The position numbers and the translations under genes were made by a program. A DNA stretch of 64,000 bases, from positions 21,539,464-21,603,463 of the forward strand of contig OZ020490.1 of NCBI GenBank assembly GCA_963971405.1. Direction: 5' to 3'. Below the pieces are notes generated by a model that did not search any database, was not told the origin of the DNA, and saw nothing but the letters and a program-made list of their open reading frames with translations. Source of the stretch: Psococerastis gibbosa. Its lineage: Eukaryota; Arthropoda; Insecta; Psocodea; Psocidae. Shown one piece after another: positions 1 to 64,000 of this stretch (positions within the stretch are counted from its first letter, which is position 1; each line of letters opens with the position of its first letter).

Positions 1-1424
1 TTGTTTGCATTTGTTTTCTTCGTACACTTATTATTTTTAATAAAACCTAATAATAGTAGTAATAGTAATAGTAAGATCGAACTTTACCGATCTGTTTAAT
101 GGATGAAAACTGTTTCATAAACAATCTATTAAAATGTTTGTACTTAACATATTCCATGACGCCATTTTAGTTTGTTATTGTTTGCAGCGCGTGATTTTAC
201 TCTATGATCATTGATCAATTTTAACAATGGCACAGAGTAAAATTGAAATGTCCGTCAATATCATATTTACTATTGACTATTGACGTATGTGGAAAATGCG
301 CCATAGAATTGGAAGACGAAACTGAGACAGTAAGTTCAATTTTTGGCGGACTCCCATTCCGTGGCTACTTTCACGCAAAGTTGAATTTAAGCTCAGAAAA
401 TAGCTTTAGCCATCGCGGGGCTGTAGACCGTTATCAATATGTACGATAAGTACGCAATTTCGCTGGGTGAAGGGCCTGCACAAGCTAAGGACAGATTTTA
501 GACCGGGTCCAGGTATCCTTTCTGCTATGCTGCAATGTTTAAAACTTCGATATTTTTTACATTGGTACTTGTCTCTGATAGTTGGCTTATGGTTAACGGG
601 AATCCCGTTAGGGATATTATAGCTCCTGCCATTACAGTTAATATATTCCTATGGCTTTAACTGTGCTTCCCATTATTCAGCAAGCAAAAAGTAAACCGCC
701 TCTAATGTGAGTTTTTTTTAGAATGGATACAGCAGACGTAACGTATAGTAAAATATTTAAAACGCGTCTAAAATTGATAGTGTAAAAATTATTCAGACGC
801 AATATCACGCTAAGGTTATAGTTCACTTATCTGTATTTTATTTTTCCGTTTTACTAAAATACGTCAAAGGTTAAAACTAGATTTTGTCAACTCAGATAGT
901 GTTTCTAGTTTTCACGTGATATAAAATAACCTTACCAAAGTGGCAGATTAACTAGACTACAGTACTGTTTTCAAATTTTACTAATTTTCCTTGTTCATGT
1001 ATAAAAAAAACGAGGGACGTAATAAAAGTTTTTCCTTTGCAAATGATAGAAAGACATCGTTACATTTCAGATCAAGGCAAAATATATACACATACGTATA
1101 TGTTTTCTAAAATTATTCATGTATGAAAATCCGATAGATGCATTGAAATTTGAGGTGCTGCAAATAATAATAATAATCAGCTTTATGACTGCTGAATTAT
1201 AAAATATCATCGTTGATATGTACAAATAGCGAGTCTATTTCACAATAGAATTTAGACTTAGGAAACCTATATTATTTTTCTCGCTAATGTTGACTAATAT
1301 CATGCACAATAATGCAATAAAACCAGTCAGGACTGAGAATTGAGAGATTTTCTCTCACCATCGACAATAATCGCCTAATTTGCGCATGAGCCAAGGACAA
1401 CTAATCTGAAATCATTTGGCTGAC
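1..1424 (-). other. Sam-S intron reaching the left edge
   Basis: After the donor that follows the exon at 1425-1547, no continuation of S-adenosylmethionine synthetase is visible down to base 1, so the rest of the gene lies off the window. The stretch is AT-rich. Its only recognisable content is a partial foldback element near 85-303. Confidence 0.6.
85..303. repeat. Degraded copy of the GGCGGGG-end foldback element
   Basis: It shares the inner sequence of the complete copies at 3468 and 28411: ATTAAAATGTTTGTACTTAA, a CCATGACGCCATTTT segment, and the ATGATCATTGATCAATTTTAA centre followed by a GTCAAT arm. The right end is a diverged terminal repeat ending in GCGCC, and the left terminal repeat is not recognisable. 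The left boundary is approximate. Confidence 0.6.
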
Positions 1425-1547
1425 CTTTAGAGGAGTTATCGTAGCCAATATGCCTGACTGTCTCGCGTACCACTTTCTGGTAGTCGACCACAGCTTTTGA
1501 AGTAATTTCGCCGCAAAGCAATATCATTCCCGTCTTTGTCACAGTTT
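1425..1547 (-). CDS. Sam-S: S-adenosylmethionine synthetase, fourth exon (internal)
   Basis: This exon encodes about 41 residues of methionine adenosyltransferase, the enzyme that makes S-adenosylmethionine from methionine and ATP in the cytosol. The reading is [19 protein letters not shown], then [21 protein letters not shown] and KG, which I recognise as the conserved region after the ATP-site motif. A good acceptor (TTGTTTCAG) precedes it. It ends AAAG followed by GTCAGC, a usable but non-consensus donor. It starts by completing a Glu codon left open by the exon at 2824-2901 and ends with one base of a Gly codon, so phase is kept on the incoming side. The open frame continues past the donor for about 15 codons, which is intron. 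The next exon lies off the left edge. Confidence 0.93.
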
Positions 1548-2339
1548 CTGAAACAAGCAAAAAAGCAATGTACTACACCCCCTCGGAAGTACGCTTTCAT
1601 TAAATTGTTTGTATGCGATTAACCTTTTTAAAAATAAAAATAAGTAAATAAATAAATATAAGATAACCACGGTACATTAGCCTGGCTACTTTAGGCATCA
1701 GTTCCGTCATACACCCCTTTGGTCCTATGAAAAGGCATCAGAGAAAAGGAATCATTGAATATAGTGTAATAGACACGCTAATCTAGTCAATATCAATTTA
1801 GTAAATATAACATCGAAAACTGAGGTTCTAATTGCTTGATTAGTGGACAGTGCGGCAGCGAACTCTCGTCAAAAGATAAGTGAAGACCCGAAAAGTAATA
1901 AAAATTCTTTATAAGCTAAGGTTGTCTCTACAACAGCTAGGAAGCCCGTAATTTTACTTTTAGAGGTTTGGGTTTCGTTACATTGAGTATCACCCCTCCA
2001 TCACCCACCACAAATGGTGACCATGCACAACTATAGATTTCCTATAGAAATATTCGCTGTGGGCATATCCCAAAAATAATACAAGTTTACTGCGTTGTTT
2101 CTATGAATTATAATACATATTTCTTAAGCTTGGGTATAGCTTTCGATCCCGCCAAAAATAACAATTGAATACGTACAGCAACTTAAATAGTTAATTATGT
2201 ACCTATACACCCAATTTAACACCCCCCCCCCCCCATCACAACATGCATTTTGCATCTAGTTCTTTTTTTTACAGATAACTCTGTAACAACAACATAAATA
2301 TTCGCTTCATATATTAGATGAGAATTCATGTTGACATTA

Positions 2340-2503
2340 CTGCAGTCTGATCGAGGCGTTTATAATACCGGGGTTAAATAAATACCCTAGGATTATAACT
2401 GTAAACAAATACATTTTGAATAGCACTTTCCATTATAAAATTATCTTGTTTACCAGTGGATTAAATAAATACCGGTATTATAAACGCCTCGATCAGGCTG
2501 CAG
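2340..2503. repeat. Foldback (MITE-like) element, about 164 bp
   Basis: The ends are inverted copies of one another (CTGCAGTCTGATCGAGGCGT against the complement of ACGCCTCGATCAGGCTGCAG). The inversion continues through TTATAATACCGG and AAATAAATACC. No coding capacity. It sits in the Sam-S intron. Confidence 0.8.
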
Positions 2504-2823
2504 GTGAACCTTTTTAAATTAACAAGCAGGCCTGAAGGGGTTCCTCGTCAAGGTTTGGGTAGCGTTTGACTCGGCAACGGGCTCCACCTAGTAGTGGAAC
2601 CGAACGTCCAAAACAACATGTATGCGAAATGCTTAAAAAACTATTTCTTCGTACCTATATTTTCCAATTTCTCTGCCGCGGGAGACTGGAGACCCTTGCT
2701 CCGTCCCTGGCTCTGTCCACGCAGTTTACCTTTTGGCATACGCCTCTAGCATTCCGAACTTCCATCAAACCATCTAATTGCAACATTGGGAATTGGCAAC
2801 GGTTATTGAAAGACAATACTCAC

Positions 2824-2901
2824 CACACGCAACTTTGGCATCCGGGTCTTGCTTGAGATGAGCATCCAAAATGGCGTCGCTTATTTGATCGCACATCTTG
2901 T
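2824..2901 (-). CDS. Sam-S: S-adenosylmethionine synthetase, third exon
   Basis: A 78-nt exon completing the GHPDK signature and continuing [16 protein letters not shown], then [10 protein letters not shown]. The Asp-Lys pair of the ATP/metal-site motif comes from this exon, with its first codon split across the intron (G from the exon at 9498, AC here). It is flanked by an acceptor ending TTGCAG and a strong donor GTGAGT. It ends with one base that forms Glu with the exon at 1547. The match to the family is essentially unbroken, and all phases agree with the neighbouring exons. Confidence 0.95.
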
Positions 2902-3467
2902 CTGCAACACAACAACAAAAAATGGCCCATTAATTTCACAATGTACAATAGTAGCTTATGTTTAATATATAAGCCAAACATGAGCTGTCATCAGAGTCAG
3001 ATTGTGAATGCAACATGGTCGTGGTCATCTGCTCAAAATATATCATCATTGACAGCTCAAAAAACTCTTTCTTACAAGCATTTTTTCCATATAATTATAT
3101 TGATGTCTATAATACACTAAATTCGTCTAACTGTACGCCGCTAGCAACTGTAACAAAAGGCAAGGCAGTAGCCAGAAATTGTTTTCAGGAGGGGTCTATC
3201 TGACGTCCCATGAGGTGAGGTAACCTCAACATATTTAAAACTCCATTCTACCTAGTGTACACTGCAAATATTTCTGGAGGGGTCCGGACCCCCTGGACCA
3301 CCCTGAATTTAAGTCTAGTTCTAGTTCACCGTTTAAGTTTCCATCATGAACCTCCAAAAAAATAACAAAAGCTATTCACGTCAATAATTAAATTTGGGAT
3401 ATCACACCCGGAATGAAATGCTCTAAACTAAGGGCAGCTCCCATCATCGCTGCAAAAGTCTTGGTAA

Positions 3468-3837
3468 GGCGCGGTTTCCACCGACCTCTACGTGCAAAAT
3501 ACACATACGGTGACGTGGTAGCAGACATTCAAGACTTAGGATTGCAGAATGCACATGACATTGACGGAAATTTGAATTTTTCTTTTTATAGAAATCTATT
3601 AAAATGTTTGTACTTAACATATCCCATGACGCTATTTTTTAATTTAAGTTTGTTTGTGATTTTACTCTACGATCATTGATCAATTTTAACTATGGCATAG
3701 AGTAAAACAAAAATTTCCGTCAATGTCATTTGCATTCTGCAATGAGAGGTCGGTGGAAACCCCGTCTTTATTAATGATATCTGCTGCCACGTCACCGTAT
3801 GTGTATTTTGCACTTAGAGGTCGGTGGAAACCGCGCC
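3468..3837. repeat. Composite palindromic MITE, 370 bp, with TAA duplication
   Basis: Terminal inverted repeats GGCGCGGTTTCCACCGACCT and its complement, flanked on both sides by TAA (3465-3467 and 3838-3840). The outer arms carry GTGACGTGGTAGCAGAC. Between them is a second palindrome whose arms contain TTGCAGAATGC, CATTGACGG and ATGATCATTGATCAATTTTAA. No transposase frame. It belongs to the family at 28411, 40189 and 54171, although here the inner element's own left GGCGGGG end is missing. Confidence 0.85.
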
Positions 3838-4912
3838 TAAGGAATACTGCAAGGCAACGTCATCTACCAACTCAGGGCAATGCGATCCAACCCCCAAACT
3901 CCTCGTCACAACATTAAATTAATAGTTATTTTCATCGAAACCAGTCGCGTTTGCTATCCACTACTACAGCCTTTTACTTATACCGTCCCTTTGGTAACAG
4001 CTTTCCTTAGCAGCTCAGGTAGCAGTGTAAACCCTTAGGCTAATTCCTGGTTTTGCATCGCTACACTCCGGGTATCATTCCCCCCCCCCCCCCCCCCTCA
4101 ACACCCTATCAGACAAGGAAGTGCTTGCATATTATTATATGTCAGGTTTTGACAGTTATTGAGGCCATCGAACGTAGCAGTAGCCATGAATTCAGATTGT
4201 TCACATTGACAAGTTATTTCAAGTCAGACATTCGTTCGAACAAGAAAGCACTATGTTTCGACAAGCTATGCTGATGACTTCAATAGGAGTTCGTAGAGAT
4301 GGATTTTGTTCATCTCCCGACGGTATTCCTTCTTTGCGAGTGCGTAGTATTGTTACTGAAATAAAAAGCCCTGCTGTCGTCATTTACATAAGAAAGGTTA
4401 TCCCATTGTGTAGCTATGCTGACCTTTAACTGTTCGCAACAATGGGCGGGTCAAGACTCCCAGCGGGGACTCCCAATCTAATCTAACTCAACTTTATTCT
4501 ATCCAAATTTCAATACCGTAACTATTTTTTTTTCTTCAAAAATTAGCAAAACAATAGTTGCGTGCTTTGACGTCACATAGACAAATCCCACAAGATATGT
4601 TCCACGGTTTCCGGCTGATCCCACGAAGCAGGCTCAATTATTGCCATTTGCCGTAGGTGAAACTTCACTCTAGTGTATCCAGACATCAAACGCGATGCCC
4701 CCGTCTGCCTATCACCACACCCCGTGATAAATGGAGCTCTTTCAAATAGAAAATACTTAGACCCGCCCGCCGATCAGTTGTACTTATGTACTTCCTTCAC
4801 AGTAACAACACACATTGTCTAAATAGTCTAATATTGGGTTAGCTTCAAATAAATCGGAATGTCAGATGTCGCCATGTCATGTGATTTCTCAGCTGCAAGT
4901 AGACCTCTTTAT

Positions 4913-5055
4913 AGGAGAGATAAAGACATTCCAGTCCGCCATATTTATTTATCCTGGGGCCATTCGGTACGTCTTTTCAATGGTTGAAGACGTGGCGGGT
5001 ACCCTAGAAATTTTATAATACATTTTGGGCGGGAAGGGAAAGTACCATCTCTCCT
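4913..5055. repeat. Foldback element with AGGAGAGAT ends
   Basis: Left end AGGAGAGATAAAGACATTCC and right end GGAAAGTACCATCTCTCCT are imperfect inverted repeats; a CCGCC / GGCGGG segment is also mirrored. Related ends occur at 7790-7922 and 20574-20840, and a single end occurs near 13,105-13,141. Confidence 0.6.
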
Positions 5056-5654
5056 TAACAGAACTGCTGTAGCTGCATGTACAACCGCCATTTTGGATTT
5101 CCATTAAAAAAAGGGATCTTGAACCCCCTGACAGCCACCGCAGGCTCAAATCAGTACAAAAGTGGAATACGTGATCCAAATGAAACTACTACATGTACCT
5201 TTTCATAAGCACAATGATTCAATACAACGACGTGACGTGTCGCAGAGCCTACGGCAGCGTCAGAAGGTCACATCAACTTAAATGTCACCAAGCCAATACA
5301 GTACCTACATTTATAGCCGACAATAATATTTGGACAAGTAATATTAGCATGACAAAGACTTGAGATAATACATGTGGGTTATCATCTACTAGGGGGGGGT
5401 CTATACGGAAGAATAACGTGCAATGTTTTCCTCGTAACATTTGTTTCCAACCACTAAATTTCTGACACGACAAAGAAAACCCGCAAAATTATCCTGTAAC
5501 ATTGCCCAGCATCAGTGCAGAACAGAAGAGCCTGATTCATGTCCACCCAATTTCCTACAAGTCAAAAATTGCCACGTAAATTGTTTCTACTTAATTCCGT
5601 TCTCGTTCCCTATTATAATTGGCATTTTTAGTTGGATCAACGCATGAGGGCTTT

Positions 5655-5850
5655 AATTGTTCCGGTGCATATCCAGTTCCCATGCAAAGTGCAACGTCTA
5701 CGATGGCTGGGACACGTTGCAAGAATAAGAATTTAATGAACCAACTCAAAGCACTTTTATAGCGGAAAGGCGGCTCAGGGACGTCCACGAAACCTGTGGA
5801 ATGACGAAATAGAAGCTGACCTGCGTGAGTTGCGAGTCTGTAGATGTTGT
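5655..5850 (+). pseudogene. Non-LTR retrotransposon 3' ORF remnant
   Basis: Two frames of the plus strand give QRLRWLGHVARI and then SGKAAQGRPRNLWNDEIEAD with LRELR. This is the RLRW-GHV-RM ... GRPR-W-DEVEADL motif at the C-terminus of many LINE reverse-transcriptase polyproteins. A stop and a frameshift separate the parts, so the copy is dead. It lies in the large Sam-S intron between exons 2 and 3. Confidence 0.7.
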
Positions 5851-6278
5851 TGTTGATAGTAGCATGCTAATGTTTGCAAATAATCCATCGATCACAGTAA
5901 AGTTGATTTAGAGGCACCACAAAAAGCTGAGCAATTAGCTATTCCGCATAATTTTAATCAAAGCACTCCTGAAGGCGTCCAACTTGTCGATCCTCTTGAT
6001 TTCAGCCGGGAGTTTGTTATAACGACTAATTCCAAAGTCAAACACAGAATTTTTAATTTAGATGGTGGAGCGATATGCAAAACTGAGATGACTGAAAGAG
6101 TGGTGTCGACCAAGCCAAAGCCCACTAAGGCGGGTATTCCACTCGTCAATTTTACTTCAAATTTGATTTTGTCACTGACGGAGACTCATCAATGTTGCAT
6201 TATTTATTTTTACACCCCATTCCACTTGTTTACAACAAATGATCATTTTTGTTTTCAATTTTTTTCCTAATTTGTAAG

Positions 6279-6432
6279 ATCATGAGTAGAGGAAAAGAAC
6301 GCAATGATCCACAGTAAAATACTTTAATAGTGACCGGTTTCGGATAAAATCCATCATCAGACTAACAACACATGAAAAACTATTAAAGTATTTTACTGTG
6401 GATCATTGCGTTCTTCTTCCTCTACTCATGAT
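6279..6432. repeat. Inverted-repeat element nested in the 6129-7040 element
   Basis: ATCATGAGTAGAGG at the left is mirrored by CCTCTACTCATGAT at the right. The inversion continues inward through GAACGCAATGATCCACAG and TAAAATACTTTAATAGT, so the arms are about 50 bp and nearly perfect. The spacer includes a TCCATCATCAGAC segment. No ORF. Confidence 0.75.
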
Positions 6433-6630
6433 GTTCTCCAAGTTCCACGAAGTCACCAAGGAAACTCTCACAAGGACACTAATTTGTAAGTTTTCTTTTA
6501 ATCTTTCTTTTAACGAAGCCTAAAACTGGGATTATTTGCCTAGCCTATATCTCAGTTAACAATGCCTAACCTGTTTTGAACTTGAACTTAATTTTATAAT
6601 CTACAAGAAATTTTATGATTTGAACGACTT

Positions 6631-6786
6631 CGACTTCGATGGCCAGGTGGTAACGTGCTTGCACTTGTGCGAGTCTTTACACGCCAAGCAATCGGAGACA
6701 TGTCGTACTCATCACGGGTAATAACCTACAGAGGCGACTGAAAAGGTCAATCGGATACATTCATTAAATTGTTTGTATGCGATTTA

Positions 6787-6818
<32 letters not shown>
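6631..6818 (+). repeat. tRNA-derived SINE, family 1, with poly-A tail
   Basis: It begins CTTCGATGGCCAGGTGGTAA, which resembles a pol III A box. It continues with CACTTGTGCGAGTCTTTACA and a 3' part with TCGGATACATTCATTAAATT, and ends in a run of more than 20 A. Other copies are at 19199, 25750, 27183 and 32718 (minus strand) and at 39924 (plus strand). Confidence 0.75.
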
Positions 6819-7789
6819 CTACAAAATAATTCGTTCGTTCTCAAGAAATTCAGTTAAATTATTTATCATCTCTAGACGACGCCATCGTTTAATTTTAGTT
6901 TGTTATTGTTTGCAACACGTGATTTTACTCTATGACCATTGATCAATTTTAACATGAGGAAATTAAAATGGAGAATGTCATAGAGTAAAACAAAAATCTC
7001 AAATCAAATTTATATAAAATTGACCAGTGGAATACCCGCCTAAGACGAAGAAAATATCCTAGACACTGACAACTAACTAATTCCCTATGCAATATTTAGT
7101 TGAGAAACAGTAGATACTTGAAAGTACGAGACGTAGGACATTTCCCGAAATCTACATGGAATAAAATTTATAATTAATTGATTCTGTCATGAAATCAGTA
7201 AGCAGTCAGTTGGTAGCAAGAACAATCGCTGAAGTCGCTGAACCGCCATGGTCAAGTAGTCATTTACTGTATTTTTTACTGTATTTATATTTGTACTCGG
7301 AGACTTGTTTGATTCGTGGTAGTGTGCAACTATGCATAATTTTAAAGAAAACAAGGATTATAGCCATCATTCCTACAAACCCTGATAAAACGCAGTTCAT
7401 TGTACAGTGAAACGTGATTGAAGTAGCCAAATATCATCAAAAAGACCAAGATCACGCAAACAAGAGTGAACAACCTTGTCATAGACCATTTTACATTAAA
7501 TCCGTTTTTATAGTCAAGCGTCAATCAAATTTGGGAGGGCCAATAGGTCAAAAGATCAAATGTTTCCAATAGATAACGCTAAGAACGCATTTTAAACTGC
7601 ACATTTCTATCTCCAGGGACAAGGAAGTCATGGTTAGGAGATAACCTAAGGTCCATTTCAATGCGCTGTAAGCCAAAAAAAAAAATTAATGTATTGAAAA
7701 AAAAATTTAATATATTTAAAAAAATTAATAAGAAACGAGAAAGAAACCATTCATTAGATTAACGATACAAAAGCAATTGATCGGATTTC

Positions 7790-7922
7790 TATGGAGATAT
7801 GGGACAGTCACTTCCACCAAAAACTTCTGGTCTCACTTGCCATGTCTCTTCAATGGCTGGTTATAGAAGACACAGGAAATCTTTTTGGCGGGAAGCCCCC
7901 AGAAATGTCCCATCTCTCCTGT
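7790..7922. repeat. Foldback element with GGAGAGATGGGACA-type ends
   Basis: ATGGAGATATGGGACAGTCA at the left is the imperfect inverse of AGAAATGTCCCATCTCTCCT at the right, with a mirrored CCACCAAAAA / TTTTTGGCGGG segment. Same family as 4913-5055. Confidence 0.6.
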
Positions 7923-8058
7923 AAAGAATTATACATAGTCTGGACTCTTAAGGGATGGTTGGACCGAGGGCAACCAACAGTTGCACATAACGCGACAGTA
8001 GGCATGAGATCAGGTAAGCCCCGAGAGAAAAACCTTTCAATGCTAATAAGCCCCGCAT

Positions 8059-8575
8059 TTGCAGATATACAAAGATAAAATGGTGGCGTTGAGACAAGAA
8101 ATGCACACTAACGCTAGACTCCTACATTGTATTTATCGGTTATCACGGCTGTGTCCCAGTCAGATTTTTCAGATGCCAATGTCAAGGCCTTTGTCAAGGG
8201 TCTTTGGAGGTACAGTCATCAACGGAGTCTGGCGAATCCGATGCAACGCTGAAATCCATCGGCTCTACAAAGGCCTCAGCGTCATTGACGATCATAGAGC
8301 AAAAAGGCTACAATGGATAGGTCATGTGCACCGGATGCCGAACCACAGACCCCCAAAGGCCGTGTGGGAAGCAATCCCTCTCGGAAGAAGACTAAGAGGA
8401 AGCCCTAGGCGAAGATGGGCGGACCAGTTCCAGGAGGACCTCCTTTGAGTTGGCGTCGAGGCAGCAGATTGGACAGCGGCTGCTGAGGATCGACAAAGAT
8501 GGAGGGAAATTGTCAGAGCGGCCAAAAGTCCCCCTGGGCTGATCGCGCCTAATATAATAATAATAATTAAGTCAA
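8059..8575 (+). pseudogene. Non-LTR retrotransposon C-terminus and 3' tail
   Basis: The plus strand encodes WRIRCNAEIHRLYKG, AKRLQWIGHVHRMP, GRRLRGSPRRRWADQFQEDL, a stop, and then VGVEAADWTAAAEDRQRW with REIVRAAKSPPGLI. The order (WRIR-NAE, RLQW-GHV-RM, RG-PRRRW-D-EDL, RWR-IV-AAKS) is that of the C-terminal end of RTE/CR1-like endonuclease-reverse transcriptases. It ends with a TAA-rich microsatellite tail typical of a 3' end. The catalytic domains are missing, so it is a 5'-truncated dead copy. Confidence 0.82.
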
Positions 8576-9497
8576 GTAAGTCAAGTCAATGTCAAGGACA
8601 TCCTGGCCGCAATATTTAGGATCACGTTAAGTAAGTATCACGGCGAGACAGGACATAATACACGAGAATAGAATGGAATTTCATATGGACTACATAACTC
8701 TCAAACTATTGTTTTCACTATGTTATACATATTATACTGTACAACACAAAGTGTGAAAAATATGGATTCATAATAATAAAAAATCTGACCTAGACTTGTA
8801 CTTTCACGGATGCCATCTGTACAACCGAGAAATTATCAAAATAATAGCTACTCTCTATTTGTTAATATTTTACTTCTACCATTGAAAAGTCTACGGCATC
8901 GGTATTGTATCATCTGCTTTGGGCAATAACGACAATTATAAGGTATTAGGAACCAACAAAACCATTCTTTTAAATTTGCATACAATAACTTTAAATGTCT
9001 TTAATGAATGGGTATCAAAATACAATCAACTGAGTTACGAACTAAAGAACATAAACAAGGTTGCGAAATTTAAAGTTGCCCTGACGAAGATCAAAAAAAG
9101 TTAAATAGATGAGAAGTTAATGATGTTGCGGTCAACAAATTAGCAGCTGCTGCCACCATGATCAACAACAACAGGAAAAATCAAATAAGTTATGTCAGTA
9201 AGAAAAAGTGACTTCCATAAATGTTAAAAACCTACTAAGTCAGTCTTTAAATAAAAAAGGCAGTGTAGTGGACCTATTTGAGCTAAACTATGCTAACAAA
9301 GGAAAGGGTAAAAATGTTTTGAACAAAGCAGACTCGAGAAAATAAATACCCTGGGTTTGTATGCTACTGTATGTTGCCGCCCCAGTAACAAATAGCAGGT
9401 TTGCGGCGAATACAATAGCAACCTTGCAATTGCACCCAAATCAAACAGCATGCAATTTGGGAGTGCTTATGAACACGAGGTTAGAAATGCCACTTAC

Positions 9498-9634
9498 CGG
9501 GGTGACCCTCTCCAACACTTTCTGATGTAAATAAGAACGAGGTTTCCTCGTCTAGTTTCGCCTCCATTTTTCCGTTCAGTCCATTTGTGTGAAATCCATT
9601 GCAACCTGCGGATCCGTTTTCTGGCATTTCAGGG
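9498..9634 (-). CDS. Sam-S: S-adenosylmethionine synthetase, second exon
   Basis: The exon encodes SPEMPENGSAGCNG, FHTNGLNGKMEAKLDEETS and FLFTSESVGEGHP. The last part is the start of the enzyme's ATP-binding signature, SESVGEGHPDK, whose His is a known active-site residue in this family. The preceding residues form a poorly conserved N-terminal tail. The acceptor (GTGTTTCAG) and donor (GTAAGT) are strong. The exon begins by completing a Ser codon from the exon at 11293-11318 and ends with G, which forms Asp with the exon at 2901. An internal ATG at 9627 has a favourable context (GAAATG) and could be a second start. Confidence 0.93.
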
Positions 9635-11292
9635 CTGAAACACAGTTACGGTTAGACCAAAAGGAATCAGATAGAATGCAGTTTGAGCTATATATAACAT
9701 AGCCAAGGGTCACGTGACTTGATATGAGGTCGATATTCTCGTCTTCAGTTGCGGCATTTCAAGTAAATATGAATTAAAATGACACTCGAAGTTATGACAG
9801 TCATTAGAAACAATACTTACCGCATTTAAATAAGAAAAATAACATAAATTCCCTGAAATAAATTGACCACGTTCTTTACCACACCGGGGGTTTGTTTTAA
9901 AAGGAGGTTCAAAAACATAACAATGGCTAATGTCCCCAAAGAATCAATGCAAATCCAGTAAAAAACTTGAATAAATTTATTTATAATTTAATAAATGAAA
10001 AACAATGCAAAAACAGCTGAAATTTTTGAAAAGTTATATTTATTGATTTCTGAAAGTGGCTGAAATGAGTAACGTATTAATTAGTCGTGTCAGCAGAACA
10101 ATTTTTTAACAGCCTAGCGGGAAAATTAGTGAGAAACTTTTTGTTTGCCCGTGACCTACTTCTTTTTTGGATTGAGATCAGAGATTATTTTTATTTTATG
10201 GTGTCAAGTAAATTTTTACTGTACTGTATTTGACACTTTTCCACCCCTGTTCTGTTCGTTGGTAACGCAAGGAAGTAATAAAAATATCGTATACCTTGTA
10301 GTCATTAGTACATTTTATGCATTATATTATGGCGTGATCGTTCAAAATGTACTTATGCTGCATACGATTCTACCAATAACTTTTAATAAGTTAATAAATA
10401 TTATTTTAATTTTCTTTAAGTTTGAAAGGTACCCAAATGATATCCTGTGCAGGGTAACCCTTTTTGTAGTTAATGTAATAGTTTGGCCTTTACTAAATAG
10501 GGACTAATTAATACTTGAGCATATATACAATAGTTACGGAGGTACCCTTAGGTCTAATGAATGGACGGTAACCAGACAACAACATAATGTTACGGTAGCA
10601 ATCTATGGTAGGACTCCTTTAGAGTAGGTAGGCAGGCTGTCGTGTCGCTGTCTAATACACAGTTTGTTTTAATTACCGAATGCCCTGTATACGCGCAACA
10701 GTCAGACTATTCGTTACCAAAACCACACACCCAGCCAAACTTAATTGGGGACAAACATGAGCCGGCCACAGCAATATTAAACTTTCTTATCAAGAATCAC
10801 TTATAGGGCTATTGACAAATACAAGAGAACCATTCTAAAAGGAAACTACCAAATAAATTAACATCTCCGCACACACACACTGACCGGCGCAAATACTCGA
10901 GAGTCCCGCGGCTAAAAAAATCCCCATTTTTTCAGTTTCTCAGTTGTTTCTTTAATTAAAAAATTAATAATAATAACAGGCCTAATTAATAAATATAGAA
11001 ATAGGTACCTACTCAATTAATTTTCCTTCAAAATTAATTATTTACTTTCGGGGTAGCCCGCACGAAGTATAAATACGCCTCTGACCATTGGCAACAGCCA
11101 TCAAAGAATTTTTACCTTCTTACTGTCAAATGGCGTTTGACTTGAATAGGCTAGTTAGTTCTATTAGGTATATAAACGTGGTCCAGAAGCCAGTGTCAGC
11201 CCATCCAAGTTGAGGAAATTAAATTGTGCTTCTTATGAGGCCTCGTTTTTTTTTTCAAAAATAACATATAGTAAATGCTATATAATACTTAC

Positions 11293-11318
11293 CTAAAACC
11301 CGGTGGAGCAGGAGTCAT
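11293..11318 (-). CDS. Sam-S: S-adenosylmethionine synthetase, first coding exon
   Basis: Eight codons (MTPAPPGF) plus two bases run from an ATG at 11318 to a consensus donor GTAAGT. The two leftover bases AG join the C of the exon at 9634 to give Ser, so the frame runs straight into PEMPENGS of the next exon. An in-frame TAG six codons upstream makes this the first ATG in the frame, and A at -3 gives a good start context. The short coding length means it rests on splice phase rather than homology, since this tail is not conserved. The transcription start is not visible, but the upstream sequence to about 11,400 would hold the 5' UTR and promoter. Confidence 0.72.
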
Positions 11319-11714
11319 TGTGATGTCCACGCGCTATTCGAAACTGCAAATTTAATAATATATCTTCACCTCGATTTCTACGCTCAGGGCTAGACAATAG
11401 TGAGTAGGTAGCCTATATGAGAAACCAGGCTTGTATTAATAATCCGTTAGTAGGGAATAAGTTGTCGATCCGAACCAATGAAACTATAGCGTCTGGCAGT
11501 TCTGGTGGAACTGATGCAATTCTTGGCTGCAATGTTGATCTTAATATATAAACATTAAAGGCCTAGGCCTATAATAGTAGTCTATCTAAAAAAAGATACA
11601 TTGAGCCAAATGATGTAATCAGCTTAAAAACCGATCAGATTCTCTGTATCATTGCTTAAATTCAGGGTTTGCCAAATTTATACTGTAATTCCAGTTTAAA
11701 ACTATTAATTTAAA

Positions 11715-11992
11715 GAGTGTACAGCCCGTAGGAAATTGGCAGCCCGAAATGTAATATTTTTTATTTAATTAACTAAGCAAGTTATGAAAGATTTGGCTCC
11801 TTTAAGTTGTACTACTTCATGCACCATATAATAAGTAATGAAAAAAACTAATTTCAAAATTAAAAATATCTTATTATAAGATGCATGTAGGGCCTAGTAG
11901 TCATTTACAACTAAGAGCCAAATCTTTAATTACATGCTTAGTTAATTAAATAAAAAATAAAAAGTATTAAATTTCCTACGGGCTGTACACTC
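11715..11992. repeat. Foldback element with GAGTGTACAGCCC ends
   Basis: GAGTGTACAGCCCGTAGGAA and its complement form the ends. Inner arms mirror TTAATTAACTAAGC and AGATTTGGCTC around a short loop. Related copies are at 17728-18060 and 38516-38910, and a half copy is at 30720-30865. Confidence 0.8.
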
Positions 11993-14024
11993 ATTAGGAA
12001 ATATTATATAATTGTCATACTTGTATTGTTTCAGAGAAGTTTTGGAATAGGTATGTGAATGATGTGGTGATCTACAATATATAGCATATACTGTACTGTA
12101 TTCTTTTATAGATTTATCGAAGCGTCACCTCATGTTATCTTCGTGCAAGGGTGTAGCCAGAAAGGTGCAGGGGGACGTATCCCCCCCCCCTAAATATTAG
12201 GCGAGTTACACTAGATACAATTCGGTTTTCTTTGATGAATTTATACTACAGTATATAGTACAATATAACAAAGTGTGGGGAATTAAATAAATCATATTTT
12301 AAAGTTTATACAGGCTATTTTAAAAAAATCAAATAAGTACCCGAAAACAAATCAATTAATTAATTCCGACCATTGATTTAGCTATAATAGTCAGTAGATA
12401 ACAACTTGTATAAGTACCTTTATCTGTCTAATGTAAGTAGCCGACACCATAAGACCATTAGCCTATAAATGCCTAGGGCTGGTAATGACCTGCATTAATC
12501 AGTACAGTTTTTTAAAGCATTGAAACACTAACACTAAAACATACTGTAGGTACCAAACAGTAAACCTAATTGTCGTGTTTGCTATTTCACGAAAAGGCAG
12601 CACTGAAGATATTCAGCAATATATATATTGAACTTTGGACACCAATGGGCGCAATGACTATGCACAAACTAGGCAATATCGAAGGTCAAAGTGTATCACA
12701 CTATAGTAATGGTAATCTCAAAACATTGTCTTCTCCTTTTTGCCAAAACAACTCAACCCCACAGCAAGCTTGGCTATTGACTTCGAAAGGGTACCCATGA
12801 GGAAATCGCTAGCCAATTTCTCCAGTTTTTTTTTTATAGAGTTTTTAAATTTGATGATAAAACTGCCAGCACATGACAACGCTGAGTTAAGCTCAATACA
12901 AATACATTAGGCTACTTAAACATTCATTTCGGCAAGCTGGGAACTATCAAATACTAGAATATAATGGCAAGTCTATTCAAGGGGTGCGTTGTAGTGAATA
13001 TAGTTCAGGCGGGCAAGGCATCCGCAGCGCATGCAAGCAGGCCATGGCCCCATAGCCACACCCGGTACTGGACGTAGCAGGTAGCCAAAGAATTTCTTAA
13101 ATATTTTTGGCGGGCGAAATGTCCCAACTCCCCTATATACAATAGCTTGTAAACACAAAAAGGTTCCATATAGTCATATAATTCACAATAGCTTGTCCTA
13201 TATTAAAAGTAAGCATGCCAGGTCAGTAAACCAAGAATTGATTAGTCACTCTTTTATAAATGCATAATTTTGTTTTATTTTCTTTACAACGAATAATTTC
13301 TGTAGAATTCACAGAAGAAAGGGGTGTACACTATACATGACAGTTCTAAATGGTTTTTATCTAATTACATTATGTGAACCGAACGAAGCATCCGACAAAA
13401 CATTTCCAATTACCTTTCTCACGGGTGAAAACAAAAAAAAACCCAGTTAGGTAATGCCTCCAAAAACTAATGATTAGACTATTTTTGCTGCTTTCATAAC
13501 ATGTACGACGAACGAGGCACAGCCATAAATTGTTTTATACAAAACCATACCTTACAGAAGTACAATACTTTAAGCCTACAGCAATGTGGCCGTGAACCAT
13601 AGCCTATAAGGAATCTAACAGTTAGTTACTATGGCCTGTTGATGCGAACTAATATCCTGCTAATGACTGTTTCGAGTTGACGTATTAAAAAATATATTGG
13701 GCTTGGTTGGATCGGATTTTGAGACAAAAACTAATCTCACAAACTTGTGAAGTGTTAACATATGACTGTTCAAAGGGCTTCAACCTGAACCTACGTCAGC
13801 CGACTCATAATAATAATAATAATAATAAATAGATTGGATTTGACGTTAATTGTTTAAATAAACACAAAAGAAGACTGGGCTTGATTGTCCGTCGCTATGT
13901 ATGTGAACTTTAACTATTAATTCGTCACGAATAGCCAGTAAGTAGAATACATTGTAGTATTATATGGTATATACAACACTGACATTAAATTAACTTTGGT
14001 TGAAGAGGTAACCTCCTCGTTATA

Positions 14025-14221
14025 ACCGAAATTAGAGGATATGGAAAAAGCAACAATTGCTAACCTGTCTAGCAACACGAATCGTGTCAATTTGAGCATA
14101 AGTAGAGGATTTGGCGATTACTGGACTTGTCGTCCAGCGGTTAAGACGACGCCCCGGTTAGGCGTAGATCGTGGGTTCGAATCCCGCCAAGCCAGTTTTT
14201 TCCATATCCTCTAATTTCGGT
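14025..14221. repeat. Inverted repeat enclosing a tRNA-like sequence
   Basis: ACCGAAATTAGAGGATATGG at 14025 is the exact complement of the sequence ending at 14221, with an A/T run next to it. The arms are about 25 bp and the enclosed segment about 146 bp. The right arm starts one base after the tRNA-like 3' end. Confidence 0.8.
14122..14195 (+). tRNA. tRNA-like sequence, Thr(GGT)-like, probably pseudogene or SINE head
   Basis: A full cloverleaf can be drawn. The acceptor is TGG(A)CTTG with CAAGCCA, one base bulged. The D arm is GTC...GAC with an AGCGGTTAA loop. The anticodon stem is ACGCC/GGCGT with a seven-base loop CCGGTTA, the variable loop is AGATC, and the T arm is GTGGG-TTCGAAT-CCCGC. 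The loop would give anticodon GGT (Thr), but position 33 is C where tRNAs have U, and the acceptor has an extra A. Those two defects and its position inside an inverted repeat favour a tRNA-derived element over a working gene. The run of T directly after it could end pol III transcription. Confidence 0.5.
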
Positions 14222-15204
14222 CAGTAAGTAGAACCCCACTTCTGTAGCAAGAGAACAGTAGCCACCAGGTTCTGTCTTCTAATCAATTAATCAGCAAATT
14301 TAGTCAGATCCAGTAAAACATGATATTATTACGAACAATGTACCTGCGGTGTACAATGATTCAAATCAGCTCATAAATTTTAGAAGAAAGTTTTTAAAAC
14401 GCATATTTGTTCTTTGGCCACCTAATAGGCTAGAGCCAATTATGTCCTACAGTAGCTACAGGGGAACTTTTTTTTAGAGTTTATCTGACGTTATTTGTGC
14501 TAAGTATAGCTTGGACCTACTGTAGTTAATTCCATTAGTTTGTCATGTGGCCCATAAGTAGGTAGAAACCTTTTTCGTCAGCGAGAGCCAATCAAGTCCA
14601 ACCTTTTTAACTATCCAATGCAAATTACTATTTTTATCTTGCATTTTTTCTTCACCAACAAATATATTTTGATTTGATTTGAGGTACCTACTGAAGAGAA
14701 TCCGATCGAGTAATGGTTAACGTAACGGTTTACAAAAAACATGGATATTTACTTTAAAAGCACAGCTAAAAAGGAAAATAAATGATAGCAACACAAATAG
14801 GCAAGAGATATTTACAGTAATAGAGGAATGTTTAAGACATTATATGACGATCAATTGTTTTTGGATGGCATACCCTGTTAGAGAAAGTAATCTAAACCTT
14901 TAGCTTCTTAAACTTCTGCAATAATGTGTATGAATATGTCCAAATAAAATACAGACTACATTTAGAACCAAACATTCAATACCTACTTACAACACAATAT
15001 TATTAACCATACGTGCATACATTCCTAAGCAACAACTAAGGAGTTAAAAACTAATTATACAAGATAAAACCAACTAATTGCGTTAAAGACTTGGTGGTGC
15101 AAAATGACTAAAAATTATATCGATTCAACTTAGGGACAGTTATCGTAACAACGTAAATTTTTGTTCGGCATTGCAAAACTGCAATTATGTAGGTGGCGGT
15201 GGCC

Positions 15205-15570
15205 ATAGGATGGCCATAGGGCTCAATTTTCTGTAGCCCAGTTGCTCATGTGCTCCCTGGAGGAAGGCACTGCTGACCATCCGGCCCACTGCCCTGTCTT
15301 ACACGAAATCAACTGTAATGTGAGCCCAACTGTCGCACCCTACATGGCGGAGCCTGAATAGACTAAGAACGGGGATCACAAGATGCCGTGCGAACTTGTG
15401 TAGGTGGGGACTGCCGGAGGTCCCAACTTGCGAGGACGGAAAAGTGCAGGACGACGGCCACCTTCTGGTCTGCCCGAGGCTGAGAGAAGCCGTATCCCAG
15501 AGGGATTTTTTGGACGCCGACGACAATGCCATCCAGGCCGCAACGTTTTGGATCAACGTGTTCTAGGCCC
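15205..15570 (+). pseudogene. Non-LTR retrotransposon C-terminal remnant
   Basis: The plus strand reads RLRTGITRCRANLCRWGLPE, then VPTCEDGKVQDDGHLLVCP, RLREAVSQRDFLDADDNAIQ and AATFWINVF before a stop. This matches the LRTG...NL-RWGL...C-C...H-L-CP pattern at the end of jockey/R1-like polyproteins. Stops upstream show that it is a truncated dead copy. Confidence 0.7.
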
Positions 15571-15662
15571 GGACACGTGAAGTAAGTAATGATGAATACT
15601 TCGAGTCACGGCGTCAAATGGCTGAGCAGCCAAGGACGAGTGTTGGTTGAAGTAAGAAGTAA

Positions 15663-15919
15663 GGCGGCCATTCCACCGGCGATTGTACTTCATATTCGAT
15701 TTTGTGAATTTTGTCATTGACATTTGTTTTGTTTTAAGGAGACTATTAGGTAGGTACTTAACTTATAATATGGTAGCGATGATGTCTGCTACCATATTAT
15801 AACTTAATTTATAATAGATAAGTGAAGTATCTACATAACAGGCTCCTTAAAACAAAACAAACGTCAATGACAATTCACAAAATCAAATATGAAGTAAAAT
15901 CGCCGGTGGAATGGCCGCC
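15663..15919. repeat. GGCGGCC-end foldback element, 257 bp, TAA duplication
   Basis: Ends GGCGGCCATTCCACCGGCGA and its complement, flanked by TAA on both sides. Inner arms mirror TTTGTTTTGTTTTAAGGAG and TAACTTATAATATGGTAG around a GATGTCTGCTACCA centre that is shared with the larger composite elements. Confidence 0.85.
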
Positions 15920-16221
15920 TAAGTGAAGTAAGCATTTATGGTGGCTATATTATGTGAATGGTGATTATAATAGTTACGTATATATAGTTATAATGTTATA
16001 TAGCCTGAATTCCACAACTTTGGCTATATAGCTATGGCTATATAATGTTATATAGGCTGAATTCCATAACTTTGACCATTCGGATGTTTCTTTTCATAGC
16101 CAATACGTAACATAACAACTCATTCTCGTTCTAACAGATGTTGGGCTGGGCTAGGCAAGTTAACTTTTAATCTGGGTGATCATTTACTTATTCAAATGTG
16201 TGCCCATGTTATTTACGTTTA

Positions 16222-16489
16222 GGTGGCTATTCCACCTGCGATTTTACTTCATATTTGATTTTGTCATTGACGTTTGTTTTGTTTTAAGGAGACTATTATG
16301 TAGATACTTAACTTGTCTATTATACATTAAGTTATAATATGGCAGCAGACATCATTAATAAGTCTCTACCATGTTATAACTTAATTTATAATAGATAAGT
16401 TAAGTATTTACATAATAGTCTCCTTAAAACAAAACAAACAAAAAATCTCAAATCACAAATGAAGTAAATTCGCCGGTGGAATTGCCGCC
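16222..16489. repeat. GGTGGC/GCCGCC foldback element, 268 bp, TTA duplication
   Basis: Same family as 15663-15919. Imperfect ends GGTGGCTATTCCACCTGCGA and TCGCCGGTGGAATTGCCGCC, with TTA immediately outside both. Inner arms TTTGTTTTGTTTTAAGGAGA and TAAGTTATAATATGG are mirrored. Confidence 0.85.
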
Positions 16490-17727
16490 TTAGCTGTGGT
16501 TGATTAGTGCATGGGTGTAATTATAATAATTCCTTGTGAGCAAAGAGAGGCACCTATAAACAGATTAATAGATAAATATCTTGTCTCTACCATCGATATC
16601 ATGTGACGTGGCACTTTTGTAGACGAAAACCAGGTGATTTTCTCATATAGTAAGCCCCAGCAGGGTACCTGCGGTATGTAGGTAAGACTACACGGTATAT
16701 CGTATGTCATTTTGTCGACAAAGAGCAAGAGGAACATGGAATATATAGAACAGCCGCCTAAAGAGGACAGACAAACGGACGGACGGATTTAGTCAAATAT
16801 TATGATGTATACACAGCGATGCATAAGTCCCTTAATAAAAGTCCCTTAAATACAGAGCACCTTATAACTACTACCATACAAATAAATGTATCGCCAGACG
16901 AGTTAACAAATTATAAACAAATATTAAGTACGCAAGCCTTTACAAAATACAGTCGGGCATATAGGAAGACAGTGATACCTGCACGCACACAAACACAAAT
17001 TTGGGCATATCCATACATCCATTATACAAAAATTGTTAGGTACAAAACAGATGCATACAAATTCGAAAACTTAAAAGAGATGGTAACATCATAGGCTAAT
17101 AAAATACAAATTATTTCAAATTTCACTTCCGAATGTGAAATCATTGGAAAGAAAAACATTGTTCACAAACATCGTTGTATCTTGAAGGCTGTGGAACTCA
17201 GCTGAAAATATCTAACCTATTGAAGGCTACGGTAGGTACATTTCTCAAAAAACATTTTAATATATAGAAAGAATCTTAAGCAAAGTCACTGTAATAATTT
17301 TTTGTTGTCACAAATTGTATGTACTGTATTTCGGCAGCCATGTTACGACACACACAAAATGTGGCGCATAAATGTACGCGAAAGAGACCCTCACCTAAAT
17401 ATGGATAAAAATTAATTAATAAAACAATTCCTGTGGGAACGCCAAAAAAAGAAGCACAAATTGCACGTATTAGTGAATCTGCACTGGTTGGTTTCGAGCG
17501 GAGACGTACATATAATAATAAGAATAACAAATAAATAATATAATATAAAATACCATAAGTTTATTGCGTTCAGCTCCACAAAAAATGTAATTGGTTGCTA
17601 CCGGAAATGATAGACAAACGAAGACATTTTTATAGGAACGGTACTATAAATAGTTATTGTAGCTTTAGCTTTAGATTCATATCTGACTAAAAATTATTTT
17701 AAAATTATCATTTTTAAGACGATGTGT

Positions 17728-18060
17728 AACGAAAACCTTGTCACCCCAAAATCAATGTTTTTATTAAATTTACTAAGCAAGTTATTACAGATTTCATCTA
17801 TTCATGTTGTAAAAGATGTCAAATTATAAGGTACGTTATTTTTAATTATAGGTACATCAGTTCTTCCATGAAAGTTACTGGGGACTAAAAATTCCCCCAG
17901 TAAAGTTCATGGACAAACAATTAAAAATACCATATATATGCTGAATGAAATAGTCTCCTACTACTTGACTAGACGAAATATTTAATAACTTGCTTAGTAA
18001 ATTAAATAAAAAATACAAAGTATCGGATTTTGAGTGCCAAAATCCTACGCCCCATATCAG
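17728..18060. repeat. Diverged foldback element of the 11715-11992 family
   Basis: ATTAAATTTACTAAGCAAGT at the left and ACTTGCTTAGTAAATTAAAT at the right are inverted copies surrounding a long spacer. The outer arms, with CCCAAAATC / GATTTTG, are weaker. Boundaries approximate. Confidence 0.6.
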
Positions 18061-19198
18061 CCTCACGTTATAAGGTAAAATTTTTAATTTATTTGTTGAT
18101 AACTAAAAAATAAAAAAAATAGGGCGTGAAAACAAAAAAATAGTAGGGTTTAGTGCCCAGAAAGGTGAGGGAGTTTCAGTCTATAAGATCGAATCGATTT
18201 ACAATTGTAAAAAGACTGTAATATGTCAATAATTCTTATTTAGCTAATAATTAATTTGCTAATTATTACAGTGCCTTATTGCTGTTAGTTATGTCCTTCT
18301 ATTACGAAATATATCACTTTCAATTCGCAGAGAAAAGTAATATGGAATTAAATTGGTTTTTTGACAATAGTGAACACGTTACCAGAAACAATAGCCAACA
18401 AAGCATTAAGCTATCTTCTTAGCACATTTTCAGCAAAAGCTCCACTGCAGGGCCATAATACAAAATAATTAATAACTTAAGAAATTGCCCATTAACATCA
18501 AAACGACATCAAGATAAAAATTGCACTTACAGCCTATTTTTCATCTGTGAGCCACTGAGCCATTACAGCTAAGAAATAAAATGTACGTAGTTGTAGGTAC
18601 GAAAAAGGTATTAGGCTAACAGTATTTATTGCCAATTTTGTGCATCTGCAATCTTGTTTTAAGTGGTGAGAAATTAAATAAAAAACAGTAGTGTAGGGCT
18701 GACCTTCAACTTTATTTAAACGTTAAAAGATCAAAACTGCCAATACAATGTATATCACATAAAAAATAAAATAAAATCTAGCGGTTCTAAAACTGGAATT
18801 AATTCTCCATCAGGAGCTAAAATTAAAAGACAATGACAGATGAAAAATAGTAGCACAATAACTAAATAAAATCGCAGGCTATAAACATATTGCGTAGATA
18901 GTTCTAATTCACAAGAAATTATTAAAATCAGGGCTCTGTAGTAGAGAAACATAACCTGAACTCCATTACAATAGTATATCATACCTGTGGAAATCACATA
19001 CAATTTATTATATTGTAGGTAGGTAATGTATATATTGAAGCACGAGTACAATGCGAGTCTAGTCTCAAATTACCTGCTATTTGACAAATTATTCGTGACA
19101 AATTGAGTTTAAAAAATGGGACATTGTGCCTTTTGCAAATTAATTATGATGACAACAAACGAGAGCATATGTATTAAAGTGGTACGGACTTTTTTTAA

Positions 19199-19356
19199 AC
19201 TAAGAAAAAAGGTTAATCGCATTCAAGCCATGAATGTATCCGATTGACCTCTTCAGTCGCCCCAAAGAAATCTTATACCTGTAGGTAAATGTGTCGAGTT
19301 AAGACACGTCACCGATCACAAGGTGTGTAGAGACTCGTCTCGTAGAAGTACAAGTA
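19199..19356 (-). repeat. tRNA-derived SINE, family 1 (diverged)
   Basis: The complement carries the 3' part of the family (TATCCGATTGACCTCTTCAG on the plus strand) and the GTAGAGACTCG segment. The A-box end is poorly preserved. Confidence 0.65.
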
Positions 19357-19687
19357 CAGTGGTCTGTCCCAGTACCGACATTTTCAATTTATTCTTCGGA
19401 GGGCAAATAAAATCCAGGGTCAGCTAGTTGAGTTCAGAGAGGGCGTTACAGTCCTAACTCTACCGGGTTGGTTCGTTTGGGATAAAGCGATAAAGTATTA
19501 TTCATTATTTATTTATATTTGAGACGTGAGATGTCACGAATAGTGATTTGGCTGAATGCCGAATATATTAATATACATAATATAGAATATTTATTTAAAA
19601 CATATTTGACCTGCATTATTTATGACAAATACGCAGTCGTTATTACAATGAATACTGAAAAACTGATTTGTATACTGTATGCATCAC

Positions 19688-19720
<33 letters not shown>

Positions 19721-20573
19721 ATTTAAACTTGAAATTGACGATTAAAATATGTTCGGTACACAATTTCAAAAATGTAATTTTTTTAATGATTCGGTATTTG
19801 GTAGGGCACACTTACCTTAACTTACCTTACCCGGTATTAAAAAAGTGGCCGAATATTAGTATTAAAATTTAATAAAAACAGTTCGCCCATCTACAAAACG
19901 TGTCAATCGATCCAGAGCCCTGACTTCACTCTACTGGCAACGCAGCACCAGATTACAGTATCGCTGAGAGTGGACGTTGGATATACTAAAGTACAGGTCA
20001 GGTTTCTCTACCATAGTGCAATATGTAGAAGTGAAACTTACGTTTGAAGCAATCTTAAAAAGTCAATAAAAGCTATACATACCGTAAAAAAGATAGTAGT
20101 AGGAACATTTTTGGTCATCACCAATGAGCATATCGGAACCAGACACACACAACATTCACCCTAGCGTCACAGAACATAGAACATTTAAACAATGTATATT
20201 TTTGTTTCCTTGTACAAAAATTGTCCGCTTGTTTTGCTTCTCCATTTTTTATTATTAACAAATATTTTGGAATAATATTTTTTTTTTCACTATGGTCGTT
20301 ACTCTCATCAAGATTTTTATTTCTTTTAAATTACAAAATTATAGCAGTCTTTTTGAGATGTTAAAATACCCGGTGCCTTTACTCCTATAGAAACCAAATG
20401 AAACTCAACTTAGCATGTTAATAATTTGAATTTACTGAAATTTAGTGTTATGAAGTACAATTTATAACAATACCTACCTACTAGTTTGTTCGTATGAAAA
20501 ATTCATTCGGTAACTAAATTTTGTAACAGGCGCTCACTTGTTTCGTAGTTACGGTTAGAGTTCTATATACAGT

Positions 20574-20840
20574 AGCAGAGATGGGACATTCAAGCCCGCC
20601 AAAAATATGCTTTGAATTCCTAGTGCCACCAGGCCATTTCGAAGTTAAACCAATCAGTGAGCCCGCCTTGCAGACATGATGGAATTTTTTTTTGTTTATC
20701 GCATTTTACTTTTGTGCCTAATAAATAATTTTAATAACATTTAGTATACTGCACATATTTATTTGACAAATTGGTTAAGTCCTGCTGGCACCAGGAATTC
20801 AAAAAATATTTATGGCTGTGTTAAGTGTCCAATCTCTGCT
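20574..20840. repeat. Foldback element with AGCAGAGAT ends
   Basis: AGCAGAGATGGGACATTCAA and TTAAGTGTCCAATCTCTGCT are inverted copies. Next come a mirrored CCGCCAAAAATAT / ATATTTATGGC and a mirrored TTGAATTCCTAGTGCCACCA. Related ends occur at 4913 and 7790. Confidence 0.75.
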
Positions 20841-20929
20841 TTACAGTTTAGAAACTCTAGCTACGATCAGAAACCCACTGTTTACCATCAGCGAATACAA
20901 CAATTCAATAGCTCTGCACATCATTGTTA

Positions 20930-21067
20930 GGCGGGGGTTCCACCAATGTCAATAGTGATATTAAAGGTTTTTGACGTGGTAGCAGACAGTTTTAGACTGT
21001 CTAAAAATGTCTGCTACCACGTCAAAAAGCATTTAATATCACTATTGACGTTGGTGGAATCCCCGCC
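20930..21067. repeat. Simple GGCGGGG-end palindrome, 138 bp
   Basis: The two halves are near-perfect inverted copies: GGCGGGGGTTCCACCAATGT, then CAATAGTGATATTAAA and GACGTGGTAGCAGACA, meeting in a short loop. The same GACGTGGTAGCAGACA arm forms the outer layer of the composite elements, so this looks like that outer layer without the inner insertion. Flanks are TTA and TAA rather than a direct duplication. Confidence 0.85.
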
Positions 21068-21287
21068 TAAGAGCAAGCCTCAGATTCAGATGATGGAACA
21101 GGAAAATTGGTCGATTGGCAAGCGTACTACGTCAGTATCTTCAGTTGCTACTGAGCTCCAGGATAAAACGAACCAAACGGAACGACAACGGTCGCATTGT
21201 ACTGTTCTCTCACTGAGATGGCGGCCATTCCACCGGCGAATTTACTTCATATTTGATTTTTGTCATTGACGTTTGTTTTGTTTTAAG

Positions 21288-21692
21288 TAAGGCACTATAT
21301 ACCCGGGTATTGTCATCCGCTATGTTGTATCAGTTAGTTAGTTTAGCCAACGCCCGTCTGTGGCAGTAGAGCCATTTGACGCCGAGCCTCCCAGTATCTC
21401 TTTTTTAAATCAGCAGGTAGATGCTTGAGTCTGGAGCATGTTGTATCCCATATATCCTATATGGTAAGTATTGTAAGAAAAGTAAAAGATTGAAAAATAT
21501 TGAAAAAAAACTAATACACCTTTAAACAATTTTTTATTAAACACTTCCCAAATTGTAAGCACGTTTTTTAAATAATAATAAATTAACAACGATAAATTTC
21601 TAAAAATAACTAGGTAAATGCTTGGCTTATACACCAGACTTATAATGGATACAATATGGCGAATGACAATACCTGTCTAATATAGAGCCCTA
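21288..21692. mobile_element. Nested element with perfect 8-bp duplication GTTTTAAG
   Basis: Flanked by GTTTTAAG at 21280-21287 and 21693-21700, a sequence present once in the uninterrupted host element. Ends are TAAGGC...ATATA and TATAGAGCCCTA. Internally, ATTGTCATCCGCTATGTTGT is mirrored near the other end as ATACAATATGGCGAATGACA. A relative is at 39541-39830. The 8-bp duplication fits hAT-like transposition, but no transposase is present. Confidence 0.75.
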
Positions 21693-21796
21693 GTTTTAAG
21701 GAGACTATTATGTAGAAACTTAACTTATCTATTATAAATTAAGTTATGATATGGTAGAGACTTATTAATGATGTCTACAACCATATCATAACTTAA

Positions 21797-22171
21797 GGCT
21801 GAGTGTTCAAAATGTTTTGTAAACAAGAAATTTTGCTGATTTTTTGACGAAAATAATTTATTGCTCATTCCAGAAATACAAAGATAACAAAGTGAACAGA
21901 TAAAAAGCTCATAAAAATCCAAGTTATCGCAGGAAGTTTATATTTTCTGAACTGAAATATTATTACTTTAAAAAAATTGGATAAAGAGCCTTAAACCCAT
22001 TTTGTAGCACAGTTGTAAATCTGTAAGGGAAATAGACAGCTTTCACAGAAAGCTCGTATTTTTTAAGATTTTTTCATCTGTTCCCTTTGTGGCTGTGGAA
22101 CGAGCAATTAATTAATTTCGTCCAAAAAGTACGATAATTTCTTGTTTACAAAACATTTTGAACACTCAGCC
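21797..22171. mobile_element. Nested foldback element at a TTAA site
   Basis: Ends GGCTGAGTGTTCAAAATGTT and the exact complement, followed inward by TTGTAAACAAGAAA and its complement. TTAA lies on both sides (21793-21796 and 22172-22175). A TTAA duplication is the mark of piggyBac-like transposition, although the palindromic flank could also be read as a 3-bp duplication. No ORF. Confidence 0.75.
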
Positions 22172-22804
22172 TTAATTTATAATAGATAAGTTAAGTATTT
22201 ACATAATAGTCTCCTTAAAACAAAACAAACGTCTATGACAAAATCAAATAAGTAAACTCGCCGGTGGAATAACCGCCTTAATATTGATTATGATTGCCCC
22301 GAATTTTCTTGCTCCATTCTCTGACTGAAATCCTTTATATTATATTGCCTCAGAGTCGTCGCCAATAGTGAAAGCAATTAGATATCTAATCGAACCAACG
22401 GAACAAATATGCCTGTTCATTTTACATGGCTAAGTTAAGGTTGCTTGATAATATTTCGACTGTCAAACGGCAAAGCAGTTAGGCCAGTGCACCAAGGCAG
22501 ATTCTACGCAGCGTAGAATCTGCCATAGTGCATCGGGCCAGATTACAAACAAATTCAGCGCCTGGCAGGGACCTGCAAAAATTATTAAAATGAAATGTCT
22601 CTAACGCTGGTGTAAAATTGTTTTTGAACAAAGAATGAAACTATTGTCATCCCTCTTCAAATCAACTGAACGGATAATATAGTGTGCAAATGAAGACCAT
22701 TATAATCCCTCAAACCAAAAAAATGCCTAGCCAATTCAACTCAATTACTAAAATCGGGTTAAAAAAATTCAAGGTCTGTCATGATATAAAATTAGGAAGA
22801 ATTA

Positions 22805-22810
22805 TTTATT
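22805..22810 (-). terminator. Candidate polyadenylation signal for pangolin
   Basis: AATAAA on the minus strand (TTTATT on plus), about 420 bases beyond the stop codon of the terminal exon. It is a plausible 3' end for the long-tail transcript, but AATAAA is common in AT-rich DNA. Confidence 0.35.
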
Positions 22811-23232
22811 ATGTCGGCTTGTAGCCCAAAATATTTCCTTGCATAGAAAAAAACGTACGACGTAGCCTACTGTAGAACAAGCCTGGCCACCTATGTGAAG
22901 TAATAAAGAAGACTGGTACTATGCAGCTACCTAGTTGCAGCCAATAGGCTGAATTGTGTTATATGTATTCTAAACACCCTTTGTATATCCTCAGGCAATT
23001 GTAGGTACAAATCCCTACAAAACCATTTGTATTAAGCGATCACTCGAGGGAATTAAAAGCAACTGAAGAGGCCACTAACCAGGCAGCTGAGTAAGAGGGA
23101 CGCCCATCACTTGATGACAAAAAAAGGAAACAGGCGTACTATAAAAAAACAGACTTATCTCTCAGTCAATCAAACACAAAAAAGAGAGGTTATGGCGGCG
23201 GCGGGAACGTAAGCTACTCTGCTGCCACTTCG

Positions 23233-23680
23233 CTACGTCACGCTAATAGGTCGAGACCGTTCTTTTGGTTCAGACTTAATACACTTGCCCGTGAGTTGAT
23301 TAACACTTAGTGGATTGTTCACATCGTGAGGATTCGTCCCGACCGGGTTGCGATGCAAAGGCGGCAGCGGCAGAGGAAGGATGGGCTTCATGTCGTACGT
23401 GGGAGGCGTCAGGGGTGACTGGAGGGACATGCAGGGCGACGCTAAACTGACGGACGGCGAGGCGAGTGACGTGGAGGGTGATGGCAGGATCATGGAAGGC
23501 GACGTGAGCGAGGAGAGGCCGCTGAGACCTCCGGGAGAACTCAGAGACTGCGCCAAGCTGGCGTCGTCGTCATCAGGCGGTGTTGTGGCATCACCAATAC
23601 TTCCCACGCTACCAATATTGTCCTCTGACCCTTCCCGGTCATCCGAACCTTCCATGTACCGGATACACTTCTTTTTGCGC
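23233..23680 (-). CDS. pan: TCF/Pangolin terminal exon: second half of C-clamp and C-terminal tail
   Basis: The exon opens by completing an Arg codon and reads RKKKCIRYMEGSDDREGS. RKKKCIRY supplies the fourth cysteine and basic end of the C-clamp, the auxiliary DNA-binding domain of TCF proteins that reads helper sites. An acidic PPDDDD stretch follows, then Ser/Pro/Leu repeats (SPGGLSGLSSLTSPSM, PSTSLASPSVSLASP), RNPVGTNPHDVNNPLSVNQL and a stop at 23233. NPLSVNQLT is very like the segment I remember from Drosophila Pangolin. CIKSEPKE contains a SUMO-acceptor consensus (IKSE). A consensus acceptor precedes the exon, and the phase fits the exon at 28278. A 113-codon plus-strand frame here is an antisense shadow. 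Confidence 0.93.
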
Positions 23681-25274
23681 CTGAAATAGAAAATCCATAC
23701 GAATCAGTAACAGGTACAAAGTATTCGGTAAAATTATTGGTTAAACATTTGTTTAATTTCAAGCCATGTTCGCAGTGATGGTCCCGACTAACTGTCTGGC
23801 AATTAAATCCGGAGAAAAATTCGCCTGCTGCCATATATTACTTATTCCAAAGCATCGGTTTACTATAATTGTCTTTCTGATTCCGGTAGTAAAACTGAAT
23901 TAACTTTTTGAAGTGTGACCGGAGTCATTAGGATTTACATCGGAAATAGTGTAAGTGATGGGCAGACTGGCAGACTGTCGGGATAGGAGCCATGTTTACT
24001 TCTGGTTAGCGTTTGTCCGCAGAAACAATGACTACTGCTTGGTGGAATGGTGGGAACCGCCCTAAAGCAGAACTGTGAATCACTAATGCCGGAGGGGCCC
24101 CAACATCGCTTGGAAAGTCTCGGTAAAGGATATTGGATGGCATCGCAAAGCAATGGAAGATGGTGCCGTGCGGACTTTTCAAACAATGATGAGACCCGTC
24201 CTAAAAAACGTGAAAAAAAAGAAACTCTGATCATCTTTCAATGCAATACATACAGTGATTGTTAAAATTAAGTACCAAATATGTAACATTATGCATAATT
24301 CCATGCACTGAAGTTATCAGGTACCGACTACAGATACAAATAACGTTTAACTCAAGTGCACATGCATGATATGAGCTACCTGAACCGAATCGCTGTAGGC
24401 ATTGGGTAAAAAGTCAGCCCAAATTATGCCATGACTTAGTTAAGGGACGTGTTGCTTCCACATTATTCCGCAGGTCTTACTAATTAAATAACCGATTTTT
24501 TATAGGAAATCAATTAGTAAAAATAATCTGAACTGCTATTCCCGGAGTAATTCTAAATTTTATTGCTCTCCCTTCGCTTCGTGTCCTTCATTTATTTGAT
24601 GAAGTAGCCCCATCCCAACTTTAACCACGACCCAATTCAAACGACCCTATGGTTTTTCAGACATGCGAGTACGAGTCGATCTATGGGCTAATAAAAGGTT
24701 ATTGAATTAAAAAAATGAACTATAGTATGATATTCAGTAGAATCACACGGAGAGGCTGCTAGCTTAACCATTTTTATTTTAACTACCTACCTACAGAATG
24801 TATTGTACTTAAGATGTATTTTTCTGTAAAGGTCATTGAATACAGCCAATCTAATAAACACAAATCATTCAGAGCGTCAACATTTCCACATTAAAAATTC
24901 TCACTTTGCCAGTTTTTGAGGAAAGTAGCCTAGATATCGTCCACTGTACTGCTAATGAAGTATCTGAATGAAGCATTCCAAAACGCATGCACATGGTGGC
25001 TATTCACTATCTAACGGTTAATTAAAAAAAGGTTGCAGGAAAACAATTACTGAGAGCAGGTGAAACGAAAGTCACAGAAATAGATAGCGCAGCGTTAATA
25101 AAGAAGAAGCTTAATTCAGGGTAGGGGCAACACTAAGGGTTTATGCACCTACTGTATGTACTATTGAGATGATTACAATGTTTCATCATCGGAAAGAAAG
25201 TCATTTTCTCACGGGATGAAATAACAAATTACTGAAGCTTCTATGACATCGTTAAAACAAAAGCTATAACAACG

Positions 25275-25280
25275 TTTATT
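25275..25280 (-). terminator. Candidate polyadenylation signal for the alternative tail exon
   Basis: AATAAA on the minus strand about 205 bases after the TAG at 25485. Its position suits a terminal exon ending before the next intron segment. Confidence 0.4.
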
Positions 25281-25484
25281 AATAATTAGCTACAGGGTAC
25301 AAATAAAAGAAAATTATTGAATAAATGCATTCTCAACAAAAAAGAAATCAATCTGAAAACAAAAACAAAATAAAAAACACCAACAACAAAGGGGGAAGGT
25401 TATAGGGGAACTCACGACGACAGTCGATGATAGCTGATTGCAAGGAGAACAAGAGAAGATCTAGCGGGCACCGGATCCCGAGGA

Positions 25485-25635
25485 CTAGAGGTTTACATAG
25501 GTAGGCTCGTGGGGGGAACCAACCCCCAGAATAGCAGGGTTGACTGTAGCACCATGGAGGGGTCCGAGCCCATGGAGACCGCCGTGAGCCCCACCTGGCG
25601 GCATTGGCCCACCAGATCCGCTCACAGTATCCGGG
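25485..25635 (-). CDS. pan: Probable alternative terminal exon of TCF/Pangolin (truncated C-clamp tail)
   Basis: A GC-rich island in AT-rich intron encodes 49 residues after a shared Ser: PDTVSGSGGPMPPGGAHGG, then LHGLGPLHGATVNPAILGVG and SPHEPTYVNL, and stop. The first AG after a pyrimidine-rich stretch (GGGCAG) puts it in frame with the C-clamp exon at 28278: that exon's final AG plus C gives Ser. Joining it to either HMG exon instead would meet a stop within four codons. The protein would keep only three of the four C-clamp cysteines and lose RKKKCIRY, ending in a Gly/Pro/His-rich tail. No in-frame donor of quality is seen, so it reads as terminal. I do not recognise the tail; the call rests on composition, phase and location. 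Confidence 0.6.
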
Positions 25636-25749
25636 CTGCCCAAATTCAACAGTCCAAACATGTATAAGTCCGGTAGTGGAAACACAATCACATAAATGCA
25701 TAAAAGAGTGGGCCCCATCTCAGAAGATATTACCTTGAGGAACACGGGA

Positions 25750-25926
25750 TTTTTTTTTTTAGGTTAATCGCATCCAAACAATTTAATGAATGTATCCAAT
25801 TGAACTGTTCAGTCGCCTCAATGAGTAAATCAATACTTATGCTGAGTTACGACACGTCTCCGATGGTATGGCATGTAGAGACTCGCCGAAGTAAAAGCAA
25901 GCTACCATCTTGCCATCGAAGTCGAT
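25750..25926 (-). repeat. tRNA-derived SINE, family 1
   Basis: Minus-strand copy. It starts at ATCGACTTCGATGGCAAGAT (complement of the right end) and ends in an A run next to AGGTTAATCGCATCC on the plus strand. Confidence 0.75.
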
Positions 25927-27182
25927 TAATTCCACAATGCCACACTAATACCATGTTATGTTGAGTATTGAAAGACGGATCACTTTCTTTAGCTATAACG
26001 TCCAATATCATTATTATTATTATTATTATTAAAAAAATTAAGAACATTTCATATCAAAATAGCCGAACTAAATAACAAGTATTATCATTGTCAGTAAAAA
26101 ATTAGAAATTAATTAGGCTAAGGACTTTTTTAAATTCAATAAGTCAATTAGTCTAATATTCAAATCCTTACTGTAATTTTTTTAAGAGAAGGTAAGAACA
26201 TATAGCACGAATTTATTTAATGACCTGCGAGATTGGCTATCTTATTCTTAGATTTATTAGCTGCCATTAAAAAGAAAATGTACACCAATAATTTGCGTTA
26301 AATATGCCTAAATTCTCCTAGTTTAGTATCACCTGTTTAAGCTGTATTAGCCAGAGTCCTTAACTTTGTGTTCTCTGCCAACGTAGCCTAAGGTTTCTGT
26401 CTGCTGAGATGAGGGGCCCCATATACATTTTCATAGCAGTAGTCCTTAAAACTAACTGGTTAAATTAGAAAATGTGTCTAAAATGTTCCACTATGTTTCT
26501 TTTAAAATTGAAATCTAATTAAAAAGTTATAAGCAATCATGTTTAGACTGTTGTTTTGGGACCCAAAAAAACCATATTCAAAGCCATGGTTAGTCTAGCA
26601 GACGTGTTTTTAATGGGTAAAATAATGTCAAAAAATTAGCAAAAACGTCTCACAAAATAGCAAAAACCTTGACACATTTTCTAATGTCCCAGCATCGGTT
26701 AATAAATAGGCCCCCTTGGCCAGCTGGGCCTCAAGGAGAAATATTGCGCTGAAATTGTCCAATATTATTATTATTGTAAAATAAAAATTAAGAACATTTC
26801 ATATCAAAATAACATAGAACAATTAATAAAATTTGAACATTTAGATAAAGTAAAAACACCAAGCGGAATAGAAATATTTCAGTGAGATTTTTTGCTCGTT
26901 TTTTAACCCATGGCCGGAAAAAAGTTTCATCTCACACACATGGCTACTTTAGAAGCTCAGAAAAAAATTATAATAGATTACGCATGCAAATTTGTTAACT
27001 GCCGCTATCTTTTGTCATCTTTTATTTTTTTGTTAATAATTGTTTGTGAAACGAAGCAAACATGCAACTTTTACTAATCATTATATTTTGTTAAACAAAT
27101 TGGCTAAACATGCAGTGGCTAGATTAGTTGACTTATTTTTTTTATTAATTTTATTAAATATTTTTTTTTGTTTGTTTTTGTT

Positions 27183-27342
27183 TACAAAAAGATAAATCGC
27201 ATACAAACAATTTAATGAATGTATCCGATTGACCTCTTCAGTCGCCTCTGTAGGTTATTACCCGTGATGAGTATGACACGTCTCCGGCGTGTAAAGACTC
27301 GCACAAGTGCAAGCACGTTACCACCTGGCCATCGAAGTCGAT
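27183..27342 (-). repeat. tRNA-derived SINE, family 1
   Basis: A well-preserved minus-strand copy. The complement begins ATCGACTTCGATGGCCAGGT, an A-box-like start, and runs to the GCGATTTATC 3' end. Confidence 0.78.
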
Positions 27343-28277
27343 TTACTTTTTAAATAGGACTAGAGGCAAGAGAAAATAGTTTTTGAAAAACAATTTCCCA
27401 TTTTACAACATTCTTATAAGCTCAGATGGTTTCAAAAAAGCCTTACGGTAAATGCATATAATGTTAATCCCACAAAATTTAACATTTTCTACTAACATCG
27501 TATATTTAGATGAAAAAATATTACTGAATTTAATTATGGGTACCTAGCTTGTTAGATTTTAAAGTTAGGTTCTATTTTACTAGTAAAAGCAGCTAGTATA
27601 TCACAGCGATATTTAAGCCAGTGGAATCGCACACGTTCCAAGGTACACTGTTAGTTTAATAATGTCCTGAAGTACTTTTTATGGTCAAATGCCAACGATC
27701 CCATGGATTTCGGACATTATTTGTATTGTTTCCGTATGACTTTTGGCCATTGGCAAACTAGTATAAGTCCCAGATGTCAACCTACACCGGTTACAAGCGA
27801 TAATGGACAAGCTGAGGTAAGCTTACCACTGACGCAATGAAACAGGCGAAAGCATGACTTAAGCTAGTACAGATATGAGTCGAGATTTACTGTCCATACA
27901 CAATTTATAAAAATTGAAATTAATAATTTAGTTATTAATTAAATTAATAAGTTGGAATTAGTAAGAGCCAATGAAGCTGTCACCGCGACATGGAGGATAT
28001 ACTTCTAGTTTATTTGTTTATTTTTGATTTCATCTATTCATAATAATAAAATAATTATTGTTTTATTAGTATCTCTCCCAAAAAGTCCTCTTCACCGATA
28101 AGTTACCACCTCAATTCGCGAAGCATTAAGTTAACTAAAGAATAAATACAGTTTTTGTTTTTATTATTATATATTGTAGATGTTAGGCCGCACGGGAAAT
28201 TTGTTTTTATTTTATTGTCAAGCAAAATTACAAATTCTACTAAAAGCATTCAAACAGGCAGAAATAAGTAGTCTTAC

Positions 28278-28347
28278 CTGCACGGCTTGCACCACTGCGA
28301 CTGCTGGTCCAATCCATACCTGGCCCGGCATTTCTTCATATTATTAC
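28278..28347 (-). CDS. pan: TCF/Pangolin C-clamp exon, first part
   Basis: A 70-nt exon reading G-NNMKKCRARYGLDQ, then QSQWCKPC and the first two bases of Arg. It holds three of the four zinc-binding cysteines of the C-clamp, which lets TCF bind a GC-rich helper element beside the HMG site. It is preceded by TTGTACTTTCAG and followed by GTAAGA. Its first two bases complete a Gly codon begun by either HMG exon (31117 or 29570). Its last two bases (AG) complete to Arg with the terminal exon at 23680, or to Ser with the exon at 25635. The short length hides it from ORF scans. Confidence 0.95.
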
Positions 28348-28410
28348 CTGAAAGTACAAGCAATTAAGTTATTACATGGGCATTCTAAGTTGTGTAAAAT
28401 TTTATATTTT

Positions 28411-28808
28411 GGCGGGGATTCCACCGACCGGCTAGGCCCTAGGGCTTAATACAAAAACGGTGACGTGGTAGCAGACATTCAAGACTTAGGCGGGGTTTCC
28501 ACTGACCTCGCATTGCAGAATGCAAATGACATTGACGGAAATGTTTGTTTTTCTTTTTATAGAAATCTATTAAAATGTTTGTACTTAACATTATCCCATG
28601 ACGCCATTTTTTAATTTTAGTTTGTTTCTGATTTTACTGTATGATCATTGATCAATTTTAACCATGGCATAGAGGAAAATAAACATTTCCGTCAATGTCA
28701 TTTGCATTCTGCAATGCGAGGTCAGTGGAAACCCCGCCTAAGTCTTGAATGTCTGCTATCACGTCACTTTTTTGTATTTAGCCATAGCCGATCGGTGGAA
28801 TCCCCGCC
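28411..28808. repeat. Composite palindromic MITE, 398 bp, TTT duplication
   Basis: Outer ends GGCGGGGATTCCACCGACCG and the complement, flanked by TTT. Outer arms carry ACGGTGACGTGGTAGCAGAC and CAAGACTTA. The inner element has its own GGCGGGGTTTCCACTGACCT ends and the ATGATCATTGATCAATTTTAA centre. The inner element sits at the middle of the outer palindrome. It starts 63 bases upstream of the C-clamp exon, in the branch-point side of that intron. Confidence 0.88.
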
Positions 28809-29569
28809 TTTGAGCAAGATTACCGTGAAACAATTGCGTATCAATGGTACGACGACATTACCCAATAGCAGAGCGATTGAGGCTAATCTGCTGTATAAAT
28901 CTTTATCTAAAAGAAATGATCGCGGTGATGTACAATAAGAGTACGTTGGTGAAAGGTTATTTTTAGAACTTCTTGCCGATTTATGCATATGAAAAACAGT
29001 AATCACACGCATTTCATACTTCTTTGGCATCGAGAATAAGCAAACTTTGAGATTCAGCATGAATTTTTCCCAAAGCCTATGTAGGCTACGGGCTAAATAT
29101 AAACAATACAACTATGGTACTAAATTAAAGAATGTTTAAAACACAAGAGTAAAAGTGTTTTCAAATAGAGAGCATAATAAGGTGCAGATCTATCACTACT
29201 GTAAGGCAAAATACAGAATATAGCAGCAGGAAAAATTAGAAGAAAACATCCTCATGCATACAAAAAATCCCAAAACATGCATAAGGGAGGTAGAAAAAAA
29301 AATACCGAGGAAAAAAATTCGTATACAAAAACCAAAAAAACATTGTAGCTTTCTTTCGTCAAAAATAGCAGAATAGTTGAAAACCTAACCACCGTAGGAG
29401 AGGAGAGCGTAAATATATTAAAACACCCAGAAAGATTTGTTAAAATAACAGAAGAAACATGCAGAAAACAGACCGTTATCTAAAGACAGCATCGAAGTAT
29501 GGAGGCATTTGAAATTTAAAAAAAGGCGGGAAACCATACACCAGGGTCTCATTGAATTTTCGTGATTAC

Positions 29570-29723
29570 CTCCATCGTTAGCCTCTTGTTTCCGCTTCCT
29601 CTTCTTCCCTCTTGAGGAATTGGCCCTAGACGACCAATCAGGATATAGCTGCATATGCAGCTGCCGCTCTCTACGTGCAAGCTCGTAATATTTTGCCTGC
29701 TCTTCACGACCCAGGGCATGCCA
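29570..29723 (-). CDS. pan: TCF/Pangolin second HMG-box exon, version B
   Basis: A 154-nt exon reading [20 protein letters not shown], then [20 protein letters not shown] and [11 protein letters not shown]. It supplies the second part of the HMG box (third helix) and the basic KKRKRK tail that bends DNA and serves as nuclear localisation signal. Acceptor TTGTTGGTTAG and donor GTAATC flank it. It starts on a codon boundary, as left by the exon at 32052, and ends with one base of Gly that is completed by the C-clamp exon. [26 protein letters not shown] is, as I recall, the form in the published Drosophila Pangolin protein. It shares about 25 of its first 30 residues with version A. Confidence 0.93.
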
Positions 29724-30719
29724 CTAACCAACAAAAACAGAACAGAAAGGTTAGAACTTTTGCTGATTTGGCTTCAGGTATAAAGGAGAGGGGGTATGTC
29801 ATATGGCTAAATCACTCGTAATGCTAGCAGTTCAGTATAACGGAGATTAATCAATTTCTTTTATTACTGTAAGGAAAACGTGGAAAATATCCAAATATCC
29901 AATTGCAGCCCCAACTAGTTATTAGCTAAAAAATCCCATGATTTCAGAACGACAGGAATCGCATTAGAGAAGATCTGGGATAAATGGAGAGCATATAGAC
30001 GCTAGGCCTACTCGAGGTAGCTCGCTTTGTTAAAACTAATGGGTAGGCCAACGCAAATAGACAAAAGGGCCCCGCTCATAAAAATAGTAAGGAAATGAAG
30101 GGTGCTGTTAGCATATCTAGGGCTGGATTAATATGCTAAAGTAAGAAACATTAAAAAATTCCAATAATAAACTGCAGTTATTTACAGTATTTGGACGGAT
30201 GCATTTGGAGAGCCAAAGTGAGAGGAGCGGCCCCGCTAAACTAAAAAAAAAAAAAATATGAGGCCATATTTGAGAAAAAAGCAGAAAAATAGGGACATGA
30301 CACCATGCTAATTGAACGACAAAAGAAATAAAACAAAAGAAGTACGGTATACAAAAATATCAGTTATCATTGCACAAAGATGGCGACAATTTGTTAAATG
30401 TTAGTTACACTGATGAATCAAAAAAACTCAGTCCCCTCCAACGGTCCTATTCTGCTGTTTTTGACGCAAATCTGCAGTAATTTGTTTTTATCGAACAATA
30501 AGTAAGAGGGGGTGGGGAGGGATGTTAACCACGTAAACAATTACGGAGAATTTATTGAAAAATCTCTCGAGGTTGTCCACTAGCACTACGGGTGTTGTGA
30601 CATGGAGATATTGGGATTCTGTTGGTATTCCTAAATTGCCTGCAGGCTGCTTACGTTTTCCAAATGCTCTTATTGTTTACAAATTACTAGTATTATCGTG
30701 TTTATGAAAAAACTTAAAA

Positions 30720-30865
30720 ATACCCTATTATATGATGCATAAAGTAGTCTTTTACAACTTAAATGAGCCAAATCTTTAATAGCTTGCTCAGTTAATTAAT
30801 TAAAAATTAAAAAGTATTAAATTTCGGGCTGCGAATTTCCTACGGGCTGCACCCTTTAAGACCGG
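30720..30865. repeat. Half copy of the 11715-11992 foldback family
   Basis: One arm only: GATGCATAAAGTAGTC, GAGCCAAATCTTTAATAG, GCTCAGTTAATTAA and CCTACGGGCTGCAC. The partner arm is missing, so it is a deleted or one-ended copy lying between the two HMG exons. Confidence 0.65.
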
Positions 30866-31116
30866 AGGGAGTTTTTGTATTTTTCATGTAAAAAAAAAAA
30901 AACGCAATAATTAAAGGAAGTAGCCTAATTCCTGAACGACTATTTGTCAAAATGATTGGACTTATTGGTATGTATCAAGACTACCCAGTAAAGTCCGGAA
31001 AACCAACAGCCTCCCGTTACCTCCATCCATATGAAGCCTACAATCAGACAAACACATTTTAAAACACAATGTAGTAATGGGTGCAGCAGGCACGATGTTT
31101 GTTTTAGGCCTGATAC

Positions 31117-31291
31117 CTCCTAAAGACGAAGAAATATTAGGCGGCCGGTCTTTTTTTCTTTTTCTCTTCTTGGTTCCATAGCCGTAGTTATCTCTAGCGC
31201 TCCAACCAGGATAGAGTTGCATATGTAGCTGCCTCTCATGCCGCGCTTTTTCATAATATTTGGCCTGCTCCTCCCTTGTTAAACTATGCCA
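31117..31291 (-). CDS. pan: TCF/Pangolin second HMG-box exon, version A
   Basis: A 175-nt exon reading [20 protein letters not shown], then [20 protein letters not shown] and [18 protein letters not shown]. It covers the same part of the HMG box as version B but has GWSARDNYG before the basic tail, the sequence typical of vertebrate TCF/LEF. Acceptor CATTTTATAG and donor GTATCA bound it. It begins at phase 0 and ends at phase 1, exactly like version B, so either can link the exon at 32052 to the one at 28347. Its donor is weaker than that of most other exons here. The open frame runs on past the donor as intron. Confidence 0.9.
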
Positions 31292-32051
31292 CTATAAAAT
31301 GCATTGCACTAAATTAATAATGTGCCAAAATAATAATAATAATAGTGTAATTCCCAAAATAAATTCAGTTACATAAATTTAGATAATACATTTTTCTTCT
31401 TTGGGTCCCTTGCCATTGTGCAGCCAATTTGCACGTGGAGGCAAGGTGCCGATAACAATATAAGAACTAAAAATTTAAAGTAGTAATATGTATAAGTACA
31501 GATCCATTTGGTATACAGATGGTATGAGGTATGTTGAGAGGCATGTTATTAGAAGTTCCAAATGGTCAGATGTCAGATTTTGAGTGAGCCAAGTTGATGT
31601 TATTGAAAGAATCTAGGCTATTTTCGGTCTAAGCAAAGTGAATTTTAAAAAAAATATTATTCCGGTTAAGCCGGATATGACAATGGCGGGGCTTTTAATA
31701 CATTGCATATTAATTACAATAGGGAGTACAAAGATCAAAATGAAAGTTACCAGCACATACGCTACCCGTTTAAAAAGGGCTCTTGGAAAGCCAGAATTAA
31801 TTCGACTTAACTTGAAATTAATAAGGTGGTGGTAATAACTTCGATGGCAAGGTGGTAGTATGTGCTACTAAGTGGTACAAAACATAACCATGAATTCTAT
31901 ATCACCAGTTTTCAAGCTCAACATATTGTGCGTGTTTTTCGGGATAAATTTAAAATAAATATGTACAAGCAGCGCCATTTACGATGATCCGATGAACCTA
32001 TTAATTCGGAATATCAATTTGAATTTTCTGATTAATTTACGTGAGACTTAC

Positions 32052-32259
32052 CCGTCTTCCTAGTATTTGGTTGATGGCAGCGCTTTCCTTAAGAGTACAC
32101 TCGGCTACTACCTTGGCACGCATTTCTTTCATATAAAGCATAAACGCATTAAGCGGTTTCTTTATATGAGGCTTCTTCTTGTCGTTTTGCCCTGAGTCTT
32201 GATTTTTGGAATCTTGAGACGTATGATGCGTCGACGATGAGTTCTTATCGGAACTCGAC
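32052..32259 (-). CDS. pan: TCF/Pangolin first HMG-box exon
   Basis: A 208-nt exon reading [59 protein letters not shown] and [28 protein letters not shown] is the nearly invariant start of the TCF/LEF HMG box, the DNA-minor-groove-binding domain. The Ser/Asp/Gln-rich leader is the usual linker. A TTCTGTTTTAG acceptor and a GTAAGT donor flank it. Its first base completes Arg with two leftover bases (CG). Both the exon at 44919 and the exon at 34188 provide these, which is the main reason to place two alternative exons upstream of it. Confidence 0.96.
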
Positions 32260-32717
32260 CTAAAACAGAAAAATATCATAGGGAAGCGTGATTTAGATGG
32301 ATGCATTAATAATATAATTGCTTTCTAACTGTGCCAGAAATAAAGTACCGTATTACATGTACAATTGTAAAAAAAAGTATTGAATTGTAAAATATTCAAT
32401 TCAGTAATTTTAATTGTTTGATTTTAAACTGATTTCAGATTTCAAAAGAAAGGCAGCAAAAGAATTAGAAAGTTTATTTCTTCCCCTGCGAGGCCCCCTC
32501 CCTCTCCCTTAGTGACCTTGTTACTTAGTGCTTTTGAAACTCAGGCCACTTTATTGTTAAGAATTTGTAGATTGATAGTTATTAGGTCAACGAAAATGCT
32601 CGGGTTACTAGTGGAAACAAGAATTGCAATATGGAGCATACGTAATAGTCCTCAAAGGCGTTATTCATTCAAAATTAACTTAAGATTCCGCTACAGTCAG
32701 AATAACAGTCTTAACAC

Positions 32718-32912
32718 CTTTTTTTTTTTTTTTTTTTTAAAAAAAGGTTAATCCCATACAAACAATTTAATGAATGTATCCGATTGACCTCATCAGTCGC
32801 CTCAATGAGTAAATTAATACTTGTGCTGAGCTACGACACGTCTCCGATCGCATGGCGCGCAGAGACTCGCACAAGTACAAGTACAAGCACGCACCTTGCC
32901 ATCGAAGCCGAT
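32718..32912 (-). repeat. tRNA-derived SINE, family 1, with A tail
   Basis: The T run at 32718-32738 is the A tail of a minus-strand copy. The family 3' sequence and the CATCGAAG start at the right end are both present. It sits beside the MITE at 32958. Confidence 0.75.
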
Positions 32913-32957
32913 ATACCTATGTTATCAACCCTCCTATTTTGCATGGACATGTGCTTA

Positions 32958-33275
32958 GGCGGGGTTTCCACCGACCTCTCATTGCAGAGTGCAAATGACA
33001 TAGACGGAAATTTGAATTTTTCTTTTTAAAGAAATCTATTAAAATGCTTGTACTTAACATATCCCATGACGCCATTTTTTAATTTTAGTTTGATTGTGAT
33101 TTTACTCTATGATCATTGATCAATTTTAACTATGGCATAGAGTAACAAAAATTTCCGTCAATGTCATTTGCATTCTGCAATGCGAGGTCGGTGGAATACC
33201 CGCCAAAGTCTTGAATATCTGCTACCACGTCAATGTCTTTGCATTCTGCAATGAGAGGTCGGTGGAAACCCCGCC
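32958..33275. repeat. Inner MITE unit with a one-sided extra arm
   Basis: GGCGGGGTTTCCACCGACCT to 33204 is a complete inner palindrome with the ATGATCATTGATCAATTTTAA centre. To its right comes AAGTCTTGAATATCTGCTAC and then a second GGTCGGTGGAAACCCCGCC end, with no matching left outer arm. This is a deleted or rearranged composite. Confidence 0.75.
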
Positions 33276-34187
33276 ATACATGTCCCTGGAAAAACGTCAC
33301 TATGCAATAGAAACGGGTCATATTTCTAAATCATGGCTGCTGTTCACAAATGAGACTCTTTCGTATAGGAATCCATAGATAAATGTCGTCAAATTCCAAT
33401 GTTATGATTGGTTGGGCACGGTTGAGCCCATGATCTGAATGGTTGGGGGCAAGCATTTCCCAATATAGGAAAGGGATCCATTGTTATTTTCATGTAACAC
33501 TATTGTTTGATTATCTATGAACAGGAAGGGGAATGGTTTCTAGAAAAATCCGTCTGAACGGTTAAAGAACGCCGTGGCGGGATACCCCAATGAGGCAAAG
33601 AGTCTTCTCTTGACCACTGCCCTATTTGGGATGTTGGGCAATTTGTGTTTTTACTCTACCAATGAAGATAAGGTAACCATTAGGGATAGGTAGATCCAGG
33701 TCCTGTGGAAACTGTTTCCCTCTATGACACGTTTTGAACCTCAATATTCCGTTTCATATCCCTGTGCTGGAATAATGCTCCAGACCACCATCGTCCAAAC
33801 GGTTGAACGACCATTCTCTAGCAGAGATAATACCAGTTTACGTGCAAGGGAAACCATCCACCTACAGTGTGTACAGTAGATAGGTTCAAATAAAAAACCG
33901 ATAAAGTGCCCAGTTTAATTAGGGTAACTAAATGTTCCCTATCGCAACATCTAATCAAAACCATGATGTCGCCGACCCAGAAATCAAAACCAGCAAGTTA
34001 GTCGACTAGGAATATATTCCACCTCGCTACGCTCTAAGGCCCATCAGTCTTATCATCACTTGAAAAAGTACCGGCGGCTTTGCCATCTTTCAATGCATGG
34101 TAGCCTATCCCTCATCGAGACTTCTTAAACTGGGATTGGCCTTGCCCTAATTCAACAAGCAAAGAATAAAAAAAACCTAGTTCTCAC

Positions 34188-34891
34188 CGTCTAGACTTAG
34201 CACCACCCTCACGCCTTCTAGGTTTAATGGCCCTCTCCTGGGGGTTCGGAATGGACAGCACCAACGGTTTGGTTACACTTTCAAACTCTGGAGACTGAAT
34301 AGGTAGCGACTGATTCGGCGAAAGCAAAAAGTTCCGCTTCTTACTGAAGTCCAAAGGCAAATCTTCCGCACGACTTAAATTCAATGGCTCAGGGCTAGGC
34401 GTGGGAAGAGCAGATTCAATAATCTTTTCAAAATCTGGTTTCTCTGGTTCCTTCGCGTTCAAACGTTCCCTCAGATTCGGGTAAGGATCAGGATCCGGAT
34501 CCGGTTTACTCTCCGCGGAACTATTTGATAAAAGTCTCTTGTAATTATCATACACAGTGTCGTATCCGCAATTGAAAGGAGTATTTTGAAAATAGTTGGG
34601 AAATAGAGAATTATACGTATTTACAAAATCTCTCATGTAAACAGCCGCTAAAATTTGTTGCTCGGTCAGGGACGGCCATTCCTGCTTTGGTTCTTCGTCG
34701 GGTTTCTCTAGAAGACGGTCTATTTGGTAATTGGCACTATTGTTGCTAGATTTGGTCAGAGTAGTATCAGAAACCGGCTTTTCTTTGTCTTCTTCAGGTC
34801 GGTTGATAACTGAAGAGGGGGCCACTACTGCAACCGGTTTTGCTTTACTGATTTCTTTCTTAACGAGATTCAGAGGGGTCCATTGTTCCAT
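34188..34891 (-). CDS. pan: Probable alternative first coding exon of TCF/Pangolin, no beta-catenin domain
   Basis: An open exon of 234 codons starts at ATG 34891 (MEQWTPLNLVKKEISK) in a good context (GAGATGG), with an in-frame TGA five codons upstream. It ends in CG before a GTGAGA donor, and CG plus G of the exon at 32259 gives Arg, as the exon at 44919 also does. It cannot be a cassette exon, because its frame requires phase 0 entry while the upstream TCF exon ends in phase 2. No N-terminal beta-catenin-binding motif is seen. Notable parts are PLNLS at residues 169-173 and PLDFS at 179-183 (CtBP-type motifs), PLNLV at 6-10, DPDPDPYP near 131, and a basic KPRRREGGAKSRR end. I do not recognise the rest. 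It could belong to a separate nested gene, but only TCF exons are visible downstream. Confidence 0.66.
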
Positions 34892-34937
34892 CTCACCAAA
34901 CACAAGTCAGTCTTAACTCGTACAAGCTCGTCACATC

Positions 34938-34945
34938 TTAAATAC
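34938..34945 (-). promoter_or_regulatory. TATA-like box, or 3' splice site, before the alternative first exon
   Basis: TATTTAAG on the minus strand lies about 47-55 bases upstream of the ATG at 34891, a spacing that would put transcription start just before the ATG. Directly upstream, TTTTTTTCGTTCTGTACAG is also a good acceptor, so the exon may instead follow a non-coding first exon. Confidence 0.35.
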
Positions 34946-34989
34946 TGTACAGAACGAAAAAAATGGATGTAATCGCTTGAATATTATAA

Positions 34990-35110
34990 ATAAATAATGA
35001 CTTGTTTTATTACTAAACCAACCTAGCGGAGTTTAGGCTTAAACTCAACTAGGGTGGCTTTAGATGCCCTCCAAAGCAAGCGAGTCCTTAGAGAAGGCCT
35101 TATTGAAGTC
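34990..35110 (-). repeat. SINE, family 2 (partial)
   Basis: The complement of ACCAACCTAGCGGAGTT and of ATGCCCTCCAAAGC matches the 3' part of the copies at 46390 and 57030. Confidence 0.65.
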
Positions 35111-35186
35111 CAGCAGTCAGGCAATAATTCATTAAGTCTGGAATAATTTTGCGGATCCATTGCTGAATTGTTCTGTTTGCTTTCCT

Positions 35187-35566
35187 ACGTAGTATAGGGG
35201 AAGCTTTGTAATGATCGAAATGTTCGATTTCGAGATTTAAGTGGATTTACACGTCCCAAGGCTGTGCCCACTCCCACCCAGAAAAAAAATTATTGACTTT
35301 AAACTAGATGGACTTAAACTTTCCACATAATGCGATATTTCACTAAATACTATAGGGTCGCAGTCCTCCCCGAAATATTCAGTTCAGTTTTTTGGGACAG
35401 GTAATTTCTAGGCAACCGAAATGAAATCATAGGAAAACTATTTACTATCATATTATTTCTCTCGGTACCTATACTAATTGATAAATAGGAAAGCATGTTC
35501 GAATAAACTAGCTCCGGTTTTTTTTTGTGGGGGGGGGGGAGTGAATGATACCTATACGGCTGTACA
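35187..35566 (-). repeat. Dispersed repeat with TACGTAGTATA end (diverged)
   Basis: CTACGTAGTATAGGGGAAGC, CGATTTCGAGATTTAAGTGG and a distal GCATGTTCGAATAAACT segment match the longer copies at 47262-47990 and 58760-59405, with a different middle. Boundaries approximate. Confidence 0.6.
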
Positions 35567-37186
35567 ATATACATAAGTAGTTCTTGACCTTAAAGACGTT
35601 CCCGACTCGTTTGCCTGAGGGAAGTCAATGAGGTGCTACAGCTTTAAAGCTGCCCTCCAGCCAACAAAAACCAGCTAAGAAACTCAGCTTTAACATCCAT
35701 AACATCTACCAACATCTAACACCTGACCACTGGACTATCGATAAAGGTTGAATATTTACATTCATAACTTCCAACAAAAAACATACAATCAAAAAAAGTA
35801 TTATAAATTCTATGTCATTACCTCAGAAAAGATATCAAAATAAAGAAACAAAGCAAAACTACGAAATTTAACACAAAAGCTCAAAGAGATAACAATTGGA
35901 CACAACTAAAAATGGTGAATCATTGGAAAAACTAATAAATAATCTCAACTGAAATGTTTAGAACCTCAGCGATAAAATCACAATAATGCATGCTAGTAAA
36001 ACAAAATATAAAAAGACACTAAAAACATGATAAAACTCTACAGGTAGGTAGATGCTAACGAGGGTACTATAAATAGCCTGGAAAATATCAGTGAAAACAG
36101 ATAATAAACTAGTCATACATATCAAGCTATAAAGTATCAAGCAATCAAAATTCAAAGAAAGCACAATCGCAGTAAATAATTTTTGGGGGGAGATTTTTCT
36201 CACAACACGAAAATCACATTTAGTTTCCGGAAAAGCTCGCGTTTTCGATCAAAACAAAATCAGTCTCTGAATTAGGTAAATGTATCGTGATTTCTTTTGG
36301 AAAATAGCGAAACATTAAAAAATAAAACTGACGCTTTCCCTTTTTAAATGGGAAACAAAGGGGATGACTCAGAGAGTTGTCACTCCTTTGAGACCCCTTA
36401 AGAGAAATAAATCAAAAAAATAAACTCATCTCCCATAATAAACTTATCCAAATAAAGCAATTGTATAAATCAAAATTTTGTCGGAGGAATCATAATGAGG
36501 TTTCATTGATATTTGACCTATCATCTTGTAAGATTTACAACTGTGGCGCGTACCTTCTAAAAATACATTGAGACGCAGTAATTGCTTGGTAAGCAATGAA
36601 TAAAAAATTGGAATTCTAAACTAGAAATATAATTTATAAACTATAGTTAGACATAATTAAAAAGTAAAATTTTCTGTAAGTAGGTAAAAAACCGATGTAG
36701 TAGTATTGATCGGAACTTTGTTAGGAGACAAAGGGAGACTAGTATTTGAGAAAGTAGGTATGCCCCACCATCTATGGGGTGTTGTTGCAACTTGGGAAAG
36801 GGTGAAACCCCTCTTTTAACAAAACGGAAAGTAAATTGTGAGGAATTAGCCACATCGCACCATCTATGGATGAGCTCAAAAACTTGCAATTTTAGCCATC
36901 CCTGCCAACAGAACCCCTAGGCGATGCTGCCATCTACAGCCACGATTCTTCAATACACGCATCAACAGAAATCTGCGGAGTTTAATCCGGTCTATCTAAT
37001 TGCAAAATTACTTCCAAGATAACTCAAATCAGAAAATTTGAACACCTTGAGCACAGGTGCTGCATCAATCTGGTCGCACCATTTATTCGTCAAATCGGGT
37101 AAAACCAACTTTGCTGTTTGAATTTTAGAGAAAATTAGACTTTCAGCAAATAGGCCTGCAATTGTTAGTATTAGGTTAAGTCCATG

Positions 37187-37345
37187 CTAGGGCGGATTTT
37201 AGGAGGGGGGGGGGGGTCAGAGGGTCCGGACAATGGGTTTACAGTGGGAATTAAAAATAATTATGCTTTTTAATGTTATAAATAATCCACTGAACCTGCC
37301 CACTGACCCCCCCCCCCCCTAAATTGGAGGCAAAATCCGCCCTTG
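37187..37345. mobile_element. hAT-like MITE with perfect 8-bp duplication AGTCCATG
   Basis: Ends CTAGGGCGGATTTT and AAAATCCGCCCTTG are inverted copies. AGTCCATG occurs directly at both sides (37179-37186 and 37346-37353). G and C runs lie just inside. The 8-bp duplication and short ends fit the hAT group; there is no transposase. Confidence 0.82.
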
Positions 37346-37489
37346 AGTCCATGACCTACAAGCGGGAGGCAGAGAAGTCAGTCTACAAACTTATAAATGT
37401 GCAGAGTTTCCATCAGGTTCCAACCGAGAAACAAATTTATGTTTTCCCCCTTTAAGAACTAATAAATAATTAATTCATGTTTAACAAGG

Positions 37490-37930
37490 TCATTTGTAGC
37501 CCCCTTGATAGCTTTGTTCTGGGGGCAAAAAAATAATTTTTCTGCGAAACCTTCTTTCGATGCTGTCGAACTTCAGGTATGTTTTAGGTGTTAAATAGAG
37601 TAACAAACCTGAAAAGGTTGCTTTCCGAGGAAATTTTTTAGTTTTGAATATAAAAAATTTTTTTTTAAAGAAATTATTGATAATTAATGCCCCCACCCAC
37701 TCCAATACATTGCCGTGCCAATGTTATACTGTGTTGTATTATATTTGTCTGCTCGCTCTAGACCATGAAATCATCGATCTATTTATTCATTGCTATGGGA
37801 AAGGGAAAGTCGAGGCAACCGAAATTAAACCGTAGGGTAATTTTTTTCCAATGCTTATAATTATTTATTTAGGAACCTATACTAATTGATAAATAGGAAA
37901 GTATGTACGGGTTCACTCATACCAGTTCTT
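37490..37930 (-). repeat. Dispersed repeat of the 47262 family, internal part
   Basis: CCCTTGATAGCTTTGTTCTG, TTTTTCTGCGAAACCTT, TGTTTTAGGTGTTAAAT and GGTTGCTTTCCGAGGAAAT match the same order in 47640-47850 and, inverted, in 58850-59020. The TACGTAGTATA end is missing. Confidence 0.65.
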
Positions 37931-38515
37931 TTGCATTGAAATCGAAAAGTTTTCTAAGACGTTTTTTCCGTCTTATAATAAATGCGGCATTGTCTAATTT
38001 CCAAGACTTCCATAAGTCTGTCAGCTAGTTAAGATTAGAATGTCTTTTACATTATTTATGTCTGTAACAAACTCCGAAATGCAGATGAGTCCAAGGAAAG
38101 TCATAATGGGAGATGGAGGATTTACATCAGCAACGACGGCAACTGAAAATGAAGACGCCATTGTTGTATAGAGAATGATTACGAAAACTCACCCCCCCCC
38201 CTTTCAAATCCACCCCCACTCAACCCCCTTTCCTTGCACACTGAATAACTTCAGGGCATGGATCAGGGTCGGATAAAGCGATTAGAAAAATTAACCAATA
38301 GTAGTACAGGTTATAATAGTGAGAAAAAATTGGTGCTGTAAAATATAATTTCGCTACCATAGCCCGCCCAGTTCATATCACAACAAAATCCAGAATTCAT
38401 GGTTGAATCTAACTTGGATATAGCCTACGATAATCTTACCTTATAGGATAGGAAAAAAGCATAACTCTTTTAATTTATTGCAATAGTATACTACAAGTTT
38501 TATTTTCGCATAATT

Positions 38516-38910
38516 AAAAGGATATGCTATGTAGAAAATTGGACCCCAAAATTAAATACTTTTCATTTTTTGTTTAATTAACTAAGCAAGTTATTAAAAA
38601 TTTGGCTCACATAAGTTGTAGAAGACTATTTTGTGCATCAGATATCGGGTATTTTTACTTTTCGGTTTTGTAGTTTAAAAGTATTAAAAATCCTAGATTA
38701 CGCGAAATTTTAGGTATTTATGAAAGAACTAAGGTACCAAAATTTAATATTTCCTATTGTATGATGCATGAAGTAGTCTTCTACAACTTATATGAACCAA
38801 ATCTTTAATAACTTGCGTAACGCAAGTTGCGTTGTTAATTAAATACAAAATAAAGTGAGTAAAAACAACAAATTTGGGGGTGCTTATTTTCTACGTAGCA
38901 TATCCTCTTT
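38516..38910. repeat. Foldback element with GGATATGCTA ends
   Basis: AAAAGGATATGCTATGTAGA and its near complement at 38887-38910 form the ends. Inner arms carry TTAATTAACTAAGCAAGT, AGAAGACTA and TGATGCATGAAG, as in the 11715-11992 element. Confidence 0.75.
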
Positions 38911-39540
38911 AACAAATTACTGCAAAAGGATAGATACCCCGTACAACGTAGCTAACAAAGGGCCGTTGGATCGTCACATCCTCTGTCAGCTACACGACAC
39001 ACGTGTCATTTATTGACAGTGAACAGGGTTAGCAGTTTTTACACGGCATTTTTAATTAAAAAAAAAAAAATATAGCGAAAACCAATATCTTAAACCGATT
39101 GCTCACAACCAAAGAAATTTGACTTGCCAATAGGGACCAAACCGCACCTGAAAGCTCCTCATCCACTTTTGAGACTTTCAATCAAAAATTCAATTTTCGG
39201 TTAATCTTTTCAGCAGTGAAAACCCCCGGTTGATGACGCAGCTAGCTACAACGGTATTTGCTCTTTTTGTCCCCCCCCCCCACCCCACATCCACCATCAA
39301 CTTCCAGTGGGGGGCTTTGAATGGAGGGCCCTGCCAATATTTTACAGTTCACAGTTTTTCAATGCGTCTCCCTGGAATTTCGAAAGCCACTTTTGATCAG
39401 ATATTTTCTTTGCAATCCTAAAATATTTATGTTTCTCAGCAGCTGAAACTAAATTCAGCAGGGCCTATCACTATCACTATGGCGATTATTTTTCATCTCA
39501 ACCTGGGATTAAAAATGTTAACAAGTTTGTTTTGGAATGG

Positions 39541-39830
39541 AAAATAGTAAGGCTATACCCGGGTATTGTCATCCGCCATGTTGTATCCTATATTTCCTAT
39601 ATGGTAAGTATTGTAAGAAAAGTAAAATATTGAAAAAAACTAATACACGTTTTAGTATTTTTTTATAAACACTTCCCTAATTGGTAGCACGTTTTTTTTA
39701 AATAATAAAAAATAAACAACGATAAATTTCTAAAAATAAATAGGTAAACACCCAATGCTTGGCTTATACACCAGACTTATAATGGATACAACATGGCGGA
39801 TGAGAATATCTGTCTAATATAGAAAATAGT
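39541..39830. repeat. Foldback element related to 21288-21692
   Basis: CCCGGGTATTGTCATCCGCC and ATGTTGTATCC at the left are mirrored by GGATACAACATGGCGGATGA at the right, followed by TCTGTCTAATATAG. The internal sequence closely matches 21430-21680. Confidence 0.75.
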
Positions 39831-39923
39831 ATTCAAAACTGTTTTGTAAACATTGTTAACCCCTAGAATAAGTTAACAATAAACGGCATAGTAGGGCCGC
39901 TAGTGGGTATCTTTAGTATGCAA

Positions 39924-40086
39924 ACTTCGATGGCATAGTGGTAGCTTGTTCGTACTTGTGCAAGTCTCTACACACCATGCGATCGGAAATCTGTCGTATA
40001 TCAACAGAGGTATTACCTACAGAGGCGGCTGAAGAGCTTATTCGGATACATTCATTGAATTGTTTGCATGCAAATAATCTTTTATT
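39924..40086 (+). repeat. tRNA-derived SINE, family 1
   Basis: Plus-strand copy beginning CTTCGATGGCATAGTGGTAG, the best match in the window to a tRNA A box, then TTGTGCAAGTCTCTACACAC, ending ATGCAAATAATCTTTTATTA. Confidence 0.75.
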
Positions 40087-40188
40087 AAATATATAAATAA
40101 AATAAATTACAGCAATCGAAATTCGGGATACATACGACTATGTATTTCTCTAAAAAACTTGGCTTATAAGCTTTTAAAAATAGCCTAA

Positions 40189-40565
40189 GGCGCCCATTCC
40201 ACCGACCGGCTAGGGCTAAATACAAAAACGGTGACGTGGTAGCAGACATTCAAGACTTAGGCGGGGTTTCCACCGACCTCATATTGCAGAATGCAAATGA
40301 CATTGACGGAAATTAGAATTTTTCTTAAATATATTAAAATGTTTGTACTTAATATATCCCATGACGCCATTTTATAATTTTAGTTTGTTTGTTTGTGATT
40401 TTACTGTATGATCATTGATCAATTTTAACTATGGCATAGAGGAAAATAAACATTTACGTCAATTCTGCAATGCGAGGTCAGTGGAAACCCCGCCTAAGTC
40501 TTGAATGTCTGCTACCACGTCACCGTTTTTGTAAATAGCCCTAGCCGGGCGGTGGAATGGGCGCC
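40189..40565. repeat. Composite palindromic MITE, 377 bp
   Basis: Outer ends GGCGCCCATTCCACCGACCG and the complement. Outer arms have CTAGGGCTAAATACAAAAAC and ACGTGGTAGCAGACATTCAA. A GGCGGGGTTTCCACCGACCT inner palindrome lies at the centre. Flanks are TAA and TTA. Confidence 0.85.
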
Positions 40566-42157
40566 TTAACAAAGTCATAGAATGGTTAAAAGACATCTTA
40601 CTAGCCTACAATACACCTAAGATTTTCCTTTTAAAAATTGTAGATATTGTAGCAGTATACTGTATATATTTAAAAAATTTATAACACGAAAATTTGAGTG
40701 TGATGTTATGCGTTAAATATAGTAACAGAACCCATCACGCAGCTTTAAATCAAGGATGATTTATAATGTTTTTCGAGGACGGAGGTTTTCGAACACGTAT
40801 TTTATCAGAAAATCTGTAATTCCCATAAGTTTTGCATGAAAGACATAGATTTAACAAATAAAAAACGCCGTGGCGCGACAACCTAATCCAAGTACGCTTT
40901 CAGATTGATCACGGCCTATCATCCCGGATTCTACTGCTCCATCAAGTAACTCCAACCGTGAAGGTCCTAGTAATTATAAAGCTAAGACAAGCTTACCATT
41001 GACCCAACGTAAATAAGCATAAGCATGACCAAGTTTAAGTTACATTTACATCAATATTACATCAACGCATAATGGAAAAGCAGTGCCTCAGTTATATTTT
41101 TGTCGTTAAAATCATGTAACGAAGAAATAACAGCCCGGCCGGATAGCATAAACCCTACATGCATTTGCGTGTCAATTTATTTACATTGAGCGTGTAGAGA
41201 TTTCTATCAAAGTTTCAAGAAATGGTCACACAATGCGACTTTAATTGCCTCAAAGGCATGCAGAATCAGCCGCTTTGAACGCCCACAGCTCACTATCACA
41301 AAGACTGTGTGTTTTAGAAAAGGAAACCGGAAGCCATGAAGACTTGCTGATACTTCCTAATCCTGTTCGATGATGGGCATGATCAATGGCGCTGAAATTG
41401 CCAAATTAAAGTAGAAATATGAAGAGGAAATTTCTTTTTATGCGGTCTATTGCAATTGTAAATTTTGGTGAATAAGAAGAGCTTACAGCTGTTGATCGGG
41501 GGGAGTGGAGGCATCGATGCCACATGTTGCTGCCAACCAGTCAGTCGGCTGCAACTTGATAAGTTGATAAGTGACGTGACGAGTACGTAAGCAATATACA
41601 ATATCATTAATCAAGAATGCAAACTCCGAGAAATTACATAAAAAAAAGCAATTAGTAGTTCAATCCGTTCTCAGTTATCTGTTTTTATGATGCCCCAAAT
41701 CTCGTTCACAAACTTGGTTAAGTCGAGCTACCACCTATTCCAAAATCAATGGTAAGTATTAGGGAAAGGAAGACCTGAAAAAATGGACAAACACTGGATT
41801 AGAAACCAAGTCTCCACCTTGCCGGTTGGAATGCTGACCACTGCACCAAATCCGTCAACGTCTAAGTATTTTTTGGTAAGTATACCACGCCGACAAGTTG
41901 GAGACTTTGGTTTTAATCCCGCTTCCGTCCATTTTTTATGTCTTTATTTCTCTAATTCTTCTGCCAGTAAAGGTTTTCTACAAAGTTACCTCTAATTGTT
42001 GTTAAATGATAACCTACAATTTGTCAATGGTAAGCATGTCTCAGATTGACTATTGTCACTTGTAGTCGGTGTGACTTGCCATTGAGGACGTCAACTAGTT
42101 TGCAAACGGACAATCAATCAATCGGAAACAATACCAATAATGTCTTATAGATAGGGC

Positions 42158-42375
42158 CAGTGGCGGCGCTACGGGGGGCCCGAGGGGGCCTGGCCCCCCC
42201 AACCGTTTCTCCGGCCCCTCCACTTTGAGATATTTTACATGGTGTTAAATTGCAGAATTATTGAACGGTATATACTTACTCCCAATGAAAAAAGTTTTGT
42301 GTTTTCACTGCCCCCCCCCCCCCCAGACAGAAGTCATGCCCCCCCCCCGTCTTCAAATTTCTAGCGCCGCCACTG
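42158..42375. mobile_element. hAT-like MITE with perfect 8-bp duplication GATAGGGC
   Basis: Ends CAGTGGCGGCGCT and AGCGCCGCCACTG are exact inverted copies. GATAGGGC is repeated at 42150-42157 and 42376-42383. The CAGTGGCGG... end with G/C runs is a widespread animal MITE type. An element start of the same kind is embedded near 57,144. Confidence 0.85.
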
Positions 42376-42764
42376 GATAGGGCAAGGTTTAATGGGCCAT
42401 TACAAGCTGGCATTAGTCCTTGAAAAGCCCTTCAAAGTAATATGATAAGGCAATAAAAACCTAAAAGGCGTAGGCTGCTGGTATAGACCATCTTGAACAA
42501 AATTAAAATATAAAACTGCAAAAATGTAAACCCCAAAAATATGCGCAACTTAATGGGCAAGGAATTTTCCCCGGAGAGCATTGTAATTATGAACTGAGTG
42601 CCAAATTTCAGTTCGACTGCCGTACAAAACGCTCTTAGTAATTTATTATAGACAATACCTAATACAATACAATATATATTTCCTTTAAATTATACAATAC
42701 ATGTAAAGTATAAGATAAAATCGTCAGAGTATGGTCAAAATCAGGTAGTTCTGTCCTGTCATTG

Positions 42765-42990
42765 TCATTGTGATAGTGCCTCAGTGACAGTGTAGAAAGC
42801 TTTCTCTAAGAGATGGTTTCTAAGCAATTTAGGGAAGTTAGAAGCATTTCTCGCCGCTGTCAGTTCAATCGGGAGTTTTCTAAGGTAGGCGAAACCTTGT
42901 AGTATAGGATCCAGTCGCTCACACTTGGCTGTGCGTGGCGCTGGCCTTACAAGGTCTCCCCGTTGAATCGTGTTGTAGGTGTGAGTGTCC
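42765..42990 (-). pseudogene. Non-LTR retrotransposon reverse-transcriptase C-terminus
   Basis: One minus-strand frame reads THTYNTIQRGDLVRPAPRTA, KCERLDPILQGFAYLRKLPI, ELTAARNASNFPKLLRNHL and LEKAFYTVTEALSQ before TGA. The pattern (YNTR-R-DL--P--RT, F--LP-----A-N---FK--L--L-E-AFYTV-E) is the conserved end of jockey/CR1-like LINE proteins. It is short and truncated upstream. Confidence 0.7.
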
Positions 42991-43948
42991 CCGTTTTGTT
43001 TAGATGTATTAATGTAAATGTTTAATAGATATTAACTTGAAATACCTTCAGCAGGCTTACTATGGTGATTATTTTTAATCATAACCTGGGATTAAAAATG
43101 TACACAACATAATTTTAGCATAGAAAGTGCTATGCAAAATTGTTTCGTTCACATTTTTAACCCCAAGCATAAGTTGGTACTAATCGCCATAGTAGGACCG
43201 CTGCCATATGTATATTTAATGTTATTACATACAAACGCAAAATTTTACTGCCGTAATTATTGCCTCCAGAAAATTAAAAAAATAATAATAATAATAAGAA
43301 AGCGGCGGAATAAATTGTTTGAAAGACAATCTACAATAAAAGCAACAAGAAATATCGAATTGGAATTAAGATTTCTTGAGTAGTATAACGACACCCCCCC
43401 CCCCCTCCTCCTCCACCCGCCCCCTTCTTATAAGTATAGGGGAAAGCAGTAATAGGGTAAGGTTAATCGAGTTAAGTTGGGGATAAGTCGGACCTTAAGT
43501 TCCTGGCACGCAATTTGATGATTAAGCCAGAGACTCCAGCATGTGTTACGACTCTAATACTACTGATAACGAAAAAAAAGAAAAATAATTAATTAGACTA
43601 CCGTACGCCACTGATTGGGTCTTTAATCACTCCTTGTAAATTAAGCGAGGCATTGATATTGTTCGTAAATAGTCAATAATAAGATTACACGAGTCTTGCA
43701 CAAAGCAATCAATATGGCACATAAGCCAAGTACGTTCCAGATGGATCAATGAGGCTGTAACCGGCTGTTAATAATTGAAAATAAAATTGTTGCTGATTTT
43801 TCTCTAGCTGAAGCTTAAGCGTTAAAGCCTTATATGCTAGGAAGAATTTATTACACACATATACTTTAAGAGGTTTAATCATAGGGAAAAGCTAATTTTA
43901 GAATTTCTCAGGTTACGCACATCCTATTCAATTTTTCCAGACTCCTTA

Positions 43949-44532
43949 GGCTACGGCCACACGAGCGTTTTTTCATGCACAAACGCAGCTTGAGAAAACG
44001 CAGCGGGATTTTGTAGCTACTTTTCTCGCTGCTTGAAGTCTGGGTCCGGCTGTGGGAACCCGCAGTATTCACCTAATTGCAGAATAGTGAGCAACTAATC
44101 TTCCCACTGCTCTCCTATTACGTTCCTGGACATATTCACCCACTCACTTCCTCAGTTGCCGATTTTTCAAATCGTCACGTTTTCAGTTGTAAACACAAGG
44201 GTTTCGCTGTACCTTCAAAAACTTATTCGTCCACTATCTACGAACTCCATCGCAAAACGCAAAACAACTCAACAGTGGAAGCGATCGAGGACTATACTGA
44301 CGCTGCGTCTTCAATCCCGCGGTCCCGCTCGTGTGGCCAGGTTTGAGCGTGAAAAACCGCGTCCAAAATAAACCCCCAGCCTATTTTTCTGCGGGAAACT
44401 TTGAAGACGCGCCCGCGCCGCGGAAAAACAAGCTCCTTGTGGCATATCACATTGCATTTTTTTTATTTGCATATTTTTAGCGTTTTTTCAAGCTGCATTT
44501 GTGCGTGAAAAAACGCTCGTGTGGCCGTAGCC
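43949..44532. repeat. Long foldback element with GGCTACGGCCACACGAGCG ends
   Basis: The ends GGCTACGGCCACACGAGCGT and its complement continue inward through TTTTTTCATGCACAAA / TTTGTGCGTGAAAAAA and CGCAGCTTGA / TCAAGCTGCA. The unit of 584 bp encloses about 450 bp of GC-richer sequence with short open frames that I cannot assign. Confidence 0.82.
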
Positions 44533-44918
44533 TCAAGAATATATGAGCAATATTTCACCTGTAGATTACTATTCGTTTGTTTGTACTTACATTCACTGCG
44601 CCTTATCCTCGTGGAGGACTGGAGGGTCGGCGGTACGAGGGAGTGGCATTAACGGATAGAAGTGTTAGGGGTGCCCGGCGATTGAAAACAAAAACAGCAA
44701 AAACAGGGGCTCAATATAAATCTGGACAATGCTGGTTTGAACCCAGGATTTATGTCTATATAGGGCATCGTGTTACGCCTGCTCATCGATAATATTAATA
44801 CTATTAGACAGATTAGCGCAGCTATACAACTATCGTCTAGAGTCTGTGGATGCGCCAGAGCTGTACAACCTACCCCATATGACGCGGTAAAAGTGAAATC
44901 CAAGTATTGATCACTTAC

Positions 44919-45161
44919 CGGTGGTTATGGTCGGCCTGCGTATGCAATTCCTGCTTGGGGCCCGGCGTGATAATGGCCGGGTGAGACGGCAAGGAGTGGG
45001 GCCCGTGCGGGCTGAGGCCCGGGTGACCCGGTAACAGCCCGGTCGGAGAGATCCTGTAGAACTCACTAGGTAACGTTGTACTGGTGATGGGCAGCGAAGA
45101 GGGGTAAGGACTACGAAACCCTCCCGCGCCCGCGGAGATTGGATACATCCCGGGAGTATGC
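44919..45161 (-). CDS. pan: TCF/Pangolin central proline-rich exon
   Basis: A 243-nt exon reading HTPGMYPISAGAGGFRSPYP, SSLPITSTTLPSEFYRISPT, GLLPGHPGLSPHGPHSLPSH and PAIITPGPKQELHTQADHNH. This matches the WHTP-MYPIS-GGFRSPYP ... HPAI-TP--KQE segment of TCF/LEF proteins, between the beta-catenin-binding and HMG regions, where Groucho/TLE corepressors and context-dependent signals act. A GTGTTTCAG acceptor and a GTAAGT donor flank it. The first base completes Trp from the exon at 50371. The two last bases (CG) complete Arg with the HMG exon at 32259. The KQE near the end is followed by a His-rich linker. Confidence 0.95.
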
Positions 45162-45222
45162 CTGAAACACAGTGAAAAAAATTAAACTAAATCAAAGAAC
45201 GTTCGCATTTGACCCGCCGTGA

Positions 45223-45430
45223 CAGGTAGTTGGGAGAGGCTAAGAAACGAGACTCCCAACACGTCAACGCAGCAGTACTGCAAAGTGACTGCCAATTTTG
45301 AAGTTGGGGGCGCTGTAAAATATAGAGGGTTTCCTGTTCTAGTTGGGATAGGCTAAGAGACGAAGTTCCAACACGTCAACGCTGCAGTAACTGCTAAGTG
45401 GCTACCAATTTTGAAGTTGGGGGCGCTGTA
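45223..45430 (+). repeat. Two-copy tandem repeat, about 115-bp period
   Basis: AGTTGGGAGAGGCTAAGAAA to GAAGTTGGGGGCGCTGTA is repeated with a few changes from 45338 (AGTTGGGATAGGCTAAGAGA to the same GGCGCTGTA end). CCAACACGTCAACGC is in both. Confidence 0.75.
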
Positions 45431-45823
45431 TATGGGCATACGGGCACAAATGTCGGTCATTTTATGCCATGATTTCCCACAGAATAGGCCTAGTGTTGTA
45501 GGGCAGGTACCATTTTGACAAACTGCCCCCAGCTCCAGAACACCACAACTTTAGGCAGATACTGGGTGGTTCGGCGTCGGATGGCTGAACACCAGAGGGG
45601 TTGGGTAAAGTAAAGTAAGCATTTTAAGAGGGCTCCCCGTGCTATTTAGCTGAGTCGATGGAGAGGCAGCCATCCCTCATTATTCTACTGAATGATCAAC
45701 AATCAACAATAAATTGCAGTTATGGTTTACAGAATATGCATAGACCACACTGAGACGGTTATGGATTAACTACGATATGATGACACGATAATTAGGCCTA
45801 ATCAATATATCTTAATATATATA

Positions 45824-46310
45824 TATATTTCGACTGTCCGTGTGTATGTTCCGGGCCTCCTCTCAAACGACTGGACCGATTATGATGAATATTGTTGTGT
45901 GTGTTCAAGGAGATTCGAGGATGGTTTAGATTAACACTTTCGTCCACTGGAGAATGTTTTTATAATTTGACTTTGGAATATTTACATTGGTGCGTGTACA
46001 TGGCTGCTGGTACTGCCGACATCAACTGACATCTAGGGGCAGACAGTGCTACCATTAATTTTCGTTTATCCCGATAGTTGGTGCTGCGTGTGTGTTGTGT
46101 GTGACCACAATTAATTTACATGAGCAGTGACTCCGAGGCCGTAGGCCGAGCTGCCGCCTGATTTACATGAGCAGTGACCGCGAGGCCGAGGGCCGAGCTG
46201 CCGCCCGCGGCAGGCGCAAGTGGTGGAGGCAGCAGCCAAAGGCTGCGCCGGGAATCGCTTGTATATATATAAAATTAAAAGTGACCGCTTTTTTCTAAAC
46301 ACAACAAGGG
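45824..46310 (+). repeat. Dispersed repeat with duplicated GC-rich unit
   Basis: It begins after an AT run with TCGACTGTCCGTGTGTATGT and AAACGACTGGACCGATTATG, which I know as a common insect repeat type. Within it, ACATGAGCAGTGAC-CGAGGCCG and GAGCTGCCGCC appear twice in tandem (46118-46160 and 46163-46205). Confidence 0.55.
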
Positions 46311-46389
46311 CCCTTTAAAGAGCCGAAACATTCAAGGGTTTTAGACTTCAATCAAAAATTTCTCATTCGTCAAAATTCTCGCAATGGAC

Positions 46390-46615
46390 CAGACATTGTC
46401 AGGACATGTAGAGTAGTGGTAGAGACTCCTGCTTTCAGCCGAAAAGGTTGCTGGTTCTAGTCCCACACTTGCTACATTTTCTGGCCATGCTTCGGAGGTC
46501 ATGTAAATAAAGCAGGCGGTCCCTGGCCTGCCTAGTTCTGTGTAAGAGAGGGCTTTATAGCTCCGCTAGGTTGGCTTAGTAATATAAAAAAAGTCAATAT
46601 TTATTTATTTATTTA
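46390..46615 (+). repeat. tRNA-derived SINE, family 2
   Basis: AGAGTAGTGGTAGAGACTCC resembles an A box, and GGTTCTAGTCC is a good pol III B box. The body CTACATTTTCTGGCCATGCT and CTCCGCTAGGTTGGCTTAGT is shared with 57030, 63240, 51678 and, inverted, 55445 and 34990. It ends in TATTTATTTATTTA. Confidence 0.8.
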
Positions 46616-47261
46616 CATAGATGTGTCCATCCGCACAAAACATTCACTCCGACGTTCATCACAGAAACAGTACCAGAAACGGGGCAAAAAAAGGAAAGAA
46701 TAGCTCGTTAACAATAAAACCAGAAATATTTTTCGAGGTTAAAAGCCCATTGAGGTGAAGAACTTGGAAGAAACTCATTCGTCAAAGGAATAGGTAATAT
46801 TGGAATGGGTGGAAGAAGCCCCTCGAAAAAGGGCAATATCTAGACGAGCCCACCTCGTCAAAGGAATACCAGTTGAAAGAACAAGTAAACTAATGAAATT
46901 TGTTAGCAACACTCTGCAAATTGAACAATGGGGATGAGAAATAACGTTTTCCCGTCCTATTTCCTAAGAAACGCCCCATTTCGGCTTAAACTAATTCTCG
47001 ACATTTTCTACTATCATGTGCTTTCTTCTGTCTAATCAAATCTACTTCTCTTTTCCCTTGCATCTTCATTTTTCTCTACTGGAGTAAAGTTACAGTTTCA
47101 TGTCTGAAATATCGTGTTTTATACATACGAGCGGTCCCGTTGGTACTATACGATATTCCTTTGATATGGGCTGCCTGGCTGCTCAGTCACAGGCATAGGC
47201 GGATACAGACTGCTCCCCCCTACCCTCCCAAATAGAGTAAATCTGCTTATTAAGTTTATTG

Positions 47262-47990
47262 CTTTCCAATTGATACGTAGTATAAGGAAAGCTTTGTGAT
47301 GGTCCAAATTTTCGATTCCGAGATTTCAACGGATTTACACGTTTTGAGGTCCAAGGAACCCAAAAAAGTGTTTTTTACGAAATGTCTGTCTGTGTGTCTG
47401 TCTGTTCGTCGATTTCCGGGCAAACTACTCTGTCGATTTTGATGAAATTTAGCATGTAGGTCAACAAAAATCATACCTAGGGACCATTTATTTTTATTTT
47501 GGGCCAACTCAATTTGGGGGGTTTTATTCTCAAAAAACTCAAAAAAAACGTCTTAAAAATTATTTCTCCAAAACGGCTCCAACGATTTCTTTTAAATTCA
47601 CATACTGTATGTTGTAGTCGTTATTAATATTGACGGGAGGTCACTTGAACCTTGATAGTTTGGTTCTGGGGGTAAAAAAATAAAAATAACTAAATTTTAA
47701 TGAAAAATGACTAAAAAATAATTTTTCTGCGAATTTTCTATCGATGATTTCTACCTTCAGACATGTTTTAGGTGTTAAATTGAGTAACGAAACCGGCCAG
47801 GTTGCTTTCCAAAAAAACTATTTGGTTTTGTGCAAAAAATTATTTTTTGAAAAAATGATAAAAAATTCGCGTTCAAATGCATTGCGTCTCCTGCCATTAT
47901 TGCTGTGGTAATGTGTTGGTCTGACCTATCTAGAATTTATCTCACCTCCAGTGAAGCATGTTCGAGTAAACTCGGACCGGTTCTTTATTA
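47262..47990 (-). repeat. Dispersed repeat with TACGTAGTATA end, full copy
   Basis: TACGTAGTATAAGGAAAGCT, GATTTCAACGGATTTACACG, a GTCTGT microsatellite core, TTTCCGGGCAAACTACTCTG and ATGAAATTTAGCATGTAGGT run in order, ending near AGCATGTTCGAGTAAACTCG. The frame that gives TDRHTDRH here is a by-product of the microsatellite. An inverted second copy is at 58760-59405. Confidence 0.75.
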
Positions 47991-49639
47991 CGCTCTAATT
48001 TAATCAAATCAATACAAAATTGTATGTTTGTTCTATTTTGACCCACAACTACCCCCTCCTAAATGGGCTGGATCCGTCCCTGGCCAAAGGGAAGTAAATA
48101 AAAAAAATTGAAATATTAGTATTTGGTATCGAAAAAATCAGAAAAAAATTCTTCATCAAATGAAACAGAAGTAACAAACAGAAAAAGTCGGAATTTAAAA
48201 AAAAACTAGTTAATTCTGTTTTTGGACAACTTCACATTTTGTGCTGATTGGTATAGAGGTAACTCCACTTCTTTCTTTACGGCCCGATTTGTAAGGCTAT
48301 AGCAGCCCACTCCAAAGGGAAGTTATTATATATATTATTATGTGGGGCATCCAGATCCTGATACTGAAGAAAGCGCAAAAACTATTTCTGATATTTCCTC
48401 GAAACTGCAAATTTTTAGTTCTTTTTGACTCGGCAAAGACGATATGAGATTCTATCGAAGCTTCGATGTGTCCATGGGCGTCGCCAGCTGGGAGGGGAAT
48501 ATAGATGCAAAAATAAGTAGATAGGTTCAATTTAATACTTTTATTGGGCGTCACTTTTTAACTTTTATAAAAGTTTGGGCGTGCGTGCCTAAAACCAGTC
48601 AGTTTAATAAATATGACCTCGACGATTATATCTTTATCATTCTCCCCCTCCTAGCCCAAAAGCTAGTGACGCCCCTAGGTATGTTAAAACAGCTTATCCC
48701 ACGAATTAGTTTTTTCGCCTGTATTACGGATTGTGGGGGAAAATTGGAACACCCACAGTATAATCTTTGCCAGTTGTCATGGTAAGAATTTAATCGAATG
48801 TGTCTGTAAATTATTTAGGGGTGCTCAGGCCCCTTTTCTTGAAAGTTTGTGGTGCTTGAGCACCAAACAATATACAAGTCGGATAATTTAATGGGCGGAA
48901 TCGGGTTTTTAAAACCATAGCATCTCGTAGCTAAAGTTGTGGCATTTCTTACACTATACCCTTCCGTTTCACCTACCCTGAACAGATTCGAAGACACTTC
49001 CGATACCAAAGTCGCCCCTAATTATCCCATTTAGCGACATCCCCAAAGTCTCAACAATTTTACGATCATTATTCTTCATTACTACAACCCTCACCCCATC
49101 CTCCTTCCCCATACAGTAGCGGAGGAAATGGGAAATTTCGAAAATAGCGGGAAAACCACTGGAAAACTGAATTATCCTCAAATGGGGAACAAGTCTCTTC
49201 AAGCGAGGAAACAGGATTGGAAAACAATTACTGGCTGAGGAGAGGTTTTTGTGGGCACCTGGGCGGAAAAATAAGAGCCAGAGGGTTGGGGCTGGGGGAG
49301 GGGGGGGGGGCTAAGCCGGCTTCTGGGGTATGAGGATGGGGTAAATCTCTTGATAAGTAGATAAGCTTTATAATGATCCCACAGAATTGAAGCAAGCACG
49401 CCTCATTTCCCCGCCAAGTGGTTTTTACATCCCCGACGGTCGGTACTGACACTTCCTGTTCTTTTATATCGTGGACCGCATACATAGGCTCTTTTTTCAT
49501 TATTATTTCAGTAATAAAGATGCTGGATCAAAGTTCAAATTTCCCATTGAAAGTTGAAAAAGGTACTTAATTAATGCCGAAATTTTGACTAAAATAAGGA
49601 ATTCCATGTGCCTAAAGCCCTGAACAGCCCTTGAAAATT

Positions 49640-50230
49640 AACAAAATTTTGCATTTTTAGGAAATTGATGACATGTTTTGGCGTTCACAATTGTTTTTTA
49701 CACTAAGCATGTTATTTCAATTAAATATTTTGAAACGTCACATGACTCACATGGCTAAGAAATAATTTCAGTTTTACGAAATTGATTACAATTTTTTTTT
49801 CTTTAATCATGTTATTTAAATTTAATTTTCTGAAACCTCACATGGCTAATAAGAAATAGTCAAGAAAAAAAGTGACTCGCACGCACATGTGAAGACAGGA
49901 CAGTCCATGTGCCTAGGCAGCCTTTGAAAATTAATACAAAATTTCATTTTTAGGAAATTGATGACATGCTTTGACGTTTACAATTTTTTTTCTTTAACCG
50001 TGTTACTTCAATTAAATTTTCTGCAACCTCACTTGTCTATGAAAAAGTTCAGAAAAAGTCACTCGCACGCATATGTGAAGACAGGCAAATTTTAGGAAAT
50101 TGATGACATGCTTGAGCGTTTAAAATTTTTTGTCTTTAAGCATGTTATCTCAATTAAATTTTCTGCAACCTCACTTGTCTATGAAAAAGTTCAGAAAAAG
50201 TCACTCGCACGCATAATACGTAAAGACAGG
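49640..50230 (+). repeat. Tandem repeat, about four copies of a 125-170-bp unit
   Basis: Each unit has TTTAGGAAATTGATGACATG, CTTTAA-C-TGTTA-TTCAATTAAA, TTTCTG-AACCTCAC, and AAAAAGTCACTCGCACGCA. Starts are near 49657, 49780 (degenerate), 49951 and 50091. The last two units are the most alike. Confidence 0.75.
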
Positions 50231-50370
50231 ACAGAACCACCAACGCAACGCCCAGTGAGTATCTGTGAGGAATGCTGCAATGCATGGCGGTGCCGCGCAG
50301 TATTCCTTACCGACACTTCACAAACTATAATGGGAACCATACTAATTAATAGCTTTGATTCAGGACTTAC

Positions 50371-50461
50371 CATGAAGCAACTTGGGTAATCTCCGGACTA
50401 AGCATTGGATAAGGGTAGGCACCACCAGCTGAGAAAGGATACATCGGAGGTCTTGGAAACC
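50371..50461 (-). CDS. pan: TCF/Pangolin upstream proline/tyrosine-rich exon
   Basis: A 91-nt exon reading [20 protein letters not shown] then SPEITQVAS and the first two bases of Trp. [24 protein letters not shown] is a highly conserved stretch of TCF proteins, just before WHTP. An acceptor ending GTTTCAG and a GTAAGT donor flank it. The exon begins with two bases that complete the last codon of an upstream exon ending in phase 1. The exon at 51800 would satisfy this by giving Arg, but the usual upstream exon is not recognised in the window. Confidence 0.95.
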
Positions 50462-50878
50462 CTGAAACAATGCAAAAAATTAATAATTAATAATTATAAG
50501 ATAATAATAATAATATTTTTTTAAATTTTTAAATTTTTCTACAGATACTGTGGCCCCCTTAACCGAAGGTGTGCGGGGTAACTATTAATTATATATAAAT
50601 ATAGTTAGGAGTCCGGCACAAAATTATTATCGGCAACACAACTAGAAGGTATGACTGATATTCGGTATGAATGTAGTAGTATATTACAAATATTTCAATT
50701 AAACTATCGTTGTACAGTTAGGTGTTACGCCCTAATCTCGCTATGTCTACATTATTATTTTTGAAGTTATTCTTCTTTACGATCGAGAGTGAATTTTGAG
50801 GATGCGCCCGCATCTGTAAGGTTTAGAGTTCACAGAAAAAGCTCACAGAATGAAGCTGCCAACAAAATAGAAATAGAA

Positions 50879-51227
50879 CCTCGATATCAGTCGCGCATGT
50901 TGGTACACTCGTCTCCTCTGATCACTATTTTCTGGACAGGTATTGTCATCCGCCATTTTGTACCCGTGGTTTAGTTTTATCCGTACGTATTATTTCTTGA
51001 TATAAATCAAAATATTTGTATTTAATATAATTATTAACACTAAATATTATTAAATTATTACTGTTAAATATTTATTATTGGTTATTTAATATTTACAAAA
51101 TAAAGAAATAATTGAATAAAAAGTTTGTGATAAAAACCTCGATATATTAGTCGCGCTTGTTGGTACACTCGGCACCTCTGATCACTATTTTCTGGACAGG
51201 TATTGTCATCCGCCATTCTGTATATTT
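50879..51227 (+). repeat. Direct repeat pair, about 88 bp each
   Basis: 50879-50966 and 51138-51227 both read CCTCGATAT...AGTCGCGC, TTGGTACACTCG, CCTCTGATCACTATTTTCTG and GACAGGTATTGTCATCCGCC. The spacer is AT-rich. The terminal motif is that of the 21288/39541 elements. Confidence 0.75.
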
Positions 51228-51677
51228 TGTTGATGATCGTTTTCCAGTCCTTTTCTTATTTTATTGTAATTAATTATTTGCATGCAATTAAAAACTATTT
51301 TATAATGATGGCAAAGAAGTATAACTTCTCACGCGCATACATAAGTACACACACCCACTTTTTATTTCCAATAGACTCTATTATTATTAATAAATAACCA
51401 ATAGCACATGTGATAAGAGCCAAAGTCAGTCAAATCAGGTGTCCAAACTCAAATAAATTTATTTAAATTCTTCAAACAATACAGGTTTACATTGAAAAAA
51501 ATTATTTCGGGGGGGGGGGGGGTCCGCTTTTGGAGAAGTGTTTCAAACAAAAAAAACACATAAAACATTAGAAAAACAGCACATTACTGTGTACAGTATA
51601 AAAGTCTGAACACTGTCACAGTCAGGCATAATTTTTGCTCCAACCCTACCCTAAACCAAATTTCAACGCCCCCATAA

Positions 51678-51770
51678 GTAAGAGTGAAAAGAGGGCTTAT
51701 TGCCCTAACTCCGCTAGGTTGGCTTCGTAATAGAACAAAAAGTCAATATTTATTTTATTTATTTATTTAT
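51678..51770 (+). repeat. SINE, family 2, 3' part
   Basis: GCCCTAACTCCGCTAGGTTG, GTCAATATTTATTTTATTTA and the A/T tail. The tRNA-like head is missing. Confidence 0.7.
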
Positions 51771-51799
51771 AATGTCCTTAAAACAGCATTAATACTCAC

Positions 51800-51905
51800 G
51801 ACTGGCATGACGGTGAAAGTCGCGGATTAGCAAGTAGGTGCATAATGAGTTAGAGTCTCTCGGAAATTTGACACTAGGCATCTTCACACGCAGTTGGTTC
51901 GCCAT
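51800..51905 (-). CDS. Possible short alternative first exon of TCF/Pangolin
   Basis: Thirty-five codons run from an ATG with a good context (AACATGG): MANQLRVKMPSVKFPRDSNS then LCTYLLIRDFHRHAS, plus one base before a strong GTGAGT donor. That base (C) with the GG of the exon at 50461 gives Arg, so the frame runs into FPRPPMYPF. The sequence is less AT-biased than its surroundings. I do not recognise the peptide. The frame is open for 15 more codons upstream to a TGA, so it could also be an internal exon with an acceptor at TCATAG, or the first exon of another gene. A match in phase alone has a one-in-three chance. Confidence 0.38.
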
Positions 51906-52042
51906 GTTCACAAGAGGAAAATTAAATTGCCAAAATTGACTATGAAGACACGTTCACCACAACAGCCTTTGGACAACTGAACTACTGAGTACTGACTGAC
52001 CAAAAACGGTTCATCAGTAGGAGGGAAAAATATGACGTTTGT

Positions 52043-52425
52043 AGAAGGTACCACATGAACAAAAGTGTTGTTATGGTCAAAAATGAAGGACAAAAATAAA
52101 ATCGGTACAGGGGGTGATGAGATAAGGATCTGGGAGATTTAAGAGAAATAAACAAAGGAAAATATGACCAAACAAAACAGTCAACCAAAATAAGTAGGGT
52201 GGGCCAACAAACGCCAGATCTAGGAGAATTAGGAAAAATTTTCGAGAAGGTTTTCGAGAAGGTACCACATGAACAAAAGTGTTGTTATGGACAAAAATGA
52301 AGCCCAAAAATAAAATCGGCACAGGGGGTAATGATATAAGGATCTGGGAGATTTAAGAGAAATAAACAAAGGAAAATATGACCAAACAAAACAGTCAACC
52401 AAAATAAGTAGGGTGGGCCAACAAC
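52043..52425 (+). repeat. Two-copy tandem repeat, 214-bp period
   Basis: AGAAGGTACCACATGAACAA to GTAGGGTGGGCCAACAA occurs at 52043-52211 and again from 52257, with only a few differences. This makes three overlapping minus-strand frames appear twice. The high similarity suggests a recent duplication. Confidence 0.85.
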
Positions 52426-52797
52426 CCCGTCCCACATACTTTCGCTAAATATCATGCTTAGTCAAATTATAAGAGACCACCCCTTTCGGACAATGCTCTT
52501 AGAATGCGAATGCATGTTTCCAGCTCGACCAGGTAGCCAGGTAGCAGGTACAAGGCCATAGTATAGTTGCTAATAGTGCAACCCTCATTCTAAGTTTCGC
52601 TAGATGCCACTAATATTAGGTTGTTTTCTATATTTTCTATATTTTTCTATATTCGCCGAATAATGCACAGTAATACCTTTTTTTCGTAGTAAATGACTGC
52701 GCTTTTCTTCATTAATGTTTCAATTCACTTCAATGGCACTTCGGCCGTAGCGTAGCGAATGTAGGCAGACACACAATCAGATTCATATACACCAGAG

Positions 52798-53097
52798 CAG
52801 GGGTTCCAAACCTGTGGTCCACAGACATATATCAGGTGGTCCACGGGCCAAAGTAAGAAATAAGAAAACAGCTGAGTTATTGGAAATTTGAAATAAAATA
52901 CAGTAACTGAACAGCAAAATCCACCCGATACCAGTTCTAAACATTTAATCAAATATTACTAGTAGCACGTAAGTTTAGGAACAAGCTACTTAATCTTGGT
53001 CCTAGAATTTAACGATTTTCCCATCACAGCGACGGGGGTCCACGGAAAATCATAAAATAATCCAGTGGTCCACGGACAAAATTTTTTGGGAACCCTG
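52798..53097. mobile_element. hAT-like MITE with CAGGGGTTCC ends
   Basis: Left end CAGGGGTTCCAAACCTGTGG and right end TTTTTTGGGAACCCTG are imperfect inverted repeats. GGTCCACGG/GTCCACGGA motifs recur inside. CAGGGGTTC...AAAC ends are typical of animal hAT elements. A clean 8-bp duplication is not visible. Confidence 0.65.
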
Positions 53098-53105
53098 GCA
53101 TTAGA

Positions 53106-54165
53106 GGAAGGCAATAGGCAAACCCTTTCGTTCTATATGGCATGGAGGGATGGCTATACAGAACAGAATTGTAATACACTCCCCATAAGGGGGTAAGGCG
53201 TGTAATATCCTATAGTTACGATATCCGTGTGTGTGTATATATTCCTACATTTATGGTACGTCCGGTTATCTGTGACACTCACTATAGTTATAATAGTATA
53301 TCCTATTGTGTGATTACCTAAGATTCTTGTATCTATGAACCAGCCTCAAGTCTAATGTAACAAATTGATGTATAAAATGATTGAACCACCACTATTATAC
53401 AGCATCTAGTTCGGATCCTCTGACTTGTTAATTAGTCTTCTTGGAGAACTCCTTGCTCACTCGTAGTGCACCCTTAACCCTTTCGGTGCATTACAGAATC
53501 AGGGCATTTGAAATGAGAATATACAGACAAATGCATATCTTGAAGTGATCGTGCCCCTAATACTGAGGGTCTGAGGCAAATGGATACATAAGCCGAGTTG
53601 TTGCTGGCGGTAAGAAACAGAAACTAACACACGTATGTAAAGTGTAACGAAAATCCATGGGAAGATAAAAGGACTGAGGGCTCCCGTTAGAAAAAGAACA
53701 TCCTGTTTGATAGGTTTGGCAAGAGTTCCCTTTTTCTGAGCAGCAGTCTCCAAGGTCTGAATTACCATGATGATCTTCAATCAAGGCATAAAAAGAAGAA
53801 GGCAAAACTGGTCTTCAACGGTCACCCAGAATAACACCAAAATCAGTCTTATTTGTATCAAAGGTTCCATGAAATTTTGGTCGTAGAGCTAACAATAAGG
53901 TGGTATCCATTAGAAAAAAATTTCTTTTCGATTTTGATACTTAATAATATAGTAGTATGAGGCTACCACTAACACCACTATCTGGACAATGTTCCAAGTA
54001 CGGTAGGTACCAATGTATTCGTAAAAAAATATACAGGAACAATTCATCTTTCTTCTAATTCCTCAATGGCAGTTCTAAAATCTATATTATTTTATTTGAA
54101 AAAAAAAAAAATACTTTCTTCAAACAACGGAGCGTCTGTGGTTGGCACATTTGTATGAATCCAAA
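53106..54165. other. Unassigned AT-rich stretch
   Basis: No repeat arms or conserved frames recognised. The longest minus-strand frames (53499-53805) overlap each other in different phases and carry no known motif. Confidence 0.4.
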
Positions 54166-54170
54166 GCTAT

Positions 54171-54563
54171 GGCGCGGTTTCCACCGACCGGCTAGGGCTA
54201 AATACAAATACGGTGACGTGGTAACAAACATTCAAGACTTAGGCGGGGTTTCCACCGACCTCGCATTGCAGAATGCAAATGACATTGACGGAAATGTTTG
54301 TTTTTCTATTTATAGAATTCTATTAAAATGTTTGTAATTAACACATCCCATGACGCCATTTTTAAATTTTAGTTAGTTTGTCTGTGATTTTACTCTATGA
54401 TCATTGATCAATTTTAACTATGGCAGAGTAAAACAAACATTTCCGTCAATGCCACTTGCATTCTGCAATGCGAGGTCGATGGAAACACCGCCTAAGTCTT
54501 GAATGTCTGCTACCACGTCACCGTATTTGTATTTAGCCCTAGCCGGTCGGTGGAAACCCCGCC
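54171..54563. repeat. Composite palindromic MITE, 393 bp, TAT duplication
   Basis: Outer ends GGCGCGGTTTCCACCGACCG and GGTCGGTGGAAACCCCGCC with TAT on both sides. Outer arms CTAGGGCTAAATACAAATAC and ACGTGGTAACAAACATTCAA. Complete inner palindrome with GGCGGGGTTTCCACCGACCT ends and the ATGATCATTGATCAATTTTAA centre. Confidence 0.88.
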
Positions 54564-54658
54564 TATTTCATAGGGCCCCCTTGGAAATCTAATGATAACA
54601 AACGCTGGGCGACACTGCCATATTCACATGCATGGCACGTGCCGTCTAAGACGACTAA

Positions 54659-54790
54659 GGCCCGTATTACACTGTTAAACATTTTAAAAAGGGTATTTGA
54701 GAAAGATCTTTGATAGTGTAATAGACCATATTTTATAAAACATTTTTTTTAAATATGTTTTATAAAATGTTTTACAGTGTAATACGGGCC
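54659..54790. repeat. GGCCCGTATTACAC foldback element, 132 bp, TAA duplication
   Basis: Ends GGCCCGTATTACACTGT and the complement, flanked by TAA. Inner arms mirror AAACATTTTA and AAAACATTT. GGCC ends with a 3-bp TAA duplication fit the PIF/Harbinger pattern. Confidence 0.8.
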
Positions 54791-54831
54791 TAAGACACGT
54801 TGTTAGAATGTCACAAGACCAATAACAAAAT

Positions 54832-54990
54832 TCAAAAAACACTCAGGACAGTCAGACGACTGCAGAGACGTCCCGGATGGAATGGGGGGAGGGAGTTGCG
54901 AGCCTGCAGACAGTCGAAAGATGAGACTGGAGCAGGCCAAAGACCATGCAGGGCTGTAGAGCCGGAAGAAGAAGAGGTCGTTATTGCATA
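54832..54990 (+). pseudogene. LINE 3'-end remnant
   Basis: RTVRRLQRRPGWNGGRELRA with CRQSKDETGAGQRPCRAVEP and EEEEV resembles the ADRQRWR-VR---ASRG end and GAAGAAGAA tail of RTE/CR1-like elements, as in the copy at 8059. Degraded. Confidence 0.5.
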
Positions 54991-55444
54991 ACACGTCCAT
55001 CCATGGGGCAAAGGTATTTTAATTGAAGATTGATCGCCAATGTAAATGTCTATAGGTACTCAGGTCCAGTTTACAGATGTATCGTGAGACTATGCACTGT
55101 ATTAACTAGGATCTGCTAATTGTATTCTTATATAAGCCACAGTATCTGGTCGGCTTCCTGCTTGAAAGCGGCAGCTAGTTATTTCAACTACTACAAGGGT
55201 TCTAGGATTCTTCTTCCCATATCTTACTGATCTCAGAGTACATCCGATAATAAAATATTGCACAGGAGTCACGGCCGAAGTCAAACGAGAGCAGGAGAAT
55301 CCGTGCTGATAATTATTGCTATCAATTTGGTCACATCACTTAGAAGGAATGTCCCTCTACATTTCGATGTAAAGCGTAAACAGTTGGGAATCTTTATAAA
55401 ACTGATAGCGGGGGTGTCCGGTGGAAGGAGTTCCATAATATCGT

Positions 55445-55620
55445 ATGTTATCATAATAAATAAATAAATAAAATACATAAATATTGACTTTTTGCTCTAT
55501 TACTAAGCCAATCCAGTGGAGTTAGGACTATAAAGCCCCCTCTTACACTCAAATAGGAAGACCCCGGAACCGCCTGCTTTACATGCCCTCCGAAGCATGG
55601 CCAAAAATTTAAGCAGTGTC
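55445..55620 (-). repeat. SINE, family 2
   Basis: Inverted copy with the TAAATAAATAAA tail at the left, ACTAAGCCAATCCAGTGGAG, GCCTGCTTTACATGCCCTCC and GAAGCATGGCCA. The tRNA-like head is lost. Confidence 0.7.
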
Positions 55621-57029
55621 GTAATCATAAAACAACAATTTTATTATATTTAACCAATTTAATATTATAGAAAGCCTCTAAAGGCAGGGGAGTTAGGGAA
55701 AGGCAGGCGTGGAAAAAACTGGCCAGTCAGTGTTGGCAACGGTCATATACCGACAGTAAAATATGTAACCAAAAAAATTAAAAAATAAATGTAATTAAAT
55801 AAAATAGCTATAGCGCTAACCGCACAACGCGTAAAGGGTGTTGGTGTTTAATTACATACAGTAAGAAAATATCAAAATGTAGATGATTACATTCCTAAGG
55901 GATATATGACCCTACAGTGATTGACATTTCCCGTTCCATTTTATTTTGAAAAAAAAAATAAATATATATATAATGGTGTGGCCTTCAGGCCGTGTGGTGG
56001 GACTATTCTATCTATTGTATCTCAAATACACCTAAACTTCCCGTTTTTTCGTTGACAAAAGACAGAACTACCATTAAAATCAACAAAAAAAAGTAGCAGA
56101 TTTGCAGGCTATAACAATTAAATATTGCATGCAAATAATTTAAAATGGTGATGACCGCTAAAATGGCGAAACTCACGGCACCAAATCTTTGCAATGAGGT
56201 TCTGTAGGGACAGTTTTGGACACTAGGTTCGCTGACGACAAACCGATATCCATATTATTTAAAATGGCAGCCGTTTGGATGTGAAGACTAAGCTCTTAGC
56301 ATCTAATTAATTCTTTTAATATTTTTTATAATATTTTTACTATGCCTGGACCTTATTTCGCTGCATATAATTTAATATATATACTCTCCATGATTTATAT
56401 AAAAATATCACTTTAAAATAATACGTAATTAAAAATCATTTTAAAATAGTATTGAGGCTTTGGAAAAATCAACGCTTTGATATCATTGCAACTGGTGCTG
56501 CCATCTACAAAATGACGTCACAAATGAACCTCATTCATACCAAATCACCGCCGCCTCGGATGGCTGGCTCCCCGTTGGCTACGCTATACCGGCCAGAAGC
56601 CATAGTATATAATTAAATAGTAGATCACAGTCATTTTCGCGGCATTTCAACTTGTTTACAACCATAAGCACCCTTTTGTATTTCACTTAAAATCTTCAAA
56701 CTACCTCTTAGTCATTATTATCCTCACTAATTGGTCTTTTCATTTAATTTTAAAACGGTTTGACCTGGGTAACATTATTTAGATGAAGTCAGTTTTTTTG
56801 TAATTATTGACGGGTTTTAACTGCTTTCTGGCAGACTGACTTTATGGTCTTGAATTACATTAGGGTAGGGTTTACGCTGTTATTCCCAATTAAAGTACGC
56901 ACGGTATGGGTATATGTACTGTATATTTAATTCATTTTGAGTTCAAGAAGCCAATCATGCACACATACGAGAGTTCGTTTTATTTATTTAATTTCATATC
57001 CTGTATTTTCTAAGTTGGTAGAGTTGATT
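55621..57029. other. Unassigned AT-rich stretch
   Basis: Nothing recognisable beyond A/T-rich simple sequence. The frames present are short and carry no family motif. Confidence 0.4.
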
Positions 57030-57265
57030 TTGCGTTAGGTAGTAGTAGTACAGTCTCCGACTTTCACCCGAAAGGTTGTTGGTTCAAGTCCTACACTTGC
57101 TACATTTTCTGGCCAAGCTTCGGAGGGCATGTAAAGCAGGTGGCAGTGGCGGATTTACCAGTAGGCAACTGAGGCAAATGCCTATATCCGCGCGCGCGCG
57201 GAGTGTCCGCGGTCCGGATCTTCCTAGTTAGAGCCCTAACTCCGCTAGGTTGGCTAAGTAATAGA
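57030..57265 (+). repeat. SINE, family 2, interrupted by a CAGTGGCGG element end
   Basis: The head has GGTAGTAGTAG...GTCTCC and the B box GGTTCAAGTCC, then CTACATTTTCTGGCCAAGCT. After GTAAAGCAGGTGG the sequence changes to CAGTGGCGGATTTACC and a CG-dinucleotide run, and then returns to GCCCTAACTCCGCTAGGTTG. Confidence 0.7.
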
Positions 57266-58750
57266 ACAAACAAAAAAGCCAAAGTCAAGTTAGGTATTGT
57301 ACGTAAACGGTCGTTTATAAACATTCATAGAACATAATGTTGTTTGTTGTTTCCAACGCCTGCTTTCAGCATTTCTGCTTTAAGCAACCCTGTCAGCCTG
57401 TGAGTCTGTTTGTTAACTTGAGGCACCCTAAGGGCAGACTCCCTCACCTCGGGGAAGGGGGAGTTGACTAACAGGGTGGACCTCCTGATTATAGTGGATT
57501 CCGAACCACTTGGGAACATGGTAAAGTCACACGATTAAATCGGAGGTGACCAGGACTCGACTTATACTGCCTAAGCGAGTTATCATGTCCACCAGGTTCC
57601 CCTGCCAACGCTGTGCACACTACCAAGTTGCCGCAGTTTGAAACATGCTCTGCTCTAATGGAATCAACATGGTAAGGCCGTTGGCATTTTAGAACATAAC
57701 GTAATTACCATGACGCAACGCAAATCGGAAAAAAAGAATATTTCCACTTCACTGACGGTCTCAGGTATTTTGCACGGTAATGTCGGATATTATAAATATT
57801 ACGGCATTTTAAAATCTATTTAAAAAATAGGTAAACACCAAAGTTAGTTTTACTTCAGCAATATTTTGTCAAAAAAAAAACGCTGTAAGCAGTTCGTCAA
57901 TTACAAACTCCATAAAATAAGAAATAAAATAAAACACAACTGCCGCATTACGTGAAACAGTCATTATATCATTTATTCAAGGTTAATAAAAGATTCAAGG
58001 AATTGAATGCATAAATAATTTGAATGGAAACAAAAAAAATTGACTGTGAATACAGTAAAAAAAATTGTAAAGAAAAGAAGACGGAAAATGGAATCATGAT
58101 CAAGTCCCCAGGCACGGAAGTTTCACTGCCATTTAATAAAAAAGATTCAATGGCTAAATCGTATAGAAGAGTGAAGGTTAGAATATCCGGTAGGATTCTA
58201 ATTGGCTTCTAAAATGAAATGAAGAGATTTAAGCTAATTAGGGCGCTACTGTCAGCTACATTGTGCTTTAGCTATATAGCTTCTATACAGCAGACAAGTT
58301 CTGTTGAATTCATTGTATACAGTTGAGGCTCCTTTTGTTTTCTGTTTCGCCGTGGGTGGGTCGACTGTTTCGGATGGATTTCTGACAATGCTCAAATAGG
58401 ATAAAAGGTGTCTTTTGTTTTATGCAAAAAGTTTGACGGGATTGCCCCGACTTTTGATGCGGAAATGGGTATGTTTAATTGGGTTTTGACGAGGGAATTA
58501 TTTCATCCTGTAGCATCTGTATAGCACATTAGAGAATGATTTATCCGGGAACAAGTGCAAATATTTCTAAATTGACTAACGGGAATAGGAGGGAATTAAA
58601 ATGTAAAATTACTAATTTTTTGTTACCAGAGAGTATTCAAAAATATAGAGTGACATGACCTCAAAGACACTAACTACTGGACTAGCTCTAAAACTCCACC
58701 ACCTGAAGGTGACTTAAATTCTAGATAGGTCAGGCTTACACATTACCACA
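57266..58750. other. Unassigned stretch
   Basis: A GC-richer block at 57,340-57,620 has a short minus-strand frame (57325-57519) that I could not assign. The rest is AT-rich and shows nothing. Confidence 0.4.
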
Positions 58751-58759
58751 CAGCAATAA

Positions 58760-59405
58760 TGGCAGGTCACGCAATGCATTTGAGCGTGAATTTGCTTTCA
58801 TTTTTTCAAAAAAAAATTTTTTTTGCACAAAACCCAATAGTTTTTTGGAAACCAAACTATCCGGTTTCATTACTCAATTTAACACCTAAAACATGCTTGA
58901 AGTTAGAAATCATCGATAGAAAGGTTTCGCAGAAAAATTATTTTTTAGTCATTTTTCATTAAAATTTAGTCATTTTTATTTTTTTACCCCCAGAAGCAAA
59001 CTATCAAGGGGCAAGCGACCCCCCGCATTTTATCAACATTAACAACAACTACAATATATGTGAATTTAAAAGAAATCGTTGGAGCCGTTTTTGAGAAATA
59101 ATTTTTTTAGACGTTTTTTTGAAGTTTTTTGAAAATAAAAACCCCCCTAATTGAGTTAGCCCGAAATAAAAAAAATGGTCCCGAGGTATCTTCCGAGGTA
59201 TGATTTTTGTGAACCTACATGCCAAATTTCATCAAAATCGACCGAGTAGTTTGCCCGGAAATCGACGCACAGACAGACAGACAGACATTTCGTAAAAACC
59301 ACTTTTTTGGGTTCCTGGGACCTCAAAACGTGTAAATCCGTTGAAATCTCGGAATCGAAAATGTCGACCGTCACAAAGCTTTCCTTATACTACGTATAAA
59401 TTGGA
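58760..59405 (+). repeat. Inverted second copy of the 47262-47990 repeat
   Basis: Read in the opposite direction to 47262-47990 it has the same order: TTTCTGCGAAACC region, GGTCGATTTTGATGAAATTT (complement), the GACA microsatellite, CGTGTAAATCCGTTGAAATC and finally CCTTATACTACGTATAA. Confidence 0.78.
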
Positions 59406-60686
59406 AATTAAAAAAGGAAATAGCTAATTATGTTAAAGTCGTTAAAGAGCGTGATGTTTTCGACATTTGATACTTTGTAAAGTCGATTTATAACAATATA
59501 CAGTTGTATACAGTGCTACTACAAGTTATATATTTATGAGCATGGCCGAATGATGTGATCAAGGCCAAAAACAAAAAAAAGTTATTCTTTTCCGTTGTTG
59601 CTATGCTAATCATGAGTGCTGCAAAATAATGACAGGGATTTTTCATACATTTAACAGATTTTATTTTAAAGAATTAAATTACATATTTAAAATTTTAAAG
59701 AACGATTTTCATAAATACTACGGGCCACGAGAAATCAATTAAAGTTTCTAAACTCACACTCCCGATATGTTGTTATTCAAACATGTGGAAATATTCCCCC
59801 TAATTATTTTGTATAATATGCTTACTACTTTCACAATAATGATGTAGGAGGGCAAGAAACAGGGGCTGATTGTCATGAAGAAAAAAAAAACGCAAAATGA
59901 GATTAGCAAGTGTACCTGTGTACCTTCATCAAAACTCTTCACGCACACACACATATACTGGTTGCAGCAAGCCGGAAGCATTACATAAAAAAGGTAAGAA
60001 AAATTCATGAAACCACTCAAATTCAAAATTAAAATGCCGCTTTTACGACACTAATTATTCACTAAGCATTCATAAGGGCGTTAATAAAAAAAAAATATGG
60101 AAAAAAATTCTTAATCTCACTAATTGAAACCATCAGCGCTATCTTCAGAAGTGTGCTTGCAAAATATAAATAATAAGCACTAGAGGAAAAAAAAAAGCGC
60201 GGGAAACTTAACGAATGACATAACCGACTTAGTAAGTATGATATTAGCCAACTCTTATCGGGGGCTACTTGAAATTCTCTTTGATGTTGTGAGTATAGCT
60301 CGTTTAAATTTCCTTTTGTACGTCGCTGCAGGCATATACTTGTTATTAAGAAACCCTTTAGCGTTGCTTAAACATTTATGCATGGGAGTGCAATGCATGT
60401 GGCGTTGGGAAAATAATGAGTGACTGATGTGCATGTGATTCATTTATTAGGTTCATGTTCTCAACAGCGAAGAGACATGTGCAATTGTTTCCCGCCTAAA
60501 CATGCAATTTGAATTTATTATTATTTTCTATTTTTATGGGTTTAATTAATAGTGACTTAAAGCGATATCATGAGAAAGGGGTGTAGATAGGATATTTTGC
60601 ATTACGAGTACAGCATGACTTCTTGTTCCGGCTCTACAGCCCTCGATGTAAGGAACTCCCCAATCTACGGACTCCCAACTCACTAA
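59406..60686. other. Unassigned AT-rich stretch
   Basis: No gene or repeat recognised. The frame at 59754-60026 is AT-rich and lacks motifs. Confidence 0.4.
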
Positions 60687-60827
60687 GGTGGGGTTTCCAC
60701 ATACGTCAATCGTCAATGAGAAATATGAAATTGAAGGTTTAGCAGACATTAAAGACATACTAGAAATTCTGCTACCACGTCAAAACCATATTTCTCATTG
60801 ACGATTGACGTATATGGAAACCCCGCC
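60687..60827. repeat. Simple GGTGGGG/CCCCGCC palindrome, 141 bp
   Basis: GGTGGGGTTTCCACATACGT, CAATCGTCAATGAGAAATAT and the complementary right half ending GGAAACCCCGCC. The centre keeps the TCTGCTACCACGTCA arm of the family. Flanks TAA and CAA. Confidence 0.82.
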
Positions 60828-63239
60828 CAAGCTAGGCTTAATCCAGAGGTTTCGTGGCCGTCCCAGCAGTTTTCCCGCCAGGAATTTCGTTCGGCATGCG
60901 GCCTTCGGACATTCTTAGACATTTTGCTTTTATAAAACGAACAATTTCTCCTCCAATGAGTTTTGCGTCTATTTCTGCATTGTTTCATAAACGCTACTCA
61001 GCGTTTTCTTACAGGGGTCCATAGAATTTTCTCATCAGCTGTGTTATGGAAAAAAACCTATCTAATGTACAAAGACGGAAGCCAAAAAATATGGAATCAA
61101 GATTTGGACAAAGTGAATGACGAAAAGGATAATTTTCAGCGCGAGATTTACAATAGCTACAGCGGGTTTATTCTTGGCCAATAAAATCAAAGCTTATGGC
61201 GCCAACTGGGCAAATTATTTTATATTTTATGCAGACGCATCTCATTTCATAGGCCAATGAAAGTGCCATCGCAGCAATGTAATAAAGACGAACTTTGTAC
61301 TAATTAAACTGGGGATATTTATTTGCACATTACGGATGACAAAAAATTGATTGTTTGTCATTCGGATGGGAGCGAATATTGATTCAGATGGACGGGCTGT
61401 GGAGGGAGTGAAATTGTAGCATTTACTCTAAAAGAAAAGCGAAAGGGTAAAGAGGGTAGATTCGGCTTTGACGTGCCGCCGGGTCACGTGGCCAGATAAC
61501 GATCTCACCCCTCCCCTCCATTTTAAAATCACCCCCGGAACCCCCCCCCCCCCACTCGTCACAGGTTGTGTACAAGTCTGTATTTGACAAATTTTCATTC
61601 CCATCGTGTTGAAGGTGTCCTCCGTGCTGTCGATCAAAGTAATATCTTCAGTGTGTATCTATTAATACATATTTTTGTTTAAATATCAGTGACAAATATT
61701 AAGTTCAACATGACAAGTCAAAAAAGCGCACTTTGAAATCATGATTTGAATTTAAATATGAAAACAACTTGCTTTTGACTATACTATCCAGCTTCACTAA
61801 CCACATTAGATTGTCGTAACGGTATACATCACACGTAATGTTAGTTTCTGTTTCTTAACCGCCAGCAGCAACTCGGCTTTTGCATCCATTCGCGTCACGA
61901 CCTCGGTAAAAGGGACGCGATCTCTCCAAAATATGCGCAGCATTCATCTGTATGTCTACATTTCATAGATGCACTGATTCGGTTTTCCATTGCTTGGGTA
62001 AACGTCCATCCCTCCATACCATAGAACGATTGAGAACACAATATTTCACCATTCGCAATCGAAGGCCCAACAGCAATACCGGCACCGAAGCATTTTCTAC
62101 ATTTTGAAGACGTTTCGAGCATTTTCAATGCAGCTGCAAATTTCCTGGCACACCCCCCCCCCCTCACTGTTTACAAAATAGGCTAATATAAAAAATATAG
62201 GCAAGCATATTGTAGTTTTGCATATTTCTACGAATGGAACTCTCCCCTCTTCCCGGAGGAAACACTTTCAAGAGCGATGCAAAAAGCGCTTCGCAGGTTC
62301 TTTAACAGCCTAGAATCTTGAAGTAGGGTAATTTACCCCACTATACTCAAGAATGGAAAATTGCCTGCACCTCCCAGGGGATGTCGAGTCGAGAGAAATG
62401 CATCCAAGTCACCACCGCCCCCTTCCAGCCCCCCCCCCCCACCCAACTTCACCATACTTGTAATTGTGCTGCATTAGCTAATGTATCTACTATGCTATGG
62501 GTGCTTCAAAGTTCATGTAGCCGGGCTATGCAGGATTTAAAAAAATATATATTACACCTCATTTTCCCTTTTTCATCAAAATTCGGGGTCGGGGGATGCT
62601 GCTTTGGACCGTTTAGGGCCCATTCATCATGCTAAAATGCGTCGAAATTTCGAACTAATACTGCAATTCGGGTACCAAAGAAAACTAGCTTTTGAACAGC
62701 TTAATTATTCAACAATACAAATTTCTAAGAAAACCTGAAGCTGTAGCCAAGGCATCAGACAACCAGCGCATTTGTAGAGTTCTTGAAGGGCTTTACGAGG
62801 AGAGGGCAGAAACACTGGCACTTGCATGGAATTTCCCTGTAAGAGAAATACAAAATTTCCCTCTTTCATTCAAACCTCATTGTTTCCCTGCCTTTGCAGC
62901 ATTGTTTTAATGCACCAGTTCTCCCGCCAATGAATTAAAAAAAGATTTAACCTTAGGTATACTAATAATGAGAGCTATGCGAGTGATACATTCAACCTAA
63001 TAAAATTACCATCATCAAGAATGTATGAATTCTTCTGCTTCTGTGTATTAATTTAGACATGAGGCTCTGTGCTTCTGGATTTTTATATCATTTTAGGAGA
63101 CAACCGCTTTTTTTTTCCCTATAGCGTGTAGTGAAATGTCGCACGTCAGGAAAGTTTTTGGGTAAGTCCAATAAATTTCAGCGCCCAGCTCCCCCTGGTT
63201 ATGGGCCTGACCACGACAAGGGGATTTTCCAAGAGTGAT
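60828..63239. other. Unassigned stretch with a Cys-rich minus-strand frame
   Basis: No homology recognised. A minus-strand frame at 61895-62167 (90 codons) is unusually Cys-rich, with CRKCFGAG, MKCRHTDECC and other Cys residues, but no splice sites or family motif support it as a gene. C runs at 61,543-61,552 and 62,152-62,162 make frames in this stretch unreliable. Confidence 0.35.
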
Positions 63240-63400
63240 TTACGGTTTTCACCCGCACTTGATCCATTTTCTAGCCCTGCTTCGGTAGGCATATAAAGCA
63301 GGCGGCCCCGGGCCTTCCTAGTTAAGTGTAAGAGAGAGAGCTTTATACCTGTAGCCCTAACTCCACTAGCTTGGATTAGTATAAAAACAAAAAGTCATTT
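63240..63400 (+). repeat. SINE, family 2
   Basis: TTTTCTAGCCCTGCTTCGGT, AAAGCAGGCGGCCCCGGGCC, GAGAGCTTTATA and CCCTAACTCCACTAGCTTGG, ending in AAAAAGTCATTTATT. The head is degraded. Confidence 0.7.
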
Positions 63401-63409
63401 ATTAATGTG

Positions 63410-63622
63410 ATGACATTTACCGTTAACCTAGCTTTAGCCCTTAGTGGTAAAAATAATTACAAAAAACGAAACAAAAAAAGCGCTCAAGGCAACCGCGTGA
63501 CACTTGAAAACTTTCCCGATTGCAACCGCCAACCCCTAAAATCAACCCTTAGCAAAAAATTGCACAATACCACTCAAGGGGGAGGGGGAGGAGAGGGGGG
63601 GGGTAGTCAGCGATTCGGCTAG
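63410..63622 (+). CDS. Small basic ORF, unassigned
   Basis: An ATG at 63410 opens 70 codons: MTFTVNLALALSGKNNYKKR, then NKKSAQGNRVTLENFPDCNR and a Gly-rich end with GGGGGEGGG. The middle is basic and the end depends on a long G run, where indels are likely. I do not recognise it. Reported only because it is followed by another small open frame on the same strand. Confidence 0.2.
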   Translation: MTFTVNLALALSGKNNYKKRNKKSAQGNRVTLENFPDCNRQPLKSTLSKKLHNTTQGGGGGEGGGSQRFG

Positions 63623-63722
63623 TCATAGAAACAGAATGACACACACGGACAAATTATGACTAATCCAACTGCTCAGATTTAAGTAACATATTTATAAATA
63701 AATCCCACCCACTGCATTAGAA

Positions 63723-63860
63723 ATGAATGGTAAGCTTAGGGAGTCAGCTATGATTGCTGATAGGCTAGCTGCACTTCAAATGGCTCGTGCCGGACACGTG
63801 GCTTATTTGGGGGAACCGGTCGTAGTGGGCACTGTAAATGACCCTAAGTGGTATTATTAA
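63723..63860 (+). CDS. 45-codon ORF with protein-like composition, unassigned
   Basis: ATG (context GAAATGA) to TAA: MNGKLRESAMIADRLAALQM, then ARAGHVAYLGEPVVVGTVND and PKWYY. It has balanced codon use, amphipathic and hydrophobic patches and GC content above its surroundings, unlike typical intergenic frames. A further frame, PLWGIMSGFLGHLRDDPPPN, follows downstream to about 63,958. I do not recognise either. They could be a fragment of a mobile or integrated element that continues past the right edge. Confidence 0.3.
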   Translation: MNGKLRESAMIADRLAALQMARAGHVAYLGEPVVVGTVNDPKWYY

Positions 63861-64000
63861 TCTGGGCTTAATATTTGTTTAATAGGTTTCTTCCCGTTAT
63901 GGGGAATTATGTCCGGTTTCTTAGGTCACTTAAGGGATGACCCACCCCCCAATGCGTGAGGAGACTTTTGATTGGTGGGGTTATCTCATTCATTGGCCCG

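Follow-up and report, generated by a model that had tools for sequence, protein, structure and literature searches.

A candidate alternative N-terminus with CtBP-type motifs in the TCF gene of Psococerastis gibbosa

The TCF gene and its surroundings

We analyzed a 64,000-nucleotide stretch of the Psococerastis gibbosa genome (GCA_963971405.1, contig OZ020490.1), referred to here as the window, which carries on its minus strand a gene that, by its predicted products, is a TCF/LEF gene of the pangolin type. Splice sites were scored with matrices of general metazoan values, not derived from Psococerastis gibbosa, and ranked among 3178 AGs and 3587 minus-strand GTs. The exons recognized as belonging to this gene are the following:

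44919..45161, minus strand: canonical exon before the HMG exon; donor 11.27 (rank 6/3587), acceptor 10.03 (rank 21/3178)
32052..32259, minus strand: HMG exon 1, the proposed common partner of both starts; acceptor 8.14 (rank 75/3178), donor 11.27
31130..31291, minus strand: exon completing the HMG box, copy a, beginning at base 31291; stretch used in the joins, 3' border approximate
29570..29723, minus strand: exon completing the HMG box, copy b, beginning at base 29723; stretch used in the joins, 3' border approximate
23233..23680, minus strand: last TCF exon, with the second half of the C-clamp, RKKKCIRY; it also takes the phase of the alternative exon described below

The canonical exon (44919) joined to the HMG exon gives an open frame, and in the PDB the HMG exons matched LEF1 (2lef_A, 9.5e-45) and then SOX-5 (7.7e-13). 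The 409-Mb genome has a single, weak match to the beta-catenin-binding domain PF08347, at C15:21822877-21823008, which scores 24.0 bits where the curated cut-off is 22.4 (E 0.008). It lies some 248 kb 5' of the ATG at 34891 and was assigned to the same gene by strand and contig, the reading of exons being limited to the 64-kb window. Of the C-clamp, the second half RKKKCIRY was found at 23680, while the first half was unmatched by two patterns.

Two tandem copies encode the second half of the HMG box, and either one joined to exon 32259-32052 completes PF00505 over 69/69 positions; copies a and b are apparent alternative exons and would perhaps be mutually exclusive. The minus-strand stretch 25300-25760 holds a frame with ...SGSGGPMPPGGAHGGLHGLGPLHGATVNPAILGVGSPHEPTYVNL, which is possibly a further TCF exon. 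Elsewhere in the window, a plus-strand open frame of 132 aa (8050-8448) ends with RRRWADQFQEDLL, a sequence that we take to resemble the tail of a non-LTR reverse transcriptase. COX1-like copies were seen in large contigs (G000:C14:11085363-11086704 and others, L042-L048) besides the 17-kb contig C68, and since several of them have an internal TAA or TAG they are probable nuclear mitochondrial insertions. COX1 itself (L041) reads in the invertebrate mitochondrial code 5 and its ending resembles that of arthropods, on which sea star and brachiopod were discarded as possible sources of the DNA.

An open frame of 240 codons with its own ATG

Between the canonical exon and the HMG exon, positions 34184-34906 of the minus strand form a frame of 240 codons from stop to stop, which exceeds in length every other one of the window's 21 open frames of 100 aa or more; second comes the TCF C-clamp exon with 156 aa. 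Frames of at least 240 codons appeared in 0/100 first-order Markov windows assembled in 2-kb blocks, in which the longest frame averaged 154 codons and reached a maximum of 228. The 240-codon frame itself is genuine. The features that would define a coding exon within it are:

34188..34891, minus strand: proposed alternative coding exon, 704 nt (234 codons + 2 nt), with its own ATG at 34891
34907..34909, minus strand: in-frame TGA 5' of the ATG, read from the sequence
34182..34190, minus strand: donor ACG/GTGAGA (-3 to +6), score 9.25, rank 22/3587
34945..34946, minus strand: acceptor AG before 34944, 53 nt 5' of the ATG, score 8.32, rank 68/3178

The original prediction of a 234-codon exon with its own ATG and an upstream in-frame stop is thus borne out by the letters themselves; the ATG is preceded by GAG and followed by G. 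At its other end the 240-codon frame reads AGA CGG TGA, so that the donor at 34188 overlaps the stop TGA (34184-34186), an arrangement with a donor this strong being found in 11/1237 open frames of at least 30 codons on both strands. Since there is a good acceptor before 34944, the 234-codon exon might come after a 5'UTR exon; if this entry is used, the start would lie further upstream and the exon would not be strictly the first.

Candidate splicing partners of the proposed exon

The proposal that exon 34188 ends in the same phase as the canonical exon 44919, both feeding the HMG exon at 32259, agrees with the joins, as both are open. Among the 26 acceptors scoring at least 7 between 34100 and 20000, the one that opens the longest frame in this exon's phase is that of the C-clamp exon, with 148 codons; the HMG exon comes second with 73 and the next opens 41. 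Of the two long ones, the HMG exon is the sole one with a donor of at least 7, and it is also nearer to 34188; as the C-clamp exon is phase-matched too, a product skipping the HMG box would be possible. A partner exon from another gene was considered and set aside, the long phase-matched frames behind these 26 acceptors, down to 20000, being TCF exons.

The predicted protein of the alternative exon joined to the HMG exons matches PF00505 with an E value of 3.8e-22 over 69/69 positions and does not contain PF08347, in keeping with the original idea of a TCF that would not bind beta-catenin.

CtBP-type motifs

V and F are tolerated at the corresponding positions of PLDLS-like motifs. Three motifs of this type lie in the exon:

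34862..34876, minus strand: PLNLV (then KK), aa 6-10
34373..34387, minus strand: PLNLS (then R), aa 169-173
34343..34357, minus strand: PLDFS (then KK), aa 179-183

PLNLS and PLDFS, within 15 residues of each other, had been pointed out from the start, while PLNLVKK had been missed. The description of the exon as having a CtBP-recruitment style also stands, in that PLDLS-like motifs are present, each is followed by K or R, and they occur far above chance; binding itself is predicted. In 200,000 shuffles of the exon protein, the pattern PL[DN][LF][STV] gave three motifs in 0 and two in 10, and in the 127,996 six-frame residues of the window it occurs 4 times, three of them in the 234-codon exon, figures that somewhat inflate the case as the pattern was picked after the motifs had been seen. 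When the minus strand was scanned for PLSL and PL[NDS][LF][SVT], the only matches besides the three in the exon were at 27806 and 8399, both outside the recognized TCF exons. The absence of any further motif from those exons suggests that, within the window, a CtBP link would be specific to the alternative form.

As for the partner, PF02826 had 8 matches in the genome, two fragments of which (C3:16591704-16592686) look like CtBP by eye, and 59 residues of one of these two matched CtBP2 structures at 1.1e-30; on these matches, a CtBP gene is present. An open frame of 128 aa on the plus strand (5884-6270), with no Pfam match, has a PLDFS as well.

Codon usage and searches for relatives of the exon

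Codon log-odds were trained on 8020 codons taken from G000 loci that GPCR and HMG-box searches had brought up, using each locus's longest open frame if it reached 240 codons; 23/38 loci qualified, leaving n=22 frames once an identical pair was removed. With 0.057 per codon, the proposed coding frame scores best of the six across the whole exon; of 3079 overlapping noncoding windows 0.8% reach this value, which falls within the range of the training frames (-0.06 to 0.21). On a purely synonymous score it has 0.015 per codon, which 3.3% of the noncoding windows reach, and other frames are higher, with 0.076 for sense frame 1 (14 stops) and 0.097 for one antisense frame; moreover, in the last 204 nt of the exon none of the five other frames falls below the coding frame on both scores. 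Codon usage thus backs coding weakly, with synonymous choice barely favoring the frame; composition adds little to the coding case and the motifs add more.

A core-promoter scan of 34892-35300 found two one-mismatch TATA sites, which is not enriched over the background of 9 per kb, and zero exact TCAKTY against a background of 1.5 per kb. The 234-codon exon had no domain or significant match in Pfam, PHROGs or the PDB, where 6hiv (E 0.83) and 9hny (E 1.1) were taken as chance. With E values up to 10 allowed, three candidates from its own genome were scored and the sole match was the exon itself, with no paralogue, and among viral contigs 9 pattern matches yielded 0 confirmed relatives. A mobile-element origin of the exon was discarded, there being no second copy in the genome and the long inverted repeats (32954-33275) lying in the intron, outside the exon.

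Those repeats are an observation apart. A 60-nt inverted repeat, 90% complementary (32954-33013 and 33149-33208), lies in the intron that separates the alternative exon from the HMG exon, and words like it in translations near 29.1 kb and in locus L007 suggest a small dispersed element.

Other readings of the exon

The original prediction held that the exon could not be a cassette. This did not survive the following finding:

34188..34394, minus strand: rival cassette of 207 nt; acceptor 7.53, rank 102/3178, open between the canonical and HMG exons

Its acceptor is in phase and near the HMG acceptor in score (8.14), its length is a multiple of three, joining it leaves the frame open, and its 5' edge falls directly ahead of the PLNLS/PLDFS pair. 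Spliced in after canonical exon 44919 and ahead of the HMG exon, it would lengthen full-length TCF by 69 residues that include both motifs, and such a protein would still bind beta-catenin. Nonetheless, chance alone would place about 0.4 in-phase acceptors of this quality in 704 nt (arithmetic from the ranks), and a cassette leaves unexplained the ~165 preceding open codons, the good context of the ATG and the third motif, hence we regard it as unlikely, though worth keeping in mind.

The weak codon bias, the promoter motif that was not found and the exon's want of matches in Pfam, PHROGs, the PDB, viral contigs and the rest of its own genome are what would be seen for an open frame that arose by chance or has decayed and makes no protein. 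Such a frame would have to bring together by accident its length, the triple motif, the donor and phase-matched partners that are TCF exons only, and taken together these make the explanation distinctly unlikely.

We also weighed a single-exon gene nested in the TCF intron, complete in itself and ending at the TGA of 34184-34186, with the ATTAAA at 33919 available for polyadenylation. That the frame closes with a stop fits this reading; that a strong donor lies over this very stop, in the phase of the HMG exon, an overlap as infrequent as given above, and that no paralogue exists in its own genome speak against it, and a nested gene appears very unlikely. A regulated poison exon, by which the canonical exon would splice to 34944 (rank 68/3178) and meet a stop two codons on, shutting down the full-length protein, accounts for the immediate stop of that join but not for a 234-codon open frame with three motifs, and we consider it the most improbable of all.

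Comparison with known systems

In human and mouse cells, TCF forms devoid of the beta-catenin domain are dominant negatives (PMC4963812), and vertebrate deltaN isoforms are known for TCF7, LEF1 and TCF7L2 (PMC4963812; PMC9303524), some deltaN forms of TCF7L2 coming from novel exons (PMC9303524). The form predicted in P. gibbosa resembles them in the internal start within a TCF gene, the loss of the beta-catenin domain and the retention of the HMG box; it differs in that its N-terminus would consist of 234 residues of its own with three CtBP-type motifs, and in that it would also skip the exon directly before the HMG exon. A deuterostome survey presents the deltaN start and the CtBP motif as potential vertebrate innovations, and in the same source the intron between exons X and XI is a chordate innovation (PMC9303524).

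Direct CtBP-type motifs in a TCF protein are found in TCF7L1 and TCF7L2 as PLSLxxK in the C-terminal part (PMC4963812; PMC9303524), and echinoderm TCF has its own version, PxDLSxK (PMC9303524). P. gibbosa shares with them the presence of such a motif, but here the motifs stand on the alternative N-terminus, as PLNLV, PLNLS and PLDFS. According to the same survey, Drosophila pangolin is without a CtBP motif (PMC9303524). Another isoform-specific repressor motif is the LVPQ splice motif of TCF4, which binds GRG5/AES (PMC3698143).

The likeness to ZEB drawn at the outset is apt, as ZEB recruits CtBP via three PLDLS-like motifs too, PLNLS-PLDLS-PLNLS (PMC2749851), whereas the P. gibbosa exon has one of its motifs at the far N-terminus and no canonical PLDLS, and homology between the two was not found. 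Close in logic is also the Su(H) of protostomes, a pathway transcription factor that recruits CtBP directly by a divergent N-terminal stretch: in myriapods and chelicerates its CtBP-binding motif lies in the N-terminal part, which is not conserved, and Su(H) proteins from a broad range of protostomes have motifs for direct binding of CtBP and Groucho (PMC6777938). Su(H) is nevertheless a different protein, of the Notch pathway, and the available text describes no separate isoform (PMC6777938).

Among arthropods, Anopheles has localized alternative transcripts of the same gene, pangolin; these were ruled out as a match since they differ at the 3' end and have nearly identical frames (PMC6783274). 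Chironomus Panish, like the predicted form, has no beta-catenin domain, but is the product of a separate gene, panish (PMC6783274). In our literature search, with subscription literature mostly outside its scope, a comparable isoform in invertebrates was not found.

A possible Wnt-insensitive repressor isoform

Overall, the locus offers a sound sequence observation for which the alternative-start reading is plausible. We favor, at somewhat better than an even chance, the explanation that the frame is an alternative N-terminal exon, giving a TCF that is insensitive to Wnt and recruits CtBP. Its transcript would begin near the exon, or bring a 5'UTR exon spliced in at 34944; translation would start from the ATG at 34891, and splicing from 34188 to 32259 would lead into the HMG exons. 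The resulting protein would bind TCF target DNA through the HMG box with the beta-catenin domain absent, which would leave Wnt signalling unable to turn it into an activator, and the three CtBP-type motifs would recruit CtBP and keep the targets repressed. For this form, transcription start, splicing, translation, CtBP binding and repression are all steps that we infer from the sequence.

More tentatively, and at a little under an even chance, the exon may define a dedicated Wnt-insensitive repressor with its own start, in which the HMG box is kept and the beta-catenin domain and the preceding exon are swapped for a stretch with three CtBP motifs. This would amount to a deltaN TCF and a direct TCF-CtBP link originating independently of vertebrates, in one exon.

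Although deltaN TCFs are already known in vertebrates, CtBP motifs on a new N-terminus of an arthropod TCF would be new. Wnt targets of Drosophila reportedly require CtBP along with pangolin, a finding attributed to Fang et al. in 2006, although pangolin itself is without the motif; a motif-bearing TCF isoform outside Drosophila would be informative. If used, the exon of P. gibbosa would let the choice of first exon act as a natural switch, turning an activator into a fixed repressor.
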